DNA of 64,000 nucleotides, from assembly GCF_900112175.1 (NCBI RefSeq), contig NZ_FOYT01000001.1, positions 930,001 to 994,000 of the forward strand. Direction: 5' to 3'. Positions 1 through 64,000 of the stretch are shown piece after piece. The notes below the pieces were generated by a model. The model saw only the letters and a list, made by a program, of their open reading frames with translations. It searched no databases and was not told the origin of the DNA. Source of the DNA: Halogeometricum rufum. Lineage in GTDB: Archaea > Halobacteriota > Halobacteria > Halobacteriales > Haloferacaceae. The position numbers and the translations under genes were made by a program. Each line of letters opens with the position of its first letter. Within the stretch, counting starts at the first letter, position 1.

Positions 1-1
1 C

Positions 2-1756
2 GCGGCGAACCGGTCGCGGCGGACGACGACCGCCGAGTGGACCGACCGCCATCGCGTCCGCGTGGCCGTCGTCGGGTCGCTTCGGACGCTCCCCGGTCCA
101 CGTCGGCCGGTCGACCCCCTGTTCGACCGCGGCGGCGCGCTCTCGGGGCCGAACCTCGAGTCCGTCCCGCGTCGCGCCCGCGCGGAACTCGCCTCTCGGG
201 GCGGCGCGGACGCCGTCGCCCGGCGGGCGGTGACGGGCGACGCGAACCGCGCGCCGGCACCGGTCGCCGCGCCCCGGCCGTCCGGCCTCCGCCCGTGGGT
301 GTACGAGGACGTGGCGACACTCCGCGAGACGGTTCGGAACGTCTCCGTGGAGGTGGACGCGCGCGACACCGCCACCGGCCGGGCCAACGCGGCGGCCGAA
401 CTCGCCGCGACCCTGCGGGACCGCAGAGCGGAACTCGTGGGCGCGCCGGCGACGTACGACGGCGTCGCGGACCGGGTTCGCGTCGCCGCGCGGGCGGCGT
501 ACCTCGACGCGGTCCTCGCGAGACTCGACGAACGCGCCGCCGCGGCCGACGGTCGGAACGGCCGTCTCCGCGACGCCCTCGCGTCTCGCGGCGTGAACGC
601 CACCCGGGTGAGCGCTCACCTGTCGAGTCGTATCGACGCCGGTGGTCGCGGTTCGGCCGCGCCGAACGACTCCGCCGCACCGAACGACTCCGCCGCGTTC
701 GTCCCCGACGGCGACCCCGCCTATCTCTCGCTGTCGGGCGTGGACGGACGCGCGGTCGACGGCGTCGCCGACGGCGCGACGTACACCCCGCTTGCGACCC
801 GCAACACGAACCTGTTCACGCTCCCGTACGGCGACCTCGCGAACGCCGTCGTCGGGAGCGCCCTCGGCCCCGGCGGCGACGTGTCGCTCAGAACCGCCGG
901 CCGCGCCCTCGCCGCCGCGAACCGGACGCTCGCGGTCCGCGACGACGCGACGCTCCGCGCCAGACGCGACGGACTGCAAGACGACGTCGAACGCTCGTTC
1001 GGGTCCGTCAGTCGGACGGCCGCCGCGACGGTCGAACGCGAGACGGACCTGACGCGCGCGGAGAGCGAGAGGGTCGTCGCCGCCGGACTCGCCCGGTGGG
1101 ACGGCGTCGGCCGCCGGGCCGTCGCCGCGGCGAACGGGTCGCTCGCGGCCGCCGTCGCCGCGGAGTCTGGGGTGCGCGGTGTGATGGCTCGCGACCGACT
1201 GGCGACGACGCTGCGGGTCGACCTGCGGGAGGCGACGACGGCGTCGCGGGTTCGCGTCTCCGAGGCGGCCGTGAACGACACCGTGACGCGGACCCGAACC
1301 GTCGCGAAGGAACTCGCTCGGGAGGCGGCCTCCCGCGCCGCGGACCGGGCCACCGGTCGCGTCCTGAACGGGACGCTCGGCGCCGTCCCGGCGGGCCTGC
1401 CGCTCTCGCCGACGCTGAGTCCGTGGGTCGCCACGACGAACCTCTGGGTGGTACAGGCGCGCGGCGCGTACGCGCGGTTCAGTGTCTCCGCCGGCGACGG
1501 GGCGGTGCCGACGACGTACGTCCGCGACGGCAGCGCGGTCCGTCTGGACGCGGACGGGGACGGTAGCCGAGAACTCGTCGGGTCGAACGACCGCGTCGGA
1601 TTCCGGTTGCGGACCGTCGTCGTCGCGGCGGTCCCGCCCGGCGGGAACGGCGTCGGCGACGTGGACGGCGTCGCGTCCGAGACGTCTCCGGCGTGGACCG
1701 GCCCCGCGCCCGGGCCGCGGTGCGACACGTCGACGGGGCGGTGCCGGCGGGAGTGA
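2..1756 (+). CDS. Haloarchaeal pilus/secretion-associated protein, 5'-truncated (DUF7286-like)
   Basis: The reading frame is open from base 2 through the window edge, so the true start lies outside; the first in-frame start-like codon (GTG at 62) is probably internal. At least 585 codons. The protein is Ala/Arg/Asp-rich with long helical stretches. Near the C-terminus is a conserved-looking beta segment (LSPWVATTNLWVVQ, then RFSV and a TTYVRDGS-type stretch) that resembles, from memory, the haloarchaeal DUF7286 family. That family sits in type IV pilus-like/Tad-like gene clusters behind ATPase and membrane platform genes; those genes would be upstream of this window. No catalytic motif was recognised. 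The family assignment is recall and the role is inference. Confidence 0.6.
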   Translation, partial: AANRSRRTTTAEWTDRHRVRVAVVGSLRTLPGPRRPVDPLFDRGGALSGPNLESVPRRARAELASRGGADAVARRAVTGDANRAPAPVAAPRPSGLRPWVYEDVATLRETVRNVSVEVDARDTATGRANAAAELAATLRDRRAELVGAPATYDGVADRVRVAARAAYLDAVLARLDERAAAADGRNGRLRDALASRGVNATRVSAHLSSRIDAGGRGSAAPNDSAAPNDSAAFVPDGDPAYLSLSGVDGRAVDGVADGATYTPLATRNTNLFTLPYGDLANAVVGSALGPGGDVSLRTAGRALAAANRTLAVRDDATLRARRDGLQDDVERSFGSVSRTAAATVERETDLTRAESERVVAAGLARWDGVGRRAVAAANGSLAAAVAAESGVRGVMARDRLATTLRVDLREATTASRVRVSEAAVNDTVTRTRTVAKELAREAASRAADRATGRVLNGTLGAVPAGLPLSPTLSPWVATTNLWVVQARGAYARFSVSAGDGAVPTTYVRDGSAVRLDADGDGSRELVGSNDRVGFRLRTVVVAAVPPGGNGVGDVDGVASETSPAWTGPAPGPRCDTSTGRCRRE

Positions 1757-1791
1757 GAAACCGTTTTGCCCGAGGCGCGGCGAGTGCAGGT

Positions 1792-2223
1792 ATGCTCTAC
1801 GACGCGGCCGACGACCCGGCGTCGCTATCGAGGACCGAGTTGCGAGAGGCGTACGAGCGACAGATTCGAGACGTGGTCGACGGCGTCGGCGTCGAGACGG
1901 CGGCGGCCGAGTCCGGCGTGGACGCGGACCTGGTCGCCGACGTCGCCGCGGGCGAAGTCCCCGAGATGCGCGTCGAGGAGGCGGCGGCCCTGTTGGCGCT
2001 GTCGGACGACTATCCGGACAGCGAGGCCATCGTCCTCGAACTCCGCGACCACCTCCTGCTGGGGATGACGACGGGCGTGCTGGACGTCGACACCATCGCC
2101 TCGAACGTCGAGTTGGGGCTCTCCGGACAGGAGATTCAACAGGCCTTGGAGGGCCGCAACCCGATGACGCTCGAACAGTTGGCGGCGATCCACCGCTTCA
2201 TCGCCGAGCGAAACGACCGATAG
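1792..2223 (+). CDS. Small helical protein, DUF5791-like
   Basis: 143 aa. The ATG at 1792 was chosen over an upstream in-frame start at 1693, which overlaps the previous gene and would add a basic, non-conserved tail. The sequence starts MLYDAADDPASLSRTELR and continues with helical segments containing GVDADLVADVAAGE, LLLGMTTGVLDVDTIA and MTLEQLAAIHRFIAER, which I recognise as the haloarchaeal DUF5791 family. Function is unknown. The alternating helix-turn-helix-like repeats suggest a small DNA- or protein-binding fold, but that is inference. The stop TAG is followed directly by the ATG of the next gene (zero spacing), so the two are probably co-transcribed and translationally coupled. Confidence 0.75.
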   Translation: MLYDAADDPASLSRTELREAYERQIRDVVDGVGVETAAAESGVDADLVADVAAGEVPEMRVEEAAALLALSDDYPDSEAIVLELRDHLLLGMTTGVLDVDTIASNVELGLSGQEIQQALEGRNPMTLEQLAAIHRFIAERNDR

Positions 2224-3132
2224 ATGGCGCACGCAGTCGTCCTCGGATGCGGGTACGTGGGCCTCGAACTCGGCCGCCAACTCGTCGACGAAGGCCACGA
2301 CGTGACGGGCGTCCGTCGCTCGGACGACGGTCTCGCGGCCGTCGAGTCGGCCGGACTGACGGCCGCACGCGCCGACGTGACCGACCCGGACTCGCTGGCC
2401 GCCCTCCCGGACGCCGACTGGGTCGTGTTCGCCGCCAGTTCCGGGGGGCGCGGCGCTGACGCCGCCCGGCGCGTCTACGTCGAGGGGTTGCGGAACGCCG
2501 TCGACGAGTACGGCTCCCGAGCGTCGCCGCCGGACCGACTCGTCTACACCTCCTCGACCGGCGTCTACGGCGACCACGGCGGCGACTGGGTCGACGAGGA
2601 GACGCCGCTGGACCCGACGACGGAGAAGACGCGGGTGCTTGCGGAGGCCGAACGTGCGGCCGTCGAGGACGCGGGCGAGGCGGGTATCGACGGCACCGTC
2701 GCGCGCTTCGCGGGGTTGTACGGGCCGGACCGCTACCGACTCGACCGCTACCTCACGGGGCCGGTCACCGAGGGCTACCTGAACATGGTCCACCGCGACG
2801 ACGCCGCCGGAGCCGTCCGGTTCCTCCTCGACGCCGACGCCGCCCGCGACGACGCGGTCCTCGTCGTGGACGACGAACCGGTCGAGAAGTGGGCGTTCGC
2901 GGACTGGCTGGCCGACGAGTGCGGCGTCGACCGCCCGCCCAAGCGGACGAAGGAGGACCGACTCGACGACCCGGACCTCTCGGAGGCGGCGCGACGGCGC
3001 ATCCTGACGAGCAAGCGGTGCTCGAACGACCGACTCCGCGAACTCGGCTACGAGTTCGCCTACCCGACGTACCGCGAGGGCTACCGCGCGGCCGTCGACG
3101 CCTACCGCGAGTCGGCGACCGGGAGCGAGTAG
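2224..3132 (+). CDS. NAD(P)-dependent SDR-family epimerase/dehydratase-like protein
   Basis: 302 aa. The N-terminal Rossmann motif GCGYVGLELG (residues 9-18) and the central SSTGVYGD segment place it in the extended SDR / atypical NAD(P)-epimerase group (YeeZ-like, COG0451). The C-terminal half has the usual substrate-domain pattern, with FAGLYGP and a HRDDAAGAVRFLLD helix. A clear YxxxK catalytic pair is not evident, as is common in the YeeZ-type atypical SDRs, so the substrate and even the reaction cannot be named. It starts immediately after the stop of the DUF5791-like gene, making a two-gene unit. Confidence 0.85.
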   Translation: MAHAVVLGCGYVGLELGRQLVDEGHDVTGVRRSDDGLAAVESAGLTAARADVTDPDSLAALPDADWVVFAASSGGRGADAARRVYVEGLRNAVDEYGSRASPPDRLVYTSSTGVYGDHGGDWVDEETPLDPTTEKTRVLAEAERAAVEDAGEAGIDGTVARFAGLYGPDRYRLDRYLTGPVTEGYLNMVHRDDAAGAVRFLLDADAARDDAVLVVDDEPVEKWAFADWLADECGVDRPPKRTKEDRLDDPDLSEAARRRILTSKRCSNDRLRELGYEFAYPTYREGYRAAVDAYRESATGSE

Positions 3133-3212
3133 GGCGCGTCGCGGCACATCCTGTCGCCGTTCGAGCGTCGAATCGAAGGAATCTTCATACGTATGGCTCT
3201 GGACCACAGCGT

Positions 3213-4406
3213 ATGGATTCGAGCGCGACCGCCGGTGCGGCGGACGTCGCCGCGCAGGTGGTGGGCGGGGCCGAGTCCGTCTTCGGGACGCATCCGGAGT
3301 TAGTCGCCGCGCTCATCGTGGGGACGGTGGCGTTAGTCGGTGGGCTGTACGCCATCCTGCGGTTCAAGCGACCGATGGGGACGCGATTTCTGGAACGCCT
3401 CTCGGAGTTGGACGAGGTGGCGGTGTTGATGCACCCGAACCCGGACCCCGACTCGATGGCGGCCGCCATCGGCGTCGCCTGTCTCGCGGAGCAGGTCGGG
3501 ACGACGGCGCACATCCAGTACTCCGGACAGATACGGCATCAGGAGAACCGCGCGTTCGAGACGGTGCTGGACCTCGAACTCGACGCCATCGACCACGTCA
3601 CCGACCTCGCGGCCGAACACGTCGTCCTCGTGGACCACAACCGCCCGCGCGGGTTCGCGGGTGCCGACGGCGTCCTCCCGTTCGCCATCGTGGACCACCA
3701 CCCCGGCGAGGGGACGGGCGAGCAGTTCACCGACGTGCGGACGAACTACGGCGCCAGTTCCAGCATCGTCGCCGAGTACTTCCGCGACGTCGGCGCGAAG
3801 CCGGTCCCGCCGGACCGCCACGCGAGCGAAGTCGGCTCCGAGTACACCGTCCCCTCGACGGTGGCGACGGGCCTGCTCTACGGCATCCTCACCGACACCA
3901 AACGGCTCACCGCGGGCTGTTCGGACGCCGACTTCTCCGCCGCGGGCTACCTCTACCCCGGCGTCAACGAGGACATCCTCGACCGAATCGCCAACCCCGA
4001 GGTGTCGAAGGAGGTGCTCGAACTCAAGGCCCGCGCCATCGCCGGGCGCGACGTCCGCGGGCCGTTCGCCGTCAGCGACATCGGGACGCTCTCGAACGTG
4101 GACGCCATCCCGCAGGCGGCCGACGAACTCATCCAGTTGGAGGGGGTCACGGCCGTCGTCGTCTGCGGCGAACGCGACGGCACCCTCTACCTCTCCGGTC
4201 GCTCTCGCGATGACCGCGTCCACATGGGCCGGACTCTCGAACACGCCCTCGGCAACGTCCCCGGCGCGTCGGCCGGCGGGCACGCGCGCATGGGCGGCGG
4301 GCAGATTCCGCAGCGAGACGGTCACATCCTCACCGACGGCGGCGACGCCCTCACCCGGACGACGCTGTGCGAACGCCTGTTCGACGCCATGTCCGGCGAC
4401 GTGTAG
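3213..4406 (+). CDS. Membrane-anchored DHH-family phosphoesterase
   Basis: 397 aa from ATG 3213; a longer in-frame extension overlaps the upstream SDR gene and was rejected. A single transmembrane segment lies at about residues 30-50, followed by a cytosolic DHH domain. Motif I is MHPNPDPDS (73-81), motif II VLVDHN (138-143) and motif III VDHH (160-163). A C-terminal DHHA1 domain carries the GGHARMGGGQ substrate loop. DHH-DHHA1 proteins hydrolyse small nucleotides (nanoRNA, pAp, c-di-AMP) or ssDNA. The membrane anchor resembles bacterial GdpP-type c-di-AMP phosphodiesterases more than RecJ, though the PAS/GGDEF domains of GdpP are absent. The family is certain and the substrate is inferred. 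Confidence 0.88.
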   Translation: MDSSATAGAADVAAQVVGGAESVFGTHPELVAALIVGTVALVGGLYAILRFKRPMGTRFLERLSELDEVAVLMHPNPDPDSMAAAIGVACLAEQVGTTAHIQYSGQIRHQENRAFETVLDLELDAIDHVTDLAAEHVVLVDHNRPRGFAGADGVLPFAIVDHHPGEGTGEQFTDVRTNYGASSSIVAEYFRDVGAKPVPPDRHASEVGSEYTVPSTVATGLLYGILTDTKRLTAGCSDADFSAAGYLYPGVNEDILDRIANPEVSKEVLELKARAIAGRDVRGPFAVSDIGTLSNVDAIPQAADELIQLEGVTAVVVCGERDGTLYLSGRSRDDRVHMGRTLEHALGNVPGASAGGHARMGGGQIPQRDGHILTDGGDALTRTTLCERLFDAMSGDV

Positions 4407-4489
4407 GGCCGTCGCCCGAGTCGAGAGCGAGGGGCGTTCGCGCCGTCGAAGCCGGAGCGCGTTTACGCCGCCGACCCGTACCGCGCCGC

Positions 4490-5584
4490 ATGGCGACGAC
4501 ATCCGGCACGTGGGGGTACCGCGACCAGTTCGGCGACGCGTTCGCGCGGACGTTCTTCCGCCGGTTCGGCCCCGGCGTCGTGTCGAGCATCGGCGTCGGG
4601 ACGTACCTCGGCGACCCGACGGACGACGCCGACGCCCGCTACCGCGAGGCGCTGACGACGGCACTCGAATCAGGCCTGAACCTCGTCGACACGGCCATCA
4701 ACTACCGCTGTCAGCGGAGCGAACGCGTCGTCGGCGACGCGGTGCGCGCGGCGGACGTCTCTCGCGAGGAAGTCGTCGTCGCCACGAAGGGCGGGTTCGT
4801 CCCGTTCGACGGCTCCCGCCCCGAGAACCCCGGCGCGTACGTCCGCGACGAGTTCGTCCGCACCGGCGTCGTCGAACGCGAGGACCTGGCTCGCGGGAGT
4901 CACGCCATCTCGCCCGCGTTCCTCGCTGAGTCGCTCGACCGGTCGCTGTCGAACCTCGGCCTCGACAGCGTGGACTGCTACTACGTCCACAACCCCGAGA
5001 CGCAGTTGGCCGTCCGGTCGCGCGAGGCGGTGTACGACCAGTTGGAGGCGGCGTTCGAGACGCTCGAAGAACGGCGATTGGCGGGCGACGTCGGCGTCTA
5101 CGGCGTCGCTACGTGGGAGGCGTTCCGCGTCCCGCGCGACCACGACCGCTACCTCTCGCTCCCCGAAGTCCACGCCCGCGCCGAACGCGCCGCCGAGTCG
5201 GCGGGCGCCGACGACTGCGGACTCGCGGCGATTCAGCTCCCGTTCAACGTCAGCATGGCCGACGCGTTCGGCGTCGAGGCGCACCGCCACCCGACCGAGG
5301 ACAGAGACGTGAGCGCGCTCTGGTACGCACAAGAGGCCGGACTCGACGTGTTCGCCAGCGCGAGTCTCGCGCAGGGGGACCTCGCGGCGTCGATACCGGA
5401 GACGGTGGACGCGCAACTCTCGGGGGAGACGCCGGCCCAACGGGCCATCAACTTCGCGCGGAGCGCACCCGGCGTGACGGCCGCACTCGTCGGCACCGGG
5501 TCACCCGACCACGTCGCGGAGAACGTCGCCGCGGGGACGTTCGAACCGCTCGGCGCCCGCGCGTTCGACGCCGTCTTCGAGTAG
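4490..5584 (+). CDS. Aldo/keto reductase
   Basis: 364 aa from ATG 4490; the in-frame upstream codons overlap the DHH gene. It is an (alpha/beta)8 aldo/keto reductase. GVGTYLGDP is in the first strand, the catalytic Asp/Tyr lie in LVDTAINYR, the catalytic Lys in VVVATKGGF and the catalytic His in CYYVHNPET, with a C-terminal NADP-binding region ending in ALVGTGSPDHVAENV. It is longer than typical 280-330 aa AKRs because of an N-terminal extension and an inserted segment after the Lys (about 'SRPENPGAYVRDEFV'). Substrate is unknown. It ends only 4 bases from the convergent zinc-finger gene. Confidence 0.88.
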   Translation: MATTSGTWGYRDQFGDAFARTFFRRFGPGVVSSIGVGTYLGDPTDDADARYREALTTALESGLNLVDTAINYRCQRSERVVGDAVRAADVSREEVVVATKGGFVPFDGSRPENPGAYVRDEFVRTGVVEREDLARGSHAISPAFLAESLDRSLSNLGLDSVDCYYVHNPETQLAVRSREAVYDQLEAAFETLEERRLAGDVGVYGVATWEAFRVPRDHDRYLSLPEVHARAERAAESAGADDCGLAAIQLPFNVSMADAFGVEAHRHPTEDRDVSALWYAQEAGLDVFASASLAQGDLAASIPETVDAQLSGETPAQRAINFARSAPGVTAALVGTGSPDHVAENVAAGTFEPLGARAFDAVFE

Positions 5585-5588
5585 CGCG

Positions 5589-5759
5589 TTACCGCAGTTC
5601 CTTCCACTCGCTGCCGCACTCGGGGCAGGTCCGCACGGAGAACACCTCGTCGGGGTCGTTCCGCTTCTTGAGCGACTCGCCGCACTCCGCGCAGGTCAGT
5701 CGGTCGTACGTGTCTTTCTCCAGTTCGCCGTCGCGCAACCCCTTCCGCGTGCTCTTCAT
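5589..5759 (-). CDS. HVO_0758-type small zinc-finger protein
   Basis: 56 aa. Two CxxC knuckles, CAECGE (23-28) and CPECGSEW (45-52), form a rubredoxin-like or zinc-ribbon site; the N-terminus is basic (MKSTRKGLRDGELEKDTYDRL). The sequence closely matches, from memory, the HVO_0758 family of haloarchaeal micro-proteins. Such zinc-finger proteins are abundant in Halobacteria and several affect stress, biofilm or growth phenotypes; the role of this one is unknown. It is divergent from the MFS transporter gene, sharing a 148-bp intergenic region. Confidence 0.85.
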   Translation of the reverse strand: MKSTRKGLRDGELEKDTYDRLTCAECGESLKKRNDPDEVFSVRTCPECGSEWKELR

Positions 5760-5907
5760 CCTGCCTCGGCTTTCGCAAGGCGCGTGTAAAAACCCGCGGT
5801 ACCGAGTCTCACACCTGATACGGGGGCCGTTCGGCGGCGAACGCCGGCAAGACCCGCCGCAACGGCGTTCCGGAACGCTTGAAGTGCCGGGGGCGGAATC
5901 GGAGAGC

Positions 5908-7140
5908 GTGTCACGAGGCCGGCTGTTCGGAACGCTGTGTTCGATGGTGTTGCTCGTCAACCTCGCGCGGGTGGTGTTCGCCCCGTTACTGGAGCAACTC
6001 ATCACCGTCTTCGGCATCGGCGAGGGCACCGCCGGCCTCATCGCGACGCTCGTCTGGGTCGGGAGCGCGATTCCGCGCATCCCAACCGGGTGGGTGCTGA
6101 CCCGCGTCCCCAGACACCGCGTCGTCCTCGGGACGGGCGTGATTCTGACCGTCGCGTCCGCGTTCACCGCCGCCGCGAACTCCGTCGCCATGGTCGCCGT
6201 CGGCGCCCTCCTGATGGGGCTCTCCTCCGGCGTCTACTTCGTCTCCGCCAACCCCCTCGTGAGCGAACTCTACCCCGAACGCGTCGGGCGCGCGATGGGC
6301 ATCCACGGGATGGCCAGCCAACTGGCGGCCGTCGTCGCCGCGCCGTTCGTCACGCTCGTCCTCACGCTGTTCGTGGAGTGGCGCGTCGTCTTCGTCTGCA
6401 TCGGCGTCGTCGCGTTCGTCGCCACCCTCGCACTCTACTGGACCGCGCGGCGGACCGACCTGCCGGAGGCGGGCAGCGAGGACCGGAACCTGCTCGCCGC
6501 GGCGGTGACCCAGTGGCGCGTCATCCTCCTCGGCGTCGTCATCCTCGGCTTCACCGGCTTCGTCTGGCAGGGGCTGTTCAACTTCTACGAACTCTACATG
6601 CAGACGAAGGAGGTGGGCGACGCGACGGCGAAGAACATGCTGACGCTCATCTTCGCCGCGGGCGTCCCCGCCTTCTTCGTCTCGGGGCGACTCGCCGACC
6701 GACTGCCGCGCGTCCCCTACCTGCTCTCTATCGTCGCCGCCTTCGTCGTCGGCGTCCTCGCGTTGACCGTCGCGGAGGGTCTCGTCGCCCTGCTGGTCCT
6801 CACGGCGTTCGTCGGCTACGTCATCCACAGCCTGTTTCCGGCGCTGGACACCTACCTGCTCGACACGCTGCCCGACGAGAACCGCGCGAGCGCCTACGCC
6901 GTCTACTCGGCGGGCATGATGGTCGTGCAGGCGTCCGGCTCCTCGGTCGTCGGCGCTCTCCGCGAGGGCGGCGCCGTCTACGAGGTGTTTCGAAGCGTCA
7001 CCGCCGGGATTCCGCTGCTCGGCACGCTCCCGGCGGGCGGCCTCTCGTACGACGCCATCTTCACCGGCTTCGCCGTCGGCCTCGCCGTCGTCGTGACGAC
7101 GCTGCTCGTCCTCCAGCGAGCGAACCGCCTCCCGCAGTAG
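5908..7140 (+). CDS. MFS transporter
   Basis: 410 aa from GTG 5908, giving the start VSRGRLFGTLCSMVLLVNLA that is typical of haloarchaeal MFS proteins; the longer in-frame extension runs antisense through the zinc-finger gene and into the AKR. About twelve hydrophobic segments are visible in two halves separated by a charged loop near residues 185-200. Signature elements are GLIATLVWVGSAIPRIPTG and an ELYPERVGRAMGIH segment after TM5. The ligand cannot be told from sequence; sugar, nitrate and drug transport are all possible. It is followed 109 bp later by a glycosyltransferase gene with its own promoter region. Confidence 0.85.
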   Translation: MSRGRLFGTLCSMVLLVNLARVVFAPLLEQLITVFGIGEGTAGLIATLVWVGSAIPRIPTGWVLTRVPRHRVVLGTGVILTVASAFTAAANSVAMVAVGALLMGLSSGVYFVSANPLVSELYPERVGRAMGIHGMASQLAAVVAAPFVTLVLTLFVEWRVVFVCIGVVAFVATLALYWTARRTDLPEAGSEDRNLLAAAVTQWRVILLGVVILGFTGFVWQGLFNFYELYMQTKEVGDATAKNMLTLIFAAGVPAFFVSGRLADRLPRVPYLLSIVAAFVVGVLALTVAEGLVALLVLTAFVGYVIHSLFPALDTYLLDTLPDENRASAYAVYSAGMMVVQASGSSVVGALREGGAVYEVFRSVTAGIPLLGTLPAGGLSYDAIFTGFAVGLAVVVTTLLVLQRANRLPQ

Positions 7141-7249
7141 CGGGCGGCCTCGTTCTCGCGGCGATGTCCTCGTTGCGGCCGCCGGAACCGACCCCGCACA
7201 CGCGCTGGAACCCTCCCGTTTTTCTGCCGTCACTCCTCACGAACGACTG

Positions 7250-8350
7250 ATGGAGTACGTTCAGGAGCGGGTGGCGACGCTGCACGACCTGACCGACCCG
7301 ATTCCGGACGCGCCGACGGAACGGGCGGCGGTGGTCGTCCCGATGACCGAACGCGAGTACGCCGGCCTCGCCGCCGACCGCGTGCTCTCGGTCCTCGAAC
7401 GCGTCTCGCCCGCCCGCGTCGTCGTCCCCCTCCGCGCGCCGCGAGAGCGCGTCGGCCCGTTCCGCGAGTGGCTCTCGGAGTACGACCTGCCGCTCGAGGT
7501 GTTGTGGTGCGACGGGCCGCGCGTCGCGGACCTGCTCGAACGCGTCGGCGCGGACGGTGACCGCGGGAAGGGGCGGGACGTGTGGCTGGCGCTGGGCCGC
7601 GCCGCCGAGGAGGAGTTCGTCGTCGTCCACGACGCGGACACGAAGACGTACGACCGCTCGTACGTCTCTCGCCTCCTGTTCCCGCTGGCCGAGGGCTACC
7701 GGTTCTCGAAGGGTTACTACGCCCGCGTCGAGGACGAACGCCTGTACGGACGCCTGTTCCGCCTGTTCTACGCGCCGCTCGTCCGCGCGTTGCTGGACGA
7801 GACGGACGCCCCCCTCCTGCGCTACCTCGCGTCGTTCCGGTACGCGCTGGCCGGCGAGTTCGCCATGACGAGCGACGTCGCGCGGTCGATTCGCGCGCCG
7901 CGGTCGTGGGGGCTGGAAGTCGGCGTCCTCGGCGACGCGTTCGACGCCGCCGGGTTCGAGGGCACGGCGCAGGTGGACCTCGGCGCGTACGAACACGACC
8001 ACCGCGCCGTCTCGGGACCGACCGGGCTGTCGGACATGAGCCGGTCCGTCGGCGAGACGCTGTTCCGGACGCTCGCGGACCACGGCGTCGCGCCCGACTT
8101 CGACACGCTCCCCGACCGCTACCGGGAGGCGGCGCTCACCCTCGTCGAGCAGTACGCCGCGGACGCGGCGTTCAACGGCTTCGAGTTCGACCGGGCGGGC
8201 GAACGCGAACAGGTGGCGACGTACGCCGAGGCGGTGGCCGAACCCGCCGGCGAGGACGGGCGACTCCCGCCGTGGTCGGACGCGCCTCTGTCGCCCGACG
8301 ACGTCGTCGCCGCCGCCGTCGCCGACGCCGAGGAGGTGTCGTCGCGATGA
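7250..8350 (+). CDS. Family-2-like glycosyltransferase (glucosyl-3-phosphoglycerate synthase type)
   Basis: 366 aa. A GT-A fold is indicated by the N-terminal AAVVVPMTER strand and the DAD metal-binding motif in FVVVHDADTKTYDRSYVSRLL (around residues 124-144), followed by a GYRFSKGYYARV segment seen in mannosyl/glucosyl-3-phosphoglycerate synthases. A C-terminal helix set includes PRSWGLEVGVLGDAF, the usual acceptor-side region. In Halobacteria this could make a compatible-solute precursor or a glycolipid; I cannot tell which. The last four bases overlap the start of the next gene (ATGA), implying translational coupling. Confidence 0.75.
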   Translation: MEYVQERVATLHDLTDPIPDAPTERAAVVVPMTEREYAGLAADRVLSVLERVSPARVVVPLRAPRERVGPFREWLSEYDLPLEVLWCDGPRVADLLERVGADGDRGKGRDVWLALGRAAEEEFVVVHDADTKTYDRSYVSRLLFPLAEGYRFSKGYYARVEDERLYGRLFRLFYAPLVRALLDETDAPLLRYLASFRYALAGEFAMTSDVARSIRAPRSWGLEVGVLGDAFDAAGFEGTAQVDLGAYEHDHRAVSGPTGLSDMSRSVGETLFRTLADHGVAPDFDTLPDRYREAALTLVEQYAADAAFNGFEFDRAGEREQVATYAEAVAEPAGEDGRLPPWSDAPLSPDDVVAAAVADAEEVSSR

Positions 8351-8823
8351 AGGAGTCGGTGTACGACGAGTTGGCGGGCATCGCGGACATGTTCGACGTG
8401 CTCACGCGCGCGGAACTGGAACGCGCCCTCGACGAACTCGCGTTCAAGAAGGGGAAGAACATGGACGACGAGGCGGTGGCGGCGGCCGTCGAGAGCGCGG
8501 TTCGGGACTACTACCTCGTCACGTACGACGACGCGGACGGCGAACGCGTCGTCGCCGGCCCCGTCGCGTTCCCGACGCTCCCCGAGAACGCCGAGGACCT
8601 GCCGCACATCCTCGACGTGGACGACCGGACGCCCGACGACGAGGCGGTGACCGAGGCGACGGCCGACCGCCTCCGGGCCGACGCCGAGGCGGCGATAGCG
8701 TCCGGCGACGACGAGCGAATCCGGCACCTCCTCGACGTGACGTACGACGTGGAACTGTGGGCGGCGCGCGACGTGGACGTGACCGAGGTTCGGTCGCGTC
8801 TCGACGCCGAACTGGACGACTGA
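8347..8823 (+). CDS. Haloarchaeal conserved protein, DUF7109-like
   Basis: 158 aa from ATG 8347, overlapping the glycosyltransferase stop by 4 bases. It is acidic and helical at the N-terminus (YDELAGIADMFDVLTRAEL), with a proline-rich centre (VAFPTLPENAEDLPHILDVD) and a C-terminal helical repeat. I recall this arrangement as DUF7109, with low certainty. No catalytic residues or membrane segments. The coupling to the GT gene suggests a partner or regulator of the transferase, but that is inference. Confidence 0.65.
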   Translation: MKESVYDELAGIADMFDVLTRAELERALDELAFKKGKNMDDEAVAAAVESAVRDYYLVTYDDADGERVVAGPVAFPTLPENAEDLPHILDVDDRTPDDEAVTEATADRLRADAEAAIASGDDERIRHLLDVTYDVELWAARDVDVTEVRSRLDAELDD

Positions 8824-8882
8824 CCGACTCGCGGCGGTGCCGCGAGAGCTAAACATAAGCGTCTCCGACAGTTCGAACCAGT

Positions 8883-9482
8883 ATGGACCTCTCGCGGGTG
8901 GCGTCGCGCGACGCCGAGACGGTGACCGACGCGGGCCGGCAAGCGGCGGTCGTCGCCCCGGTTCTCGTCCGCGACGGCGAGGACCACGTCCTCTTCACGA
9001 AGCGCGCGGACCACCTCGGCGAACACCCCGGACAGATGAGTTTCCCCGGCGGGTCCCGCGAACCGAGCGACGACGACCTGCGCGCGACGGCCCTCCGCGA
9101 AGCCTACGAGGAGATCGGCCTCGGAGCCGACGAAGTGGAGTTCTTCGGCCGCCTCGACGACATCGAGACGATCACGGACTACTCCGTGAGGCCGTTCGTC
9201 GCGCGGATTCCCGACCGCGAGTACGAACCCGACGAACGCGAAGTCGCCGAGATAGCCGTCCTCGCCGAGTCCGACCTCACGGACCCCGACAACTACGAGT
9301 CCGAACTGCGCGTCCGCCCGCAGTACGGCGAACTCCGCATCCACTTCTTCCACGTGGACGGCTACACCGTCTGGGGGGCGACCGGCCGGATGCTCGTCCA
9401 ACTGCTGGAACTCACGACCGACTGGCGGATGCCGGCGGAACCCGACCGGGTGGTCGACCCCGACGCCGAACTCCCCCTGTGA
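8883..9482 (+). CDS. NUDIX hydrolase, CoA-pyrophosphatase type
   Basis: 199 aa. The UPF0035-type signature VLFTKRADHLGEHPGQMSFPGG (about residues 37-58, read in two parts) precedes a NUDIX box with the REAYEEIG core at about 78-85. The first Glu of the canonical GX5EX7REUXEEXGU pattern is Asp, as in other CoA-type members. These enzymes cleave CoA and its esters to 3',5'-ADP plus 4'-phosphopantetheine in the cytosol. The start is supported by a TATA-like tract (AAACATAAGCG) about 30 bases upstream. The 3' end runs into a 24-bp tandem repeat that duplicates the last codons and the stop. Confidence 0.85.
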   Translation: MDLSRVASRDAETVTDAGRQAAVVAPVLVRDGEDHVLFTKRADHLGEHPGQMSFPGGSREPSDDDLRATALREAYEEIGLGADEVEFFGRLDDIETITDYSVRPFVARIPDREYEPDEREVAEIAVLAESDLTDPDNYESELRVRPQYGELRIHFFHVDGYTVWGATGRMLVQLLELTTDWRMPAEPDRVVDPDAELPL

Positions 9483-9550
9483 GCCGATACCGAACTTCCC
9501 CTCTGACCCGACGCCGAACTTCCCCTCTGACCCGACGCCGAACTTCCCCC
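9467..9550 (+). repeat. 24-bp tandem repeat duplicating the NUDIX gene terminus
   Basis: Three and a half copies of a 24-bp unit (core CGAACTTCCCCTCTGACCCG plus ACGC). Copy 1 (9467-9490) is slightly divergent and contains the true stop codon; copies 2 and 3 (9491-9538) are identical; copy 4 is partial (9539-9550). Because 24 is divisible by 3, every copy encodes the same peptide ending ELPL followed by an in-frame stop. Confidence 0.9.
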
Positions 9551-9591
9551 CGTTGGTCCGACGGGCGTCGCAAATTGTAGTCACGAACGAC

Positions 9592-9600
9592 GCGTTTATG
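9592..9600 (+). promoter_or_regulatory. TATA box for the 9627/9696 transcript
   Basis: GCGTTTATG centred near 9597, about 27 bases before 9624-9627, predicts a transcript starting at or just before the ATG at 9627 rather than at the main gene start 9696. Confidence 0.5.
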
Positions 9601-9626
9601 CTGACCGCTCGGTAACAGGAGTCCAT

Positions 9627-9668
9627 ATGGTCGCACAGACGATTGATCGCGTTCCGCGACGACGGTAG
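9627..9668 (+). CDS. Putative 13-codon leaderless upstream ORF
   Basis: ATG 9627 to TAG 9668 encodes MVAQTIDRVPRRR. The TATA box at 9592-9600 is at the spacing used by leaderless haloarchaeal transcripts, so this small ORF would be the first thing translated on the mRNA of the LLM-like gene starting 27 bases downstream. The Arg-rich end could stall ribosomes; that is inference. It is not detectable by ordinary gene finders, so confidence is low. Confidence 0.3.
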   Translation: MVAQTIDRVPRRR

Positions 9669-9695
9669 TTCTCCTCCCGTGAGTGGTGATACACG

Positions 9696-10478
9696 ATGTT
9701 GACCGGTGAGCGTAGCGTCTCGCAGACGGGTCTCGACGCGGTGGCCCTGAAGCCGAAAGAGTGCGACGTGCGGGCGGCCCTCGACACGCCGTTCGACACC
9801 GTCGCCGTCGACTACGAGGGTCGCGAACACCTCCCCGATGCGGACGTCCTCCGCGAACTCGCCGCCGACCGGGAGGTCCGCCTCACGACGCCCGTCCGCG
9901 CCGACGGCTTCGACCCGACCGGCGACGACGAACTGTGGGACTGGATTCCCGATGGGGTCCGCCGCGTCCTCGTGGCGGGCCACGGCGCCTACCTCACCGA
10001 GGCGGAGGCGAAGCGAGCCGTCTCCCCGCGCCTCGCGGCCGGCGTCGAACGCGCGCCGGACGCGTGGGTCGGCACCGAGGGCATCGAACGCGTCGCCCTC
10101 GCCGTCGGCGGGACGCAGTACGAACTGCTCTCGCGGCGGACCGTCTCGAACCTCCGCGCCCTCCGGGCCACGGGCTACGACGGCGAGATAGCCGTCTACG
10201 CGCCGACCGTCCTCACCGACGACGAGGACGCCATCCTCGACGCCGTCGGCGCGTACGCCGCGCGGCGGCGACCCGTCGCCAACGCGTTGCCCGAGGGGGC
10301 GGCGACGGACTCGAACGCCGCGGGCCGCGCCCGCGAGGTGATGACCACCGCCGTCCGCGACTACGCCCTCGTCGGTGACGTCGACACCGTGAGCGAACGG
10401 GTCGCGGCGTTGAAGGACGCGGGCGCGGACCTGGTCGTCGGCTACCCCGCCCGCGGCCCGGCGGAGTTCGCTGAGTAG
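9696..10478 (+). CDS. Luciferase-like (LLM) fold protein, DUF7388-like
   Basis: 260 aa. The N-terminal half (GLDAVALKPKECDVRAALDTPFDTV, read in two parts, then YEGREHLPDADVLREL) and the C-terminal VSERVAALKDAGADLVVGYPARG resemble beta/alpha elements of F420-dependent luciferase-like monooxygenases. From memory it matches the haloarchaeal DUF7388 family annotated as luciferase. Conserved cofactor residues cannot be verified by eye. Halobacteria synthesise coenzyme F420, so an F420-dependent redox role is plausible but unproven. The mRNA probably begins 70 bases upstream and carries the 13-codon uORF. Confidence 0.65.
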   Translation: MLTGERSVSQTGLDAVALKPKECDVRAALDTPFDTVAVDYEGREHLPDADVLRELAADREVRLTTPVRADGFDPTGDDELWDWIPDGVRRVLVAGHGAYLTEAEAKRAVSPRLAAGVERAPDAWVGTEGIERVALAVGGTQYELLSRRTVSNLRALRATGYDGEIAVYAPTVLTDDEDAILDAVGAYAARRRPVANALPEGAATDSNAAGRAREVMTTAVRDYALVGDVDTVSERVAALKDAGADLVVGYPARGPAEFAE

Positions 10479-10512
10479 CGGCGTCGAGCGTCGAGAACGG
10501 CACTCCGCGCCG

Positions 10513-11049
10513 TCACCACGAACAGCCGAGCGTCGTCGACCGCAGTTCCGACGCCACGCCGTCGGGGCGAACGACGGCCGCGGTGGTCGAGTCGTTGCAG
10601 TCGAACGCCGACCGGTCGACGTCGACGGTGCCGCCGACGCCGTCCGCCGCGAGGCTGAACCGGTAGCGGCCGGGGTCGTCGAGTCGGTAGGCGACGCGGC
10701 GTCCCGCGTCGAGTTCGAACGTCCGCGAGGTGACACTCCGCCACGACCCGAACCGGCGTCGGGATAGCGCGACCGATATCTCGCGGGTCGCGTCGAACCC
10801 GTTGGCGACGAACACGGCGTGCGGACCGTCTCGCAGACCGTCGTCTATCGGCGTCCGACGGCCGACGGCGAACGCCGCCGTCTTCGGACCGTCCGCCTCG
10901 CCGGAGACGAAGTGGCCGTCGGAGACGGCGGCGGGGGCGAGTCGCTCCACGGGCGTCGGAGCGAGTTCGGCGACGGCGACGCCGCCGACACCGACGCCGA
11001 AGGCCCCCGCCAGAGCGACCAGTACTCGCCGCCTCGTCGGTCCTGTCAC
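10513..11049 (-). CDS. Exported protein with twin-arginine-like signal
   Basis: 178 aa from GTG 11049. An upstream in-frame GTG (11067) is possible, but the TATA-like AAAATACTT tract (about 11075-11083, minus strand) predicts transcription from about 11052, which fits a leaderless start at 11049. The N-terminus TRRRVLVALAGAFGVGVGGV looks like a Tat signal, the usual export route in Halobacteria. The mature part is beta-rich (RFGSWRSVTSRTFELDAG, YRLDDPGRYRFSLAADG) with two Cys near the C-terminus (FDCND, TLGCSW), possibly one disulfide. No family recognised. Confidence 0.6.
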   Translation of the reverse strand: MTGPTRRRVLVALAGAFGVGVGGVAVAELAPTPVERLAPAAVSDGHFVSGEADGPKTAAFAVGRRTPIDDGLRDGPHAVFVANGFDATREISVALSRRRFGSWRSVTSRTFELDAGRRVAYRLDDPGRYRFSLAADGVGGTVDVDRSAFDCNDSTTAAVVRPDGVASELRSTTLGCSW

Positions 11050-11153
11050 GCTCGTGCGTTTCGGCACGCGAACAAGTATTTTCCGCAGAATGTAGCGCTC
11101 CGCTACCGGTTCTCACGTCGGCGCGCCGTCGCGGACCGACCGCCTCGGCTCGT

Positions 11154-11163
11154 GTCCATATAA
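11154..11163 (+). promoter_or_regulatory. TATA box of the creatininase/oxidase pair
   Basis: CCATATAAGT lies about 28 bases before ATG 11188 and supports a leaderless transcript. It also argues for 11188 rather than the upstream GTG at 11164 as the start. Confidence 0.6.
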
Positions 11164-11187
11164 GTGCCGTCCCGACGACCCACGGAT

Positions 11188-11967
11188 ATGTCACGGGACG
11201 ACTCGACACACCTCCACGAACACACGACGACCACCGCGGCGGACAGACTCGACGCCGCCGCCGTCGCCCTCCTGCCGACGGGCGCGATAGAGCAGCACGG
11301 GCCCGCCCTCCCGTTGGGCACGGACTACCTCGCCGCCCGCGCCGTCGCCGACGCGGTGGACCGGTCGGACGTGGTCGTCCTGCCGCCGGTTCCGGTCGGC
11401 GTGAGCGCGCACCACCGGCAGTTCCACGGCACCCTCGCCGTCTCGCCGGAGACGTTCGCCGACTACGTCGCGGAGACGGTGGAGAGTCTCGCCGGCCACG
11501 GGGTCCGAAAGGCCGTCGTCGTCAACGGGCACGGCGGGAACGACGACGCCCTGCACCGCGCCGCCCGCCGCCTGCGACGCGCGGAGACGGCGTTCGCCGT
11601 CCCGTGGAACTGGTGGTCGAACCTCGCGGACCTGACCGAGGACCTGTTCGGCACCGACGGCATCGGCCACGCCGACGAGGTGGAGACGAGCATGGTGTAC
11701 GCCGTCGCCGAGGAGTTGGTCCGCGGGGGCGCCCTCGCGGACGCCGAGGACCGCGGGGCCGACTCGTGGGGCGTCGACGTGGCGGGGGCGTCGCTCCCGT
11801 ACGACACCGCCGACTTCACCGACAGCGGTGCCGTCGGCCGACCAACCCGCGCGTCCGTCGAGGCGGGCGAGCGACTGTTCGAGGCGGCGACCGACGAGTT
11901 GGAGACGCTGGTCGAGTGGCTCGCCGACCGGCCGTTCGAGTCGCTCCTGCCCCCCGAACACCGATGA
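11188..11967 (+). CDS. Creatininase-family amidohydrolase
   Basis: 259 aa. Metal-ligand motifs of the creatininase family are visible: PTGAIEQHGPALPLGTD (about 32-48; Glu, His and Asp ligands), the GVSAHHRQFHGTLAV segment (about 71-85), VVNGHGGND (about 112-120) and the late Glu in GHADEVETSM. The family includes creatinine amidohydrolase, FAPy deformylase (ArfB) and MftE-like peptidases, so the substrate is not fixed by fold. The following FAD oxidase overlaps by four bases, which suggests successive steps in breakdown of an amide or N-methylated amine. Leaderless start supported by the TATA box at 11154. Confidence 0.88.
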   Translation: MSRDDSTHLHEHTTTTAADRLDAAAVALLPTGAIEQHGPALPLGTDYLAARAVADAVDRSDVVVLPPVPVGVSAHHRQFHGTLAVSPETFADYVAETVESLAGHGVRKAVVVNGHGGNDDALHRAARRLRRAETAFAVPWNWWSNLADLTEDLFGTDGIGHADEVETSMVYAVAEELVRGGALADAEDRGADSWGVDVAGASLPYDTADFTDSGAVGRPTRASVEAGERLFEAATDELETLVEWLADRPFESLLPPEHR

Positions 11968-13166
11968 CGGGCCGCGAACGCGACACGGCGTCCGGCGACG
12001 GCGGCGTCGACGACGAACTCGCCCGACCGTTCGACGTGCCCGACGGGTCGGGCAGACGAGTCGCCGTCGTCGGCGCGGGCGCGGTGGGTCTGACGGCGGC
12101 GGCGGACCTCGCGACGGCGGGCGCGTCGGTGACGGTGTACGAACGCGGCGACGTGGGCGCGGGGTCGTCGGGCCGCGCGGCGGGCGTCCTCTACGACGCG
12201 TACGCCGAGGACGTGGACGCGCGGATGGGCGCCCGCGCCCTCGCCCGGTTCCGCGCGTTCGACGGCGAACGCGGCTTCTCCGTCACGCCCTGCCCGTACG
12301 TCTTCCTCGCGCACGAGTCGGACGAGCGAACCGGCGACGCCATCGCCGAGACGGCCGGGCGGATGCGCGTCCACGGCCGCGACGTGACGACGACGGACGG
12401 CGACGGCCTCCGCGACCGGTTCGGCGACGCCCTCCGCACCGCCGACGTGGGAACCGCCGCCGTCGCCGCCGGCGCGATGTGGACCGACCCGGCGTCGTAC
12501 GTCGCCGCGACGGCCGCCCGCGCCCGGGAGGCGGGCGTCGAGATTCGCACCGATACCGAAGTCGGCGTCCGCACCGACCCGCCGGGCGTCGTCCGCGACG
12601 GCGCGGTCACCGAACGCTACGACGCCGTCCTCGTCGCGGCGGGCGCGCACACGGGACGGATGCTCGCCGACGCGGGCGTCTCCCTCGCCACGAAACCCTA
12701 CCGCGTGCAGGCACTCGTCAGCAGACGCCGGTACGACGGGCCCATCTGCTACGACGCCACCGAGGGGGCGTACTTCCGGCCGCACCCCGAGGGCCTCCTC
12801 GCGGGCGACGGGACGGAGACGGTGGCGGCCGACCCCGACGCGTGGGACCGCGCGGGCGACGACTGGTTCGTGGCGGACGCGACGGCCGTCCTCGAAGCGC
12901 GGGCGGGGCACGACGCCGACGTGGCGCGGGCGTGGGCCGGTCTCTGCACCGCGACGCCCGACCGAAAGCCGTTGCTCGGCGCCGTCGCCGACGGCGTCTA
13001 CGTGGCGACCGGGTGGCACGGCCACGGCTTCATGTGGTCGCCGGCGTCCGGAGAGGCGGTCGCGGCGGCGATGCTCGGCGGCGACGCGTTGCCGGACGCG
13101 TTCGACCCGCGCAGGTTCGACGGGTCAGAAGAGTTCGAGGTGGTGGAGGGGATGGCCGTCGAGTGA
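11964..13166 (+). CDS. FAD-dependent oxidoreductase, sarcosine/D-amino-acid oxidase type
   Basis: 400 aa; ATG 11964 overlaps the creatininase stop (ATGA). After a 30-residue polar extension the FAD dinucleotide-binding motif VAVVGAGAVGLTAAADLA (33-50) is followed by the VYERGDVGAGSSGRAAGVL loop typical of the DAO/GlpO/SoxB family. The C-terminal FAD contact is in VATGWHGHGFMWSPASGE. Such enzymes oxidise secondary amines or amino acids, giving H2O2 or passing electrons to a quinone or ETF. Pairing with creatininase is reminiscent of creatine-sarcosine catabolism, but no creatinase or sarcosine oxidase subunits are present. Confidence 0.85.
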   Translation: MTGRERDTASGDGGVDDELARPFDVPDGSGRRVAVVGAGAVGLTAAADLATAGASVTVYERGDVGAGSSGRAAGVLYDAYAEDVDARMGARALARFRAFDGERGFSVTPCPYVFLAHESDERTGDAIAETAGRMRVHGRDVTTTDGDGLRDRFGDALRTADVGTAAVAAGAMWTDPASYVAATAARAREAGVEIRTDTEVGVRTDPPGVVRDGAVTERYDAVLVAAGAHTGRMLADAGVSLATKPYRVQALVSRRRYDGPICYDATEGAYFRPHPEGLLAGDGTETVAADPDAWDRAGDDWFVADATAVLEARAGHDADVARAWAGLCTATPDRKPLLGAVADGVYVATGWHGHGFMWSPASGEAVAAAMLGGDALPDAFDPRRFDGSEEFEVVEGMAVE

Positions 13167-13172
13167 GCGGCG

Positions 13173-13808
13173 TTACCGGTCCAGTCCGGCGTCGTTTCCG
13201 TCGTCGTCCTCGCCGTCGGCGGCGTCGTGTTCGCCGTCCGTCTCGGCCGTCCCGTGTTCGTCGTGTCCGTCGTGTTCGCCCTCGCTGCCGGCGGCGTCCT
13301 CGTCCGCGTCGGTCGAGTCGGTCGACTCGACCCCCGAGTCCGTCGCGTCGATGTCCGTCGCGGAACCCGTCGCCTCGACCCCCACGTCGGTCGTCTCGTC
13401 CTCGTCGGTGACTTCGACGTTTCGCGCCTGTTCGTCCTTCGGTATCTCGACGCGGAGCGTCCCGTTGGCGCCCAGCGTCGCCGTCGCGCCGCGGGCGTCG
13501 ACGGCGGCGTCGTCGGGGAGTTCCGCGCTTCCGTCGAGCGACAGGCCGCGACCCGGGAAGCGCATCTCGAACCCCTCGTGGAAGTCGCGGAAGCGGTCGA
13601 TTCGGACCTGCACCTCGCCGTCGAGGAAGCGAACCTGCACGTCGCTTCGCTGGACCCCGGGCGCGTCGAAGACGACGAGGTAGGCGTCGTCGCTCTCCAA
13701 CAGGTCGTACGGCAGGGGCTTTCGCTCCTGCACGCGGCTGACACCGCGGCCGATGCGTTCGAGGACGCTCCGTGCGGCGGATTCGCCGAACTCTTTGAGT
13801 CCGCTCAT
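13173..13808 (-). CDS. Hsp20/alpha-crystallin family protein with acidic His/Asp-rich tail
   Basis: 211 aa from ATG 13808. The first ~30 residues (MSGLKEFGESAARSVLERIG) precede an alpha-crystallin-like domain (about 40-125) with YDLLESDDAYLVVFDAPG, a VQVRIDRF strand and GANGTLRVEIPKD near its end. The last ~80 residues are a low-complexity Asp/Glu/Ser/Thr/His tail ending DGNDAGLDR. Haloarchaeal members include GvpH and stress Hsp20s, which act as ATP-independent chaperones. No other gas-vesicle gene is nearby, so a general sHsp role is more likely. The tail may aid solubility or bind metal (inference). A DUF7559-like gene lies 2 bases upstream. Confidence 0.78.
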   Translation of the reverse strand: MSGLKEFGESAARSVLERIGRGVSRVQERKPLPYDLLESDDAYLVVFDAPGVQRSDVQVRFLDGEVQVRIDRFRDFHEGFEMRFPGRGLSLDGSAELPDDAAVDARGATATLGANGTLRVEIPKDEQARNVEVTDEDETTDVGVEATGSATDIDATDSGVESTDSTDADEDAAGSEGEHDGHDEHGTAETDGEHDAADGEDDDGNDAGLDR

Positions 13809-13810
13809 GA

Positions 13811-13969
13811 TTACAGTTCGATGGCTTCGAGGCAGTCGGTCCCTCGGCAGTACGGACAGGCGAAGTCCTCGACGCTCACGTCGTCCGGCATGTCGTACGT
13901 GTAGTGCATCTCGAACATGTCCAACTCGCAGTCCGAATCCGTACACTTCACTTCGAGGGTCGCAGGCAT
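13811..13969 (-). CDS. Small zinc-binding protein, DUF7559-like
   Basis: 52 aa from ATG 13969; a TTTATC TATA box at about 13993-13998 (minus strand) places transcription start at the ATG, so the longer start at 14002 was rejected. Four Cys occur as CTDSDC and CPYCRGTDC, a zinc-ribbon arrangement around MFEMHYTYDMPDD. The sequence matches my memory of the DUF7559 family of haloarchaeal micro-proteins. The stop is 2 bases before the ATG of hsp20, so the two probably share a transcript. Confidence 0.75.
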   Translation of the reverse strand: MPATLEVKCTDSDCELDMFEMHYTYDMPDDVSVEDFACPYCRGTDCLEAIEL

Positions 13970-14048
13970 GGCCGTACGTTGTTCTCCCACGATGATAAAC
14001 ACGCGGGCTTCGGCTCACCTCGCCGCGGTAGTTCGGTCTTCGCGGCGT

Positions 14049-14645
14049 TCAGTCGTCGCCGAACGCGGGGTCGGCGGCCGAGACGGGACGCGGCGGGTCG
14101 GGGTCGGCGGGCGCCTCGCGCAGGGGCCTTCGGTACCACTCGATGTCGTGCCACGCGCCGAGTTTGAACCCCGCGGCCGGGAAGCGGCCGAGGTGGTCGA
14201 AGCCCACCGCCTCGTGGAACGCCGCGCTCTCGGGGTTCGGCGCCGCGAGGGCGGCGTAGGCGGCGACGTAGCCCTGTTCGCGGAGCGTCTCGAACAGGCG
14301 GCCGTACAGCGCGCTCCCGACGCCGCCTCGCTGGACGGCCGGGTCCACGTAGACGGACGTCTCGACGGCCCACTGGTAGGCGTCGCGTTCGCGGAGCGAC
14401 CCGCCGTAGGCGTAGCCGACGACGCGCCGGTCGGCGGCGTCCGTCTCCAGCGTCGCGACGTACCACGGGTAGGCGTCGGCCGACAGTTTGCGGCGTATCT
14501 TCTCCCGCATCGCGTCGACTGACGGCACCTCGGTGGCGAACGTGACGGGCGTCTCGCGAACGAACGGGGCGTAGATGTCCCGTATCGCGCTCGCGTCCGC
14601 CGGCTCGGCAGGACGGACGGTCACCGTCGGCTCCTCGTCGCTCAT
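14049..14645 (-). CDS. GNAT N-acetyltransferase (phosphinothricin acetyltransferase-like)
   Basis: 198 aa from ATG 14645; a very long in-frame upstream extension is an antisense artefact. The GNAT core is clear: VTVRPAEPADASAIRDIYAPF at the N-terminus (two parts), then the acetyl-CoA loop VQRGGVGSALYGRL (Q/RxxGxG/A) at about 126-139, followed by AALAAPNPESAAFHEAVGFDH (two parts). YVDPAVQRGG and the PFVRETPVTFATE start are typical of the PAT/MddA subgroup, which acetylates phosphinothricin, methionine sulfoximine or related amines. The real substrate is unknown. Confidence 0.87.
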   Translation of the reverse strand: MSDEEPTVTVRPAEPADASAIRDIYAPFVRETPVTFATEVPSVDAMREKIRRKLSADAYPWYVATLETDAADRRVVGYAYGGSLRERDAYQWAVETSVYVDPAVQRGGVGSALYGRLFETLREQGYVAAYAALAAPNPESAAFHEAVGFDHLGRFPAAGFKLGAWHDIEWYRRPLREAPADPDPPRPVSAADPAFGDD

Positions 14646-14792
14646 ACGTCTCTGAGGGACGTGGCCCGGGATACGTCCCCCGATGACGGCAGGACTGACG
14701 GCCCGCCGGTGACGACGGGACTGACGCGGGGTCGGCGACGACCGGGCGGAGGAACCGTGAGCGCTTTCTCCGTCCCGTCCTCCCACTCCGGC

Positions 14793-15671
14793 GTGACCGC
14801 GTTCCACCCGCCGACCACCGTCTACGGCGTCGACTTCAGCGGCGCGCGCCGCGCCGGCGACTCGACGTACCTCGCCGAAGCGACGGCCGACGGCGACGTC
14901 CTCCGGGTCGAATCTGTCGCCGCGGCACCGTCGCGACTGGGGACGGACGCCGCCCGCGAGTCGGTCCTGCCCGCCCTCCGGTCGTTCGTCGCCGAGGCAG
15001 GGCCCCGGGCCGCGTTCGGTCTGGACTTCTCCTTCGGTCTCCCGGCGTTCCTGCTCGACGCGGCCCACGTGGCCGACTGGGACGCGTTCGTCCGCTGGTT
15101 CCCGGACGGCTTCGCGGACCCGAGCGCGTTCGCCGACTGGGCTGGGTCGGTGGCCGCCGACCGAGACGGCGACCGGACGTACTACCGCCGCGAGACGGAC
15201 CGTCGGGTCGGCGCCACCTCGCCGTACCACTTCTTCGTGAAGGCCCAGACGTTCTACGGGGTCCGCGACGTGTTGAAACCCCTCGTGACGGACGGGTCGG
15301 TCCGCGTCCTGCCGATGCACGCCCCGGACCCAGCGACGCCGTGGGTGCTCGAAGCCTACCCCGCGGCGACGCTCGAACGCCTCGGCGGGCACCGCGAACG
15401 CTACAAGACGGCCGACGCGGCGGGCCGACGGCGGCGCGCGGCGAATCTGGACGCCCTCGAATCGGCGGGGGCGACGGCCCCGGGCACGGTGACCGTCGCC
15501 CCCGACGTTCGGACCGCGGCCGTCGACGACGCCGACGGTGACGCCCTCGACGCCGTCGTCGCCGCGGTGGCGGCGTGGCACCACACCCGCGACGCGGGGC
15601 GACTCAGTCCCGACGGGACGGCGTGGCGGCGCGAGGGGCACATCTTCGCCGGACCGTCCCGAACCGAGTGA
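14793..15671 (+). CDS. DUF429 (predicted RNase H-fold nuclease-like) protein
   Basis: 292 aa from GTG 14793. Other in-frame starts at 14757 and 14661 exist; 14793 is favoured because homologues begin just before VYGVDFSGARRAG, and a weak TATA-like GCTTTCTCC lies ~28 bases before it. The VDFSGA motif near the N-terminus, the central FGLDFSFGLP and the C-terminal DALDAVVAAVAAW contain acidic residues in the positions expected for the RNase H-like fold of DUF429 (COG2410/COG4923). Activity has not been shown for the family as far as I know. Divergent from the GNAT gene. Confidence 0.72.
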   Translation: MTAFHPPTTVYGVDFSGARRAGDSTYLAEATADGDVLRVESVAAAPSRLGTDAARESVLPALRSFVAEAGPRAAFGLDFSFGLPAFLLDAAHVADWDAFVRWFPDGFADPSAFADWAGSVAADRDGDRTYYRRETDRRVGATSPYHFFVKAQTFYGVRDVLKPLVTDGSVRVLPMHAPDPATPWVLEAYPAATLERLGGHRERYKTADAAGRRRRAANLDALESAGATAPGTVTVAPDVRTAAVDDADGDALDAVVAAVAAWHHTRDAGRLSPDGTAWRREGHIFAGPSRTE

Positions 15672-15757
15672 CCGCCTCCGCGACGGGCGCTTCGGTTCCG
15701 GGACTGTCGTGGCCGTGACCGGCGTGGAGTGCACGCCTCTCTCGGCGACGCCGCCGG

Positions 15758-17146
15758 TCAGTCGGTGTCGTCCTCGCCGTCCGGTGACTCCGCTTCGACG
15801 GCCTCCGCGCTGGGGCGGTCGACGGTCACGCGGACCTTCTGGATGCGGGTGTTCTCCACCTGCTCGGCCCGCAGCGTCACGTTCTCGTAGTCGAACGCCT
15901 CGTTCTGTTCGACGAGGCGGCCCGCGCGGTTGAACAGGAAGCCCGCGATGGTCTCGAACTCCTCTCCCTCCGGCAGGACGATGTCGAGGGCCTCGTTGAC
16001 CGCGTCGACGTTGACCGACCCGTCCACGACGGCGGTGTCGTCGTCGACGAACTCGATGGGATGCTCCTCGTCGCCCACCAGTATCTCGCCGACGATCTCC
16101 TCGAGCACGTCTTCGAGCGTGATGAGGCCCTCGGTGGCGCCGAACTCGTCGATGACGATGACCATGTGCAGGCGGTTCTCGCGCATCTCCGAGAGGAGTT
16201 CGTCGACGTTCTTCGACTCGGGGACGTGGAGCGTCGGACTGACCACGTCCGCCACCTCGAGGTCGTCGAAGGAGCCGTAGTCGGACTCCTGCAGGTCGCG
16301 GATGTCGAAGACGCCGACCACGTTGTCGAGCGACCCGTCGTAGGCCGGCAGACGGGCGTGCCCGGACTGGATACACTCCCTGATGGCAGCGTCGACGGTC
16401 AGGTCCGTGGGGATGGCCGCCATGTCGAGGCGAGGGGTCATCACCTCCTTGGCGGAGGCGTCGGTGAACCGCAGGGTGCGCTGGAGCATCTGGCGTTCCT
16501 CCTCGTTGAGGATGCCCTCGCGTTCGCCCGTCTTTATCATGTTCCGAATCTCCTCGCGGCTGACGTACGACGACTCGATGGACGCCCCGCCGCCGGTGAG
16601 CCTGTTTATGAACGTCGTCAGGTAGTAGAACAGGGTGATGAGCGGCCACAGCACCTTCTCGACGACGCGCAGTCCCCGGGCGACGCGCCGTGCGTGCAGT
16701 TCGGTGTTCTCGACGGCGTAGGATTTCGGGGCGCTCTCGCCGAATATCAGGACCATCGAGGTGATGCCGAACGACGAGACGAGGACCGCGGTCCCCGGGT
16801 CGAAGTAGAAGCCGACGAGGGTCGTCGAGATGGAGGACATCGTGATGTTGACCATGTTGTTGCCGACGAGAATCGTCACGAGCAACCGGTGGGGGTCCTC
16901 TTTGAGGGTCTTGACCGCCTGCGCACCGCGTTCACCCCGCTCGACCATCGCGTCTATCTGGTGCGTCGGCAGCGAGAACAGCGCTATCTCCGACGAGGAG
17001 AAGAACCCCGACCCCATGAGGAGCAGCAGAATCAGGAGGATACCGATCGCGGTTATCTCCCCTTGCCCCAGTTCGACGCCGAGGATCGGCACGGTGAACT
17101 GTGTGATACCGGCCTCGTATGCGGCTGTGAGTACAGGCGACCCCAT
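15758..17146 (-). CDS. CNNM/hemolysin-C family membrane protein with CBS and CorC domains
   Basis: 462 aa from ATG 17146, supported by a TATA box GATTAATTC at about 17170-17178 on the minus strand (leaderless). Order: an N-terminal DUF21/CNNM transmembrane domain (about 30-190; LLILLLLMGSGFFSSSEIALF, read in parts, and LVGNNMVNI), a CBS pair (about 215-340; MTPRLDMAAIPTDLTV and VIDEFGATEGLITLED) and a C-terminal CorC_HlyC domain (about 355-440; FETIAGFLFNRAGR). The family comprises Mg2+/divalent-cation efflux or regulatory transporters gated by ATP/Mg at the CBS pair. A truncated paralogue lies at 58666. Confidence 0.9.
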   Translation of the reverse strand: MGSPVLTAAYEAGITQFTVPILGVELGQGEITAIGILLILLLLMGSGFFSSSEIALFSLPTHQIDAMVERGERGAQAVKTLKEDPHRLLVTILVGNNMVNITMSSISTTLVGFYFDPGTAVLVSSFGITSMVLIFGESAPKSYAVENTELHARRVARGLRVVEKVLWPLITLFYYLTTFINRLTGGGASIESSYVSREEIRNMIKTGEREGILNEEERQMLQRTLRFTDASAKEVMTPRLDMAAIPTDLTVDAAIRECIQSGHARLPAYDGSLDNVVGVFDIRDLQESDYGSFDDLEVADVVSPTLHVPESKNVDELLSEMRENRLHMVIVIDEFGATEGLITLEDVLEEIVGEILVGDEEHPIEFVDDDTAVVDGSVNVDAVNEALDIVLPEGEEFETIAGFLFNRAGRLVEQNEAFDYENVTLRAEQVENTRIQKVRVTVDRPSAEAVEAESPDGEDDTD

Positions 17147-17270
17147 ACCACCGCCTAGTCTTGAACGAAGAATTAATCCTTTGTAACGGACCAGAGCCGA
17201 AACGTCTTCCATTCGAGCGGCCCGTATGGGTCGAGGCTCGCCCCCGGAGTCGCCCGCTCCGAGGTAGTCA

Positions 17271-17280
17271 CCGTTTTACC
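17271..17280 (+). promoter_or_regulatory. TATA box of the radical SAM gene
   Basis: CCGTTTTACC lies about 28 bases before ATG 17303, consistent with a leaderless transcript. The 156-bp intergenic region is shared with the divergent CNNM gene. Confidence 0.5.
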
Positions 17281-17302
17281 CGTCCGCCTACTTCTGTCGT
17301 CC

Positions 17303-19030
17303 ATGACCGACCCGGCCGACCTGTCCGTGACGCTCGTGGACGGGTACGTCGACGAACCGGCGCACTTCGGCGTGCCGCCGTACATCTCGACGTACCCCCG
17401 CTTTACGGCCGGTGCCCTCGTCGACGCCGGCGTCCCCGAGGAGAACGTCACCTACCACACCATCGACGAACTCCGCGACGACAGACAGAAGTGGGCCGAC
17501 GTGGCCGACGCGGACCTGCTGCTCTACATCGGCGGGATGACCGTCCCCGGGAAGTACGTCGGCGGCACGCCGGCCGAACCGGACGAGGTGCGCGAACTCG
17601 CCTGGACCGCCGACGGCGTCAGCGTCATGGGCGGCCCAATCCGCTTCGGCGTCGGCGAGGAGAACGCCGGCGCACAGGAGATGACGCGACAGAACCTCGA
17701 CTACGACTACCTCGCGATGGCCGACGTGGAGGCGGCGGCGTACGACCTCGTCGACAGCGGTCTGGAGGGGTTCGACAACCGCTACCGCGACAACGAGGAA
17801 CTGGACCGCTGGGCCGCCAAGGGGGCGTTCGTCGTCGAACAGCACCCGAACCACCCTGACTACCTCATCTGCGAGATGGAGACGTCTCGGGGCTGTGCGT
17901 ACCGGTGTTCGTTCTGCACGGAACCGATGTACGGCAACCCCGCGTTCCGGTCGGCCGAGTCGGTCGTCAAGGAGGTGGAGAACCTCTCGAACAGGGGGGC
18001 CAAGCACTTCCGCCTCGGCCGGCAGGCCGACATCCTCGCGTTCGGCGGCGACGGCGAGGCGCCGAACCCCGACGCCCTCCGCCGACTGTACCGGGGGATT
18101 CGCGAGGTGGCTCCCGACCTGGAGACGCTCCACCTCGACAACATGAACCCCATCACGGTGGTGGAGTGGCCCGAGAAGTCCCGCGAGTGCATCCGCATCA
18201 TCGCCGAGCACAACACGCCGGGCGACACCGCGGCGTTCGGCCTGGAGTCGGCCGACCCGGTGGTGCAGGAGCAGAACACGCTCAACGTCACCGCCGACGA
18301 GTGCTTCGAGGCGGTGAAAATCGTGAACGAGGAGGCCGGGTGGCGGCCGGGCGAGGACCCCGCGGACGCGCCGACGCACGGCGCGGACGCCTCGAACCGC
18401 CTGCCGAAACTCCTCCCGGGCATCAACCTCCTGCACGGACTGAAGGGCGAACGCGAGGAGACGTTCGCGCACAACAAGCGCTTCCTGCACCGCGTCTACG
18501 ACGCCGGTCTGATGGTTCGCCGCATCAACATCCGGCAGGTGATGGCGTTCGAGGGCACCGAGATGGCGGAGGAGGGCGCGAACATCGCCGAGAACCACAA
18601 GCAACTGTTCCAGGAGTACAAGCGGGAGGTCCGCGAGGAGATAGACCGACCGATGCTGAAGCGCGTCGCCCCCCTCGGAACCGTCCTCCCGAACGTCCAC
18701 CTGGAGTACCATCAGGACGGGCGCACGTTCGGCCGGCAGTTGGGGACGTACCCCCTCCTCGTCGGCATCCCGGGCGAACGCGAACTCGGGCGGACCATCG
18801 ACGTGGCCGTCGTGGACCACGGCTACCGCTCGGTCACCGGCGTCCCGCATCCGCTGGATCCCAACGAGGCAAGCATGGACGAACTGACGGCCATCCCGGG
18901 CATCGGCAAGCGCACCGCGGGCGACATCGTCGTCAACCGGCCGTACGCCTCCGCGGACGAGGTGACGGCCGCCGACGTGGACCTCTCGAAACTCACCGGG
19001 AGCTATCCGGTGGAACCGCGGGCGGACTGA
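17303..19030 (+). CDS. Radical SAM protein with C-terminal helix-hairpin-helix (COG1031-type)
   Basis: 575 aa. An N-terminal B12-binding-like alpha/beta region (about 1-190) is followed by a radical SAM core with CAYRCSFC (Cys198, Cys202, Cys205), the three ligands of the [4Fe-4S] cluster that cleaves S-adenosylmethionine. The C-terminus carries DELTAIPGIGKRTAGDIVV (about 531-549), a ComEA-like helix-hairpin-helix normally used to bind nucleic acid. The combination suggests modification of an RNA or DNA substrate. Archaeal COG1031 proteins share this layout; as far as I know their reaction is unassigned. Confidence 0.85.
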   Translation: MTDPADLSVTLVDGYVDEPAHFGVPPYISTYPRFTAGALVDAGVPEENVTYHTIDELRDDRQKWADVADADLLLYIGGMTVPGKYVGGTPAEPDEVRELAWTADGVSVMGGPIRFGVGEENAGAQEMTRQNLDYDYLAMADVEAAAYDLVDSGLEGFDNRYRDNEELDRWAAKGAFVVEQHPNHPDYLICEMETSRGCAYRCSFCTEPMYGNPAFRSAESVVKEVENLSNRGAKHFRLGRQADILAFGGDGEAPNPDALRRLYRGIREVAPDLETLHLDNMNPITVVEWPEKSRECIRIIAEHNTPGDTAAFGLESADPVVQEQNTLNVTADECFEAVKIVNEEAGWRPGEDPADAPTHGADASNRLPKLLPGINLLHGLKGEREETFAHNKRFLHRVYDAGLMVRRINIRQVMAFEGTEMAEEGANIAENHKQLFQEYKREVREEIDRPMLKRVAPLGTVLPNVHLEYHQDGRTFGRQLGTYPLLVGIPGERELGRTIDVAVVDHGYRSVTGVPHPLDPNEASMDELTAIPGIGKRTAGDIVVNRPYASADEVTAADVDLSKLTGSYPVEPRAD

Positions 19031-19069
19031 ACGCGCCCGCTCGCTCCCCCGGCCGAACCGGCGTCCGCG

Positions 19070-19528
19070 CTACCGACGTGACGACTCGACTTCTCCGGAC
19101 GCCCGCGTCCGACCGCGACTCGACCGCGTTCCGCGCGTCGCGCCCTCGCTCGGACGCTCGGTCTCGACGAGGGCGTCCAGCCGTCGCTCGAACTCCTCGT
19201 CGCCGATCTCGCCGGCGGCGTACCGCCGCTTGAGCGTCTCCACCGAGTCGGCGTCGCGGGAGGGCGTCGCGCGGGCCGATTCGGAGTCGGGCGCGAGCAG
19301 TGCGGCCACCGCTACCGCGGGGAGCGTCAGCGCGAGGAGCCCAAACACCGCGATGAGAAGATTGTACACGATGCCGGACTTCACGCCGGAGACGATGGCG
19401 AGTGCGGCGTAGGCCGCCAGCGGTGCCGTGACCGCCGCGACGACGGCGACCCGACGCCGCCACGTCCGACTGTCGGGCGTGTATCTGGCGAGCGTTCCGC
19501 CGGTGCCGGCGGAGAGTGGAGGGCTCAT
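19070..19528 (-). CDS. Membrane protein with C-terminal SHOCT domain
   Basis: 152 aa. Two hydrophobic segments (about 27-48 and 53-80) precede the SHOCT motif VETLKRRYAAGEIGDEEFER (about 95-114), a short helical oligomerisation module usually found at protein ends. The C-terminal ~25 residues are a Ser/Arg/Gly-rich tail. It is convergent with the radical SAM gene. Function is unknown; SHOCT membrane proteins are common in Halobacteria and another is at 37807. Confidence 0.75.
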   Translation of the reverse strand: MSPPLSAGTGGTLARYTPDSRTWRRRVAVVAAVTAPLAAYAALAIVSGVKSGIVYNLLIAVFGLLALTLPAVAVAALLAPDSESARATPSRDADSVETLKRRYAAGEIGDEEFERRLDALVETERPSEGATRGTRSSRGRTRASGEVESSRR

Positions 19529-19715
19529 ACCGGAAGCTGTCGTCCGAAAGACAATAAAACCGTGTTCGGTACCGACGCACGCGGCGCGTCGTCCGTCGTC
19601 GCGGCGACCGAGGGGTCGGCGTGCGTCGAACGCAGAGAAGCACCGGGCGGTGAGAAGCCTCTGTACCGCGCCGAGTGAGCGAGCGCGAACGAGGCGCGGG
19701 AGCTCTTTGGTCCAG

Positions 19716-19764
19716 CTTTTTGCGACGAGCGGTCGCGCTCCGCGCGACCCGAGTCAGCAAAAAG
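19716..19764 (-). terminator. Compound hairpin downstream of the TRAM gene
   Basis: Outer arms CTTTTTGC (19716-19723) and GCAAAAAG (19757-19764) are perfect complements and enclose a perfect inner stem GGTCGCGC (19731-19738) / GCGCGACC (19742-19749) with a 3-base loop. It begins 7 bases after the stop of the minus-strand TRAM gene and has T-runs at both edges, so it may act as a transcription terminator or 3'-end RNA structure. The assignment as a terminator is inference. Confidence 0.5.
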
Positions 19765-19770
19765 GTGGGT

Positions 19771-20193
19771 TTAGAAGTCCTCTTCGATGACTTCGCCGAC
19801 GGCGAAGTTGGACTTGACCTCGGTGACCTCTATCTTCACGCGGTCGCCCACCTCCGCGCCGGGGACGATGATGACGTACCCGCGTTCGACGCGTGCGATG
19901 CCGTCGCCCTGCTTGCCGATGTCCTCTATCTCGACGTAGCGGAGTTCGCCCACCTCGACCGGCGGTTGCGGTTCGGACGAGGGCGTCGACGTGCTACTCG
20001 ACTCGGACGATTCGGCCTCCTCGATTGCCTCGCGAGAGATGAGAGCGACGCGATACGTTTCGCCGGGTTCGACGGTCCCGGATTCGACTTCGCGCTTCGG
20101 AATCTCGACCACGTACCGGTCGTCCTCCGCGCGCACGTCGGTGTTGAACAGACACAGGAGTTTATCTGAGATTTCCACCGTGTAGACCTCCAC
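19771..20193 (-). CDS. TRAM-domain protein with N-terminal extension
   Basis: 140 aa from GTG 20193; a CATTTAACA TATA box at about 20213-20221 places transcription start at the GTG. The C-terminal ~65 residues form a TRAM domain (VGELRYVEIEDIGKQGDGIA, GYVIIVPGAEVGDRVKIEVT), a beta-barrel RNA-binding fold. The N-terminal ~60 residues form a separate beta-rich part joined by a Ser/Thr-rich linker. Archaeal stand-alone TRAM proteins act as RNA chaperones, cold-shock-like proteins or translation factors. A strong hairpin lies just downstream. Confidence 0.87.
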   Translation of the reverse strand: MEVYTVEISDKLLCLFNTDVRAEDDRYVVEIPKREVESGTVEPGETYRVALISREAIEEAESSESSSTSTPSSEPQPPVEVGELRYVEIEDIGKQGDGIARVERGYVIIVPGAEVGDRVKIEVTEVKSNFAVGEVIEEDF

Positions 20194-20251
20194 GCGAAGG
20201 TCACGCGGAACTGTTAAATGTGTACCGCCGCGGTCGGGTGTTCCAGCGCCC

Positions 20252-21070
20252 TCAGTCGTCCACGCTCGTCCCGTCCGGGCGCTTGGCGCCCTCGGAGTCG
20301 TGGACGACCACCTCTCCCGGGCCCGGCCGGGCGGGTTCGTACGTGTCGCGGACGCCGACGGCCTCCGTCAGTTCCCGGACCGCCCGTTCCTTCAGCGCCG
20401 CCGCGAGTTCCTCGGCGTCGGCCCGGGAGATGTCGCGGCCGAGGCCCTCACACTCGTGCGCGCGGACCGTCTCGGCCGCGTCGCCGGCCTCGTCGGCGTC
20501 CCCTCGCGCCGGCAGGGTCACGCTGTCCACGGCCTCGCCCATCGGTTGGCTCGTGCCGTCGAGGGCGACGCTGAAGGGATACGTCTCGCAGATGAGGGGG
20601 CGGTCCGCGTGGACGGAGCAGGCGCCGGTCGTCTCGCCGTCCGTCTCCGTCTCCTCGTAGAAGACGCAGTCGCCGCAGGCGTCCGTCTGAAGCGCCCACT
20701 CGAACGTCTCGCCCTCCGGGCCGTCGTCGCCGTCGGTGAGGCCGTACGGCATCGGACGGGCGACGTCGCGCCACTCCGTCGACGCGTCGGCGGGGGCGTC
20801 CTCGTCCCTCCCCGCGCCGTCCGTCTCGTCGCCGGCGTCACCCGTCTCGTCGCCGGCGTGGTCCGCCGTCGCGGCCTGTAGCTCCCGCACCTCGTCGGGG
20901 AACACGGTCGCCGTGTGCGGTTCCCGGTCCGCTTCGGGGCCGTGGCCCGTACAGCAGGCGCCGCAGCGAGTGCACTCGAAGCCGATGGACTCGATGGCGT
21001 CCGCGAGGTCGGAGACGGAGAGGTCGCGGGCGCGTTCGAGTTCCTCCTCCAGCGTCGGGCTCTGGCTCAC
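20252..21070 (-). CDS. YkgJ-family cysteine-cluster protein
   Basis: 272 aa from GTG 21070. CTRCGACC near residue 33 is the YkgJ-type cluster start, followed by CGDCVFY and GACSVHADRPLICETYPF further on, and CEGLG near the C-terminus; together at least eight Cys probably bind Zn or an Fe-S cluster. An acidic insertion of ~45 residues rich in Asp/Gly/Ala between the first and second Cys groups is a haloarchaeal feature. Reaction unknown. It is 36 bases downstream in the minus direction from the MBL hydrolase's opposite end, i.e. same strand and possibly the same unit. Confidence 0.82.
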   Translation of the reverse strand: MSQSPTLEEELERARDLSVSDLADAIESIGFECTRCGACCTGHGPEADREPHTATVFPDEVRELQAATADHAGDETGDAGDETDGAGRDEDAPADASTEWRDVARPMPYGLTDGDDGPEGETFEWALQTDACGDCVFYEETETDGETTGACSVHADRPLICETYPFSVALDGTSQPMGEAVDSVTLPARGDADEAGDAAETVRAHECEGLGRDISRADAEELAAALKERAVRELTEAVGVRDTYEPARPGPGEVVVHDSEGAKRPDGTSVDD

Positions 21071-21106
21071 GTCCGCGCTTGGCCGCGCGGCGGCAAAAGC
21101 GCTCGC

Positions 21107-21934
21107 TTAGTGAGGGGTGACGCGGCCCGTCGCCGCGTCGTGGCGGACGCGCCCCTCGGTGGCGAGTTTCTCCACGTGAGCGAGGACCGTCGCGCGGGCG
21201 AGGTCCCGGACGCCGGTGAGGTCCTTCTCGTAGGCGGCGTCGAGTATCGACTCAACGTCGCGGGCGCCGTCGGTCACGGCGGCGAGCACGCGCCGTTCGC
21301 GGTCGATGCGGTGTCGAATCAGGCGCTCGCACGTCGCGCGCGGGTCGTCGATGGCGGGGCCGTGTCCGGGGTGCATGGCGTCGGGATTCCGGGCGTGGAT
21401 GCGACGCAGGGAGACGAGATACGCGCGGACGCTCCCCTCGGGCGCGCCGACGACGACGCTCCCCTCGGCGACGGCGAGGTCACCGCAGAGGACGCCGAAG
21501 TCGCCCTCGAACGCGACGTGGTCGGCCGCGTGGCCGGGCGTGTCGAGGACGGTCACGCCGCCGACCGCCGTCCCGCGGGCCGCCGAACGCGACTCGGCGG
21601 CGCCGTCACCGACGGGTATCACGTCGCCCTCGGCGAACGTCCGGTCGGGTTCGACGCCCGTCTCCGCGGCGAACCGCGCCTCGCGGCCGCGGCGACACCA
21701 CACCGTCGCGCCAGTCTCCGCGGCGTAGGCCGCGACGGCCCCGGTGTGGTCGGGGTGCGTGTGCGTGACGGCGACGTGTTCGACGTTCGCTTCGGCGACC
21801 AGTTCGTCCAGTTCGTCGGTCCGACTCGCCGGGTCGACGAGGAGTGCGCCCTCGGTGCCGACGAGGTAGGCGTTCGTCGCGCCCGTGGGCGCACGGGTCA
21901 CGACGGGGACGGAGACGCGTCTGAGCGGAGTCAC
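21107..21934 (-). CDS. Metallo-beta-lactamase-fold hydrolase
   Basis: 275 aa from GTG 21934. The Zn-binding motif is VTHTHPDHTGAV (HxHxDH, about 72-80), with a later His in DTPGHAADHV, an Asp in GVLCGDLAV and the final His in MHPGHGPAI. A C-terminal winged-helix-like segment (about 215-275; ESILDAAYEKDLTGVRDLAR) is typical of the LACTB2-like / RNase-like glyoxalase II group. These enzymes hydrolyse thioesters or, for LACTB2, RNA; the substrate here is undetermined. Confidence 0.85.
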   Translation of the reverse strand: MTPLRRVSVPVVTRAPTGATNAYLVGTEGALLVDPASRTDELDELVAEANVEHVAVTHTHPDHTGAVAAYAAETGATVWCRRGREARFAAETGVEPDRTFAEGDVIPVGDGAAESRSAARGTAVGGVTVLDTPGHAADHVAFEGDFGVLCGDLAVAEGSVVVGAPEGSVRAYLVSLRRIHARNPDAMHPGHGPAIDDPRATCERLIRHRIDRERRVLAAVTDGARDVESILDAAYEKDLTGVRDLARATVLAHVEKLATEGRVRHDAATGRVTPH

Positions 21935-22022
21935 GACTCCGGATTGGCGTGGGTTCGAGAAAACGGTACTGCCGTGGACGACAGCGAGCGGCTTGGTCAG
22001 AGCCCGCCGTGTGCCACGCGGT

Positions 22023-22295
22023 CTACGTGTTGAGGAAGTAGACCTGCTTGCGCGCGTCCTTGAAACTGTAGCGCGAACTGACGAGTTCGGACTCTTCGAG
22101 TCGATTGAGCGCGTAGCGAACGGTGCGGTCGGGGAGCAGTGACTCCTCGGCGAGTTCCCCCTGCGAGAGCGGTGCGTCGCCCTCCAGCACTTTGGCGACG
22201 AGTTTCGCGCTCGGAGGCAGTTCGCGGAGTCGCTCGCGGTATTCGCCCTCCGAAAGGGGGTCCTCACGGTTCATCTCTGCGGTACTGGTGCTCAT
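22023..22295 (-). CDS. Winged-helix transcriptional regulator (MarR/TrmB-like)
   Basis: 90 aa. A single winged-helix domain: PPSAKLVAKVLEGDAPLSQG (28-47), the recognition helix region LLPDRTVRYALNRLEE, then a wing with VSSRYSFKDARKQVYFLNT. No effector domain, so it probably acts as a constitutive or redox/salt-responsive binder or as a dimer with partners. It is divergent from the PPOX flavin/F420 protein gene and the shared 89-bp spacer has a TGTGTC/GACACA inverted repeat, an obvious candidate for its own operator. Confidence 0.82.
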   Translation of the reverse strand: MSTSTAEMNREDPLSEGEYRERLRELPPSAKLVAKVLEGDAPLSQGELAEESLLPDRTVRYALNRLEESELVSSRYSFKDARKQVYFLNT

Positions 22296-22338
22296 ACCAC
22301 AGGAGATTACGTCGGTCTTGGTAAAGGTTGGCTACAAG

Positions 22339-22361
22339 TGTGTCAAAACAATCCAGACACA
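22339..22361. promoter_or_regulatory. Inverted repeat TGTGTC-N11-GACACA between divergent genes
   Basis: Perfect 6-bp arms (22339-22344 and 22356-22361) with an 11-base AT-rich spacer, immediately upstream of the TTAAAC TATA-like element (about 22363-22368) of the PPOX gene. The location fits an operator bound by a dimeric winged-helix protein. Confidence 0.5.
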
Positions 22362-22384
22362 TTAAACACAAACAAGGCCATATA

Positions 22385-22825
22385 ATGTCGACCGACGAAC
22401 CCCTTTTGTCGCCGCCCCGCGAGACGCGAGACGTGATTCCGGAATCCCACCACGACATCTTCGAGAAGGAGTCGTTCGCCCACTTCGCCACGGTCATGCC
22501 CGACGGGACGCCGCACGTCACGCCGGTGTGGGTGGACCACGAGAACGGTAAGTACGCCCTCCTCAACAGCGCACGCGGCCGACAGAAGGTTCGGAACGTC
22601 GAACGGAACCCCCGAGTCGGCGTCTCCGTGACGGACCCCGACGACCCGTACCGGTACGTCTCCGTCCGCGGCGAGGCGGAGTTGATAGACGAGGGAGCCG
22701 TCGCCCACATCGACAAACTCGCCCAGAAGTACATGGACGTCGAGGAGTATCCGCACCACGGCGAGGAGTCGGGCGCGCGGGTCATCGTCCGCATCCCCGC
22801 CGACACCGTCGTCACCAACGGCTAG
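22385..22825 (+). CDS. PPOX-class flavin/F420-binding oxidoreductase
   Basis: 146 aa from ATG 22385; a TTAAAC element ~20 bases upstream indicates a short or absent leader. The split-barrel pyridoxamine-phosphate-oxidase-like fold is visible from FAHFATVMPDGTPHVTPVWV (36-55), LLNSARGRQKVRNVERNP and VGVSVTDPDDPYRYVSVRGE. Members reduce substrates with FMN or F420; haloarchaea make F420, and small PPOX proteins of this length are often F420-dependent. The substrate is unknown. Probably controlled by the divergent winged-helix gene. Confidence 0.85.
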   Translation: MSTDEPLLSPPRETRDVIPESHHDIFEKESFAHFATVMPDGTPHVTPVWVDHENGKYALLNSARGRQKVRNVERNPRVGVSVTDPDDPYRYVSVRGEAELIDEGAVAHIDKLAQKYMDVEEYPHHGEESGARVIVRIPADTVVTNG

Positions 22826-22950
22826 TTCGGTCCACCCCGCCGTCGTACCGCGTCGTCGACCCCACCGTCTCGCGATTGGCGCCGGTGCGCGGCGACCGTC
22901 GGACCGCATCCAGTACGGTTTTAGTCCGTGGGTGTGCAGTACGGTGTAGT

Positions 22951-23667
22951 GTGAAAGGAAAGGAGTGGTACCAGGCGGACGACGTCGCCCAAGAGTACGA
23001 CTCGAAGCGGTTCTCTCGCGGCGGCCGACTCATCGACCACCGGGAGAAGCAGGCGGTCCTCGACGCGGTCGGACCCGTCGAAGACAAGGAGATTCTCGAA
23101 ATCGCCTGCGGAACGGGTCGCTTTACAGTCATGCTCGCCGAACGCGGCGCCGACGTCGTCGGCCTCGACATCTCGCGGGCGATGATGCTGCAGGGGCGCG
23201 AGAAGGCGAGACAGGCGGGCGTCGCGGACAACGTCGAGTTCCTCCGCGGCGACGCGGCGCGCCTGCCGTTCCCCGACGACCACTTCGACGCGGTGTTTGC
23301 GATGCGGTTCTTCCACCTCGCGGACACGCCGGCGAAGTTCCTCGCGGAGATGGCGCGCGTCTCGAAGGACGTGGTGTTCTTCGACACGTTCAACGACACG
23401 AGTGCGCGCGTCGTCTACAACTGGTTGCTCCCGATGGGGTCGCGTCTCTACGGCGAATCGGAGGTGGACGACCTCCTCCGCGACGCCAACCTCGAACTCA
23501 CCGACGCGACGCACGACTTCGTCATCCCGTACGGGTTGTACCGGAAGATTCCGAACGGCATCGCGGGCGAACTGCGCGGATTCGACACCTCCGTCGGCGA
23601 CACCGCCGTCGGCGAACGACTCGCGTCGGTGTCGTACTGGGCCGCGTCCGTCGGCTCCGGCGACTGA
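22951..23667 (+). CDS. Class I SAM-dependent methyltransferase
   Basis: 238 aa from GTG 22951; a TTTTAG box ~30 bases upstream supports this over the in-frame codons further 5'. Motif I is ILEIACGTGRFTVMLAERGA (about 49-68), motif II VVGLDIS, and the acidic post-motif is FLRGDAARLPFPDDHFDAVF, the pattern of UbiE/COQ5-type methyltransferases. Motif III with FFHLADTPAKFLAEMARVSK follows. The C-terminus (FVIPYGLYRKIPN) resembles haloarchaeal relatives of unknown substrate. No neighbouring pathway gene identifies the target. Confidence 0.85.
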   Translation: MKGKEWYQADDVAQEYDSKRFSRGGRLIDHREKQAVLDAVGPVEDKEILEIACGTGRFTVMLAERGADVVGLDISRAMMLQGREKARQAGVADNVEFLRGDAARLPFPDDHFDAVFAMRFFHLADTPAKFLAEMARVSKDVVFFDTFNDTSARVVYNWLLPMGSRLYGESEVDDLLRDANLELTDATHDFVIPYGLYRKIPNGIAGELRGFDTSVGDTAVGERLASVSYWAASVGSGD

Positions 23668-23758
23668 CCTCGACCCCGACGCGGTCGGACGCTGTCAACC
23701 CGTTGCACGGCCCGTCGCGAGCGACGACATTTAAGGTTCTCCGTGGATATCTGCGGGT

Positions 23759-24661
23759 ATGGACCTCTCGGTAGTGGTCCCGACGCTCAACGGTCGGGAC
23801 CGACTCGCGGCCAACCTCGACGCCCTAGCCGAGGCCGCCCCCGACGCCGAAGTCGTCGTCGTCAACGGGCCGTCGGCGGACGGCACTACCGGGATGGTAC
23901 GGGACCGAGACGACGTGGGCGTCCTCGTCGAACTCTCGGACCGAACGCTGAACGTCTCTCGAAACGCCGGGATTCAGGCCGCCTCGGGCGACGCAATCGC
24001 CTTCGTCCGCTACGACGTCGCGGTCGAAGACCGGTGGCTCGACGGCGTGACCGACGGACTGGAGGAGGCCGCCGTCGTCACCGGCCCGTCGCACCAGACG
24101 CTCCGCGCCGGGATGACCACCGAGACGCTCGAACGGCGGACCATCTGCGGCCGCGACGTGACCTACTTCAACGGCGGCAACGTCGCCTTCCACCGCGACG
24201 CCCTCGACGAACTCGACGGCTTCGACGAGTACCTCAAGACGGGCGGCGCGCGCGACGCGGCGCACCGCCTCGCGGGCGCGGGTTACGACGTGACGTGGCG
24301 CCCGGAGATGAGCGTGCGGACGGAGTACGAGGCCGATGGCGGCGTGACGGAACGCGACTGGGGGTGGAAGTACCGCGCCCTCGGCTACCGACTGGCGAAG
24401 AACTACGGGTTCCGACCGACCGTCGTGCGCCGGACGCTCCGACACGCCCGCACGGACGCCGTCTCCGCCGCCCGCGACGTCGTCCGCGGCGACACGACGC
24501 CGACGGGGTGGCTCGGGACGGGACGGGACGTCCTCGCGGGGATGGCGACCGGCATCTCGGACGGACTCGTCGCCCGCGCCAGAGACCAGTCGCCCACGCG
24601 GAACCCCCACGGCCGTTCGAAGCGGGCCGACCGCGCCGTCGCCACGTACGACTGGCGCTGA
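23759..24661 (+). CDS. Family 2 glycosyltransferase
   Basis: 300 aa. GT-A fold: LSVVVPTLNGRDRLAANLDA (3-22), VVVVNGPSADGTTGM, then the nucleotide-sugar region SRNAGIQAASGDAIAFVRYD. The canonical DxD is replaced by RYDVAVEDRW, where D may provide the metal contact. GGNVAFHRDALDELDGFDEY follows and a basic C-terminal region of ~70 residues without clear membrane segments, so the enzyme is probably peripheral. TATA-like ATTTAAGG lies ~28 bases before the ATG. Confidence 0.83.
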   Translation: MDLSVVVPTLNGRDRLAANLDALAEAAPDAEVVVVNGPSADGTTGMVRDRDDVGVLVELSDRTLNVSRNAGIQAASGDAIAFVRYDVAVEDRWLDGVTDGLEEAAVVTGPSHQTLRAGMTTETLERRTICGRDVTYFNGGNVAFHRDALDELDGFDEYLKTGGARDAAHRLAGAGYDVTWRPEMSVRTEYEADGGVTERDWGWKYRALGYRLAKNYGFRPTVVRRTLRHARTDAVSAARDVVRGDTTPTGWLGTGRDVLAGMATGISDGLVARARDQSPTRNPHGRSKRADRAVATYDWR

Positions 24662-24680
24662 CGCCGCACCTCGTTCTCGC

Positions 24681-25511
24681 TCACTGCTCGCCGGGCGCGA
24701 GTTCCGGCACTAGCCGCGCGGCGTTCTTCGAGAAGGCCCGCCGCATCACGTCCTCGCTCACGTCCAGCGTCAGGAGTTCCATCACGCCGACGTTGGGGTG
24801 TGACTCGGGCGCTCCGCTCCCGAACATGACCCGGTCGGGATGCTCCAAGAGTGCGCGCTCCATCACGCCGCGGAAGCGGACGAAACTCGTGTCGAGGTAG
24901 AGGTCGTCGTACTCGTCCAACAGGTCGATGCTCCGGTTCATCAGGTCGCGGTTCAGCGGGTAGCCGCCGAACCCCGCGAGGACGACGGGGAAATCGCGGC
25001 CGAGAAGCGTCTCGACGGCGTCGTCCGGCGTGAACGCGTCGCCGGCGTGGACGACGACGGGCAGGCCGACGTTCTCCAGTTGGGTTATCGTCTCCTCGTC
25101 GGGGAGGCCGTCGACGGCGGGCGCGAGGGTGAACCCGTGGAACCGGTCGTCGTAGGCGTACTGCTCGACGTCCTCGGGGTCGGCGTGGCTCTCGTCGCGC
25201 GAGGCGGTGAGGTTCCGCAGGCGCGCGGAGGCCCGACTGCTCGGGTCCCGGGGGCCGTCGATGCGAGCGAACGCGACGAACGGTCGGTCGACGCTCATGC
25301 GGGCGACGGCGTTGTTCGCGCGGAGGTACCCCTCCCCCTTCGGTCGCCGCCCCGGCGCGACGACGGCGCGGACGACGCCCGCTTGGTGGAGTTCTCGCTC
25401 CAACCGTTCGGGGCTTATCTCTCGCCCGCGCGTGGCGACCGCCTCCTCGCTGTCGGGGTCCAACCGCGCGTGTACGTCCACCACCCGGAACCCGTGGTTC
25501 AGTTCCAGCAT
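24681..25511 (-). CDS. Amidohydrolase-2-type TIM-barrel hydrolase
   Basis: 276 aa from ATG 25511, with an ATTTTATCT TATA box at about 25533-25542 supporting a leaderless transcript. The start VVDVHARLDPDSEEA replaces the usual HxH with VHA, so one metal ligand is missing or shifted. The remaining signature includes LPVVVHAGD (about 138-146), LAGFGGYPLN, LYLDTSF and VMFGSGAPESHP, the last being the position of the catalytic Asp/Ser in the COG2159 family. Substrate unknown; the altered first motif suggests a metal-poor or lactonase-like member. Confidence 0.75.
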   Translation of the reverse strand: MLELNHGFRVVDVHARLDPDSEEAVATRGREISPERLERELHQAGVVRAVVAPGRRPKGEGYLRANNAVARMSVDRPFVAFARIDGPRDPSSRASARLRNLTASRDESHADPEDVEQYAYDDRFHGFTLAPAVDGLPDEETITQLENVGLPVVVHAGDAFTPDDAVETLLGRDFPVVLAGFGGYPLNRDLMNRSIDLLDEYDDLYLDTSFVRFRGVMERALLEHPDRVMFGSGAPESHPNVGVMELLTLDVSEDVMRRAFSKNAARLVPELAPGEQ

Positions 25512-25606
25512 CGTTCGACCGTTCTCACACGAGATAAAATAGCTTGCAGAACGCGCGCGCCGGACTCGGAGGCCCCGGTGACCGTCTCGCTCGACAGGCA
25601 AAGAGT

Positions 25607-25612
25607 TTTATA
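25607..25612 (+). promoter_or_regulatory. Upstream TATA box in the thermosome intergenic region
   Basis: TTTATA within AGTTTTATATCAG, 27-30 bases before the GTG at 25637. It is separate from the main thermosome TATA box about 100 bases further downstream. Confidence 0.45.
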
Positions 25613-25636
25613 TCAGATGTTGTATCTCGGTACGGA

Positions 25637-25714
25637 GTGAGCGACGAGATAGCACGGCTACACCCGTTCTGTCGTGCGATTTGTCGACACGCGCTCAGCG
25701 AAACGTATTTATAG
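25637..25714 (+). CDS. Possible leaderless 25-residue ORF upstream of the thermosome gene
   Basis: GTG 25637 to TAG 25714 encodes MSDEIARLHPFCRAICRHAL followed by SETYL. The upstream TATA box is at leaderless spacing and the stop codon lies inside the TATA box of the thermosome promoter. It has no recognised homologue and may simply be chance in an upstream transcript. Confidence 0.25.
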   Translation: MSDEIARLHPFCRAICRHALSETYL

Positions 25715-25715
25715 A
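25700..25715 (+). promoter_or_regulatory. Thermosome (heat-shock-type) promoter
   Basis: GAAACGTATTTATAGA: a strong TATTTATA box with CGAAA directly upstream, an arrangement like the CGAA-plus-TATA heat-shock promoters described for Haloferax cct genes. The predicted start site is about 25737, leaving a ~14-base leader that contains GGTGAGG, a plausible ribosome-binding site, before ATG 25751. Confidence 0.65.
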
Positions 25716-25750
25716 ACCGCTTGCGTCTACAGCGGTGAGGTTTCACAATC

Positions 25751-27325
25751 ATGTCGTCACGAATGCAGCAGCCCCTGTACATCCTCGCCGGTGGAAGTTC
25801 CCGAACGCACGGTCAGGCCGCGCAGGACTCGAACATCCGAGCCGGGAAGGCCGTCGCGAATGCGGTACGAACCACCCTCGGTCCCCGCGGGATGGACAAG
25901 ATGCTCGTCGACTCCTCGGGAACGGTCGTCATCACCAACGACGGTGCGACCATCCTCGAGGAGATGGACATCGAACACCCCGCCGCGCAGATGATCGTCG
26001 AAGTGGCCGAGACGCAGGAGGAGGCGGTCGGTGACGGCACGACCACCGCGGCCGTCCTCACGGGCGAACTCCTCGTCCACGCCGAGGACCTCCTCGAACA
26101 GGACCTCCACCCGACGGTCATCGTCGAGGGGTACACCGAGGCGGCCCGCCTCGCGCAGGAGGCCATCGACGCGCAGGTCCTCGACGCGACCCTCGACGAC
26201 GACCTCTTGGAGAAGGTCGCCGAGTCGAGCATGACCGGCAAGGGAACCGGCGACGTGACCGCCGACGTCCTCGCCACGCACGTCGTGCGGGCGGTCCGCA
26301 TGGTCCACGAGGAGAACGACGGCCGGTTCGACAGCGACGACGTGCGCGTCCTGACCCGCACGGGCGCGTCCTCGTCGGCGACGGAACTCGTCGAGGGCGT
26401 CGTCATCGACAAGGACCCCGTCAACGACAACATGCCCCGGTCCGTCGAGGACGCCACCGTCGCGGTCCTCGACGCCAAACTCGACGTGCGCAAGGGCGAG
26501 GTGGACACCGAGTACAACATCACCTCCGTCGAGCAACTCGACGCGGCCATCAAGGCCGAGGACGACGAACTCCGCGGCTACGCGAAGGCGTTCGCCGACG
26601 CCGGGGTGGACGTCCTGTTCTGCACGAAGTCCGTCTCGGACCGCGTCGCGGGCTACCTCGCCAAGGAGGGCGTCCTCGCGTTCAAGAACGTGAAGCAGTC
26701 CGACACGCGCGCCATCGCCCGCGCGACGGGCGCCAAGCGCCTCGGCTCCGCCACCGACGTCGACGAGTCGGACTTCGGCCACGCCGACGCCGTCTCGCTG
26801 AAGACGTACGGCGACGACGACCTCACGTTCGTCGAGGGCGGCGCGGCGTCGAAGGCCGTCACGCTGTTCCTCCGCGGCGGCACCGAACACGTCGTGGACG
26901 AACTCGAACGCGCCATCGAGGACGCCATCGGCGTGGTCGTCGCCGCCCTCGACAAGGGCGGCGTCGTCCCCGGCGCGGGCGCGACCGAAATCGCCATCGC
27001 CGACCACGTCCGCTCCGAGGCGGCGGGCATCGAGGGCCGCAAGCAACTCGCCGTGGAGGCGTTCGCGGACGCCGTGGAGGCCCTCCCGCGCACCCTCGCG
27101 GAGAACACCGGCATGGACCCCATCGACGCTCTCGTGGACCTCCGCGCGCGCTTCGAGAAGGAGGGGGTCGCGGGCGTCATCTCGTCGGGTCGCGCCGGCG
27201 AAATCGGCGACCCCGTCGAACACGGCATCCTCGACCCCGCCGCGGTCAAGCGCGAGGCGGTCGAGTCCGCCACCGAGGCCGCGACGATGATCGTCCGCAT
27301 CGACGACGTCATCGCCGCCGAGTGA
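25751..27325 (+). CDS. cct3: Thermosome (group II chaperonin) subunit, CCT3 type
   Basis: 524 aa. Group II chaperonin signatures: TTLGPRGMDKMLVD (41-54), NDGATILEEM (63-72), the ATPase motif GDGTTTAAVL (about 94-103) and GGVVPGAGATE (about 408-418). The protein folds substrates in the cytosol as part of an 8- or 9-fold double ring with other CCT subunits, which are not in this window. The C-terminus ends IVRIDDVIAAE and lacks the Gly/Met-rich tail of CCT1/CCT2. Its length of 524 aa equals what I recall for H. volcanii CCT3. The promoter is heat-shock-like. Confidence 0.93.
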   Translation: MSSRMQQPLYILAGGSSRTHGQAAQDSNIRAGKAVANAVRTTLGPRGMDKMLVDSSGTVVITNDGATILEEMDIEHPAAQMIVEVAETQEEAVGDGTTTAAVLTGELLVHAEDLLEQDLHPTVIVEGYTEAARLAQEAIDAQVLDATLDDDLLEKVAESSMTGKGTGDVTADVLATHVVRAVRMVHEENDGRFDSDDVRVLTRTGASSSATELVEGVVIDKDPVNDNMPRSVEDATVAVLDAKLDVRKGEVDTEYNITSVEQLDAAIKAEDDELRGYAKAFADAGVDVLFCTKSVSDRVAGYLAKEGVLAFKNVKQSDTRAIARATGAKRLGSATDVDESDFGHADAVSLKTYGDDDLTFVEGGAASKAVTLFLRGGTEHVVDELERAIEDAIGVVVAALDKGGVVPGAGATEIAIADHVRSEAAGIEGRKQLAVEAFADAVEALPRTLAENTGMDPIDALVDLRARFEKEGVAGVISSGRAGEIGDPVEHGILDPAAVKREAVESATEAATMIVRIDDVIAAE

Positions 27326-27429
27326 GCCGATAACCCGGTCGGCCGCGCCTCGTTTCCCTTCCGTTTCCCCCTCGCTTCCCCCTCGTTTTCACACTGTCTC
27401 CACGTCGTCGCGACCCGCGAGCGACCGCG

Positions 27430-28077
27430 TCAGTTCTCCCCGCCGCCCTCGACCCGAATCCGCGGCAGGTGCCAGTCGTACCGGAGGGCGAGCATCCGCG
27501 TCGCGAAGACGAGACCGGCGCAGACGCCCGCCTGGACGCTCGACGGGCCACCGAGGGAACCGACCGCCCAGAACGCGACCCCGCCGAGGACGGCGGGCGT
27601 CGCGTAGAAGTCCTCGCGGAGGACGACCGGGACGCGCCCCACGAGGAGGTCCGCGAGGGACCCGCCGCCGACGGCCGTCACCGTCGCGAGGACGACGACG
27701 CCGTACGGGGTCAGTCCGGCCCCGGTGCCGACGAGTGCGCCCGTGGCGGCGAAGGCGGCGAGGCCGACGGCGTCGCTCACGAGGAACGCGGGGGTGTCGC
27801 GGACGCGGACGTGGTCGGGGGTGCGGCGAATCAGGAGGACGGCGAGGGCGACGCCGACGAGGGCGACGGACACGTCTCCCGTCGTCGCCAACGAGGCGGG
27901 GATTCGGTCGACGAGGACGTCGCGCGTCGTCCCCCCGCCGAGCGCGGTCACCACGCCGAGGACGGTCACCCCGAAGGCGTCGAGTCCGGCGTCCGCGGCC
28001 TTCAGCGACCCGGCGACGGCGAACGCGAGGAGGCCGACGACGTTCATCGCGGCGAACGGGTCCACCGGCGTCGCCAC
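27430..28077 (-). CDS. TRIC-type (UPF0126/YicG) cation channel membrane protein
   Basis: 215 aa from GTG 28077 (an ATG at 28047 is an alternative). Two repeats of three transmembrane segments are visible, each ending in the glycine-rich KEV-like motif: VTALGGGTTRDVL (about 43-55) and VTAVGGGSLADLL (about 132-144). This is the fold of prokaryotic TRIC channels, trimeric monovalent-cation channels. A seventh C-terminal segment follows. It begins 4 bases after the nadM stop on the same strand, so the two are probably co-transcribed. Confidence 0.87.
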   Translation of the reverse strand: MATPVDPFAAMNVVGLLAFAVAGSLKAADAGLDAFGVTVLGVVTALGGGTTRDVLVDRIPASLATTGDVSVALVGVALAVLLIRRTPDHVRVRDTPAFLVSDAVGLAAFAATGALVGTGAGLTPYGVVVLATVTAVGGGSLADLLVGRVPVVLREDFYATPAVLGGVAFWAVGSLGGPSSVQAGVCAGLVFATRMLALRYDWHLPRIRVEGGGEN

Positions 28078-28081
28078 CGTC

Positions 28082-28618
28082 TCAGGAGGGGTCGGCGGTG
28101 GCGTCGCCGCCGTTCGAGTCGGTCTCCGAGACGCGTTGCAGTCGTTCGATGCCGCCTATCTCGTCGATGACGCGTTCGACGGGGCCGGGGACGAGGCTCC
28201 GCCAGTCCTCGTCGTGTATCATCCGGTCGCGGAGTTCGGTCCCCTCCAGCACGTCGCGGTTGAACATCGGCGACTGTCTGACCTCCACGCCGGCCTCGGT
28301 GAACAGTTGGATGACGAGGGGGTTGTTCGAGTAGGCGACGTCGAACGTGGGCGACATGCTCTGGACGTGACTCACCCAGACCGAGTTGCGGTCCAGGTCT
28401 TCGATGGGGACGGCGTACGTCGTGACGTCGAAGTCGGCGACGGACTTCGTCACCATCATGATTCGCTCGCCGGCGGTGAACGGGTTTCGCGGCGAGTGCG
28501 AGTCGCCCGCGGACCCGATTCCGAGGACGAGTTCGTCCACTTCGTCGGCTATCTCCTCGACCATCCGGTGGTGGCCGTTGTGGTAGGGCTGGAAGCGACC
28601 GATGTAGAACCCCCGCAT
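28082..28618 (-). CDS. nadM: Nicotinamide-nucleotide adenylyltransferase
   Basis: 178 aa from ATG 28618. It transfers AMP from ATP to NMN to form NAD+, the last step of NAD synthesis in archaea. The nucleotidyltransferase HxGH motif is in GRFQPYHNGHHRMVEEI (about 7-23). The IGSAGDSHSPRNPFTAGERI segment (33-52) is typical of archaeal NadM and precedes MMVTKSVADF. The second signature (ISSTRxR-type) is replaced by a GTELRDRM segment. A TTTATAAATG TATA box ~25 bases upstream (28639-28648) supports a leaderless transcript. Confidence 0.93.
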   Translation of the reverse strand: MRGFYIGRFQPYHNGHHRMVEEIADEVDELVLGIGSAGDSHSPRNPFTAGERIMMVTKSVADFDVTTYAVPIEDLDRNSVWVSHVQSMSPTFDVAYSNNPLVIQLFTEAGVEVRQSPMFNRDVLEGTELRDRMIHDEDWRSLVPGPVERVIDEIGGIERLQRVSETDSNGGDATADPS

Positions 28619-28736
28619 GCTTCGCTTTTCACCGGCAGCATTTATAAACCCGGCGAGTCGTGCGAAACCACGAATTCGCGGTGTACGATGGGGGAATACA
28701 CCGGATGCCGGCTTGGTAACTGAGCCGCATTTGGGG

Positions 28737-28748
28737 AGAAAGTATATC
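28737..28748 (+). promoter_or_regulatory. TATA box of lonB
   Basis: AGAAAGTATATC, centred about 45 bases before ATG 28788, predicting a leader of roughly 15-20 bases that includes TTGAGGTAG, a possible ribosome-binding site. Confidence 0.5.
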
Positions 28749-28787
28749 AGTCGTGCAACCTTCATTTGAGGTAGCGAAACCAGTTCT

Positions 28788-30878
28788 ATGAGTAACGATA
28801 TGGATACCGACGAAAACTCCCGGGAACAGGGGGACGACGTGCCCGACGAGTCCCCTCACTCGCCGTCCGAACGGGACGACGAGACGTTTCCGGAGTCCGG
28901 GCCCGACCAAGGGGCCGACGATAAACGGACTATCGACGACCTCGGGAGCGACGTCGAGGTCACCGCCGACGTCGCAGACGACGTCGACGAAGACGACCTC
29001 CTCGGTGGACTTCAGATCGACTCGACGAACGAGATAGAAGTCCCCGACCGACTCGTCGACCAGGTCATCGGTCAGGAGCACGCCCGCGACGTGGTCATGA
29101 AGGCCGCGAAGCAGCGGCGTCACGTGATGATGATCGGCTCGCCGGGGACGGGCAAATCGATGCTCGCGAAGGCGATGTCCGAACTCCTGCCGAAGGAGGA
29201 ACTTCAGGACGTCCTCGTCTACCACAACCCCGACGACGGGAACAACCCCAAGGTCCGAACGGTCCCTGCCGGAAAAGGCGAACAGATAGTCGAGGCCCAC
29301 AAGGAGGAGGCGCGCAAGCGCAACCAGATGCGCTCGTTCCTCATGTGGATCATCATCGCCATCGTCCTCGGCTACTCGCTCATCATCGCCGGGCAGATTC
29401 TGCTCGGCATCCTGGCAGCGGGTGTCATCTACCTCGCCTTCCGCTACGGCTCTCGCGGGAGCGACGCGATGATTCCGAACCACATCGTGAACAACGCCGA
29501 CACGACGACGGCGCCCTTCGAGGACGCGACGGGCGCGCACGCCGGCGCACTGCTCGGCGACGTCCGGCACGACCCGTTCCAGTCCGGTGGGATGGAGACG
29601 CCGAGTCACGACCGGGTCGAACCCGGCGCCATCCACAAGGCGAACAAGGGCGTGCTGTTCATCGACGAGATAAACACGCTCGACATCCGCTCCCAGCAGC
29701 ACCTGATGACGGCCATCCAGGAGGGCGAGTTCTCCATCACGGGCCAGTCCGAGCGCTCCTCGGGCGCGATGGTCCAGACGGAACCCGTCCCGACGGACTT
29801 CATCATGATCGCCGCCGGGAACCTCGACGCGATGGAGAACATGCACCCCGCCCTGCGCTCGCGTATCAAGGGCTACGGGTACGAGGTGTACATGGACGAC
29901 ACCATCGAGGACACCCCCGAGATGCGGCGCAAGTACGCGCGCTTCGTCGCGCAGGAGGTCAACAAGGACGGCCGCCTGCCCGACTTCAGCTCCGAGGCCA
30001 TCGAGGAAGTCATCCTCGAAGCCCGGCGCCGCGCGGGCCGCAAGGGGCACCTCACGCTCGAACTGCGTAACCTCGGTGGGCTGGTGCGCGTCTCCGGCGA
30101 CATCGCTCGCGCGGAGAACGCCGACCTGGTCACCCGCGACCACGTGCTGCAGGCGAAGGGCCGCAGTCGCTCCATCGAGCAGCAACTCGCGGACGACTAC
30201 ATCGAGCGCCGCAAGGACTACGAACTGCAGGTGGCCGACGGCTACCAGGTGGGCCGCGTCAACGGCCTCGCGGTCATGGGCGAGGACTCCGGTATCATGC
30301 TCCCCGTCATGGCCGAGGTCACGCCGTCGCAGGGCCCCGGCGAGGTCATCGCCACGGGTCAGCTGAAGGAGATGGCGCAGGAGGCCGTCGACAACGTCTC
30401 CGCCATCATCAAGAAGTTCTCGGACGAGAACATCTCCGAGAAGGACATCCACATCCAGTTCGTCCAGGCCGGACAGGGCGGCGTCGACGGCGACTCCGCC
30501 TCCATCACCGTCGCGGCGGCGGTCATCTCCGCCCTCGAAGACGTGGGCGTCGACCAGTCGCTCGCGATGACCGGCAGCCTGTCGGTGCGCGGCGACGTCC
30601 TCCCGGTGGGCGGCGTCACGCACAAGATAGAGGCCGCCGCGAAGTCCGGGTGCACGAAGGTCATCATCCCGCAGGCGAACATGCAGGACGTGATGATCGA
30701 GGACGAGTACAAGGAGATGGTCGAAATCATCCCCGTCTCGCACATCAGCGAGGTGCTCGACATCGCACTCGAAGGCGAACCGGAGAAGGACTCCCTCGTG
30801 GACCGCCTCAAGAGCATCACCGGCTCCGCGTTCACCGAAGGGAAAGTGTCCGGGCCGTCGAGCCCGAGTCCGCAGTAA
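28788..30878 (+). CDS. lonB: Membrane-bound ATP-dependent protease LonB
   Basis: 696 aa. An acidic N-terminal ~75 residues precede the AAA+ domain with Walker A GSPGTGKS (117-124) and Walker B LFIDEINTL. Two hydrophobic segments (about 183-225) inserted between Walker A and B anchor the archaeal enzyme in the membrane. The C-terminal protease domain has the Ser-Lys dyad Ser570 (DGDSASIT) and Lys613 (VTHKIEAA). Archaeal LonB is the essential membrane protease controlling, among others, phytoene synthase levels in Haloferax. ATG 28788 was chosen; ATG 28800 is possible. A CPBP protease gene follows 6 bases later. Confidence 0.96.
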   Translation: MSNDMDTDENSREQGDDVPDESPHSPSERDDETFPESGPDQGADDKRTIDDLGSDVEVTADVADDVDEDDLLGGLQIDSTNEIEVPDRLVDQVIGQEHARDVVMKAAKQRRHVMMIGSPGTGKSMLAKAMSELLPKEELQDVLVYHNPDDGNNPKVRTVPAGKGEQIVEAHKEEARKRNQMRSFLMWIIIAIVLGYSLIIAGQILLGILAAGVIYLAFRYGSRGSDAMIPNHIVNNADTTTAPFEDATGAHAGALLGDVRHDPFQSGGMETPSHDRVEPGAIHKANKGVLFIDEINTLDIRSQQHLMTAIQEGEFSITGQSERSSGAMVQTEPVPTDFIMIAAGNLDAMENMHPALRSRIKGYGYEVYMDDTIEDTPEMRRKYARFVAQEVNKDGRLPDFSSEAIEEVILEARRRAGRKGHLTLELRNLGGLVRVSGDIARAENADLVTRDHVLQAKGRSRSIEQQLADDYIERRKDYELQVADGYQVGRVNGLAVMGEDSGIMLPVMAEVTPSQGPGEVIATGQLKEMAQEAVDNVSAIIKKFSDENISEKDIHIQFVQAGQGGVDGDSASITVAAAVISALEDVGVDQSLAMTGSLSVRGDVLPVGGVTHKIEAAAKSGCTKVIIPQANMQDVMIEDEYKEMVEIIPVSHISEVLDIALEGEPEKDSLVDRLKSITGSAFTEGKVSGPSSPSPQ

Positions 30879-30884
30879 CGCCGA

Positions 30885-31874
30885 ATGCCCGACTGGGCGA
30901 CGTTCGCCGCGTTCGCGGCCGTCGTCACGACGGGTCTCCTCTTGCTTTCGTACGCCTCGCAGGGCGTCGTCTCCTCGACCGACGAGCGAGAGCCGTCTGC
31001 GCCCCGCGACGACCCGACCCGGACGCCCGGAGAGACCGCGTTCGACGGGTCGCGGGCGACGGAGACGGCCGCCGACGCCGAGGGCGACACGGTCCCCGCC
31101 GCCGCGGGCGCTGACACCACTCCCGCCGCGGACGCTGACACCGCTTCCACCGACACCGACGCGGATTCCTCTCTCGCGGCCGACCGCCGCGACCCCGACA
31201 GGGAACTCGTGCTGCCGAAGTCGGGCGTCCGCTACCGGCCGCCGCCGCGCGAGGAGACGCCCGAACTCTCGACGGCGGCGCTGTTGGCCAACGTCGCGTT
31301 CTCGCAGGGACTGTTCGGCGTCGCCCTCCTCGCCGGCGCGTGGTACGCGCAGATTCCGGCCGCGGCGTTCGGCGCGGGTCCGGCGACGCTCTCCGTCTCG
31401 GGCCTCCTCGTCGGCGTCGCCCTCGGCCTGTCGCTGTACGCCGTGAACGAAGTCGGCGCGGCCGTCGGGGCGGCGTACGGTCTCGGTCGCTCGGAGGACC
31501 TCCGGGAGTCGCTCGCGCCCGACTCCCGCGCCGGGTGGGCCGCGCTGTTTTTCGTCGTCCTGCCCGTCATCGCCGGCTTCGAGGAACTGCTGTTCCGGGG
31601 GGCGCTGGTGGGCGTCCTCGCGGCCGGGTTCGGCGTCTCTCCGTGGCTTCTCGCCGTCGTCTCCTCCGCCGCGTTCGCCCTCGGCCACGGCGCGCAGGGC
31701 CGTCTCGGCGTCCTCGTCACCGGCGGACTGGGGTTCGTCCTCGCGGCGGCGTTCGTCCTCACCGGGAGCCTGTTCGTCGTCGTCGTCGCCCACTACCTCG
31801 TGAACGCGCTGGAGTTCGTCGTCCACGAGGGACTCGGCGTCGAGTGGGGCGGCGGCGCGGACGGAGTCGAGTGA
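30885..31874 (+). CDS. CPBP-family intramembrane metalloprotease
   Basis: 329 aa. One N-terminal transmembrane helix (about 6-26), then an unusually long acidic, Ala/Asp/Thr-rich linker (~85 residues), then the ABI/CPBP domain with motif 1 FEELLFRGAL (EExxxR), motif 2 AFALGHGAQG (FxxxH) and motif 3 HYLVNALEF (HxxxN) in hydrophobic segments. These are the glutamyl/metal active-site residues of Rce1-like proteases. The gap to lonB is 6 bp, so the two proteases are likely co-transcribed. Substrates unknown. Confidence 0.88.
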   Translation: MPDWATFAAFAAVVTTGLLLLSYASQGVVSSTDEREPSAPRDDPTRTPGETAFDGSRATETAADAEGDTVPAAAGADTTPAADADTASTDTDADSSLAADRRDPDRELVLPKSGVRYRPPPREETPELSTAALLANVAFSQGLFGVALLAGAWYAQIPAAAFGAGPATLSVSGLLVGVALGLSLYAVNEVGAAVGAAYGLGRSEDLRESLAPDSRAGWAALFFVVLPVIAGFEELLFRGALVGVLAAGFGVSPWLLAVVSSAAFALGHGAQGRLGVLVTGGLGFVLAAAFVLTGSLFVVVVAHYLVNALEFVVHEGLGVEWGGGADGVE

Positions 31875-31940
31875 CCGCTCGGTCGGGACGGGCTGACGCG
31901 CGTCCCAACGACTTTACGGACCGTCTGCGTCGGTCACGGT

Positions 31941-32267
31941 ATGTCGTCATCGGAACAGCGAATCGGTCAGGTCGTCCTCGGACTCTTCTTGGTCCTGATA
32001 CTGGCCTCGCTCCTGTTCGACAACGCGCTGGTGGACCTCCTCGTGGAGATCGGGTTCGCGCTCGTGGCGTTCTACTTCGGCTACACGACGTACATGGACG
32101 GCAGTTACCCCGAGGGACCGACGAAGACCGGCACCGCGGCGGCGTTCATCCTCGCCGGTATCGCGCAACTCGGCTTTCTCGTCACGAACCTCACGGCCGT
32201 GAACCTGGTCGGGACGGTGTGCTTCGTCGGCGGCTTCATCGGTTACGTGCTGTTGAACCGTCGCTGA
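31941..32267 (+). CDS. Small polytopic membrane protein
   Basis: 108 aa with about four hydrophobic segments (QVVLGLFLVLILASLLF, a DLLVEIGFALVAFYFG stretch, AAFILAGIAQLGFLVT and LVGTVCFVGGFIGYVLL), very short loops and only one charged cluster (YMDGSYPEGPTKTG). No family recognised; possibly a small haloarchaeal membrane-stability protein. It ends 4 bases before the convergent MGMT-like gene. Confidence 0.6.
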   Translation: MSSSEQRIGQVVLGLFLVLILASLLFDNALVDLLVEIGFALVAFYFGYTTYMDGSYPEGPTKTGTAAAFILAGIAQLGFLVTNLTAVNLVGTVCFVGGFIGYVLLNRR

Positions 32268-32271
32268 CGCG

Positions 32272-32730
32272 TCAGTCGCGTTCGACGCCGCGGAGTCGGC
32301 GGGCCACCTCGTCGGGCGTCGCGCCCGACGCGTCCTCGACCCGGTGGTCCGGGACGAACAGGAGGACGGGGTTCTCGCGAAGGGCCGTCCGCGCCGTCGC
32401 CACGTCGTCGTCGTCCTCCGGGTCCATGCCGGCCATGCGAACCACGCGCCGGAAGTCGACCGTCTCGCCGTACGGGAGTTTCCGCACCGCGTCGAGGACG
32501 CGCCGGTGGTCGGTGGGGACGGTCAGCGCGACGGGCACGTCGTCGAAGTGGTCCTCGTCGCCGTCGAGGTAGGCGAACGCCCGGTCGAGAAGCGGGTGGT
32601 CCGCGTCGGCGTCCGCGGGAGCGGTCTCGGGGAACGAGACGCTGATGACGTTCCCGCTGGCGACGCCTATCTGTATCGCTCGCCCGAGTCGGTCGGAGTC
32701 GCGGGCGAAGACGCCTGCGTCCACGTTCAT
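32272..32730 (-). CDS. MGMT/Ogt-fold protein lacking the catalytic cysteine
   Basis: 152 aa from ATG 32730. The methylguanine-DNA methyltransferase C-terminal domain is evident from VRKLPYGETVDFRRVVRMAG (82-101), the Arg-finger helix and recognition region, and ENPVLLFVPDHRV (119-131). Normal enzymes have PCHR; here it is PDHR (127-130, codons CCG GAC CAC CGG), so the alkyl-accepting Cys is replaced by Asp. Alkyltransferase-like (ATL) proteins lose the Cys too and flag lesions for excision repair, but they usually have Trp or Ala. It is divergent from trpC. Confidence 0.82.
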   Translation of the reverse strand: MNVDAGVFARDSDRLGRAIQIGVASGNVISVSFPETAPADADADHPLLDRAFAYLDGDEDHFDDVPVALTVPTDHRRVLDAVRKLPYGETVDFRRVVRMAGMDPEDDDDVATARTALRENPVLLFVPDHRVEDASGATPDEVARRLRGVERD

Positions 32731-32782
32731 GACCTCGGCTTGGCCGCGCCCGCTCTTGAACCTTGACGACGACACGCAAGCC

Positions 32783-32811
32783 TTATGTGCAAATGAGTCC
32801 GTTAATGCACA
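32783..32811 (+). promoter_or_regulatory. trpC promoter with TGTGCA-N14-TGCACA palindrome
   Basis: TGTGCA (32786-32791) and TGCACA (32806-32811) are perfect inverted arms. The left arm overlaps a TATA-like CTTATGTG and the right arm coincides with the predicted transcription start just before ATG 32815, an ideal place for a repressor. Confidence 0.5.
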
Positions 32812-32814
32812 ACG

Positions 32815-33597
32815 ATGAACGCTAGTGAGGATTCGCTCGCGCCCGAGGTCCGGTCTATCCTCGACGCCGCGCGAGAGCGACCCGGCGGCGACGAACGCGT
32901 GGCCGTCGCGGCGCGGTCGTTCCCCGACGCCGTCGCGGAGGCGGAGGCCGAGGGTCGCGTCCCCGTCGTCGCGGAGGTAAAGCCCACCAGTCCGACGACG
33001 GCGGGCGAACGCACCGACGACCCGGTGGAACTGGCCCGCGAGATGGTCGCGGGCGGCGCGACGGCGCTCTCCGTCCTGACCGAACCGGAGCACTTCGGGG
33101 GGTCCACGGAGAACCTCCGGCGCATCCGCGAGGCGGTTGACGTGCCGGTGCTTCGCAAGGACTTCCTCGTGACGGAGTCGCAGTTGGACGCCGTCGCGGC
33201 CGACCTGGTGCTGGTCATCGCCCGGTTCGTCGGCGACGACCTCTCGGACCTCGTCTCGGCGGCGCGAGAGCGCGGCTTCCAGCCCCTCGTGGAGGTTCAC
33301 GACCGCGCGGAACTCGAACGCGCCCTCGACGCGGGCGCCGAGATAATCGGCGTGAACAACCGCGACCTGGCGAAGTTGGAGGTGGACCTCGAAACGTTCG
33401 AGTCCGTCGCGCCCCACGTCCCCGACGACGTGACGCTTCTCGCCGAGAGCGGCGTGACGACCACCGCGGACGCGCGCCGGATGCGGGCCGCGGGCGCGGA
33501 CGCACTCCTCATCGGCACGGCCATCATGGACGGCGACGCGCGCGCGAACACGGAGCGATTCACACAGGCGACAGCGGAGACGGAGACATCAGAATGA
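32815..33597 (+). CDS. trpC: Indole-3-glycerol-phosphate synthase
   Basis: 260 aa. Converts CdRP to indole-3-glycerol phosphate, the fourth step of tryptophan synthesis. (beta/alpha)8 barrel signatures: [11 protein letters not shown] (50-60; catalytic Glu/Lys), [21 protein letters not shown] (about 106; catalytic Lys), [10 protein letters not shown] (catalytic Glu), [14 protein letters not shown] and LLAESGVTT. First gene of trpCBA; the stop overlaps the trpB ATG by four bases. A palindromic element covers its promoter. Confidence 0.95.
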
Positions 33598-34841
33598 GCA
33601 AGACGACGTTCGACGGCAAGTTCGGCGACTACGGCGGACAGTACGTTCCCGAGGCGCTCATGCCCGCCATCGAGGAACTGGAAGACGCGTACGAGCGGTA
33701 CGTGTTGGAGAACGAGGACGGCTTCATGGACGAGTTCCGGCGACGGCTCCGGGACTTCGGCGGGCGGCCGACGCCGACGCAGTACGCCGAACGCCTCTCG
33801 GAGCGGTACGACCGCGACGTGTACATGAAGCGCGAGGACCTCCTGCACGGCGGCGCGCACAAACTCAACAACGCCCTCGGGCAGGTCCTCCTCGCGAAGT
33901 ACATGGGCAAAGAGCGCATCGTCGCGGAGACGGGCGCGGGCCAGCACGGGACGGCGACGGCGATGGCCGCCGCACATCTCGACGTACCCTGCGAGGTGTA
34001 CATGGGCGAACGCGACATCAACCGCCAGCGTCCCAACGTCTTCAGGATGCGGCTCAACGGCTCCGAGGTGAACCCGGTCACCGTCGGCCGCGGGACGCTG
34101 AAGGAGGCCATCTCCGAGACGATGCGCGACTGGGCGACGAACGTGGAGGACACCCACTACGTCATCGGGAGTATCGTCGGTCCGCACCCGTTCCCGGCGA
34201 TGGTACGGGACTTCCAGTCGGTCATCTCCGAGGAGGCGCGCGAGCAGATGCGCGACCGAGCGGGGACGCTCCCCGACTCCGTCCTCGCCTGCGCGGGCGG
34301 CGGGTCCAACACCATGGGCGCGTTCGCGGAGTTCGTCGACGACGAGGGCGTCGACCTGTACGCCGTCGAAGCCGGCGGCTCCACGCTCGAAGTCGACGAG
34401 GAGGCGGGCGTCGCGCCCAACTCCGCGTCGCTGTCGACGGGGTCGGAGGGCGTCCTCCACGGCGCGCGGACCAAACTCCTGCAGGACCGCGACGGACAGA
34501 TAATGGAGAGCCACAGCGTCTCCTCCGGACTGGACTACGCGGGCGTCGGCCCCGAACTCGCGCACCTCGTCGACGAGGGACGCGTTCGGGCCGTGAACGT
34601 GGACGACGACGACGCGCTCACCGCCTTCCACCGCCTCTCCCAACTGGAGGGGGTCATCCCCGCCCTGGAGACGGCGCACGCGTTCGCCTACCTCGAAGCC
34701 CACCACGAGGAACTGGGCGACACCGTGCTGGTGAACGTCTCGGGCCGCGGCGACAAGGACCTCGAATCGGTCATCGAGGAGACGGCGCAGCGAGACATCG
34801 ACATCGCGCCGGACATGGACGCGTTCGCGGGGGGGTTCTGA
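33594..34841 (+). CDS. trpB: Tryptophan synthase beta subunit
   Basis: 415 aa. Uses PLP to condense indole with serine. The PLP Lys is in [13 protein letters not shown], the substrate site is [12 protein letters not shown], the glycine-rich phosphate loop is [12 protein letters not shown], and SGRGDKDL at the C-terminus carries the Ser that contacts the pyridine nitrogen. This is the TrpB1 type (no TrpB2-like N-terminal extension), consistent with direct partnership with the adjacent TrpA. It overlaps trpC by 4 bp and is one base before trpA. Confidence 0.96.
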
Positions 34842-34842
34842 G

Positions 34843-35727
34843 ATGGGCAACCCCGAACTCGACGCCGCCTTCGCGGACGCGGCGGCGTTCGTCCCCTACC
34901 TCGCCGCGGGCGACCCGGACTTCGAGTCGTCGATAGCGTACGTCGAGGCCCTCGAACGCGGCGGGGCCGACGTCATCGAACTCGGCCTGCCGTTCTCCGA
35001 GCCCATCGCCGAGGGGCCGACGATTCAGGAGGCCGTCGTGCGGTCGCTGGAGGGCGGCATGACGCCCGACCGCTTCTTCGAGTTCGTCGAGGCCCTCGAC
35101 GTGGACGTGCCGTTGGTCTGCATGACCTACTACAACCTCATCTACCGGTACGGGGGCAGCGAGGCGCAACGCGCCTCGAACGCGAGCGGGGAAGCCGCGA
35201 GCAAGGGGCCGCGGCCGTTCGTCGAGAAGGCCGCCGAAGTCGGTCTGTCGGGCTTCGTCGTCCCGGACCTGCCCGCCGAAGAGGCCGGCCCCCTGCGGGA
35301 GGCGTGCGACGAGTTCGGACTGGACCTCGTGTTCATCGTCGCGCCGACGACGACGGGCGACCGACTCGCCCGCATCATGGAACAGGTGTCCGGCTACGTC
35401 TACGTGCAGGCGCGCCTCGGGGTCACGGGCGCGCAGGACGACGTCTCCGGACAGACGGAGTCGAGCCTCGACCGACTCAGCGAGTACGACGTGCCGAAGG
35501 CAGTCGGCTTCGGCATCAAGACCGGCGACCACGCCGAGCGAATCGTCGCCGCGGGCGCCGACGGCATCATCGTCGGGAGCGCACTCGTCGACATCGTCGC
35601 CGAGGGCCACGAGAACGGCGACGACGCCGAGACGGTCGCCGACCGACTGGAGCGGAAGGCGCGCGAACTGAAGGACGGTGCCGAACGCGGATTGGCGCAA
35701 CGTGCGCCCCAAGCGGAACGCACATAA
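34843..35727 (+). CDS. trpA: Tryptophan synthase alpha subunit
   Basis: 294 aa. Cleaves indole-3-glycerol phosphate to indole, which channels to TrpB. The catalytic Glu46 is in [10 protein letters not shown]; the second catalytic acid, Asp60 in E. coli (motif PFSDPLADGP), is Glu57 here because the motif reads [10 protein letters not shown]. The [10 protein letters not shown] segment and C-terminal [20 protein letters not shown] phosphate-binding region (GxD/S) are intact. An extended ~12-residue insertion ([14 protein letters not shown]) lies in loop 6. Third gene of trpCBA; ends 38 bp before aroA'. Confidence 0.94.
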
Positions 35728-35765
35728 CGGACGATTTGTTACAGACTAACATACCCTCTCCCAAC

Positions 35766-36560
35766 ATGGACGTAGGAATCACATCACGACTCGAACGGAT
35801 ATCGACAGGGGGGCGATACCTCGTCGTCCCGATGGACCACGGAATCACGCTCGGCCCGGTGAAGGGCCTCGTCGACCTGGAGACGACGGTCGACGCCATC
35901 ACCCGCGGCGGTGCGGACGCCGTCCTCACGCAGAAGGGCGTCGCCCGGCGCGTTCACCCGAACAAGAACGGCAAAGGCTACATCGTCCATCTGAACGGCT
36001 CGACGGTCATCGGCCCGGACTCGAACGACAAACGGATCACCGGCTCGGTCGAGGAAGCGCTTCGCGTCGGCGCCGACGCCGTCTCCTTCCACATGAACGT
36101 CGGCAGCGAGTTCGAACCCGACCAGATGACGAAACTCGGCGAACTGACGGAGACGGCCCACCAGTTCGGCGTGCCCGTCCTCGCGATGAACTACGCGCGC
36201 GGCCGCGACACGGACGAACACGACGCCGAGAACCTCGCCCACGCCGTCCGCCTCGCCGAGGAACTCGGCGCCGACGTGGTGAAGACGGCGTACACGGGTG
36301 ACGCGGAGACGTTCGACCGCGTCTGCGAGGCGACGCGCCTCCCCGTCGTCATCGCGGGCGGCAGTCGCGGCACCGACTACCAGACGGTCGAGATGGTTCG
36401 CGGCGCGATGGACGCCGGCGCCGCGGGCGTCTCGATGGGTCGTTCCATCTTCCAGCACGACGACCCCGAGTCCATCACGCGCGCCGTGAGCGCCGTCATC
36501 CACCGCGACGAGGACGCGGAGACGGCCCTCCACGAGGCGGGACTCGAACTCGAAGCGTAG
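35766..36560 (+). CDS. aroA': 2-amino-3,7-dideoxy-D-threo-hept-6-ulosonate (ADTH) synthase
   Basis: 264 aa from ATG 35766. A class I aldolase-like TIM barrel: [15 protein letters not shown] (21-35; catalytic Asp), [11 protein letters not shown], the Schiff-base Lys in [10 protein letters not shown] and a GGSRGT phosphate site. In Halobacterium this enzyme starts the archaeal shikimate route from L-aspartate semialdehyde and DKFP and is paired with DHQ synthase II. Fructose-bisphosphate aldolase is an alternative name, but the neighbourhood (trp genes, aroB') favours ADTH synthase. Confidence 0.9.
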
Positions 36561-36599
36561 GAGCGTCGACGCGGCGTCGCTCCGCCGGCCCTCTTCTCT

Positions 36600-36767
36600 C
36601 CTCCCTCGGTCGAGGAGGAACGACGCCAGTTCCTCGCGGGAGGCTTCCGGGCGGTCCTGCATCACCCAGTGGGTCGCCCCGTCGAGTCCGCGCACCTCGC
36701 CGCCGTCGTCTGCGAGTCGGTCGGCGTACGAGACCGGTTGGAGTTCGTCGGCGGCGCACCTCGCACT
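36600..36767 (-). pseudogene. Remnant of an alpha/beta-hydrolase C-terminus
   Basis: Reading the minus strand from 36767, one frame gives ELQPVSYADRLADDGGEVRG followed by LDGATHWVMQDRPEASREEL and ASFLLDRGR, the typical end of an alpha/beta hydrolase including the catalytic His (ATHW). There is no start codon, no upstream hydrolase body and no stop after the family's normal end; the frame runs on into aroA' antisense. The rest of the gene is gone, replaced by the DICT gene's promoter region. Confidence 0.65.
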
Positions 36768-36860
36768 CGACGCCGGCGCGGTCGTACTCGTGTTCGAGAC
36801 CGTTCGACGGAACCGGCAGTATCAGTCACTTACTTACGATTTCTCGCACAAATTACTGTC

Positions 36861-37616
36861 GTGAGACTACAGCAGTTCGTCGAATCGGCCGACGAGCGAG
36901 CCCTCTCGCTCGTCGTGGTGAATCGGGAGTCGCCGAGGCCGATTCAGACCATGCTCGAAGGGTTGTTCGACGGCCAACCCGTCGAAGTGGACGAGCGACG
37001 ACTCCCCGACGGGGACGACGACGCGGTCCTCCTCGTCGACGACGGCGAAATCGTTGCCTCCTCGCCGCTGGCGGCGTTACAGGAGTCGATTCTCCTCGTG
37101 AACTCCGATCTGTACATCACCGGCACTCGCGCCGCCACCGACGTCGAGATTCCGGACGTCGTCGCGGCCATGGAGAACGTGCGGTTCACGTTGCGGGGGT
37201 ACCCCGAGTCGAACAAGGAGAAGCTACTGCTCATCACGATTTCGCGGTACATCGAGCGGTTGGCGCTGGAGAGCGACGGCGGCACGCACCGCGCGTCGTT
37301 CCAGCGACTCTCCCGCATCGACGACGAACTCGGAACGCGCCGGGTGTACGAACGACTGGCGGCGTCGGCGGTTGACACGCACGTCTACGGCGTCCCCGAC
37401 TGGACGCCGCCGCCGGACTTCGAGGTCACGATGCACGGTGGATGGACGCCGACGTTCCGCGACTCGTGGTTCGTCACCTTCGCCTCGGAGTCCACGGACG
37501 GTCCGCACGCGGCACTCGTCGCGTTGGAAACCGAACCGCGCGTCTGGGACGGGTTCTGGACGTTCGATTCGGGAGACACGCGGCGTATCTCGCGGTACAT
37601 CGAACGGAGACTGTGA
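36861..37616 (+). CDS. DICT sensory-domain protein
   Basis: 251 aa from GTG 36861; a TTACTTACG TATA-like tract about 30 bases upstream suggests a leaderless start, and the in-frame codons further 5' run through the hydrolase remnant. The C-terminal half (FQRLSRIDDELGTRRVYERL and VYGVPDWTPPP, then GFWTFDSGDTRRISRYIE) resembles the DICT domain associated with two-component and cyclic-nucleotide systems and with haloarchaeal stand-alone sensors. The N-terminal half has a hydrophobic-acidic sandwich. No DNA-binding or kinase domain is attached. Ligand unknown. Confidence 0.75.
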   Translation: MRLQQFVESADERALSLVVVNRESPRPIQTMLEGLFDGQPVEVDERRLPDGDDDAVLLVDDGEIVASSPLAALQESILLVNSDLYITGTRAATDVEIPDVVAAMENVRFTLRGYPESNKEKLLLITISRYIERLALESDGGTHRASFQRLSRIDDELGTRRVYERLAASAVDTHVYGVPDWTPPPDFEVTMHGGWTPTFRDSWFVTFASESTDGPHAALVALETEPRVWDGFWTFDSGDTRRISRYIERRL

Positions 37617-37806
37617 CGCACCGCCGCTTCGACCGGAACGCACTTCGATATAGCGCGATGCGATACATGCAATCTCGACAGAACTTCTCTACAGAGAGTA
37701 TTCTCCCGCGAGGAGACTGAACGGCGTGTCGTCGCGAAGCGGTCCGACCGCGTGGCCCGATGCGAGAGCGCGGCACGGCGTCGACCGCCGTCCGCCGCCT
37801 CGGAAG

Positions 37807-38175
37807 CTACGAATCCCGTTCCAGCGCCTCCCGGCGGTTCTCGTACTCCTCCTCGGTCAGGTCGCCGCGCGCGTACGCGAGACGGAGTTCTTCGAGGGCG
37901 GCGTCGCCGCCGTTCGACGACCCCGCGACGGCACGATAGACGAGGTAGCCGACGCCGGCGAGGACGGCCAGGAACAGCAGTTGCACGCCGACGCCGACGA
38001 GGGGCATCCACGCCGGGCCGCCGCCGCCCCACGTTCCGCCCCACATACCTCCGCGCATCATCGACCCGTACCCCATCATCCCGAACCCCATGAACAGGGC
38101 CGGAAGCAGGACGAGTGCGCCGAGTGCGACGAGGGCGAGCGCGACGAGCCGTCGGTCTGTCGTATTCGTGGACAT
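37807..38175 (-). CDS. Membrane protein with Gly/Met-rich segment and SHOCT tail
   Basis: 122 aa from ATG 38175. TM1 (about 9-30) runs into a Gly/Met/Trp-rich stretch (about 31-56; FMGFGMMGYGSMMRGG), TM2 (about 59-84), then the SHOCT motif ALEELRLAYARGDLTEEEYE (about 96-115). Met-rich loops between membrane segments are common in copper or silver binders, so a metal-related role is possible but not shown. The promoter region has a perfect palindrome, suggesting tight repression. Confidence 0.72.
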   Translation of the reverse strand: MSTNTTDRRLVALALVALGALVLLPALFMGFGMMGYGSMMRGGMWGGTWGGGGPAWMPLVGVGVQLLFLAVLAGVGYLVYRAVAGSSNGGDAALEELRLAYARGDLTEEEYENRREALERDS

Positions 38176-38193
38176 GATGATCACCTGAACCCC

Positions 38194-38214
38194 GGTGAGA
38201 CCGGGGGTCTCACC
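38194..38214 (-). promoter_or_regulatory. Perfect operator-like palindrome upstream of the SHOCT gene
   Basis: GGTGAGACC (38194-38202), GGG, GGTCTCACC (38206-38214): 9-bp arms, 3-base spacer. It lies between a GTAGTAC TATA-like tract (about 38217-38223) and the ATG at 38175 on the minus strand, over the predicted transcription start. Confidence 0.6.
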
Positions 38215-38566
38215 TAGTACTACACCGTCCCGATTCAATGCAGTTGCCGTTACGTACCCACAGCGAGCGGTGGCCGTGAGCTTCGAATCCAAAGCCACAC
38301 GCGTTGATTCGTTCGCACGCACGGAGTCGCGTCCGACACGAAAATGCCGTCGGCGACGAGAGCAGTCTGTGGTCCCCCGGTCGTCCTCACCGACGAAAAC
38401 ACCGTTTCGGCCGGTTCTCCGTCGGGTCTGCGCTCCTTGCCGAAACCGGTCGGAAATAGTGAATAAACCCGCTGTCGCGATATAGAATCGTCCGTGCGGC
38501 CCTCGCGCCACGGCAAACCTCGGGAGAGTCGCCACGCTTTAACCCCGCCCCCGACTCTCTCCGACG
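38215..38566. other. Gene-poor spacer between SHOCT and aroB' genes
   Basis: About 350 bases without a convincing gene; overlapping short ORFs are compositional. It contains the SHOCT promoter at one end and a CTTTAA TATA-like element about 30 bases before aroB' ATG 38567 at the other. AT-richer than its surroundings (for example AATAGTGAATAAACC near 38455). I see no RNA gene or mobile-element end. Confidence 0.5.
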
Positions 38567-39751
38567 ATGACACGGAGCGTCTGGCTGAAGGCCGACGACA
38601 GCGTCGGCGACTGGGAGGCGCGGAAGCGACGGATAACCGCCGGTCTCGAATCGGGCGTCGATTGGGTGCTCGTGGACGAGTCGGACGTCGAACGCGTGCG
38701 GTCGTTGGGCGACGTGAACGTGGCCGCCTTCAGGACGGACGCAGACGCGAGCCTCATCGACGACGTGGAAGAGGCGGAGGGCGGCGACGACGGGGCCGTC
38801 GCCGACGCCTACGTCGTCGGGAAGAACGGCGAGGGCGACGGCACCGTCGACCTGCCGGGCGACTTCTCCGGGTCCGCGGACATGACGACGCTCCGACGCG
38901 AGGACGACCGGGCCAACGCGGCGTACGTCCGCATCCTCTCGAAGGACCACGAGACGTTCGCCGAGGCGGCCGCACAGGACGCCGACTACACCATCGTCGT
39001 CGGCGAGGACTGGACCATCATCCCCCTCGAGAACCTCATCGCGCGCATCGGCGAGGAGACGGACCTCATCGCCGGCGTCACCACCGCCGAGGAGGCGCGG
39101 ACGGCGTTCGAGACGCTCGAACTCGGCGCGGACGGCGTCCTCCTCGACAGCGACGACCCCGACGAGATTCGCAAGACCGTCGAGGTCCGCGAGGCGGCCG
39201 AACGCGAGTCGCTCGACCTCCAGTGGGCCGAGGTGACGGCCGTCGAACGCACGGGGATGGCCGACCGCGTCTGCGTCGACACGGGCAACCTGATGGAACA
39301 CGACGAGGGAATGCTCGTCGGGAGCATGGGCCGCGGCCTGTTCTTCGTCCACGCGGAGACGGCCGAGTCGCCGTACGTCGCCTCCCGGCCGTTCCGGGTC
39401 AACGCCGGCGCCGTCCACGCCTACGTCCGGACGCCCGAGGGTGGCACGAAGTACCTCTCGGAACTGAAGAGCGGTGACGAGGTGCAGGTCGTCGACACCG
39501 AGGGTCGGACCCGCGAGGCCATCGTCGGCCGCGTGAAGATAGAGAAGCGACCGATGTTCCGCGTCGAGGCCGAGGTGGAGGACGACCGCGTCGAGACGTT
39601 GCTCCAGAACGCCGAGACCATCAAGGTGCAGACGCGCGAGGGCCGGACGGCGGTGACGGACCTCGAACCCGGCGACGAGATTCTGCTCTACTACGAGGAC
39701 ACCGCGCGCCACTTCGGCGAGGCGGTCGAAGAGAGCATCATCGAGAAGTAG
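38567..39751 (+). CDS. aroB': 3-dehydroquinate synthase II (archaeal type)
   Basis: 394 aa. Oxidative deamination and cyclisation of ADTH to 3-dehydroquinate, NAD-dependent; replaces bacterial AroB in archaea. Recognisable family segments include VWLKADDSVGDWEARKR at the N-terminus, GEDWTIIPLENLIA, RVCVDTGNLMEHDEGMLVGS (two parts), VASRPFRVNAGAVHAYV and KYLSELKSGDEV. The usual partner aroA' lies 2 kb upstream, separated by a hydrolase remnant, a DICT gene and a SHOCT gene. A CTTTAAC TATA box 28 bases upstream indicates a leaderless transcript. Confidence 0.95.
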   Translation: MTRSVWLKADDSVGDWEARKRRITAGLESGVDWVLVDESDVERVRSLGDVNVAAFRTDADASLIDDVEEAEGGDDGAVADAYVVGKNGEGDGTVDLPGDFSGSADMTTLRREDDRANAAYVRILSKDHETFAEAAAQDADYTIVVGEDWTIIPLENLIARIGEETDLIAGVTTAEEARTAFETLELGADGVLLDSDDPDEIRKTVEVREAAERESLDLQWAEVTAVERTGMADRVCVDTGNLMEHDEGMLVGSMGRGLFFVHAETAESPYVASRPFRVNAGAVHAYVRTPEGGTKYLSELKSGDEVQVVDTEGRTREAIVGRVKIEKRPMFRVEAEVEDDRVETLLQNAETIKVQTREGRTAVTDLEPGDEILLYYEDTARHFGEAVEESIIEK

Positions 39752-39865
39752 TCGAGCCGACCGCCCGCGCTCCGCTTCGCTCCGTTCTCGCGACGGCCGG
39801 ACCGATTCTCCTCGCGACGTGACGCCGCCGAGAGCGCGGACTGCGCTCCCGTCGTGCCGCCTCGC

Positions 39866-40303
39866 TCACTCCGCCTTCGACCGTCCCTCGTCGGCGTCGA
39901 ACTCCGCCGGCGAACGCGGTTCGTGCCCGAACTCGGTCGCACACCACGGACAGAACGTCATCTCCGGGTCGAGTTCGCCGCGGCAGGCGGGACACCGCAC
40001 GCCGTCGTCCGTCTGCGGACCGCGCACGCCGACGTAGTAGGCGTCGAACGTGCTGAGAAAGAGGAGGACGAACAGCGGTGCCGTCACCACGGACGGCAGG
40101 TCACCGATGGACTCCCACGTGAGCGCCGCGGGGTCGGTGAACACGGAGAGGAGGACCAATCCGACGCCGAGGACGAACGTGAACCACGCCACGGCGCGTC
40201 GCCACTCGCGGAGGTAGACGTGTCCCGCGCCGGCGATGCCGACGCTCGCGCCGACGACGCCCACGACCGCGGCCACCACCGCGCGACGGCGTGTATCCGA
40301 CAT
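39866..40303 (-). CDS. Membrane protein with C-terminal zinc ribbon
   Basis: 145 aa. Four hydrophobic segments (about 7-28, 36-52, 70-90 with a VVTAPLFVLLFLSTFD stretch) are followed by a cytosolic zinc ribbon CPACRGELDPEMTFCPWC (about 104-121) and a short acidic tail. This layout is frequent in Halobacteria (DUF7575-like zinc ribbons) but the role is unknown. It lies between aroB' and aroD on the opposite strand to aroB'. Confidence 0.7.
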   Translation of the reverse strand: MSDTRRRAVVAAVVGVVGASVGIAGAGHVYLREWRRAVAWFTFVLGVGLVLLSVFTDPAALTWESIGDLPSVVTAPLFVLLFLSTFDAYYVGVRGPQTDDGVRCPACRGELDPEMTFCPWCATEFGHEPRSPAEFDADEGRSKAE

Positions 40304-40361
40304 GTGCGTCTTCGGTATCCTCGCTCCTTCTTAAGTGTCGGGTTTCGCCGACGCCGCCGTC

Positions 40362-41048
40362 TCAGCGGCTCCCGAGTCGCTCGACGAGGCGCGCCAGCGT
40401 CGCGAGGTCGTACTGGCCCGGCGCCGTCGCCTCGTCCTCGTGGACCGGCGCGTAGCCTATCTTCGACCCGTAGACGGGCGCGACGGCACGCGTGTGTCGG
40501 CCAGCCTCGCCCATGCCCATCGTGGCGACGGCGTCGCCCCACGCCGTCGCGGCGTGCGTCGCCTCCAGCAGCCTGAGCGCGTCGCTCCGGTTGGTGGTGG
40601 TGACGGCGACTTTCCCCACGTCCCCGACGCTCGCCGCCTCGTGCAGCAGGCCTCGGAGTTCCGACGTGGCGGGCGTTCGCTCGAAGTCGTGGACGGAGGC
40701 GACGACGGCGGCGTCCGCCTCGCGGGCGCGTTCCGCGGCGCTCACGCCGCGTCTCGTCTCCAACGCGTCGAGTTCCACGTCCACCGCGGCGACGGCGTCG
40801 TACCGGGCCGCGCGTTCGAGCGACGCGAGTCGGGCCTCCTCGTCCGCCTCGGACTCGCCGCCCTCCCACGACGCCCGGTTCGTCGCCAGGACCGGCAGGC
40901 GCCCGTCGTAGTCGTCGAGTTCGACGAACGGGTCCGCGGCGAGGTCCATGCGGAACTCGACCGCGTCGGCGTGGTCGCGCGCCGCGGGTTCGGCGTCGAG
41001 CGTCGCGGTACTTGCCGCGAGGACGAACGAGTCGAACGAGAGAGACAT
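40362..41048 (-). CDS. aroD: 3-dehydroquinate dehydratase, type I
   Basis: 228 aa from ATG 41048; five upstream in-frame codons were rejected. Dehydrates 3-dehydroquinate to 3-dehydroshikimate through a Lys Schiff base. Family signatures: the first-strand AVEFRMDLAADPF (Glu/Arg), VDVELDALE, catalytic His in VVASVHDFERTP and Schiff-base Lys in VGKVAVTTTN; C-terminal MGMGEAGRHTRAVAPVYGS. It follows aroB' in the pathway and sits 1.3 kb away on the opposite strand. Confidence 0.92.
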   Translation of the reverse strand: MSLSFDSFVLAASTATLDAEPAARDHADAVEFRMDLAADPFVELDDYDGRLPVLATNRASWEGGESEADEEARLASLERAARYDAVAAVDVELDALETRRGVSAAERAREADAAVVASVHDFERTPATSELRGLLHEAASVGDVGKVAVTTTNRSDALRLLEATHAATAWGDAVATMGMGEAGRHTRAVAPVYGSKIGYAPVHEDEATAPGQYDLATLARLVERLGSR

Positions 41049-41160
41049 GCGACAGTGTGGCACGTCCCGGAACTAAACCCTTTCTCGACGGAGCGAGGGC
41101 TCGGCGGGGCGAAGAAATCGAGAAACGGCGTGCGCTCGCGACGAACGAGAGCGGCCGAAC

Positions 41161-42213
41161 TCAGGCGAGGCCGAGGCTCTCCTCGGCTTCGAGCAGTTCG
41201 TGGTAGCGGTTGCGGATGGTCACTTCGGAGATGTCGGCGACGTCGCTGACGGCGGCCTGCGTCGTCTTCTCGTTCGTGAGGAGGGCCGCGGCGTAGACGG
41301 CGGCGGCCGCGAGGCCGACGGGCGACTTGCCCGAGTGGACGCCCTTCTCCTTGGCGTTCTTCAGGAGTTGGCGGGCGCGCATCTTCGACTCGTCGGAGAG
41401 GCCGAGTTCCGACCCGAAGCGCGGGACGTACTGCTCGGGGTCGGCGGGCTTGACCTCCAGCGAGAGTTCGCGGGCGATGTAGCGGTAGGTGCGGGCGACT
41501 TCGCTCTTCTCGACGCGAGAGACCTCCGAAATCTCGTCCAGCGAGCGCGGGACGCCGGCCATCCGGGCGGCCGCGTAGACGCAGGAGGTGGCGACACCCT
41601 CGATGGACCGGCCGGGGAGCAGGTCGTCGTCCAGCGCGCGGCGGTAGATGACAGAGGCCGTCTCGCGGACGTTCTCCGGCAGACCCAGCGCCGACGCCAT
41701 CCGGTCGATCTCGCCGAGCGCCTGCTTCAGGTTGCGCTCTTTGGAGTCGCGCGTGCGGAAGCGCTCGTTCCACTTGCGCAGACGCTGCATCTTCTGGCGC
41801 TGGTTCGACGACAGCGAGTTGCCGTAGGCGTCGCGGTCGCGCCAGTCGATGTTGGTCGACAGCCCCTTGTCGTGCATCGTGTTCGTCGTCGGCGCGCCGA
41901 CGCGGGACTTCTGGTCTTTCTCCGCGGCGTCGAACGCGCGCCACTCCGGCCCGCGGTCCACGGAGTCTTCGGTGACGACGAGGCCGCAGTCGGCGCAGAC
42001 GGTCTCGCCGTGTTCGTCGTCGACGACGACGTTGCCGTCGCACTCGGGACAGGAGAGGTCCTCGCTCGTGTTCTCCGACTCGGACTCGGTCTCCTCCTCG
42101 TCCTGCCGACCCCACTTCTGGCCCATCGACTGTCGGTTCTCGCTCTCGTTACTCTCGCTTCGTTGCTCTCTCGTTCTCGCGTTCCGGCGAGTGAAGGTGC
42201 TCTTCTCGCTCAT
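41161..42213 (-). CDS. tfb: Transcription initiation factor TFB
   Basis: 350 aa from ATG 42213. A Ser/Glu-rich N-terminal ~50 residues precede the zinc ribbon CPECDGNVVVDDEHGE... with Cys55, Cys58, Cys73 and Cys76, the B-finger (VDRGPEWRAFDAAEKDQKSR, then VGAPTTNTMHDKGLST), and two cyclin repeats (about 140-230 and 240-345). TFB bridges TBP and RNA polymerase; Halobacteria have many paralogues with distinct regulons. An unusually long predicted leader (~60 bases; TATA CTTATATAC at about 42297-42305, minus strand) suggests post-transcriptional control. Confidence 0.95.
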   Translation of the reverse strand: MSEKSTFTRRNARTREQRSESNESENRQSMGQKWGRQDEEETESESENTSEDLSCPECDGNVVVDDEHGETVCADCGLVVTEDSVDRGPEWRAFDAAEKDQKSRVGAPTTNTMHDKGLSTNIDWRDRDAYGNSLSSNQRQKMQRLRKWNERFRTRDSKERNLKQALGEIDRMASALGLPENVRETASVIYRRALDDDLLPGRSIEGVATSCVYAAARMAGVPRSLDEISEVSRVEKSEVARTYRYIARELSLEVKPADPEQYVPRFGSELGLSDESKMRARQLLKNAKEKGVHSGKSPVGLAAAAVYAAALLTNEKTTQAAVSDVADISEVTIRNRYHELLEAEESLGLA

Positions 42214-42296
42214 GGATGTATGCGACGAATGCTCCAGAGCGCAGACACGGCTGCGGAAAAGGCCCGGAGCGTTCCGTACCTCATAGACCGACGACG

Positions 42297-42331
42297 AGTA
42301 TATAAGACGTTCGGAATCGTTCGCGCGAACG
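42297..42331. promoter_or_regulatory. Bidirectional promoter element and palindrome between tfb and btuF-like gene
   Basis: GAGTATATAAG (42295-42305) reads as a TATA box in both directions. A perfect 14-bp palindrome CGTTCGCGCGAACG (42318-42331) follows. A second TATA box, ACGTTTATATACG (about 42378-42390), serves the plus-strand gene at 42437. Confidence 0.5.
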
Positions 42332-42436
42332 GAACGCACAGCCTCTCGAATCGGCGTTTGTGAACGAATGTCGTACACGTTTATATACGACTTGCGACGC
42401 GGAACACACTTCGGCGGCGAGGGCAGTCGTTCTCCT

Positions 42437-43273
42437 ATGGCAGAGCGAACCAGTGACGGCGCGGCGTCGACGCCGCGGGTCGTCTCCCTCGCCCCGAGTT
42501 CGACGGCGACGCTGACCGCGATGGGTGCCGGCGACCGTCTCGTCGGCGTGACCACGCACTGCGACGCCGACGCGCCGGTCGTCGGCGGGTGGTTGAACCC
42601 CGACTACGACCGCATCGCCGAGAGAGCGCCGGACCTAGTCTGCACCAGCGACGCCCTCCAGTCCGCCGTCCGGGACGAACTTCGGGACCGAGGGTACGAG
42701 GTGTGCCACGTCGAACCCGCGCGGTTGACCGACGTGCTGGCGTCGTTCGAGACGCTGGGTGACGCCGTCGGCCGGCCGGACGCCGGGCGGCGACTCGCCG
42801 CCGACTGTCGGGACCGACTCGCGGCCGTCGACGCGCGCACGCCCGACGGCGGCGACCGACCGGTCGTCTACTGCGAGGAGTGGTCGGACCCGCCGATGGC
42901 CGCGGGCAACTGGGTCCCCGACGCCGTCAGGGCGGCGGGCGGTACTTGCCCGTTCGTCGACCCGGGCGAACGCTCGCGGGAGGTGTCCCGCGAGGTGGTC
43001 CAGGCCGCCGACCCCGACCACGTCGTCCTGCACCTCTGCGGGCACGGCGACCGGGCGTCGGCCGAGTCGTTCCGGGACCGGGAGTGGGACGTGGACGCCG
43101 CCGTCCACGTCGTCGACGACGACCTGTTGAACCAGCCCAGCCCGAACCTGATTGCTGGAGTCGAGACGCTCGCCGACCTGCTTCACGACGGCGTCGACGC
43201 GCCGGACCGCGGCGACGACGGGTCGAAGCACCGCGACGACGACGGGTCAAAGCACCGCGACGCCGACGCGTAA
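42437..43273 (+). CDS. BtuF-like cobalamin/Fe-binding protein without signal peptide
   Basis: 278 aa from ATG 42437. The TroA/BtuF fold is seen in RVVSLAPSSTATLTAMGAGD (14-33), VVGGWLNPDYDRIAERAPDL (two lobes), VYCEEWSDPPMAAGNWVPDA and a VHVVDDDLLNQPSPNLIAGV close. It has no hydrophobic signal or lipobox, so it should remain in the cytosol; the family also has cytosolic cobalamin-binding members. The C-terminus repeats DDGSKHRD twice (24-bp tandem repeat at 43214-43261). Confidence 0.78.
   Translation: MAERTSDGAASTPRVVSLAPSSTATLTAMGAGDRLVGVTTHCDADAPVVGGWLNPDYDRIAERAPDLVCTSDALQSAVRDELRDRGYEVCHVEPARLTDVLASFETLGDAVGRPDAGRRLAADCRDRLAAVDARTPDGGDRPVVYCEEWSDPPMAAGNWVPDAVRAAGGTCPFVDPGERSREVSREVVQAADPDHVVLHLCGHGDRASAESFRDREWDVDAAVHVVDDDLLNQPSPNLIAGVETLADLLHDGVDAPDRGDDGSKHRDDDGSKHRDADA
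43214..43261 (+). repeat. 24-bp tandem repeat encoding DDGSKHRD twice
   Basis: Two copies (43214-43237, 43238-43261) differ at one base; in frame, at the C-terminus of the BtuF-like protein. Confidence 0.9.
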
Positions 43274-43309
43274 CGACAGGCCCAAACCGGTCGCCGTCCA
43301 CGTCCCGGC

Positions 43310-43816
43310 ATGCGAATCGCAGTCGGCAGCGGAAACCCCGTCAAGCGCGACGCGACGGCGCGCGTCTTCCCGGCCGCGACGGTGACGGCCGAACCGGTCC
43401 CCTCGGGCGTCGCGGGGCAACCGACCGGCCACGACGAGACGCGGACCGGCGCGGAGAACCGCGCGGCGGCGTCGCTCGACGCCGGCGCGTACGACCTCGG
43501 CGTCGGCATCGAGGGCGGCGTCGCCCGCTTCGAGGGCTCCGACGACCTGTTTCTCGTGATGTGGGCCGCGGTGACCGACGGCGACCGGTGGGGTCGCGGG
43601 GCCGGTCCGAGCCTCCGCCTCCCGGACGGCGTCGCGGACAGAGTCGCGGCGGGCGAGGAACTCGGACCGGTGATGGACGACGTACTCGGGACAGACGACG
43701 TGGCGAAGAAGGGGGGTGCCGCGGGCGCGTTCACCGACGGCCGCCTCTCACGAACGGACGCGCTCGAATCCGCCGTCGTCGCCGCGGCCGCACCGTTCCT
43801 GTCGGACCGCTACTAG
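43310..43816 (+). CDS. Inosine/xanthosine triphosphatase, DUF84/YjjX family
   Basis: 168 aa. Hydrolyses ITP/XTP (house-cleaning). Signatures: IAVGSGNPVKRDATARVF (3-20), SGVAGQPTGHDETRTGAENR (32-51), DLGVGIEGGVARF and the C-terminal VLGTDDVAKKGGAAGAFTDG region are those of YjjX proteins. Length is normal (about 170-180 aa). The last four bases overlap the convergent aglD end. Confidence 0.9.
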   Translation: MRIAVGSGNPVKRDATARVFPAATVTAEPVPSGVAGQPTGHDETRTGAENRAAASLDAGAYDLGVGIEGGVARFEGSDDLFLVMWAAVTDGDRWGRGAGPSLRLPDGVADRVAAGEELGPVMDDVLGTDDVAKKGGAAGAFTDGRLSRTDALESAVVAAAAPFLSDRY

Positions 43817-45645
43817 TCCAGTTCGACCGGGTCGCCGTCGCGTGACTCTCTGACCTCTCTGGTCTCCTCGACGGCCGTCGTCAGCGAGACGTTCAGCCCG
43901 AGCATCGACCCGTACCCGCCCACGACGGTGACGAGGTTCTTCACCGCGTGGTCGAGGACGGCCGCGCCGATGGCGACGGGGTAGCCCACGGGCGTGAGAC
44001 CGATGACGAGGAGCGTGAACGCGCCCTCGTACAAGCCGACGCCCCCGGGCGAGAGGGGGAGCACCTTCGCGAGGTTGCCGACGCTGACGGCGAAGAAACT
44101 CACCGAGACGAGTTCGACGGTGGCGAGTCCGGGGTCGAACGCGGCGAGGACGAGCATCGCCGTCACCACGTCCAGCGTCCAGATTACGAGACTGGAGACG
44201 CCGACGCGGGCGAACCCCCGGCGGGTCCCGGCGACGGCCTGTAAGTCGCCGACGAACTGCTCGACGATGCCGGCGACGAACTCGGCGTAGGAGTCCGAAC
44301 TCGCGCGGCGGACCAGCGACCCCGCGAGGTTGCCGTCCGACTGCGCGGAGGCGACGATGGTCGCCACGGCGAGGATGGCGACGAGGGCGACGAACCCGGC
44401 GACGAGGACGGCCACCTGTCCCGCGCCGTCGGCGCCGACGACGGTCCGGGCGAGTTCGGCCGTCTGCCCGGTGACGGTGTAGCCCACGAGGACGATACCC
44501 GCGAGCGTCGTGATGGTCAGCAGGTCGAAGACGCGTTCGGCGGCCAGCGAGGCGAACCCGGAGGGGTACGGAATCCCGCGTCTGGCCTTCACCACGTAGG
44601 CGCGGATGAAGTCGCCCAGACGAGCCGGGAAGACGAGGTTCCCGGTCTGACTGATGAACACGGCCCCGGTGAGGAAACTCGCCTTCTCGTGGAACCCCAA
44701 CTCCGCGAGGATGTCGCGGTAGCGGATACCGCGAAGCGGCCACGAGAGCACGTAGACGAGCGTTCCGACCGCCACGAGTACGGGGTCGGCGGTCCGCATC
44801 TCGTCGACGACGGCGCCGAAGTCGAGATACTGCGTCATCAACAGCAACGCGAGGACGGTGAGGACGGCGCCGGCGGCGAGACTGACGCGGCGGGTGATGC
44901 GCGGACGCACCATCAGTTGCCACCAGGTGCGCAGTATCTGGCTCCCCATGCCGAACACGTCGCGGACCAGGTCCACCTTCGTGTCGCCCTTCGGCGTCCA
45001 CCGGACGGGGAACTCGTCGACGCGGTAGCCCGCACGCTGGGCGCGGACGAGCATCTCGGTGTCCCAGAACCAGTGTTCGTCCTCGACGTCGCCGCGCAAG
45101 TCGTCGAACACCTCGCGGCTGAACGCCTTGAACCCGCACTGGTGGTCGCGCAGCGACGACTGGAGGAACGTGCGCACGAGGAGGTTGAAGCCGCGACTCG
45201 GCACGCCCCGTTTCGCGGGGCGGTCGGCGACGTTGCCGGGCATCCACCGCGACCCGGTGGCGACGTCGCTCTCGCCCGACCGGACCCGTTCGACCAACTC
45301 TTCGAGGTGGTCCATGTCCGTCGCGAGGTCCGTGTCGAAGTAGACGAGGACGTCGCCGTCGGCGGCCGCGAACGCGTGTTCGAGTGCGCCGCCGCGGCCG
45401 AGTCGGTCGTCGCTGTGGAAGTGACGGACCCGACTGTCGCCGGCCGCCATCTGCTCGGCCAACTCGGGCGTCCGGTCGTCGCAGCCGTCTTCGGCGACGA
45501 TGACCTCGAAACTGCCCGCCGGGAGGAACGACGAGAGCGTCCGGAGCGTCGTCTCCACGGTGTGCTCGATGGTGTCGGCTTCGTTGTACGCGGGGAGGAC
45601 GACGCTCACCACTCCGTCCGCGCGTTCGTCGGGCGGGCGACCCAT
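43813..45645 (-). CDS. aglD: AglD-type glycosyltransferase fused to a flippase-like membrane domain
   Basis: 610 aa from ATG 45645. N-terminal GT2 domain: VVSVVLPAYNEADTIEHTVE (12-31), VIVAEDGCDDRT, the DxD VYFDTDLATD (102-111) and a DHQCGFKAFSREVFDDL acceptor region, like dolichol-phosphate mannose synthases. From about residue 245, some nine transmembrane helices form the UPF0104/flippase-like domain. H. volcanii AglD has the same layout and charges dolichol phosphate with the final mannose of the S-layer N-glycan pentasaccharide. The window's gene order (lonB, trpCBA, aroA', aroB', aglD) also agrees with what I recall from Haloferax. Confidence 0.87.
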   Translation of the reverse strand: MGRPPDERADGVVSVVLPAYNEADTIEHTVETTLRTLSSFLPAGSFEVIVAEDGCDDRTPELAEQMAAGDSRVRHFHSDDRLGRGGALEHAFAAADGDVLVYFDTDLATDMDHLEELVERVRSGESDVATGSRWMPGNVADRPAKRGVPSRGFNLLVRTFLQSSLRDHQCGFKAFSREVFDDLRGDVEDEHWFWDTEMLVRAQRAGYRVDEFPVRWTPKGDTKVDLVRDVFGMGSQILRTWWQLMVRPRITRRVSLAAGAVLTVLALLLMTQYLDFGAVVDEMRTADPVLVAVGTLVYVLSWPLRGIRYRDILAELGFHEKASFLTGAVFISQTGNLVFPARLGDFIRAYVVKARRGIPYPSGFASLAAERVFDLLTITTLAGIVLVGYTVTGQTAELARTVVGADGAGQVAVLVAGFVALVAILAVATIVASAQSDGNLAGSLVRRASSDSYAEFVAGIVEQFVGDLQAVAGTRRGFARVGVSSLVIWTLDVVTAMLVLAAFDPGLATVELVSVSFFAVSVGNLAKVLPLSPGGVGLYEGAFTLLVIGLTPVGYPVAIGAAVLDHAVKNLVTVVGGYGSMLGLNVSLTTAVEETREVRESRDGDPVELD

Positions 45646-45742
45646 TGACTCCCTATCGCCCGCCGTCGCGTATGTATTTTCTGCCTTCAACTCGTCGCTC
45701 GGGGCCGGAGACGCGGCTTCAGCCCGGAAAGTACCGAGAAAA

Positions 45743-45762
45743 ACACGTTCACGAAAACGTGT
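45743..45762. promoter_or_regulatory. Inverted repeat ACACGTT-N6-AACGTGT
   Basis: Perfect 7-bp arms (45743-45749, 45756-45762) in the 251-bp spacer between divergent aglD and the DUF7123-like gene, about 100 bases upstream of the aglD start and ahead of its GTATGTATTTTC-like TATA region. Confidence 0.4.
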
Positions 45763-45896
45763 ATGTTAGGCAACCGTACCGAACCTCCCCTTCAGGGGTC
45801 CGTTTCGACCGTAATGGTGGGCTTAAATCGACAGACAGCGGAGTGTTAAGCGGTCGTACCAAACCCCTCATACTCGCCCCACCCATCCGTGGAGGT

Positions 45897-46145
45897 ATGA
45901 GCGCCACCGCCTCGAACGCCGCACCGACCGCAGACCTCTCGGAGAAACAGCGGAGCATCCTCCAGTACCTCCGCACGAACGCGCCCGACCAGACGTACTT
46001 CAAGTCGCGCCTCATCGCCGAGGAACTCGGTCTGTCGGCGAAGGAAGTCGGTGCGAACATGCGCGCCATCATCGACGGCGAGTTCGACGTGACCATCGAG
46101 AAGTGGGGCTACTCGTCGGGCACGACGTGGAAAGTCACGGTCTGA
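45897..46145 (+). CDS. Small winged-helix-like protein, DUF7123-like
   Basis: 82 aa from ATG 45897, preceded at one base by GGAGG, an unusually tight ribosome-binding site. The central ~55 residues (LSEKQRSILQYLRTNAPDQT, KSRLIAEELGLSAKEVGANM) form a helix-turn-helix, ending in a beta wing EKWGYSSGTTWKVTV. I recall it as DUF7123, a conserved haloarchaeal DNA-binding-like family. CTTAAAT near 45824 may be its TATA box, giving a ~45-base leader. Confidence 0.78.
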   Translation: MSATASNAAPTADLSEKQRSILQYLRTNAPDQTYFKSRLIAEELGLSAKEVGANMRAIIDGEFDVTIEKWGYSSGTTWKVTV

Positions 46146-46283
46146 CGGCCGAGAACAGACTTTCCAACGACCGAACGCGTGGAACGAGTCGCAAGCGGCG
46201 TCTCGTCTCACCGCGGGACGGTTCGGTTCGGCGCTGACGCTCACCTCTCGAATCTCTGGTTGTGAGTGCCGACGGCGGCCGAT

Positions 46284-46904
46284 TCAGGGGTCGTACCGGA
46301 TGAGACTCGCGGCGTCGTCCGCGAGGGCGACGGCCGCGGGGCCGAACGAGTCGGCGTAGCGGACCAGTAGAGTGATGACCGTCTCCGGTCGGGTGACGGC
46401 GTAGCCGTCTTCGCGCGAGAGCAGACCCGCGTCCTCCAGTTTCCGCGCGTAGTTGCTCACCGTCGCGCGCGAGACGTCCAACTCCGAGGCGAGTGCCGAC
46501 CCGGTGGCGTCGGGGTTCTGCAGGAGGGCGACCAGCATCCCCCGCGGCGTCGCGCGGCGGAGGTACCCGAGCGTCGTCTGCTCGAAATCGGTGAACCGAC
46601 CCGCGGGGAAGAAGCGCTTGTAGTCGCCGTCCCGGCGGAACTCGACGACGCCGTCCTCGACCAGTCGGCGGAGGTGGTACTGCGTCTCGCCGGTGCCGAG
46701 TTGCAAGTCGTCCCGTATCTTCGAGAAGTGCGCCCCCGGCGTCGAGGCGATGTAGCCGACGATGGCGTCGCGCGTGTCGTTGCCCGAGTCGTCGGCGTCG
46801 TCCGTCTCCGCCGACGCCATGCCGACGAACGGCGTCGCCGCACCGAGTGCCGCGAATCGGCGGAGCGTCGCGCGTTTCTCTTCGTCTACGCCTCGATTGG
46901 TCAT
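46284..46904 (-). CDS. Two-domain winged-helix regulator with signal-like N-terminus
   Basis: 206 aa. Residues 1-30 (EEKRATLRRFAALGAATPFV, then GMASA) resemble a Tat or Sec signal with RR and a hydrophobic core, odd for a DNA-binding protein. Two winged-helix domains follow: about 45-100 (IVGYIASTPGAHFSKIRDDL, TQYHLRRLVEDGVV) and about 115-185 (LVALLQNPDATGSALASELD, TVSNYARKLEDAGLLSRE). Tandem wHTH proteins of this length are common in Halobacteria. The signal-like part may be a membrane tether. Last gene of the minus-strand block. Confidence 0.78.
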   Translation of the reverse strand: MTNRGVDEEKRATLRRFAALGAATPFVGMASAETDDADDSGNDTRDAIVGYIASTPGAHFSKIRDDLQLGTGETQYHLRRLVEDGVVEFRRDGDYKRFFPAGRFTDFEQTTLGYLRRATPRGMLVALLQNPDATGSALASELDVSRATVSNYARKLEDAGLLSREDGYAVTRPETVITLLVRYADSFGPAAVALADDAASLIRYDP

Positions 46905-47058
46905 CTGTTCGTACCCTCAGATGGTAGGTTCTCCGACAAAAGCGCTTCGCTCCCGCGGGTCGTGCGCACGTATCACGTTTCGAGAACGTTATTCGACGGT
47001 AGCGTCTTCATACTGGCCCGAAAACGGTCGGCGAACGATTCAGTCGGCTCCGAGGGGA

Positions 47059-48291
47059 CTAGACTTCTTTCTCCGTCTCGCGCTCCTCGGTGCCGTCCGC
47101 GTCGCCCGTCCCGTCGGCGTTCGTCGTCCCACTCTCGCCGTCCGCCTCGGCGACGACGTCGTCGGGGTCCTTGATGTCGGACTTGTCCTGCGCGTCCGCC
47201 TCGGCGACGACTTCGTCCGCGCTCTTGATGTCGGGGTCGGCCCCCTCCTTGATGGCCTGTGCCTCCTGTTCGAGTTCCTCGACGTTCATCTCCGCGGCCT
47301 CGTCTATCTGGCCGAGAATCTCCTCGATGTCGTCGAGGCCGATGAGTTCGCGCGTCTCCGCGTCGAAGTCGAGGCTGTCGAGTCCCGCCGACTCCTGCAC
47401 GTCCGAGTCGGTGAGTTGCCGGCCGTAGCGGCCGAGCAGACTGGTGAGTTCCTGCGGGAGGACGAACGTCGTGGACTCGCCCTGCCCGATGTGTTCGAGC
47501 GTCTCCATCCCCTTCTCGATGATGGCGCGTTCGCCCATCGACTCGGCGGACTTCGCGCGGAGGACCGTCGAGATGGCGTCACCCTGCGCTTCGAGAATCT
47601 GACTCTGCTTCTCACCCTGCGCGCGGATGATGTTCGACTGCTTTTCACCCTCGGCCTGTTCGACGGCGGAGCGCCGTTCACCCTGCGCTTCGAGGATCAT
47701 CGCGCGGCGGCGACGTTCCGCGGAGGTCTGTTGCTCCATCGCCTGCTGGACGTCCTGCGAGGGGTTGACCTCGCGGACCTCGACGGACTCGACGCGGACG
47801 CCCCACTCGTCGGTGGGTTCGTCCAGTTCCTTGCGGATGCGCGCGTTGATCTCCTGCCGCTTGTTCAGCGTGTCGTCGAGTTCCATGTCGCCGAGGACGG
47901 CGCGGAGCGTGGTCTGTGCGAGGTTCGAGACGGCCCGCTTGTAGTCGTCGACTTCGAGGAACGCCTTCCGGGCGTCCATCACCTTGATGTAGACGACGGC
48001 GTCGGCGGTGACCGGCGAGTTGTCCCGCGTGATGGCTTCCTGTCGCGGCACGTCCAGCGTCTGCGTCCGCATGTCGAACGCGTACGTCCGCGCGACGAAC
48101 GGCGGGATGAAGTTGATACCCGGTTCGAGCAGCTTTCTGTACTCACCGAAGACGGTGAGCGCTTTCTTCTCGTACGCGTCCACGATCTCGACCATCTGGT
48201 AAACGGTCACGACCGCGAGGAGGAGGACTAACAGCCCCACCACGTAGGCGCTAATAACTCCTACCTGCAGTGCTACGGGGTCCACTAGCAT
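47059..48291 (-). CDS. SPFH/band-7 (flotillin/stomatin-like) membrane protein
   Basis: 410 aa. One N-terminal transmembrane helix (about 10-32), the SPFH domain (about 35-210; LLEPGINFIPPFVARTYAFD, ITRDNSPVTADAVVYIKVMD), then a long alternating Glu/Ala/Gln coiled coil (about 190-255; EAQGERRSAVEQAEGEKQSN) and an acidic C-terminus with a repeated IKxxDxVVAEAD motif. SPFH proteins oligomerise into membrane rafts and commonly pair with NfeD, which is the next gene upstream here. Role in proteolysis or membrane quality control is family knowledge. Confidence 0.9.
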   Translation of the reverse strand: MLVDPVALQVGVISAYVVGLLVLLLAVVTVYQMVEIVDAYEKKALTVFGEYRKLLEPGINFIPPFVARTYAFDMRTQTLDVPRQEAITRDNSPVTADAVVYIKVMDARKAFLEVDDYKRAVSNLAQTTLRAVLGDMELDDTLNKRQEINARIRKELDEPTDEWGVRVESVEVREVNPSQDVQQAMEQQTSAERRRRAMILEAQGERRSAVEQAEGEKQSNIIRAQGEKQSQILEAQGDAISTVLRAKSAESMGERAIIEKGMETLEHIGQGESTTFVLPQELTSLLGRYGRQLTDSDVQESAGLDSLDFDAETRELIGLDDIEEILGQIDEAAEMNVEELEQEAQAIKEGADPDIKSADEVVAEADAQDKSDIKDPDDVVAEADGESGTTNADGTGDADGTEERETEKEV

Positions 48292-48440
48292 AGACGGAGC
48301 TTAGTGTGTCGGTCAAATAAGGGTTCGCACGTGACAACCGCGTCGGCCGTTCGCGTCGAGTACGCGTGGCGTTCGTGTCGCGCTCGCATCGCGTTCTCAC
48401 CGTGCCTCGCGAGACGCGCGGACGCCGTCGCCGTCGGCTC

Positions 48441-49043
48441 TCAGGCCCGTTCGGTCTCCGTCTCGGTGTCGCGGTCCTCGTCCGCGGCGTCTCGCCTCTT
48501 TCGCCCCCGTTCCCGGGCGAGTTCCCTGTCGATGTCGTCCAGCGAACTCTCCAGCGATTCGACGGTGACGACGTTGCCGCCGCCGGGGTCGACGACCATC
48601 ACCTCGCTCCCCTCCGGAATCTCGCCGTCCACCGACCGGGCCGCGTAGTAGGGGTTGAATCCGCCGCCCTCGTCGAGTTTCACCTCGCCTTGGGTCGGCG
48701 TGACGCGTTCGGTGACGCGGGCGGTCCGCCCCCGCAGCGACGAGGAGTCGCTCGTCTTCCCGGAGCCCTTGCCGCCGTACAGGTCGAGTTCGCGGTAGCC
48801 GTACAGGGCGAGGGCGCCGAACACGAGGACGAGGACGCCGAGGACGATGGGTCCGGCGGCCGGTCCAAGGAGGAGTCCGACGAGACCGGCGGCCAACAGG
48901 GCGACGCCGAGGACGACGAGGTGAGCGCCGGGGGCGAGGGCTTCCGCGAGCGAGATGCCGATGCCCGCGACGATGAGCAGGTACGGCAGCGTCTCGGGTG
49001 GCACGCCGAGTTGTAGGAACGCCGTGAGCGGCGACCGGGACAT
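48441..49043 (-). CDS. NfeD-family membrane protein
   Basis: 200 aa. Three or four hydrophobic segments (about 18-80; LPYLLIVAGIGISLAEALAP, AGLVGLLLGPAAGPIVLGVL) followed by a C-terminal OB-fold (about 100-165; LRGRTARVTERVTPTQGEVK, IPEGSEVMVVDPGGGNVVTV) and a basic/acidic tail. NfeD proteins partner with SPFH proteins and, in long forms, with a ClpP-like domain that is absent here. Same strand as the SPFH gene 149 bp downstream. Confidence 0.87.
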   Translation of the reverse strand: MSRSPLTAFLQLGVPPETLPYLLIVAGIGISLAEALAPGAHLVVLGVALLAAGLVGLLLGPAAGPIVLGVLVLVFGALALYGYRELDLYGGKGSGKTSDSSSLRGRTARVTERVTPTQGEVKLDEGGGFNPYYAARSVDGEIPEGSEVMVVDPGGGNVVTVESLESSLDDIDRELARERGRKRRDAADEDRDTETETERA

Positions 49044-49104
49044 ACCCGAACTTAGGAACGGCCGCGATTAAGCGTTGTCACGCGACGCCGGCCGTACGCG
49101 GCGT

Positions 49105-50304
49105 TCACGGCTCCATCGCTTCCGGGGCGATGCTGCGGTCCCGGACGAACCGGACCGTCGGTTCGTCGGCGACGACGACGAGCGTTCCGCTCGCCGCGTC
49201 CGCGGGGACGGAGAACGCGACCCAGACCGCTCTGGTGTCGTCCGGCGCGAACAGGCCGCCTTCGGCGAATCCGGTCGTCCCGTTCAACGGCTGGTAGCCG
49301 TACCGGTCGCCGGCGACGTCCAGCGCGAGCGACGACTCGTCCAGCGACATCGGCGAGTCGCCGGTGTTGGTCACGTTCATCCTGACGAGGACGAACGTCT
49401 CGTTCGCCGGCGCGTCGTACGTCGTCCCGTTCACCGTCAGCGTCTCCGTCGTCCGCGCGTTCCACCGCGCCTCCGCCGTCGCGTTCGCGCCGGCCGTCGA
49501 GAGCGCGGAGACGGCCATCGCCTCCCCGCCGGACCCGGACGTTCCGCCGACGACGGGGAGCCCGAGCGCCGGCCCGACGGCCGACCCGACGAGGAAGACC
49601 ACGAGGACGAGGAGCGCGACGGGCAGGACCACGTCGGGCCGCGGGATGCTCGTCAGCGGTCCGGGGAGCGCCGGGCCGCCGTCGTCGTCACCGCCGTCTC
49701 CGTCGCCTCCATCGCCTCCCGTCGCCGACTGCGGCGTCCCGCCGGCGTCCCCGTCTGCGTCGGCGTCTCCGGTCGCGCCGTCGTCGCCGTCACCGAACGG
49801 CAGGCGGTCCAGCAGGGGTTGGAGGTCGACCGACGGGAGGTCGAACGGGAGTGCCTCGGGCACCGGAATCCCGTACGACCGGAGCGTGGCGAGCACGCCG
49901 GCCAGCGGACTCGACCCGCCGCCCGCGTACTCGCGGAGGACGTGTTCGAACCCGCCCTCTTCGACGGTGCCGGCCAGCGTCTCGCGGTCCAGCAGGTGGA
50001 TGCCCTTCGACTCGGCTAGCTTCCGCGCCGGGTCGGCGTACGCGCCCTGCGTCGCCACGACGCCGACGTCGATGCCCTTCTTCCGGCAGAAGCCGACGAA
50101 CTGCTTGACGTGCTTCTGCTTGACGTGCGACTCGAGCGTCGGGAAGACGTACAGGACGCCGCGCTTCCCGTCGCCGCGCTTCCCGACGATGAAGTACGAC
50201 TCGTCGGGGCGCTGTTTCACCGACGTGTCCCACCCGCGTTCCTCCCAGAGGTCCGCGAGGAACGAGACGAACGCCTCGGGCTCCAGTTCCGGTAGTTTGT
50301 CCAT
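49105..50304 (-). CDS. Membrane-tethered protein: degenerate Mrr-like nuclease fold, TM, DUF4352-like extracellular domain
   Basis: 399 aa from ATG 50304. Residues 1-110 look like the Mrr-cat restriction-endonuclease fold (FVSFLADLWEERGWDTSVKQ, then VLYVFP, VKQFVGFCRKKGIDVGVVAT, ADPARKLAESKGIHLLDRET). The catalytic D and (E/Q)xK positions read PDESYF and VFPTLE, so it is probably inactive. A Gly/Asp linker (about 165-205) leads to one TM helix (about 215-240) and an exported beta domain (about 275-399; TFVLVRMNVTNTGDSPMSLD) like DUF4352. Starts 37 bp after the surface-protein gene. Confidence 0.75.
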   Translation of the reverse strand: MDKLPELEPEAFVSFLADLWEERGWDTSVKQRPDESYFIVGKRGDGKRGVLYVFPTLESHVKQKHVKQFVGFCRKKGIDVGVVATQGAYADPARKLAESKGIHLLDRETLAGTVEEGGFEHVLREYAGGGSSPLAGVLATLRSYGIPVPEALPFDLPSVDLQPLLDRLPFGDGDDGATGDADADGDAGGTPQSATGGDGGDGDGGDDDGGPALPGPLTSIPRPDVVLPVALLVLVVFLVGSAVGPALGLPVVGGTSGSGGEAMAVSALSTAGANATAEARWNARTTETLTVNGTTYDAPANETFVLVRMNVTNTGDSPMSLDESSLALDVAGDRYGYQPLNGTTGFAEGGLFAPDDTRAVWVAFSVPADAASGTLVVVADEPTVRFVRDRSIAPEAMEP

Positions 50305-50341
50305 CACGCGCCCTCCGTCTTCGGTTCGGTCTGGCTTGCTC

Positions 50342-52240
50342 TCATTCGTCGTCTCCCCCCTCTGCGCGTCGGACGAGGAGTCCGGCGGCCGCGAGAATGG
50401 CGACCACGGCCACGGCTGGCGACAACGGGACGCCCGTCCCCGACGCCGCGCCGGCGGGTTCCAGCGGAGCCTCCGACTGCACGGGGTACGGCGTCGCGGT
50501 GGGCGTCGGCGTCGCGGTGGGCGTCGGCGTCGCCGTCGTCGTCGTCGTGGCACTCGGCGTCTCCGTCGGCGGCGACCCGAACGAGACGCGCGCGGTGTCG
50601 TTGACGACCCACCCCGACTCCCGGTACGCGCTGTCGTTCTCGGAGTACGCCGCGTCGCCGTCGTCGGCCACGAGTTCCGCGCGGAGCGTCTGCTCGTCGT
50701 ACAGCGGAAGCGACAGTTCCGCGGTCACGTTCCGGTGTCGCCCGGCGGCGAGGTAGCTCGACCGCCCGACGGCGTTCCCGTCGGCGTCGCGGACGCGGAC
50801 GAACCCGCCGTCGGGGAGTTCGGCCTTCGCCACCCGAACCCGCGCCCCGTCCGGCGACTGGTTCTCGAACCGCACGTGCGGGTTCGGCGCGACGAGCGAC
50901 ACCTCCTGTGCGGTCTGCAGGAAGAACGGGTCGCTGTCGCGGACGCCCTCGGTCCAGAGCGTGGCGTTCACGCCGCGGGTCACGCCCTCTAAGTCGAACG
51001 TCGCCCGGTACTCGCGGTTCCCGTCCACCGTCGCGTCCTCGATGAGGAGGAAGGCGTCAGGCTTCGGCGACCGGAGGCGCACTTCGAGCGTCGTGTTCGG
51101 CGCGCGCGTCGTCGTCCCGCGCACGGCGAAGGTGTCGTTCTCCCACGGGTAGTGTACAGAGTCGTTCGCCGGCGACAGCGTCGCCTCCGGCGCGACGAGT
51201 TGGAACGTCGTCGTCGCGAGAGTCGTCTCCTCGTCCACCATGCCGTTCTCCGTCGTCAGCGTCAACTGCATCTCGTAGGCGTTCCGCTCGGTCTGGTCGT
51301 AGACGGAGAGGTCGGAGGTGTCGAGGACGAAGTAGACGGTGTCCCGTTCGAGGACCGGGAGCACGGTGACGTTCGCCTCGGCGTCCTCGGTGACGACGTA
51401 CTCCTCCGCGTCGCGGTTCGGCCCCGGCGAGGCCTGCGTGAGGTTCAGCTTCACGCCGTTCGACGCGGCGTCCCCGGACAGTTCCGACGGATTCAGCGCC
51501 GTCTCCAGCCCGGATTCGTGGACGCGCATCACGTGGTACTCGCCGCTGGCGAGGCGGTTGCTCGCGGTCATGACGCCCGTGAGTTCGCCCACGTTCGCGT
51601 CGCTCTCCGTCCCCGTGGCGGACGCGGGCGGTTCGAAGGAGACGGGCGCGATGAACGACTCCGCGGACGTCTCGCCGCGCGGGACGACGGTGAGCGTCGT
51701 CACGGCGCGTTCGTCGCCGCCGACGGAGACGTTCATGAAGTAGTCCGCCGGTTCGACCGGTTTCGACAGGGGGTCCGACACCCACTCGGCGTCGCCGCCC
51801 TCGACGAACTCGTCGGCGTCGGCCGCCGTCGTCGCGTACGTGTCGATGGTTATCTCCGAACTCCCGCCGCCGCCGAGGGCGACGCGGACGTTGAACCCGT
51901 TGTTCGGGCCACCGATGGTGAGGTTGGCGGGACCGGAGTGCTTCACCGTGAACGTCACTTCGTCGCCGCGGGTGACGGTCACGTTGTCGCCGCCGAACGA
52001 CCCGGAGGCGTCTTCCTGTGCCGCGAACGTCGGTCCGCGCCCGGCGGCCGTCACCGCCCGTCGCGGGTCGGCGGGTGCGTCGGACGCCGTCCGGTCGGTG
52101 GCCGCGACGGAGTCCGTCCGCGCGTCGACCGAGACGGGTCGCGTCTGCTCGTCGGTCTGGAGGGCGAACGCGGGGGCGGGAGCGGCGGCGACGAGCAGCA
52201 ACACCGCGGCCAACGCCGTGAGAGTGCGTGTCGAATGCAT
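50342..52240 (-). CDS. BGTF-type surface glycoprotein with C-terminal DUF7282 and membrane anchor
   Basis: 632 aa from ATG 52240. Signal peptide residues 1-27 (LTALAAVLLLVAAAPAPAFA). Many N-glycosylation sequons (NVT, NLT, NDS, NDT, NTT). The body has beta-rich BGTF-like surface domains; residues about 475-565 (ARVRVAKAELPDGGFVRVRD, then LAAGRHRNVT) match the DUF7282 repeat, followed by a Thr/Pro/Ala tract (PTPTATPTPTATP) and a C-terminal helix LSPAVAVVAILAAAGLLVRR with GGDDE. The anchor resembles archaeosortase substrates but lacks a clear PGF motif. Probably part of, or attached to, the cell surface. Confidence 0.8.
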   Translation of the reverse strand: MHSTRTLTALAAVLLLVAAAPAPAFALQTDEQTRPVSVDARTDSVAATDRTASDAPADPRRAVTAAGRGPTFAAQEDASGSFGGDNVTVTRGDEVTFTVKHSGPANLTIGGPNNGFNVRVALGGGGSSEITIDTYATTAADADEFVEGGDAEWVSDPLSKPVEPADYFMNVSVGGDERAVTTLTVVPRGETSAESFIAPVSFEPPASATGTESDANVGELTGVMTASNRLASGEYHVMRVHESGLETALNPSELSGDAASNGVKLNLTQASPGPNRDAEEYVVTEDAEANVTVLPVLERDTVYFVLDTSDLSVYDQTERNAYEMQLTLTTENGMVDEETTLATTTFQLVAPEATLSPANDSVHYPWENDTFAVRGTTTRAPNTTLEVRLRSPKPDAFLLIEDATVDGNREYRATFDLEGVTRGVNATLWTEGVRDSDPFFLQTAQEVSLVAPNPHVRFENQSPDGARVRVAKAELPDGGFVRVRDADGNAVGRSSYLAAGRHRNVTAELSLPLYDEQTLRAELVADDGDAAYSENDSAYRESGWVVNDTARVSFGSPPTETPSATTTTTATPTPTATPTPTATPYPVQSEAPLEPAGAASGTGVPLSPAVAVVAILAAAGLLVRRAEGGDDE

Positions 52241-52367
52241 CGGGGGAGCGGCAGTTACCACCCACTACCGAGCATCTCACATAAAAGACTGCGGTCGAGT
52301 ATTCAGAACTGATAATTTCCCCGTCGAGAGCGGTGCGCAGTCGGGAACTCGGGCGCGCCGAACCGGG

Positions 52368-52667
52368 TCAGAGCGCGGTTACGAACAGGAGGACGGTGGC
52401 GACTGCGCCGAGCACCACGAACAGGGCGTTCTCGACGGTGGGCGAGCCAGGTTCGAGCGGTCCGAGTCGGCGGCCGTCGTCGCCGAACTGCGCGCCGAGC
52501 GTCGCGTCGTCGTCGGTTTCGGACGGGGCCGTACCCGACGTCTCGGTGGTCGCGGGCTCCGCGGACCGGCCGTTCGCGGCGTCCGCCGACTGGCCGTTCG
52601 CGGACCCGGCGGACTGGTCGTCGCCGACACCCCGTCGTTCTTCGACGCCGTCGTCGCGGGTATCCAT
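52368..52667 (-). CDS. Small acidic protein with C-terminal transmembrane helix, DUF7312-like
   Basis: 99 aa. The first ~65 residues are low-complexity acidic/Ala/Gly (DDQSAGSANGQSADAANGRS) with no predicted structure; the end LGPLEPGSPTVENALFVVLG plus AVATVLLFVTAL is a single transmembrane helix. From memory this matches the haloarchaeal DUF7312 family. Tail-anchored topology with the acidic part in the cytosol is inferred. Separate from the surface-protein gene by 127 bp on the same strand. Confidence 0.65.
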   Translation of the reverse strand: MDTRDDGVEERRGVGDDQSAGSANGQSADAANGRSAEPATTETSGTAPSETDDDATLGAQFGDDGRRLGPLEPGSPTVENALFVVLGAVATVLLFVTAL

Positions 52668-52758
52668 CGACCGGACCTACGCGACGGGCGGGCAAAGGCC
52701 TACCGCCGCAGCACGGTCGCTCGGTTCCCGTCCGCGCCTCGCCGCGGTGGCGTCCGAC

Positions 52759-54519
52759 CTATCGGTCGGGGTCGGACTGGTGTTTGATGACGTTACCCTC
52801 GTAGACGACGCCGCGTTCGGCGTGGAGCGTCACCTCCGTGCCGGGTTCGACGCTCTCGGGCAGCGGTGCGCCGGATATCATCGGAATGTCGAGTTCGCGG
52901 GCGACGAGGGCCGGGTAGCCCGTCATGCCGGGGCGCGCGTCGATGATGCCGGCGAGTTTCTTCGCGTCGCCGTCGAACTCGCCGTCGAACTCCGCGGGGA
53001 GGGCGAGCACCGCGCCGTCGGGGACGTCCGAGAGGTCGCCGTCCGGCGAGACGGCCAGCGGACCGGCGACCCGGCCGCCGACGACTTTCCGCCCGGTGGC
53101 GATGGCCTCCGCGGCGACGTGGACCTTGAGCATGTTCGTCGTGTTCGTCCCCTCTAGCTCCGTCATCATCCCCGAGAGGACGACGAGGGTGTCGCCCGAC
53201 TCGGCGACGTCGGCGTCGAGGGCGGCGTCGACGGCGTCGTCCATGATGTCGTCGATGCCGTTGCGGTAGGCGGCGTACTTCGGGATGACGCCCCACGAGA
53301 GGGCGAGTTGGCGGCGCACCCGGTCGTTCGGCGTCGTGGCGACGACGGGCACGCCGGGGCGGAACTTCGCCGTCTTCCGCGCGGTGTACCCCGACTCGGA
53401 GGCGGCGACGATGGCGGTGGCGTTCACGTCGCGCGAGAGGTAGCGGGCGGCGCGGGACAGCGCCTCCGTCCGGGAGTCGTCCTCGGCCGCGGGGACGTGT
53501 TGCTCTCTCGTCTCGTCGTACTCCGCGCTGGATTCTATCTGTCGGACGATGCGGTCCATCGTCTGGACGACTCGGACCGGGTTGTCACCGATAGCCGTCT
53601 CGCCCGAGAGCATGACCGCGTCCGTCCCGTCGAGGACGGCGTTCGCCACGTCCGACGCCTCCGCGCGGGTCGGCCGTCGCGAGTGGACCATCGAGTCGAG
53701 CATCTCCGTCGCGGTGATGACGGGCGTCCCCGTCGCCTGACACCGCCGGATGATGCGCTTCTGGATGATGGGCACCTCTTCGAGTGGCATCTCGACCCCG
53801 AGGTCTCCCCGGGCGACCATCACGCCGTACGACGCCTCGATTATCTCCTCCAAGTTCTCGACGGCGCCCGCGCGCTCTATCTTCGCGACGACGGGGATGT
53901 CAGCGCCGAGGTTCTCGAGTGCGTCGCTGATGGTGTAGACGTCTTCGGCCGAGCGAACGAACGACGCCGCAACGAAGTCCGCGCGCTTCTCGGCGGCGAC
54001 TTCGAGTTCCCGCCGGTCGCCCTCGGTGATGAGGTCGATGTCGAGTTTGACGCCGGGGAGGTTGACGCCCTTTCGACTGTCGAGTTCGCCGCCCGAGTCG
54101 ATGCGGGCGACGACGGTGTCGCCCTCGACGCGTTCGACCGTCGCCTCGATGCGGCCGTCGTCGAGGAGGACGGTGTCGCCGGGTTCGGCGGCGGCGATGG
54201 AGTAGGAGAGACCGACTTCCTCGGGCGTCGCGTCGTCGCTCTCGACGAATCGGACTTCGCTGCCCGTCGCGAGGTGAATCGGCTCGTCGATGGGTGCGGT
54301 TCGCACTTCGGGGCCCTGCAGGTCCACCATCGCGGCGAGGGGTTCCTCGGTGCCGGCGTCGACCGTCCGGATGCGGTCGATGACCTCCGCTCTGTGCTCC
54401 GGCGTGCCGTGACTGGCGTTGAGGCGGGCGACGCTCATCCCCGCGTCGGAGAGTGCCCGAATCGTCGATTGGTCGTCGGACGCCGGGCCGAGCGTACAGA
54501 CGATTTTCGCGTTTCTCAT
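52759..54519 (-). CDS. pyk: Pyruvate kinase with C-terminal PEP-utiliser-like domain
   Basis: 586 aa. Converts PEP and ADP to pyruvate and ATP. Core motifs: KIVCTLGPASDDQSTIRALS (5-24), SRKGVNLPGVKLD, metal/PEP site VAKIERAGAVENLEEIIEAS (two parts), ARGDLGVEMPLEEVP and TATEMLDSMVHSRRPTRAEA. A ~100-residue C-terminal extension matches the PEP-utilising mobile domain, but the phosphohistidine loop (normally TSHAAIVARE) reads TGYPALVARE, with Tyr535 in place of His. So the extension cannot carry phosphate and is probably structural or regulatory. Divergent from petD-like. Confidence 0.95.
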   Translation of the reverse strand: MRNAKIVCTLGPASDDQSTIRALSDAGMSVARLNASHGTPEHRAEVIDRIRTVDAGTEEPLAAMVDLQGPEVRTAPIDEPIHLATGSEVRFVESDDATPEEVGLSYSIAAAEPGDTVLLDDGRIEATVERVEGDTVVARIDSGGELDSRKGVNLPGVKLDIDLITEGDRRELEVAAEKRADFVAASFVRSAEDVYTISDALENLGADIPVVAKIERAGAVENLEEIIEASYGVMVARGDLGVEMPLEEVPIIQKRIIRRCQATGTPVITATEMLDSMVHSRRPTRAEASDVANAVLDGTDAVMLSGETAIGDNPVRVVQTMDRIVRQIESSAEYDETREQHVPAAEDDSRTEALSRAARYLSRDVNATAIVAASESGYTARKTAKFRPGVPVVATTPNDRVRRQLALSWGVIPKYAAYRNGIDDIMDDAVDAALDADVAESGDTLVVLSGMMTELEGTNTTNMLKVHVAAEAIATGRKVVGGRVAGPLAVSPDGDLSDVPDGAVLALPAEFDGEFDGDAKKLAGIIDARPGMTGYPALVARELDIPMISGAPLPESVEPGTEVTLHAERGVVYEGNVIKHQSDPDR

Positions 54520-54571
54520 GACACGGACTACAGGCGAACGCGTAAAAAAGCCCGACGATGGACTACTCTCG

Positions 54572-54586
54572 TGGTAAAAACTACCA
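54572..54586. promoter_or_regulatory. Inverted repeat TGGTA-N5-TACCA in the pyk/petD-like spacer
   Basis: Perfect 5-bp arms (54572-54576, 54582-54586) directly beside CTATAGCGC, a TATA-like element for the plus-strand gene, in the 142-bp divergent spacer. A TACTC half-site (54564-54568) resembling half of the TrmB motif lies 4 bases away. Confidence 0.4.
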
Positions 54587-54661
54587 TCTATAGCGCTCCC
54601 CCTACCGCTCCCCCGTTCGCCCCTGCGGCGAGGTTATCTCCGTTCGCCGCCTACCCTCCGC

Positions 54662-55474
54662 ATGGATTCGACGGCACGACGCCGCCCCGCCGGGGGTGAG
54701 ACGACGACGGGGCGGCCGGAGACGGACGGCGGGAGCACAGACGTGCGCGGCGACGGCGGCGGTATCGTCCCCGCGGACCGGACGCCGACGTGGGCCGAAC
54801 GGAAGGCGCGGACGACGGGGCTGGCCCGCCTCACGTACGAGTACTTCGAGCGCTCCCGGCACGAGGACGAGGTCCTGCGAGAGGAGTCCGACTACGTCGA
54901 ACGGGACGTGCTCGCGTTCCCGACGTGGCCGCACGAAATCGTCCGTAACTCCGCCATCGCGAGTTTCTTCGTCGGGATGATACTGTTCCTCTCGGCGACG
55001 CTCCCGCCGCACATCGGCCCGCCGGCGAACCCGAGTTCGACGCCGGCCATCATCCTCCCCGACTGGTACCTCTACTGGTCGTTCGGACTGCTCAAACTCG
55101 ACCCCATCAACCCCGAGTTGGCCGTCCTCGGCGGGCAGAAACTGATGGCCGACCGGACGTTCGGCGTCGTCGCCAACGCCATCGTCGTCGGCGTCATCGC
55201 GTTGGTTCCGTTCCTCAACAAGGGGTCGGCGCGACGACCGGTCGAGGAACCGTTCTGGGCCGCCGTCGGCGTCGGCGGCGTCCTGTTCGCGTTCACCGTC
55301 AGTATCCTCGCCATCAAGAACCTCGTTCCCATGAACCCGAACGTCCTGTTCGACCTGACGTTCATCGCGCCCGTCGTCGGCGGCGTCGTCACCTACGCGG
55401 TGCTGAAGACGATGCGCGAGGGGTACATGTACGACCTGAACCGCCGGTACTACCGCCTCCGCCCGCCGAGGTGA
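54662..55474 (+). CDS. petD: Stand-alone cytochrome b C-terminal (PetD/subunit IV)-like membrane protein
   Basis: 270 aa. After a ~45-residue basic leader, residues 80-262 contain three or four hydrophobic helices and the quinol-site motif LPDWYLYWSF (about 122-131; PEWY family), with GLLKLDP and the KNLVPMNPNVLF loop. This matches the C-terminal half (subunit IV) of cytochrome b in bc1/b6f complexes. No cytochrome b N-terminal (haem-binding) or Rieske gene is adjacent in this window. Halobacterial bc complexes are known to be split among genes, so it could work in trans; a non-redox membrane role is possible. Confidence 0.7.
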   Translation: MDSTARRRPAGGETTTGRPETDGGSTDVRGDGGGIVPADRTPTWAERKARTTGLARLTYEYFERSRHEDEVLREESDYVERDVLAFPTWPHEIVRNSAIASFFVGMILFLSATLPPHIGPPANPSSTPAIILPDWYLYWSFGLLKLDPINPELAVLGGQKLMADRTFGVVANAIVVGVIALVPFLNKGSARRPVEEPFWAAVGVGGVLFAFTVSILAIKNLVPMNPNVLFDLTFIAPVVGGVVTYAVLKTMREGYMYDLNRRYYRLRPPR

Positions 55475-55499
55475 GCGCCCGGCGTCGAACCGCGCCGGT

Positions 55500-55832
55500 T
55501 CAGTGCTCGGCCATCGACGCCGGAATCCAGTCCGGTCGACGCCCCTCCCAGGAGGCGCGCCACCGGCCGTACTCGTCTTCGGCCTCCAGCGAGGCGACCA
55601 CCGCTTCGAGGACGACGCGGTCCACGACGTACGCGCCGTCCGTCTCGCCGGTGAACCGCACGTCGAACGAGCCGTCGTTCTGGTCGTGAACGGCGACTCG
55701 GTGGATGCCGTCGCGGATGCCCCGGGGAACGTCCGAGACGAACCGGAAGGTGGCCGCGGCGAGGCGCGGCGAGAGCCGAATCGGCGGACCGCGTTCGAGT
55801 GCCACGTCGGCGCTCGTGAGACCGAAGTACAT
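55500..55832 (-). CDS. Haloarchaeal conserved protein of unknown function
   Basis: 110 aa from ATG 55832. Beta-strand-rich: MYFGLTSADVALERGPPIRL, then FRFVSDVPRGIRDGIHRVAV and DGSFDVRFTGETDGAYVVDR, ending GRWRASWEGRRPDWIPASM. No motif, signal or membrane segment. Possibly a substrate-recognition or regulatory domain. Convergent with the PetD-like gene, 25 bp apart. Confidence 0.6.
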   Translation of the reverse strand: MYFGLTSADVALERGPPIRLSPRLAAATFRFVSDVPRGIRDGIHRVAVHDQNDGSFDVRFTGETDGAYVVDRVVLEAVVASLEAEDEYGRWRASWEGRRPDWIPASMAEH

Positions 55833-55991
55833 CGACGCTCACTCTCTGGGTCGGGGTAAAAATCGTTATGGTCGCCGCGCCTTCGTGGCAACCGCTTGAA
55901 CGGTCGAGCGGCGTCGACCCCCGGACCGCCGTCCGGCGTCCGGTCGCACCCCGCCATCAGTCTTTAGCGCCGCGCGCGACTCGGCCGAACC

Positions 55992-56228
55992 GTGCAACAC
56001 GTCACGGACGACATCGTCGGCAAACACGTCGTCGGGCCGAACGGCGACCGAATCGGCAAAGTGACCGGCGTACAAGACGACGAAGCGATACTGAAGGGCG
56101 AGACCGGACTCTCGGCGGAGATGGAGGACGCGTTTCAGAACGGCGACGACGGCGCGCTCTCGGTCACCGCCGACCAGATCGTCGAAGTGACCGACGACGA
56201 GGTTCGGGTCGCCGTCGAGTCGCGGTAA
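55992..56228 (+). CDS. PRC-barrel-like small protein
   Basis: 78 aa from GTG 55992. The start VTDDIVGKHVVGPNGDRIGK (4-23) and VTGVQDDEAILKGETGLSAE are the usual beta strands of a PRC-barrel domain, with a second half DQIVEVTDDEVRVAV. PRC barrels bind RNA, cell-division proteins or photosynthetic reaction centres; in archaea, CdpB/CdpA division proteins belong to this fold. Its role here is not determined. A CTTTAGC TATA-like tract about 30 bases upstream fits a leaderless transcript. Confidence 0.72.
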   Translation: MQHVTDDIVGKHVVGPNGDRIGKVTGVQDDEAILKGETGLSAEMEDAFQNGDDGALSVTADQIVEVTDDEVRVAVESR

Positions 56229-56264
56229 CGGCGCCGTCTCGACGCGTTGCCGTCGCGCGCTTCC

Positions 56265-58331
56265 TTACTTGACCCGCGTCCCGGGTTCGGCGTCGTCGTG
56301 CGTCGTGAGCAGGTCGGCCTGTTCGCCCGCGGCCAGCACCATCCCGTTCGACTCGACGCCGAACAGTTCGGCCTGCTCCAAGTTGGCGACGACGACGACC
56401 TTCTTCCCGGGCAGGTCGTCGAGGTCGTGCAGTTGCTTGATGCCCGCGACTATCTGGCGTTCCTCGACGCCGATGTCGACGGTCAGTTTGGCGAGTTTGT
56501 CCGCGCCCTCGATACCCTCGGCGTCGAGAATCTCGCCGACGCGCAGGTCGAGTTCTTGGAACTCCTCGAAGCCGATTCGGTCTTCGAGAAGCGGTTCGAG
56601 TTCGTCTGTCACGTCCGCTTCGCTCTCGTCGTCGGACTCGTCACTTTCGGTTTCCTCCGCCGTCGCGGCGACGCGCGACTCGAGTTTCTCGTTGAGTTCT
56701 TCGACGCGTTCGTCGGCTATCTTGTCGAAGAGTTCCGAGGGTTCGTCGAACGACGCCGCGGGCGCGTCGAGTGCCGCCGCCACGCCCACGTCGTGGACGG
56801 TCCCGTCCTCGTTCAGGTCGTCCCAGAGCAGTTCGGCCTTCCCGGGGGCGACCGGTTCGAAGAGGACGGCGACGGCCTTCGCTATCTGGACGCAGTCGCG
56901 GATGACCTGTCGCTTCTCCGCGCCGTCGTCGAGTTTCCACGGTTCGTGCTGCTGGATGTACTCGTTGCCGAACTGGGCGAGTCGGACGACCGCGTTACCG
57001 ACTTCGCGGACGGAGTAGTCGTTGACGCCCGCGGCGAAGTCGTCGATGGCTCCCTCGATGCGGTCGCGCACCTCCTCGGAGAGGTCCGCGTCCGGCGTTC
57101 CCTCGTACTCGCGGTGGGCGAACAGCAGCGACCGGTAGAGGAAGTTGCCGACGGTGCCGACGAGTTCGTTGTTCACCCGGTCGCGGAACTTCTCCCACGA
57201 GAAGTCGACGTCCTGTTGGAACCCCCCGTTCGTGGCGAGGTAGTAGCGGATGAGCGCGGGGTCGAACCCCTCTTCGAGGTACTCGTCGGCCCAGACGGCG
57301 CGGTTGCGCGACGTGGAGAAGCCCTTGCCGTTCAGCGTGATGAACCCCGACGCCATGACGGCGCGCGGTTCGACGTAGCCGGTCGCGCGCAGCATCGCCG
57401 GCCAGAAGACGGTGTGGTGCTGGATGATGTCGCGGCCGATGATGTGGACGACGTCGCCGTCCTCACGCCACGCCTCCTCCCAGTCGAACACGTCCGCGCC
57501 GACGCGTTCCGTGTACTGCTTGGTCGAGGAGATGTACTCGATGGGCGCGTCGACCCAGACGTAGAGGACCAAATCGTCCTCGTTCTCGCCCGGGTAGTCG
57601 ATGCCCCAGTCCATGTCGCGGGTGATACACCAGTCCTGCAGTTCGCCCTCGACCCACTCGCGCGGCTGGTTCTGCGCGTTGGAGGTCCCCTCCAGTCGGT
57701 CGAGGAACTCCCCGAGATACTCCTGCAGTTCGGAGACGCGGAAGAAGCGGTGGCTCCGGTCGCGGTACTCCGCGGCGTTGCCGGTGATGGTCGAGACGGG
57801 CGCTTCTATCTCGCCGGGTTCGAGGTGGCGACCACAGCCCTCGTCGCACTCGTCGCCCCGGGCGTGTTCGCCGCAGTACGGACAGGTGCCCTCCACGTAG
57901 CGGTCCGGGAGCCACTGGTCGGCGTCGGGGTCGTAGGCGATGGGTATCTCCTTCTCGTAGACGTAGCCCTCCGCCTCCAGCGTGCGGACTATCTCCTTCG
58001 TCAGTTCCGTGTTCGTCTCGTCGTGCGTGTGGCCGTAGTTGTCGAACTCGACGTCGAACTTCGGGAACGTCTCCTGATACGTCTCGTGGTGGCGGAGCGC
58101 GAACTCCTCGGGCGTGACGCCCTCCTTCTCGGCGTTGACCGCGACGGGCGTCCCGTGCATGTCCGACCCCGAGACGAACGCCGTCTCCTGGCCGAGTCGT
58201 TTCAGCGCGCGACTGTAGATGTCGCCGCCGACGTACGTCCGGAGGTGGCCGATGTGCAGGTCGCCGTTCGCGTACGGCAACCCGCAGGTCACCACCGCCG
58301 GGTTCTCCGTGGGGAAGTCTTCGTGGCTCAT
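56265..58331 (-). CDS. metG: Methionyl-tRNA synthetase
   Basis: 688 aa from ATG 58331. Charges tRNA-Met. HIGH motif HIGH (26-29, in GDLHIGHL), the Zn knuckle CPYCGEHARGDECDEGCG (about 139-156, four Cys), the KMSKS-equivalent NGKGFSTSRN, the anticodon-binding helical domain, and a C-terminal tRNA-binding EMAP/Trbp-like OB fold (about 585-688; QELDLRVGEILDAEG). An acidic hinge (about 555-580) joins the C-terminal domain. Length fits archaeal MetG. Confidence 0.96.
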   Translation of the reverse strand: MSHEDFPTENPAVVTCGLPYANGDLHIGHLRTYVGGDIYSRALKRLGQETAFVSGSDMHGTPVAVNAEKEGVTPEEFALRHHETYQETFPKFDVEFDNYGHTHDETNTELTKEIVRTLEAEGYVYEKEIPIAYDPDADQWLPDRYVEGTCPYCGEHARGDECDEGCGRHLEPGEIEAPVSTITGNAAEYRDRSHRFFRVSELQEYLGEFLDRLEGTSNAQNQPREWVEGELQDWCITRDMDWGIDYPGENEDDLVLYVWVDAPIEYISSTKQYTERVGADVFDWEEAWREDGDVVHIIGRDIIQHHTVFWPAMLRATGYVEPRAVMASGFITLNGKGFSTSRNRAVWADEYLEEGFDPALIRYYLATNGGFQQDVDFSWEKFRDRVNNELVGTVGNFLYRSLLFAHREYEGTPDADLSEEVRDRIEGAIDDFAAGVNDYSVREVGNAVVRLAQFGNEYIQQHEPWKLDDGAEKRQVIRDCVQIAKAVAVLFEPVAPGKAELLWDDLNEDGTVHDVGVAAALDAPAASFDEPSELFDKIADERVEELNEKLESRVAATAEETESDESDDESEADVTDELEPLLEDRIGFEEFQELDLRVGEILDAEGIEGADKLAKLTVDIGVEERQIVAGIKQLHDLDDLPGKKVVVVANLEQAELFGVESNGMVLAAGEQADLLTTHDDAEPGTRVK

Positions 58332-58665
58332 TATCGTGTCTGGTGGTTCTCGTGGGCGGGACCAAAACCCCGTCGGGAGAGTTCTGACTCGCTTCGCTCG
58401 TCTTCGCTCTCCCGACGTGTTCGTCCGCGTGCGTCCCGCTGGTTTCGCGACTATCGGCCGGCGTCTGTCGAACCGTAGTTTCACCGGCGCGGACGGCGAC
58501 TCGTGGACCGAGTCGGCGTCGCGCGGCGGGTCCACCCGGCGCTAAAACGGCGGCGTACGCATCGAACGGGACGGGTGGCTCGTCACGCCGGGACGTAGTG
58601 CGCGGCGAGGCATAACTCGCTCGGGTCTCACCAGCGTTCTTCCCGCCTCGCGGCGAACGTCGCCC
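58332..58665. other. 334-bp spacer between metG and the DUF21 gene
   Basis: It has a strong inverted repeat, GTCGGGAGAG (58372-58381) and CTCTCCCGAC (58407-58416), just upstream of the metG TATA-like GGTTTTGGTC tract (minus strand). The rest is GC-rich without a convincing gene; no tRNA or leader motif was recognised. Confidence 0.5.
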
Positions 58666-59178
58666 ATGGACCTCCCACTCGTCGCGTTCGGCACCGCCTC
58701 GGTCGTCGTCCTGTTGCTGTTCAGCGCCTTCTTCTCCAGTTCGGAGACGGCGATATTCTCCCTCCCGGTCGCGTGGATAGACGACCGGGCCGCGACCGGG
58801 GACCGACGCGCCGTGACGCTGCGACGACTCCGCGAGGACCCGCACCGACTGCTCGTCACCATCCTCGTCGGCAACAACCTGGTGAACGTCGCCATCTCCA
58901 GCATCGTCACCGTCCTCCTCGTCGAGCACGTCTCCGCGGGCGTCGCCGTCACCGCCGCGACGCTGGTCGTCGGGTCCGTCGTCCTCGTGTTCGGCGAAAT
59001 CGTCCCGAAGTCGTTCGGGCTGGGTAACGCGCGGCGCTGGTCGCTCACCGTCGCCCGTCCCGTCTCGCTGGTCGAGCGAAGCATCTCACCGCTCGTGGGT
59101 CTGTTCGACGCGCTCACGCGCCGACTGACGGCGTGGCTCGGCGGCGAGACGGACATCGAGAAGCCGTACGTCGAGTGA
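58666..59178 (+). CDS. DUF21/CNNM domain-only membrane protein (truncated paralogue)
   Basis: 170 aa. Only the DUF21 transmembrane domain is present: VVLLLFSAFFSSSETAIFSL (15-34), ILVGNNLVNVAISSIVTVLL, then VVLVFGEIVPKSFGLGNARR, closely parallel to the first ~170 residues of the CNNM/CBS protein at 15758. The CBS and CorC domains are missing; the protein ends at EKPYVE where CBS would begin, with a proper stop codon. Stand-alone DUF21 proteins exist and could form heterodimers with full-length CNNM. No evidence for a frame error. Confidence 0.8.
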   Translation: MDLPLVAFGTASVVVLLLFSAFFSSSETAIFSLPVAWIDDRAATGDRRAVTLRRLREDPHRLLVTILVGNNLVNVAISSIVTVLLVEHVSAGVAVTAATLVVGSVVLVFGEIVPKSFGLGNARRWSLTVARPVSLVERSISPLVGLFDALTRRLTAWLGGETDIEKPYVE

Positions 59179-59218
59179 GCGAGGGCCGGCCCGCGGCGAC
59201 GCGAGTCGACGGCGAATC

Positions 59219-59839
59219 TCAGAACGTCACTCCGACGCCCGACAGGGTGACGACGGTGAACACCAACCGGCCGACGCTGCCGACGAACGTGGCGAGGGCG
59301 AACTTCAGGTAGTCCTCCTCGAGGACGGAGAACGCGTATATCGACAGCGTGTCGGGGAACCCCGGCACGCAGAGCGCGGCGGCCAACCCGGCGTAGCCCC
59401 ACTTCTGGGCTATCTCGAGCGTCTTCCGCTCGGTCCACTCCATCACGTCGAACCGGGACCGGCGGAGGCGTCGCTCCACGAACCCGGAGCTCTTGGCCTC
59501 CTGTCCGATGTGGAACGCGAAGACGCTCCCGGCGGCCTTGCCGACGCCGCTGACGAACATGATGAGGGCGAGGCGGGCGGTGTTGGACAGCCCCAACTCC
59601 AGCGGGGCGAACAGGACGATTTCGCTCACGCCGGGGAGGGCGAAGGCGATGAGGAAGGAGTAGACGAAGATGATGGCGAGCCCGAACCACCCCGTCGCCG
59701 TCTCGACGGCAGTGGAGAGCCAGCCGAAGTCCGGCCAGATGCTCGGCAGTCCGCCGGACGCGAGGAGTTCGGAGACGCCGCTCGCGAGTACCGGTAACAC
59801 CGTCGTCGACGAGAGGGCGTCGAGGGCGACGAGCGACAC
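59219..59839 (-). CDS. YqaA/SNARE-associated (VTT-domain) membrane protein
   Basis: 206 aa from GTG 59839; an ACTTACG TATA-like tract about 30 bases upstream (59866-59874). Signature regions: SFLIAFALPGVSEIVLFAPL (60-79) with PG-S/E, GKAAGSVFAFHIGQEAKSSG and WGYAGLAAALCVPGFPDTLS, ending in further helices. These are the helix-loop motifs of DedA/VTT-like proteins (YqaA subgroup), which flip or transport lipids. Five or so transmembrane segments; substrate not defined. Confidence 0.83.
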   Translation of the reverse strand: MSLVALDALSSTTVLPVLASGVSELLASGGLPSIWPDFGWLSTAVETATGWFGLAIIFVYSFLIAFALPGVSEIVLFAPLELGLSNTARLALIMFVSGVGKAAGSVFAFHIGQEAKSSGFVERRLRRSRFDVMEWTERKTLEIAQKWGYAGLAAALCVPGFPDTLSIYAFSVLEEDYLKFALATFVGSVGRLVFTVVTLSGVGVTF

Positions 59840-59923
59840 GATATCGGAGTTCCCCCACGGGTCGACGTAAGTCTTGAGATTCGGGACGACGACGAATCGT
59901 CGGTCCGCGACGACGAGGGCCGG

Positions 59924-60985
59924 TCAGCGTACTGCGTCCACGTCGGCGAGGAACGACGAGAGCGCCTCGCGGGTGACGTGCGGCATGCAGACGACGCGGA
60001 GGTGGCCCGCGTCGGTGCGCGAGACGCGCCACTCGCGGTCACGAAGCGCCGCGAACAGCGAGTCGGAGACGTCGGCGGCGACCAGCGGCAGTTCGGGGTC
60101 GACCACGTCGAACCCGCGCGACCGGAGTTCGCCCGCGAACCACGAGGCGAGGTCGGCGGCGCGTTCGTACTCGCGGCGGTAGCCGTCGGGCCAGAGTTCG
60201 TCCATCGCCGCCGCGGCGGAGGCGACGCCCGCACCGCTTCGGGTGCCCGTCAGCGTCGCCTGCGAGGTGGATTCGAGGTACGGCGTCTCGACGGCCAGCG
60301 AGTCCAGCCCGCTCCGGTCGCGGAACAGGAGGCCGCCGGCGGGGATGCACGCCTGCCCGCACTTGTGCGGGTCGACGGTGAGCGAGTCGACCGGCGCGTG
60401 CGCGAAACTCCACGCGCGGTCGGTGAACGGGAGGAGGAACCCGCCCCACGCGGCGTCGACGTGCAGGAAGGCACCGGCGTCGTGGGCCACGGCGGCGAGT
60501 TCGGGGATGGGGTCCACGCGGCCGAACTCGGTGGTGCCGGCGACGCCGACGACGAGGACGGTGTCGTCGTCCACGGCGGCGCGGACGGCCCCCACGTCCG
60601 CGCGGTGGTCGTCGTCCGTCGGGACGAGGCGGAGTTCCACGTCGAGTACGTCGGCGGCCTTGTTGAACGAGAAGTGCGCGCTCTCGGGGGCGACGACGTT
60701 CGGGTCGGAGACGTCGCCGCGGCGTCGGTTTCGCGCCGCTCGGACCGCCTGCACGTTGGCCTCCGTCCCGCCGCTGGTGACGTAGCCGTGCGGGTCGGCG
60801 AGGCCGGTCATCTCTCCGAGAGTGGCGACGGCGTCGGCCTCCAACTCGGCGACGTCGCGGTACGTCGCGGGGTCGCCGGGGTTGGTGGCGAGAAACCGCT
60901 CCGCGGCGGCGCGGGCCGCCGGGTGCGGGTCGGTGCACATCGACGAGAGGACGCGGTCGAACGTCTGCGGCACGGACCGCTGCAT
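59924..60985 (-). CDS. mfnA: Tyrosine/aspartate decarboxylase MfnA-like
   Basis: 353 aa from ATG 60985. PLP-dependent group II decarboxylase: [19 protein letters not shown] (67-85), [15 protein letters not shown] (about 195) with the Asp that contacts the pyridine nitrogen, and [20 protein letters not shown] with the Schiff-base Lys. Archaeal MfnA makes tyramine for methanofuran in methanogens; in non-methanogens the same protein supplies beta-alanine from aspartate for coenzyme A, the more likely role here. CATAAAC TATA box ~25 bases upstream (minus strand, about 61008). Confidence 0.87.
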
Positions 60986-61167
60986 AGTCCCCGGGTGGCC
61001 CCCGCCGCGTTTATGGATTCCGTTGTGTGTCGCGTCGGCCGACCGCTCGGGCCGGCGGCGGCCGGCGTCGAGGACGGGAGAGACGGACGAAGCGACAGCA
61101 CGGTCGAGGCGACGGAACGGACGAGACGGACGAAAGGGGAGAGAGCGGAGAACGACGGTGCGAGCGA

Positions 61168-63456
61168 CTAGCGCACCGAGTCGAGGACGAGTCGCTGTTC
61201 GACCCGCTTGACCTCGTGTTGCACGTCGCGCACGGCGTCGATGTTCGCGGAGATGGAAGAGATACCCTCGTTGACGAGGAACTGGACCATCTGCGGCTTC
61301 GACGCCGCCTGTCCGCAGATGCTCGTCTTCACGCCCACCTCGCGACAGGTCTCGATGGTGTCGCCGATGAGTTTCAGGACGGCGGGGTGCAGTTCGTCGA
61401 ACCGGTCGGCGACGTTCTCGTTGTTCCGGTCGACGGCGAGGGTGTACTGCGTCAGGTCGTTCGTCCCGAACGAGACGAAGTCGAGTCCCGACTCGGCCAT
61501 CTCCTCGACGCCGAGTGCGGACGCGGGCGTCTCTATCATCACGCCCCACTCGCGCTTGTCCGGGTCGATGCCGGCCTCCGCCATCAGGTTCTTCGCCTGC
61601 AGGACGTCCTCGGCGTCGTTGACGAGGGGGAACATCACCTCGACGTTGTCGTAGCCCATCTCGAACAGGCGGCGGAACGCCTCCAGTTCGTGCTTGAATA
61701 TCTCGGGCTTGTCGAGACTGCGGCGGATGCCGCGGTAGCCGAGCATCGGGTTGTGCTCGCGCGGTTCGTCGTCGCCGCCCTCCAACTGTCGGAACTCGTC
61801 GGTGGGCGCGTCGAGGGTGCGGACGCGGACGGGTCGCGGGTAGAACTCCTCGGCGACGCCGCGGACGCCCTCGACGAGTTCTTCGACGAAGGCGCGTTCG
61901 CCGTTGTCGGCGATGTACTTCTCGGGGGTCTTGCCCAGTGAGAGCACCATGTGCTCGATGCGGAGCAAGCCGACGCCGTCGGCGCCGGTGGCGGCGGCGC
62001 GTTCGGCGGCCTCGGGGATGGAGACGTTCACCTTCACCTCCGTGGCGGTCATCGGCTTGACGGGCGTCTTCGGCCGCGCCTCCTCGATGGGTTCGCGTTG
62101 CTCCTCTTTCAGTTCGGCCCCCTCTCTGACGGTCCCCTTGTCGCCGTCGATGGTGATGGGCTGACCCTCCTCTATCTCGCGGGTGGCCGACCCGGTGCCG
62201 ACGACGGCGGGGACGCCGAGTTCGCGCGAGACGATGGCCGCGTGCGAGGTCATCCCGCCCTCGTCGGTGACGATGCCCGCCGCGCGCTTCATCGCGGGTA
62301 CCATGTCCGGCATCGTCATCTCGGTGACGATGATGTCGCCGTCCGACACCTGGTCGAGGTGGTCGAGTTTGGTGACGATGCGGGCGTTGCCGGCGGCGAT
62401 GCCGGGACTCGCGCCGAGGCCGCGGAGTATCATGTCTCCCGACGTCTCGCCGGCCTGTCCGTTCGCGGCCCCGCCGTCGCCGGCGGCCGCCTGCGCCGCC
62501 TCCTCCTCGCCGTCGGAGATGGTCGTGATGGGCCGCGACTGGAGCATGTACACGTCGCCGTCGTAGATGGCCCACTCGACGTCCTGCGGTTCGCCGTAGT
62601 GGTCCTCGACGCGTTCGCCGAGTTCGACCAGTCGGCCGATTTCGTCCTCGTCGAGGACGCGGGCGCTCCGCTTGTCGTCGGAGACCTCGCGTTCGACCGT
62701 CTGCCCGGTCTCGACGTCCTTCTCCATCATCATCTTCTTGTCCGCGACGGTGGCCGTCTCGACCTCGCCAGACTCGCGGTCGACGACGTAGTTGTCGGGC
62801 GAGACGGACCCCGAGACGACGGCCTCGCCGAGGCCCCAGGCGGCCTCGATGATGATGCGCGGTTCGCCCGTGGAGGGGTGCGAGGTGAACATCACGCCGG
62901 ACTTCTCGGCGTCCACCATCTCCTGGACGACGACGGCGATGTCGACTTCGTGGTGGGGGAACCCCTTCCGATTCCGGTAGTATATCGCGCGCTGGGAGAA
63001 CAGCGACGCCCAGCACTCCTTGACTCGTTCGATGAGGGCGTCTCGCTGGACGTTCAGGAACGTCTCTTGCTGTCCGGCGAACGACGCGTCCGGGAGGTCT
63101 TCGGCCGTCGCCGACGACCTGACGGCGACGAACGCCTCGCCGTCCCCGACGTCCTCGTAGGCGGCGAGAATCTCCTCGCCGACGGCGTCGGGAACCGGCG
63201 TCTCCATGATGAGTTCGTGTGCCCGTTCGTGCGCTTGCTTCAACGCCGCGGAGTCCTCGTGGTCCACGTCGACGGCGTCGAAGAGTTCCTCGTCGATACC
63301 CGCGTCCTCGATGAACGAACGGTACGTCCCGGCGGTCACGACGAACCCCGGCGGGACGGGGAGACCCGCGGAGGTAAGTTCGCCGAGTGAGGCACCTTTT
63401 CCGCCGACTGTGCCCAAGTCGTCGGCGCGTACGTCGTCCAGCCAAACTACAGCCAT
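61168..63456 (-). CDS. ppsA: Phosphoenolpyruvate synthase
   Basis: 762 aa. Makes PEP from pyruvate and ATP for gluconeogenesis; opposite to pyk. The N-terminal ATP-grasp part has [10 protein letters not shown] (18-27) and [20 protein letters not shown] (111-130); the phosphohistidine domain carries His405 in [20 protein letters not shown] (401-420); the C-terminal TIM barrel has the catalytic Cys in [11 protein letters not shown] near residue 725. An Ala/Gly/Asp linker (about 317-340) before the His domain is a haloarchaeal insertion. A TrmB-like operator lies upstream. Confidence 0.96.
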
Positions 63457-63483
63457 TAGCGTTCGTCAATGATTGTAAGCCCT

Positions 63484-63491
63484 CATAAGTA
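63484..63491 (-). promoter_or_regulatory. ppsA TATA box
   Basis: TACTTATG (minus strand) is about 30 bases before the ATG at 63456, which fits a near-leaderless transcript. Confidence 0.5.
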
Positions 63492-63523
63492 CTTTCCGAA
63501 CAACTCCAACGTGAATTATACTA

Positions 63524-63539
63524 TACTCGGCTCCGAGTA
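63524..63539 (-). promoter_or_regulatory. TrmB-type operator upstream of ppsA
   Basis: TACTCGGCTCCGAGTA is a perfect 16-bp palindrome and matches the published H. salinarum TrmB consensus TACT(N7-8)GAGTA with N7. It is about 45 bases upstream of the ppsA TATA centre on the minus strand, the position expected for activation. Confidence 0.7.
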
Positions 63540-63559
63540 CGTAATTCTCGCCGGAATCG

Positions 63560-63811
63560 TCACTCGCCGGCACGCCGTTCGCTGCCGTGGGTTTCGCAGA
63601 GAATCTCGCCGGTTTCAGGGTCCAGATAAAACGGTTTGCCGGTGCGTACCGCGGCCCCGCAGACCGCACAGCCGTCGTCGTGTCGGAGGAAGTACTTCCC
63701 CGCCGCGCGGCCCGTCTCCAGTCGGTCCGCCTCGACGGCGACGCGCGTGAGTCCCTCGCCTATCTGCGTCCGGTCCGGTCCGTCGGCCTCCTCGAAGCGT
63801 ATCGGTCGCAC
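63560..63811 (-). CDS. Small zinc-binding-like protein
   Basis: 83 aa from GTG 63811. Four candidate ligands: CAVCGAAV (about 48-55) and LCETHGS (about 71-77). KYFLRHDDGCAVCGAAVRTG and KPFYLDPETGEILCETHG look like a single treble-clef or zinc-ribbon site, preceded by a helix with basic/acidic residues. No family recognised. It is 103 bp upstream of ppsA on the same strand. Confidence 0.65.
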   Translation of the reverse strand: MRPIRFEEADGPDRTQIGEGLTRVAVEADRLETGRAAGKYFLRHDDGCAVCGAAVRTGKPFYLDPETGEILCETHGSERRAGE

Positions 63812-63889
63812 GGGTGAGACGACGGGCGGAAACCGCGTAAACCCCCCGTCGGCGAGAGCTTCTTTACCACGGGGGACCTCACTACTCGT

Positions 63890-64000
63890 GTGCTGCTCGA
63901 CTGGGTATCGCTGGTGCCGGGATGGCTCGTCTTCGGCGTCGTCGGCGGACTCGTCGCCTCCGTGTTCGTGGCCGGCGTGTTCGTCGTCGGCGGCCGTCTG
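63890..64000 (+). CDS. Membrane protein, 3'-truncated by window edge
   Basis: GTG 63890 opens a frame that runs to the last base: LLDWVSLVPGWLVFGVVGGL followed by VASVFVAGVFVVGGRL, a transmembrane helix or hairpin. TTCTTTACC about 27 bases upstream is a plausible TATA box for a leaderless start. Only 37 codons are visible, so the family cannot be named. Confidence 0.55.
   Translation, partial: MLLDWVSLVPGWLVFGVVGGLVASVFVAGVFVVGGRL

Follow-up and report, generated by a model that had tools for sequence, protein, structure and literature searches.

A perfect inverted repeat downstream of a copper-type promoter in Halogeometricum rufum: a candidate mRNA leader hairpin of a SHOCT-like gene

Results

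Gene content and homologs

The window analyzed here is a stretch of 64,000 nucleotides of the Halogeometricum rufum genome (contig NZ_FOYT01000001.1, positions 930,001 to 994,000), and all coordinates are given within it (Table 1). The gene of interest encodes a 122-aa protein that contains two transmembrane segments (recognized by eye), a segment rich in Met, Gly, and Trp, and a C-terminal SHOCT-like domain. Its score against the Pfam SHOCT family (PF09851) is 26.2 bits, just below the curated cutoff of 27, so that the assignment is borderline. With H. rufum itself counted, relatives of this protein are found in 76 of 99 genomes at an E value of 0.001 and in 212 of 392 genomes of the order at an E value of 1e-20; two more searches of the same 392 genomes with ortholog proteins returned mostly the places found previously. 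A contig scan yielded nine loci, including two that are bacterial and nonorthologous, and a tblastn search of named plasmids gave no match. Neither of its neighbors in the window, the genes for 3-dehydroquinate synthase II and a DICT-domain protein, is a copper gene. Among the orthologs, L029 and L137 are as similar to the query as L030 is, with different upstream DNA, and of these three loci L030 alone has the promoter described below, which suggests a rearrangement beside the SHOCT gene.

Table 1. Features of the SHOCT-like locus, in window coordinates
Feature	Position	Strand	Remarks
DICT-domain protein gene	36669-37616		Window neighbor
122-aa membrane protein gene	37807-38175	-	ORF and start codon (ATG 38175) set by homologs
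Predicted 5' leader, ~35 nt	38176-38212	-	Start inferred near 38210-38212 from the start codons of copA and the genes for 92- to 99-aa proteins
SD-like AGGTGATC	38179-38186	-	Outside H1 and H2
H2, competing stem CCCCGGT-GAG-ACCGGGG (plus-strand letters)	38190-38206	.	7-bp arms, loop 3
H1, reported perfect inverted repeat	38194-38214	.	9-bp arms, loop 3
-10-like TGTA	38221-38224	-	Part of core promoter
Core promoter AACTGCATTGAAT-N8-TGTA	38221-38245	-	Sole copy in the genome at 0 mismatches
TATA-like ATTGAA	38234-38239	-	Part of core promoter
Proximal dyad box TGTGGGTACGTA	38251-38262	-	8/12 to consensus, anchor -22
Distal dyad box TTTGGATTCGAA	38282-38293	-	12/12 to consensus, anchor -53, 31 bp from proximal box
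3-Dehydroquinate synthase II gene	38567-39751	divergent	Window neighbor

Promoter elements and candidate regulator

Across 141 loci, including this one, the conserved part is a promoter of the form AAC-n-GCATTGAAY-N8-CGTA, or a variant of it, which most of them have upstream of the start codon. The first base of its TATA-like element is used below as the anchor. The spacing between the two halves of this core is identical in all 70 loci selected by the pattern GCATTGAA-N8to12-GTA, and the same spacing of 8 was called in 115 of the 141 loci by a position-weight matrix, which was trained on those 70 and allowed spacings from 3 to 10. Removal of four weak members (L062, L064, L143, and L144) from the 115 left 111 loci in 36 clusters; some of the loci represent one record from two collections (e.g., L013/L058 and L061/L114). 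In the H. rufum genome, the core pattern is found at 18 places with up to 3 mismatches, versus 7 for a control. The next-best copy, with 2 mismatches, is located before copA, and a copy with 3 mismatches precedes the gene for a 92-aa membrane protein. A search of 60 genomes (H. rufum included) revealed the mismatch-free core at 20 places in 15 genomes, versus 3 for the control; judged by position, 13 are before SHOCT relatives, 2 before copA, 2 before the gene for a 99-aa protein, and 3 with no clear relative. The 92-aa membrane protein (G000:C3:53555; L161 and L186), which carries a variant of the core promoter, has no Pfam match; a P-type ATPase whose N terminus is rich in His is encoded ~1 kb downstream of it. 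ORFs similar to halocyanin and copper nitrite reductase were noticed by eye near copA (L185:11641-14320; G000:C4, downstream of copA).

Upstream of the core, a 12-nt dyad, TTTsGATTCGAA, peaks at anchor positions -53 and -22, which are 31 bp, or approximately three helical turns, apart. These are the highest (z = 4.8) and the second-highest (z = 3.9) dyad peaks, respectively, in the 36 SHOCT clusters, and -53 is also the top peak in 22 copA promoters (z = 5.1). Boxes scoring at least 8 are found at -53 in 17 and at -22 in 12 of the 36 clusters; the corresponding counts for copA are 12 of 22 at -53, likewise 12 of 22 at -54, and 1 of 22 at -22. With a score of at least 9, boxes are present in 24 of 36 clusters, versus 2 of 36 on the reversed sequence. 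The copA profile covers 22 of 30 loci, with the omission of L199, of five loci that had no start codon call at +29 to +33, and of L202 and L203, whose letters there are identical to those of L201. The core and the distal box are common to copA and the SHOCT genes; the proximal box is weak in copA. In H. rufum, the sequence TTTNGATTCGAA occurs in 3 copies (control, 0), of which the other two have no recognizable copy of the core promoter behind them, and copA has the box variant TTTCGAATCGAA.

The genome also encodes an Lrp protein with a TRASH domain of the HVO_1752 type (G000:C2:1058632; domains HTH_AsnC and TRASH_HVO_1752_C, the latter at 86 bits versus a cutoff of 27). This protein might be the regulator that acts at the dyad boxes, and the layout of boxes and core resembles that of the CopR/VNG1179C-type Lrp-TRASH copper regulators. 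Metal-type transcriptional control of the SHOCT gene from these upstream boxes appears highly probable.

Transcription start and leader

Of 30 copA loci, 25 have their start codon between +29 and +33 relative to the anchor, and in the genes for the 92- to 99-aa membrane proteins it is at +29. According to a survey of Haloferax volcanii, 72% of its protein-coding transcripts are leaderless (PMC4983044). If copA is leaderless, transcription would start near +28 to +30, corresponding to positions 38212 to 38210, within the 5' arm of the repeat. This calibration agrees with the first-pass annotation, which had placed the repeat over the predicted transcription start. In the listed SHOCT loci, the start codon is located at +40 to +71, which means that these genes carry a leader. 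Moreover, the copA start codon occupies the very place where the SHOCT genes have their repeat, so that their leader is an extra one, mostly of 25 to 40 nt. Close to its 3' end, the predicted leader of the window locus contains AGGTGATC, which we take to be a Shine-Dalgarno (SD)-like motif.

The inverted repeat and a competing stem

The perfect repeat with 9-bp arms, GGTGAGACC-GGG-GGTCTCACC, on which the first-pass annotation was centered, lies exactly at 38194 to 38214, spanning anchor +26 to +46 on the minus strand; as RNA, this stem (H1) has a predicted energy of -16.3 kcal/mol. Perfect repeats with 9-bp arms and loops of 3 to 8 nt are found in the GC-rich window in 19 arm/loop registrations at 14 places. 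Dinucleotide shuffles of the window (n = 20) contain 10.3 such repeats on average (range, 5 to 18), so that the real count is about twice the mean and the top shuffle falls one short of it. A 9-bp-arm repeat also arises in 48 of 3,000 shuffles of the 391-nt intergenic region. Because such repeats are common in the window and are found in shuffled intergenic sequence, this one, taken alone, is a mild surprise. Compared to shuffles of its own leader, the 9-bp stem has a p value of 0.007, and the fold energy of the window leader alone gives p values of 0.06 to 0.11.

A motif scan of the 4.19-Mb genome returned this site as the sole copy of the repeat at fewer than 3 mismatches; at 3 mismatches, there are 3 further places, versus 2 for a reversed-pattern control. 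The stem of the window locus was not found in any close relative among the ortholog loci compared, and Rfam gave zero matches up to an E value of 1 in the region from 37600 to 38600. The repeat was also considered as an intrinsic terminator (a stem followed by a run of T residues); the single call in the region from 38100 to 38600 falls elsewhere, at 38347 to 38359.

A second stem, H2, overlaps H1 in such a way that the two are mutually exclusive. Its RNA energy is -12.9 kcal/mol, and the predicted fold depends on the start position, with H1 formed for a start at anchor +26 and H2 for a start at +28 to +32.

Leader hairpins in orthologous loci

Leader hairpins with unrelated stems are found by eye at the position of the repeat in about ten ortholog lineages. 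In addition to GGTGAGACC/GGTCTCACC of the window, the stems include GTCGCGT/ACGCGAC, GACGGA/TCCGTC, CCGTGGA/TCCACGG, CTGGGAG/CTCCCAG, GTGGGC/GCCCAC, and TGTTGTG/CACAACA, as well as GGAAGC/GCTTCC and GTATTGT/ACAATAC, which were nonsignificant in the energy test. The stem alignments made by eye include three loci with the promoter called at another spacing (L035, L111, and L130). In the ortholog clusters with the most members (35 and 23 loci), leader folds are weak and hairpins are almost absent. When folding energy was scanned along the promoter region in a single representative of each cluster, the strongest signal was at anchor +27: 14 of the 36 clusters had -7 kcal/mol or lower there, compared with 12 at +31, 8 at +23, and 0 to 7 at other positions. 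The mean fold at -109 (-4.9) is near the mean at the peak (-5.7).

Leaders of at least 20 nt were available for 34 of the 36 clusters, and the merging of six related ones resulted in 29 groups; in any group with more than 6 loci, folding was limited to 6 chosen at random. Compared to dinucleotide shuffles, the leaders of these 29 groups yield Fisher p values of 7e-4 (from +26) and 5e-4 (from +29), with 7 and 6 groups, respectively, at a p value of 0.05. The figure for the merged groups is the one relied on here; before merging, the Fisher p value over 34 clusters was 1.5e-5. Against random segments of the same length from the same loci, 4 of the 29 groups stand out at the 5% level, and GC-rich segments nearby often fold too. 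Overall, the statistical support for a putative recurrent leader hairpin is moderate.

Two stem families were inspected for covariation. In family A, with 11 sequences, both partners have changed at 2 pairs, a count reached by 27 of 500 shuffles, and the covariation score is at 7 of 500; with 10 sequences, there were 3 such pairs (8 of 500), and it was the addition of a single sequence that led to the former values. Family B, with 12 sequences, has 2 pairs changed on both sides (143 of 500), 5 cells (1 of 500), and a covariation score at 1 of 500. Alignment A2 omits L083, which has the same letters there as L072, and L096, which is one base shorter. A change on both sides of a pair is the covariation measure least inflated by relatedness, and by this measure the covariation is weak. 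As the shuffle controls leave relatedness in, the covariation in these families is no more than suggestive. By our count, stem positions with G-U pairs outnumber those with A-C mismatches, 9 to 5; this is the direction expected for selection at the RNA level, with too few independent events for proof, and is not decisive.

Discussion

Taken as a whole, the explanation that we prefer, to which we give an even chance, combines control by a copper-type activator with a working hairpin in the mRNA leader. The SHOCT-like gene would be a member of a copper/silver-type regulon, with transcription switched by a CopR/VNG1179C-like Lrp-TRASH activator on two helically phased dyad boxes, which are positioned directly upstream of the core promoter with rigid spacing. 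The repeat is found just downstream, at and after the predicted transcription start and inside a short 5' leader that is absent from copA. It would form a 5'-terminal hairpin in the mRNA, leaving the SD-like element that follows it unpaired, and might set the efficiency of translation or the stability of the message.

The first-pass annotation had proposed a metal- or stress-sensing repressor bound at the repeat. Its metal-type control is retained here on account of the core shared with copA and the upstream dyad boxes, whereas a role of the repeat itself as an operator is not supported. A perfect, long dyad over the predicted start does occupy the classic position of a repressor, and a dimeric protein bound there could block transcription until released by metal or stress. 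However, this dyad has no second copy in the genome at fewer than 3 mismatches, and its sequence is not common to the orthologs, part of which have hairpins of other sequences at the same place. Further, copA has the same core and distal box and, in most loci, a start codon where the operator would be, and the known copper regulator of the Lrp-TRASH type is reported to activate copA (PMC3551603, PMC3600143, and PMC7830388). An operator is therefore quite improbable, and we favor the view that the repeat is an mRNA leader hairpin tuning translation or stability.

A somewhat unlikely, but more serious, alternative is that the palindrome arose by chance in a leader rich in GC and is neutral, regulation being left entirely to the upstream boxes. 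The abundance of 9-bp-arm repeats in the window and their appearance in intergenic shuffles fit this explanation, as do the weak leader folds of the largest ortholog clusters, the frequent folding of nearby GC-rich segments, and the weak covariation. It is at odds with the position of the folding peak at the predicted start, the combined shuffle p value of ~5e-4, and the presence of some compensatory changes in both of the stem families inspected. Alternatively, the leader might exist in two states, with H1 or H2 selected by the choice of start site or by the binding of metal or protein. Both stems fold well and exclude each other, and the predicted fold changes with the start position; however, the overlap of H1 and H2 is known from the window locus, and no link to translation is evident, as the SD-like element lies outside both stems. 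Such a switch is very improbable. A broader version of the leader hairpin explanation would be that, in a copper regulon whose other members are leaderless, haloarchaea have repeatedly equipped the leadered SHOCT gene with a sequence-independent hairpin at the 5' end of its mRNA, as a posttranscriptional brake or stabilizer for a metal-induced membrane protein, and that the two exclusive stems of the window locus make it a switch dependent on the start site or a ligand. This proposal is, in our opinion, unlikely.

These observations spell out how the promoters of a probable copper regulon of haloarchaea are built, with dyad boxes separated by 31 bp and a core of rigid spacing. This grammar predicts new regulon members and might be of use as an inducible-promoter tool. 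They also make the role of 5' leaders testable in a mostly leaderless group, in one small gene beside co-regulated, apparently leaderless genes. Among the open-license papers listed by literature searches, no title or opening abstract describes the dyad boxes or the leader hairpin.

In haloarchaea, leaders of the hp transcript of Haloferax volcanii and of gvp have been reported to keep expression below that of leaderless versions (PMC2636863, PMC6550001, and PMC4390858). The hp leader, like the one described here, contains a predicted stem-loop (-7.4 kcal/mol); stabilization of a leader stem-loop of H. volcanii reportedly abolished translation, and its destabilization raised it (PMC2636863). 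Unlike the hp and gvp leaders, the hairpin predicted here belongs to a gene with a copper-type promoter and recurs in several lineages with unrelated stems. As for the protein, a SHOCT membrane protein of Haloferax alexandrinus, Hfx-2019-SC1-cds84, is reported to be induced at 0.25 mM silver, as are copA and an lrp gene (PMC10694973). The similarity lies in the protein class and the copper/silver setting and does not imply orthology.

The closest parallels to the promoter are the VNG1179C/yvgX copper regulon of Halobacterium, in which VNG1179C is reported to be needed for the copper induction of yvgX (PMC3551603), and CopR of Pyrococcus. These systems share with the present one a copA target and an Lrp-TRASH protein encoded in the genome. 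CopR is described as binding to a palindrome that immediately precedes the BRE, with additional footprints about one helical turn apart, an arrangement similar to that of the boxes predicted here, and as activating copA and repressing its own gene in vitro (PMC7830388). In contrast to the TTNNCAWWWTGNNAA of those systems, the predicted sites in the SHOCT and copA promoters have the form TTTsGATTCGAA, and the SHOCT target and the leader hairpin are features of the present locus that are absent from the parts of those accounts considered here.

Follow-up and report, generated by a model that had tools for sequence, protein, structure and literature searches.

In Halobacterium salinarum, the regulator TrmB sits on the promoter of ppsA and departs from it within 2 min of glucose. 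This protein (VNG1451C), whose sites read TACT-N(7-8)-GAGTA, activates ppsA in the absence of glucose and represses pykA (PMC3794607). In Haloarcula hispanica, the regulon of TrmB-Har (HAH_1548) is marked by a palindromic site at gapII and ppsA (PMC10817205). There, gapII is a target both by ChIP and by expression, the ppsA promoter is bound but the gene is not differentially expressed, and pyk is not a TrmB target. The position of the operator relative to TATA sets whether regulators of this family activate or repress, as is also the case for the TrmB-family regulators TrmBL1/Tgr of Thermococcales (summarized in PMC10817205).

We analysed a 64,000-nt stretch of Halogeometricum rufum DNA, hereafter the window, that contains both ppsA and pyk. 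The features of the ppsA region are:

61168..63456, minus strand: ppsA, phosphoenolpyruvate synthase, 762 aa, above cut-off for TIGR01418 (951 bits against a cut-off of 740) and NF005057
63483..63491, minus strand: TATA-like TACTTATGA, 27 nt upstream of the ppsA ATG
63492..63499, minus strand: BRE-like TCGGAAAG, kept in haloarchaeal ppsA promoters
63524..63539, minus strand: palindrome TACTCGGAGCCGAGTA, putative TrmB operator of ppsA, with its core ACTC-N6-GAGT at 63525-63538

The preliminary description of this DNA had reported an exact TACT-N7-GAGTA consensus before ppsA, and we confirmed both its letters and its position. Indeed, TACTCGGCTCCGAGTA, at 63524-63539, consists of two perfectly inverted 7-bp arms around a 2-nt centre and matches the consensus exactly on both strands. 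It lies in a 103-nt intergenic gap bordered by ppsA and a small upstream gene on the same strand, and 67 nt separate its end from the ppsA ATG. Shuffled versions of the window yielded a mean of 0.05 matches to this consensus, and two strand matches were seen in 2 of 100 shuffles. The palindrome is located upstream of the BRE/TATA-like core, which is the position of an activator by the rule given in PMC10817205. The positions of the core elements would place the transcript start near the ATG, so that ppsA is probably transcribed as a leaderless message; a start near the ATG is common in haloarchaea.

We retrieved 80 haloarchaeal ppsA loci, the closest named relative being Halogeometricum limi (91% identical), and obtained 79 usable promoters, our own window counted in. 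Allowing a single mismatch, 65 of these 79 promoters contain ACTC-N6-GAGT at a distance of 58-72 nt from the ATG, as compared with 0.5 (maximum 3) when the promoters were shuffled. The half-sites hardly vary, in contrast to the centre, and dyad and BRE are mostly separated by either 20 nt or 25-26 nt. This in-register conservation refutes the view that the element is a chance palindrome in a GC-rich genome, to which we leave practically no probability, even though the genome contains ACTCR-N4-YGAGT 94 times and several of the places matching TACT-N7-GAGTA fall inside apparent genes. The latter motif gave 19 strand matches in the genome, spread over 14 places, and its reversed control gave 3. 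Deriving TrmB targets across the genome from the bare motif was rejected because of those 94 occurrences and of the places in apparent genes; the gene calls around the motif places, which are composition-based and rough, were unused as evidence for targets. Two places are recorded here in their own right. An apparent ABC transporter gene, possibly a further TrmB target with the site in a repressing position, has a palindromic TACTCGTTCACGAGTA (L010:1501-1516; G000 C2:790739-790754) 16 nt ahead of its start, and an apparent TenA-like (thiaminase II) gene has TACT-N8-GAGTA (L030:966-982; G000 C3:147665-147681) about 107 nt upstream.

A search of the genome with the PF11495 profile returned five matches, four of them full-length. 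The best match, P0001 on contig C2, scored 233 bits, with 78 bits for the winged-helix domain PF01978, and among solved structures it is closest to TrmB 3qph (E 1e-25). P0001, which has these sugar-binding and winged-helix domains, is the one clear TrmB ortholog of the genome. The lack of a TrmB gene had been named beforehand as a finding that would speak against a TrmB site; as a full ortholog is encoded, the TrmB reading is not refuted. The recognition-helix stretch IPQPRVYDTVR is invariant in 22 of the 22 P0001 orthologs examined, near and distant TrmB included. The promoter of trmB carries TACTC-N7-AGTA 34 nt before the ATG (L015:2563-2578; G000 C2:287863-287878), and each of the 30 trmB promoters examined has, at 33-35 nt, an element that is recognizable when up to two mismatches to the dyad are allowed. 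Its location near the core promoter suggests that TrmB may be negatively autoregulated in these lineages. For the Har. hispanica protein, autoregulation was reported to be absent in vivo, in contrast to what was seen with homologs in vitro.

The same element is found at gapII. Our own gapII promoter contains TACTCGCCCCAGAGTT 59 nt from the ATG, a distance similar to that of the ppsA site, and the element recurs at 56-66 nt in most of 28 other haloarchaea. As a separate observation, in one genus (g14, for example G346 C1:249869-252193) a second GAPDH-II gene adjoins a gene whose match to PEP synthase is confined to the C-terminal half (query ~331-762), an arrangement that recurs in about 10 genomes of the genus.

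TrmB was found in 337 of 391 Halobacteria genomes that are at least 90% complete. Presence of the ppsA site was compared with that of TrmB in about 85 genomes, with the TrmB-less set (22 handles corresponding to 21 distinct genomes) re-scored in full. The site was present in 48 of the 51 genomes with a TrmB at least 65% identical to our own, in 0 of 13 with a TrmB below 65%, this line having been set after the data were seen, and in 1 of 21 without TrmB. Fisher's test for TrmB present versus absent gives p = 8e-9 with relatedness ignored, and as the genomes are related the co-absence counts are not independent. The ppsA site is hence mostly kept together with a close TrmB and missing where TrmB is missing. 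The exception is a 160-contig draft (G306) that has sites at both ppsA and gapII and in which a close TrmB was not found; its TrmB may simply be unassembled. In the gapII promoters of the other 20 TrmB-less genomes the dyad is absent at the expected place. Within a single genus (g26), two genomes with TrmB carry a perfect ppsA dyad, and two without TrmB show GACTCG(C/T)CGATACGTT at ppsA, which looks like a decayed remnant of the dyad.

Some genomes with a distant TrmB (<65%) keep the dyad at gapII or before trmB. Since they do so, and since IPQPRVYDTVR is invariant, a change in DNA specificity is disfavoured as the cause of ppsA-site loss in this class; with an unchanged recognition helix, the loss looks like a rewiring of the regulon. 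The dyad could in principle be bound by another regulator of similar specificity, for instance a TrmB paralog, given that three full PF11495 proteins are encoded beyond P0001. However, site presence tracks the P0001 ortholog, and the invariance of the recognition helix was observed among the orthologs of this very protein, so that we regard such a substitute as very improbable.

The ppsA element combines the sequence and genomic features of a haloarchaeal TrmB operator: it is a palindrome, in a gluconeogenic promoter and upstream of BRE/TATA, with a cognate TrmB in the genome and with conservation and co-absence across genomes, G306 excepted. We therefore read it as the operator for TrmB, a winged-helix regulator that senses sugar and that would bind and activate without glucose and be released by sugar, and we put the probability of this reading at roughly 87%. 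The TrmB assignment made in the preliminary description is supported by the conservation at ppsA, the gapII element, the absence of the site from TrmB-less genomes and the TrmB ortholog, all of which, like the sequence and position of the palindrome, are direct observations. Binding, the activating direction and release by glucose are carried over from Hbt. salinarum and Har. hispanica. By this analogy, in the absence of glucose a TrmB dimer would occupy the palindrome, next to the BRE/TATA core on its upstream side, and activate ppsA, directing pyruvate towards gluconeogenesis. Sugar in the C-terminal domain of TrmB would then release the protein, and ppsA expression would drop.

It is also conceivable, if rather unlikely, that TrmB binds the ppsA site as a relic or a modulator of little effect, the real control point lying at other steps such as gapII. 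The Har. hispanica ChIP peak at ppsA, where expression is unchanged in the trmB mutant (PMC10817205), implies that binding at a site does not in itself mean regulation, and the distant-TrmB genomes, which lack the ppsA site while some keep that of gapII, suggest that ppsA control is dispensable. On the other hand, both half-sites and their position are strongly constrained in 65 of 79 promoters, and the ppsA response in Hbt. salinarum is strong. An operator through which TrmB activates ppsA remains our preferred reading.

The pyk gene of the window presents a different promoter, with these features:

52759..54519, minus strand: pyk, pyruvate kinase, 586 aa, promoter without canonical TrmB dyad
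54562..54575, minus strand: inverted repeat ACCACGAGAGTAGT (also recorded as TTTTTACCACGAGAGTAGT, 54550-54580), of the form ACCAC-N4-GTAGT, in the pyk promoter at the usual spot of the TrmB dyad

Scanning this promoter for ACTC-N6-GAGT gave at least two mismatches everywhere, and no pyk operator of the Halobacterium type was found. The dyad is present (at most one mismatch) in 21 of 29 distinct pyk promoters. It lies 41-48 nt from the ATG in 18 of them, adjoining the expected BRE and about 25 nt closer to the ATG than the ppsA dyads, and at 10 nt, downstream of a TATA-like run, in three (two Halobellus and Haloquadratum). By the TATA-relative rule of PMC10817205, both positions are those expected for repression. 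Among the 29 promoters, the dyad is absent from four distinct Halogeometricum-like genomes, one near genus and two Halobellus, and Halogranum has a two-mismatch version. TTTTTACCAC-N4-GTAGT stands at the dyad spot in the Halogeometricum-like genomes and in one Halobellus.

A TACTC half-site near 54564 had been cited as a sign that ppsA and pyk may be controlled differently. These letters exist (GAGTA on the pyk strand), but they belong to the repeat ACCACGAGAGTAGT, two sister species (L246, L247) have not retained them, and we rejected them as a TrmB half-site. The suspicion itself is plausible, as the two promoters do differ in this genus, where pyk lacks the dyad. A genome scan for ACCAC-N4-GTAGT returned 11 loosely matching places, several of them apparently coding, and a large regulon for this element was rejected. 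Tentatively, and at less than even odds, ppsA and pyk may have been uncoupled in the Halogeometricum lineage, with ppsA under TrmB and the pyk dyad swapped, at an unchanged promoter position, for a putative ACCAC-N4-GTAGT operator of another regulator.

The system thus resembles that of Hbt. salinarum in its consensus, its target ppsA and the presence of TrmB, but differs from it at pyk, where TrmB represses pykA in that species and the dyad is missing here. It is like that of Har. hispanica in its palindromic sites at gapII and ppsA and in a pyk that seems to lie outside TrmB control. TrmBL1/Tgr of Thermococcales have a different DNA motif and different hosts. Since ppsA is already a known TrmB target in Halobacterium and Haloarcula, this is a new instance and not a new system; our additions are the footprint seen across the lineage, its joint absence with TrmB and the element exchanged at pyk. 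Our results broaden the reach of a known glucose switch by a new lineage, and the joint absence of operator and regulator amounts to a genome-scale test that ties a DNA element to TrmB without experiment. Furthermore, the patchy distribution of ppsA, gapII and pyk sites across haloarchaea opens the rewiring of this central control point of metabolism to direct tests.
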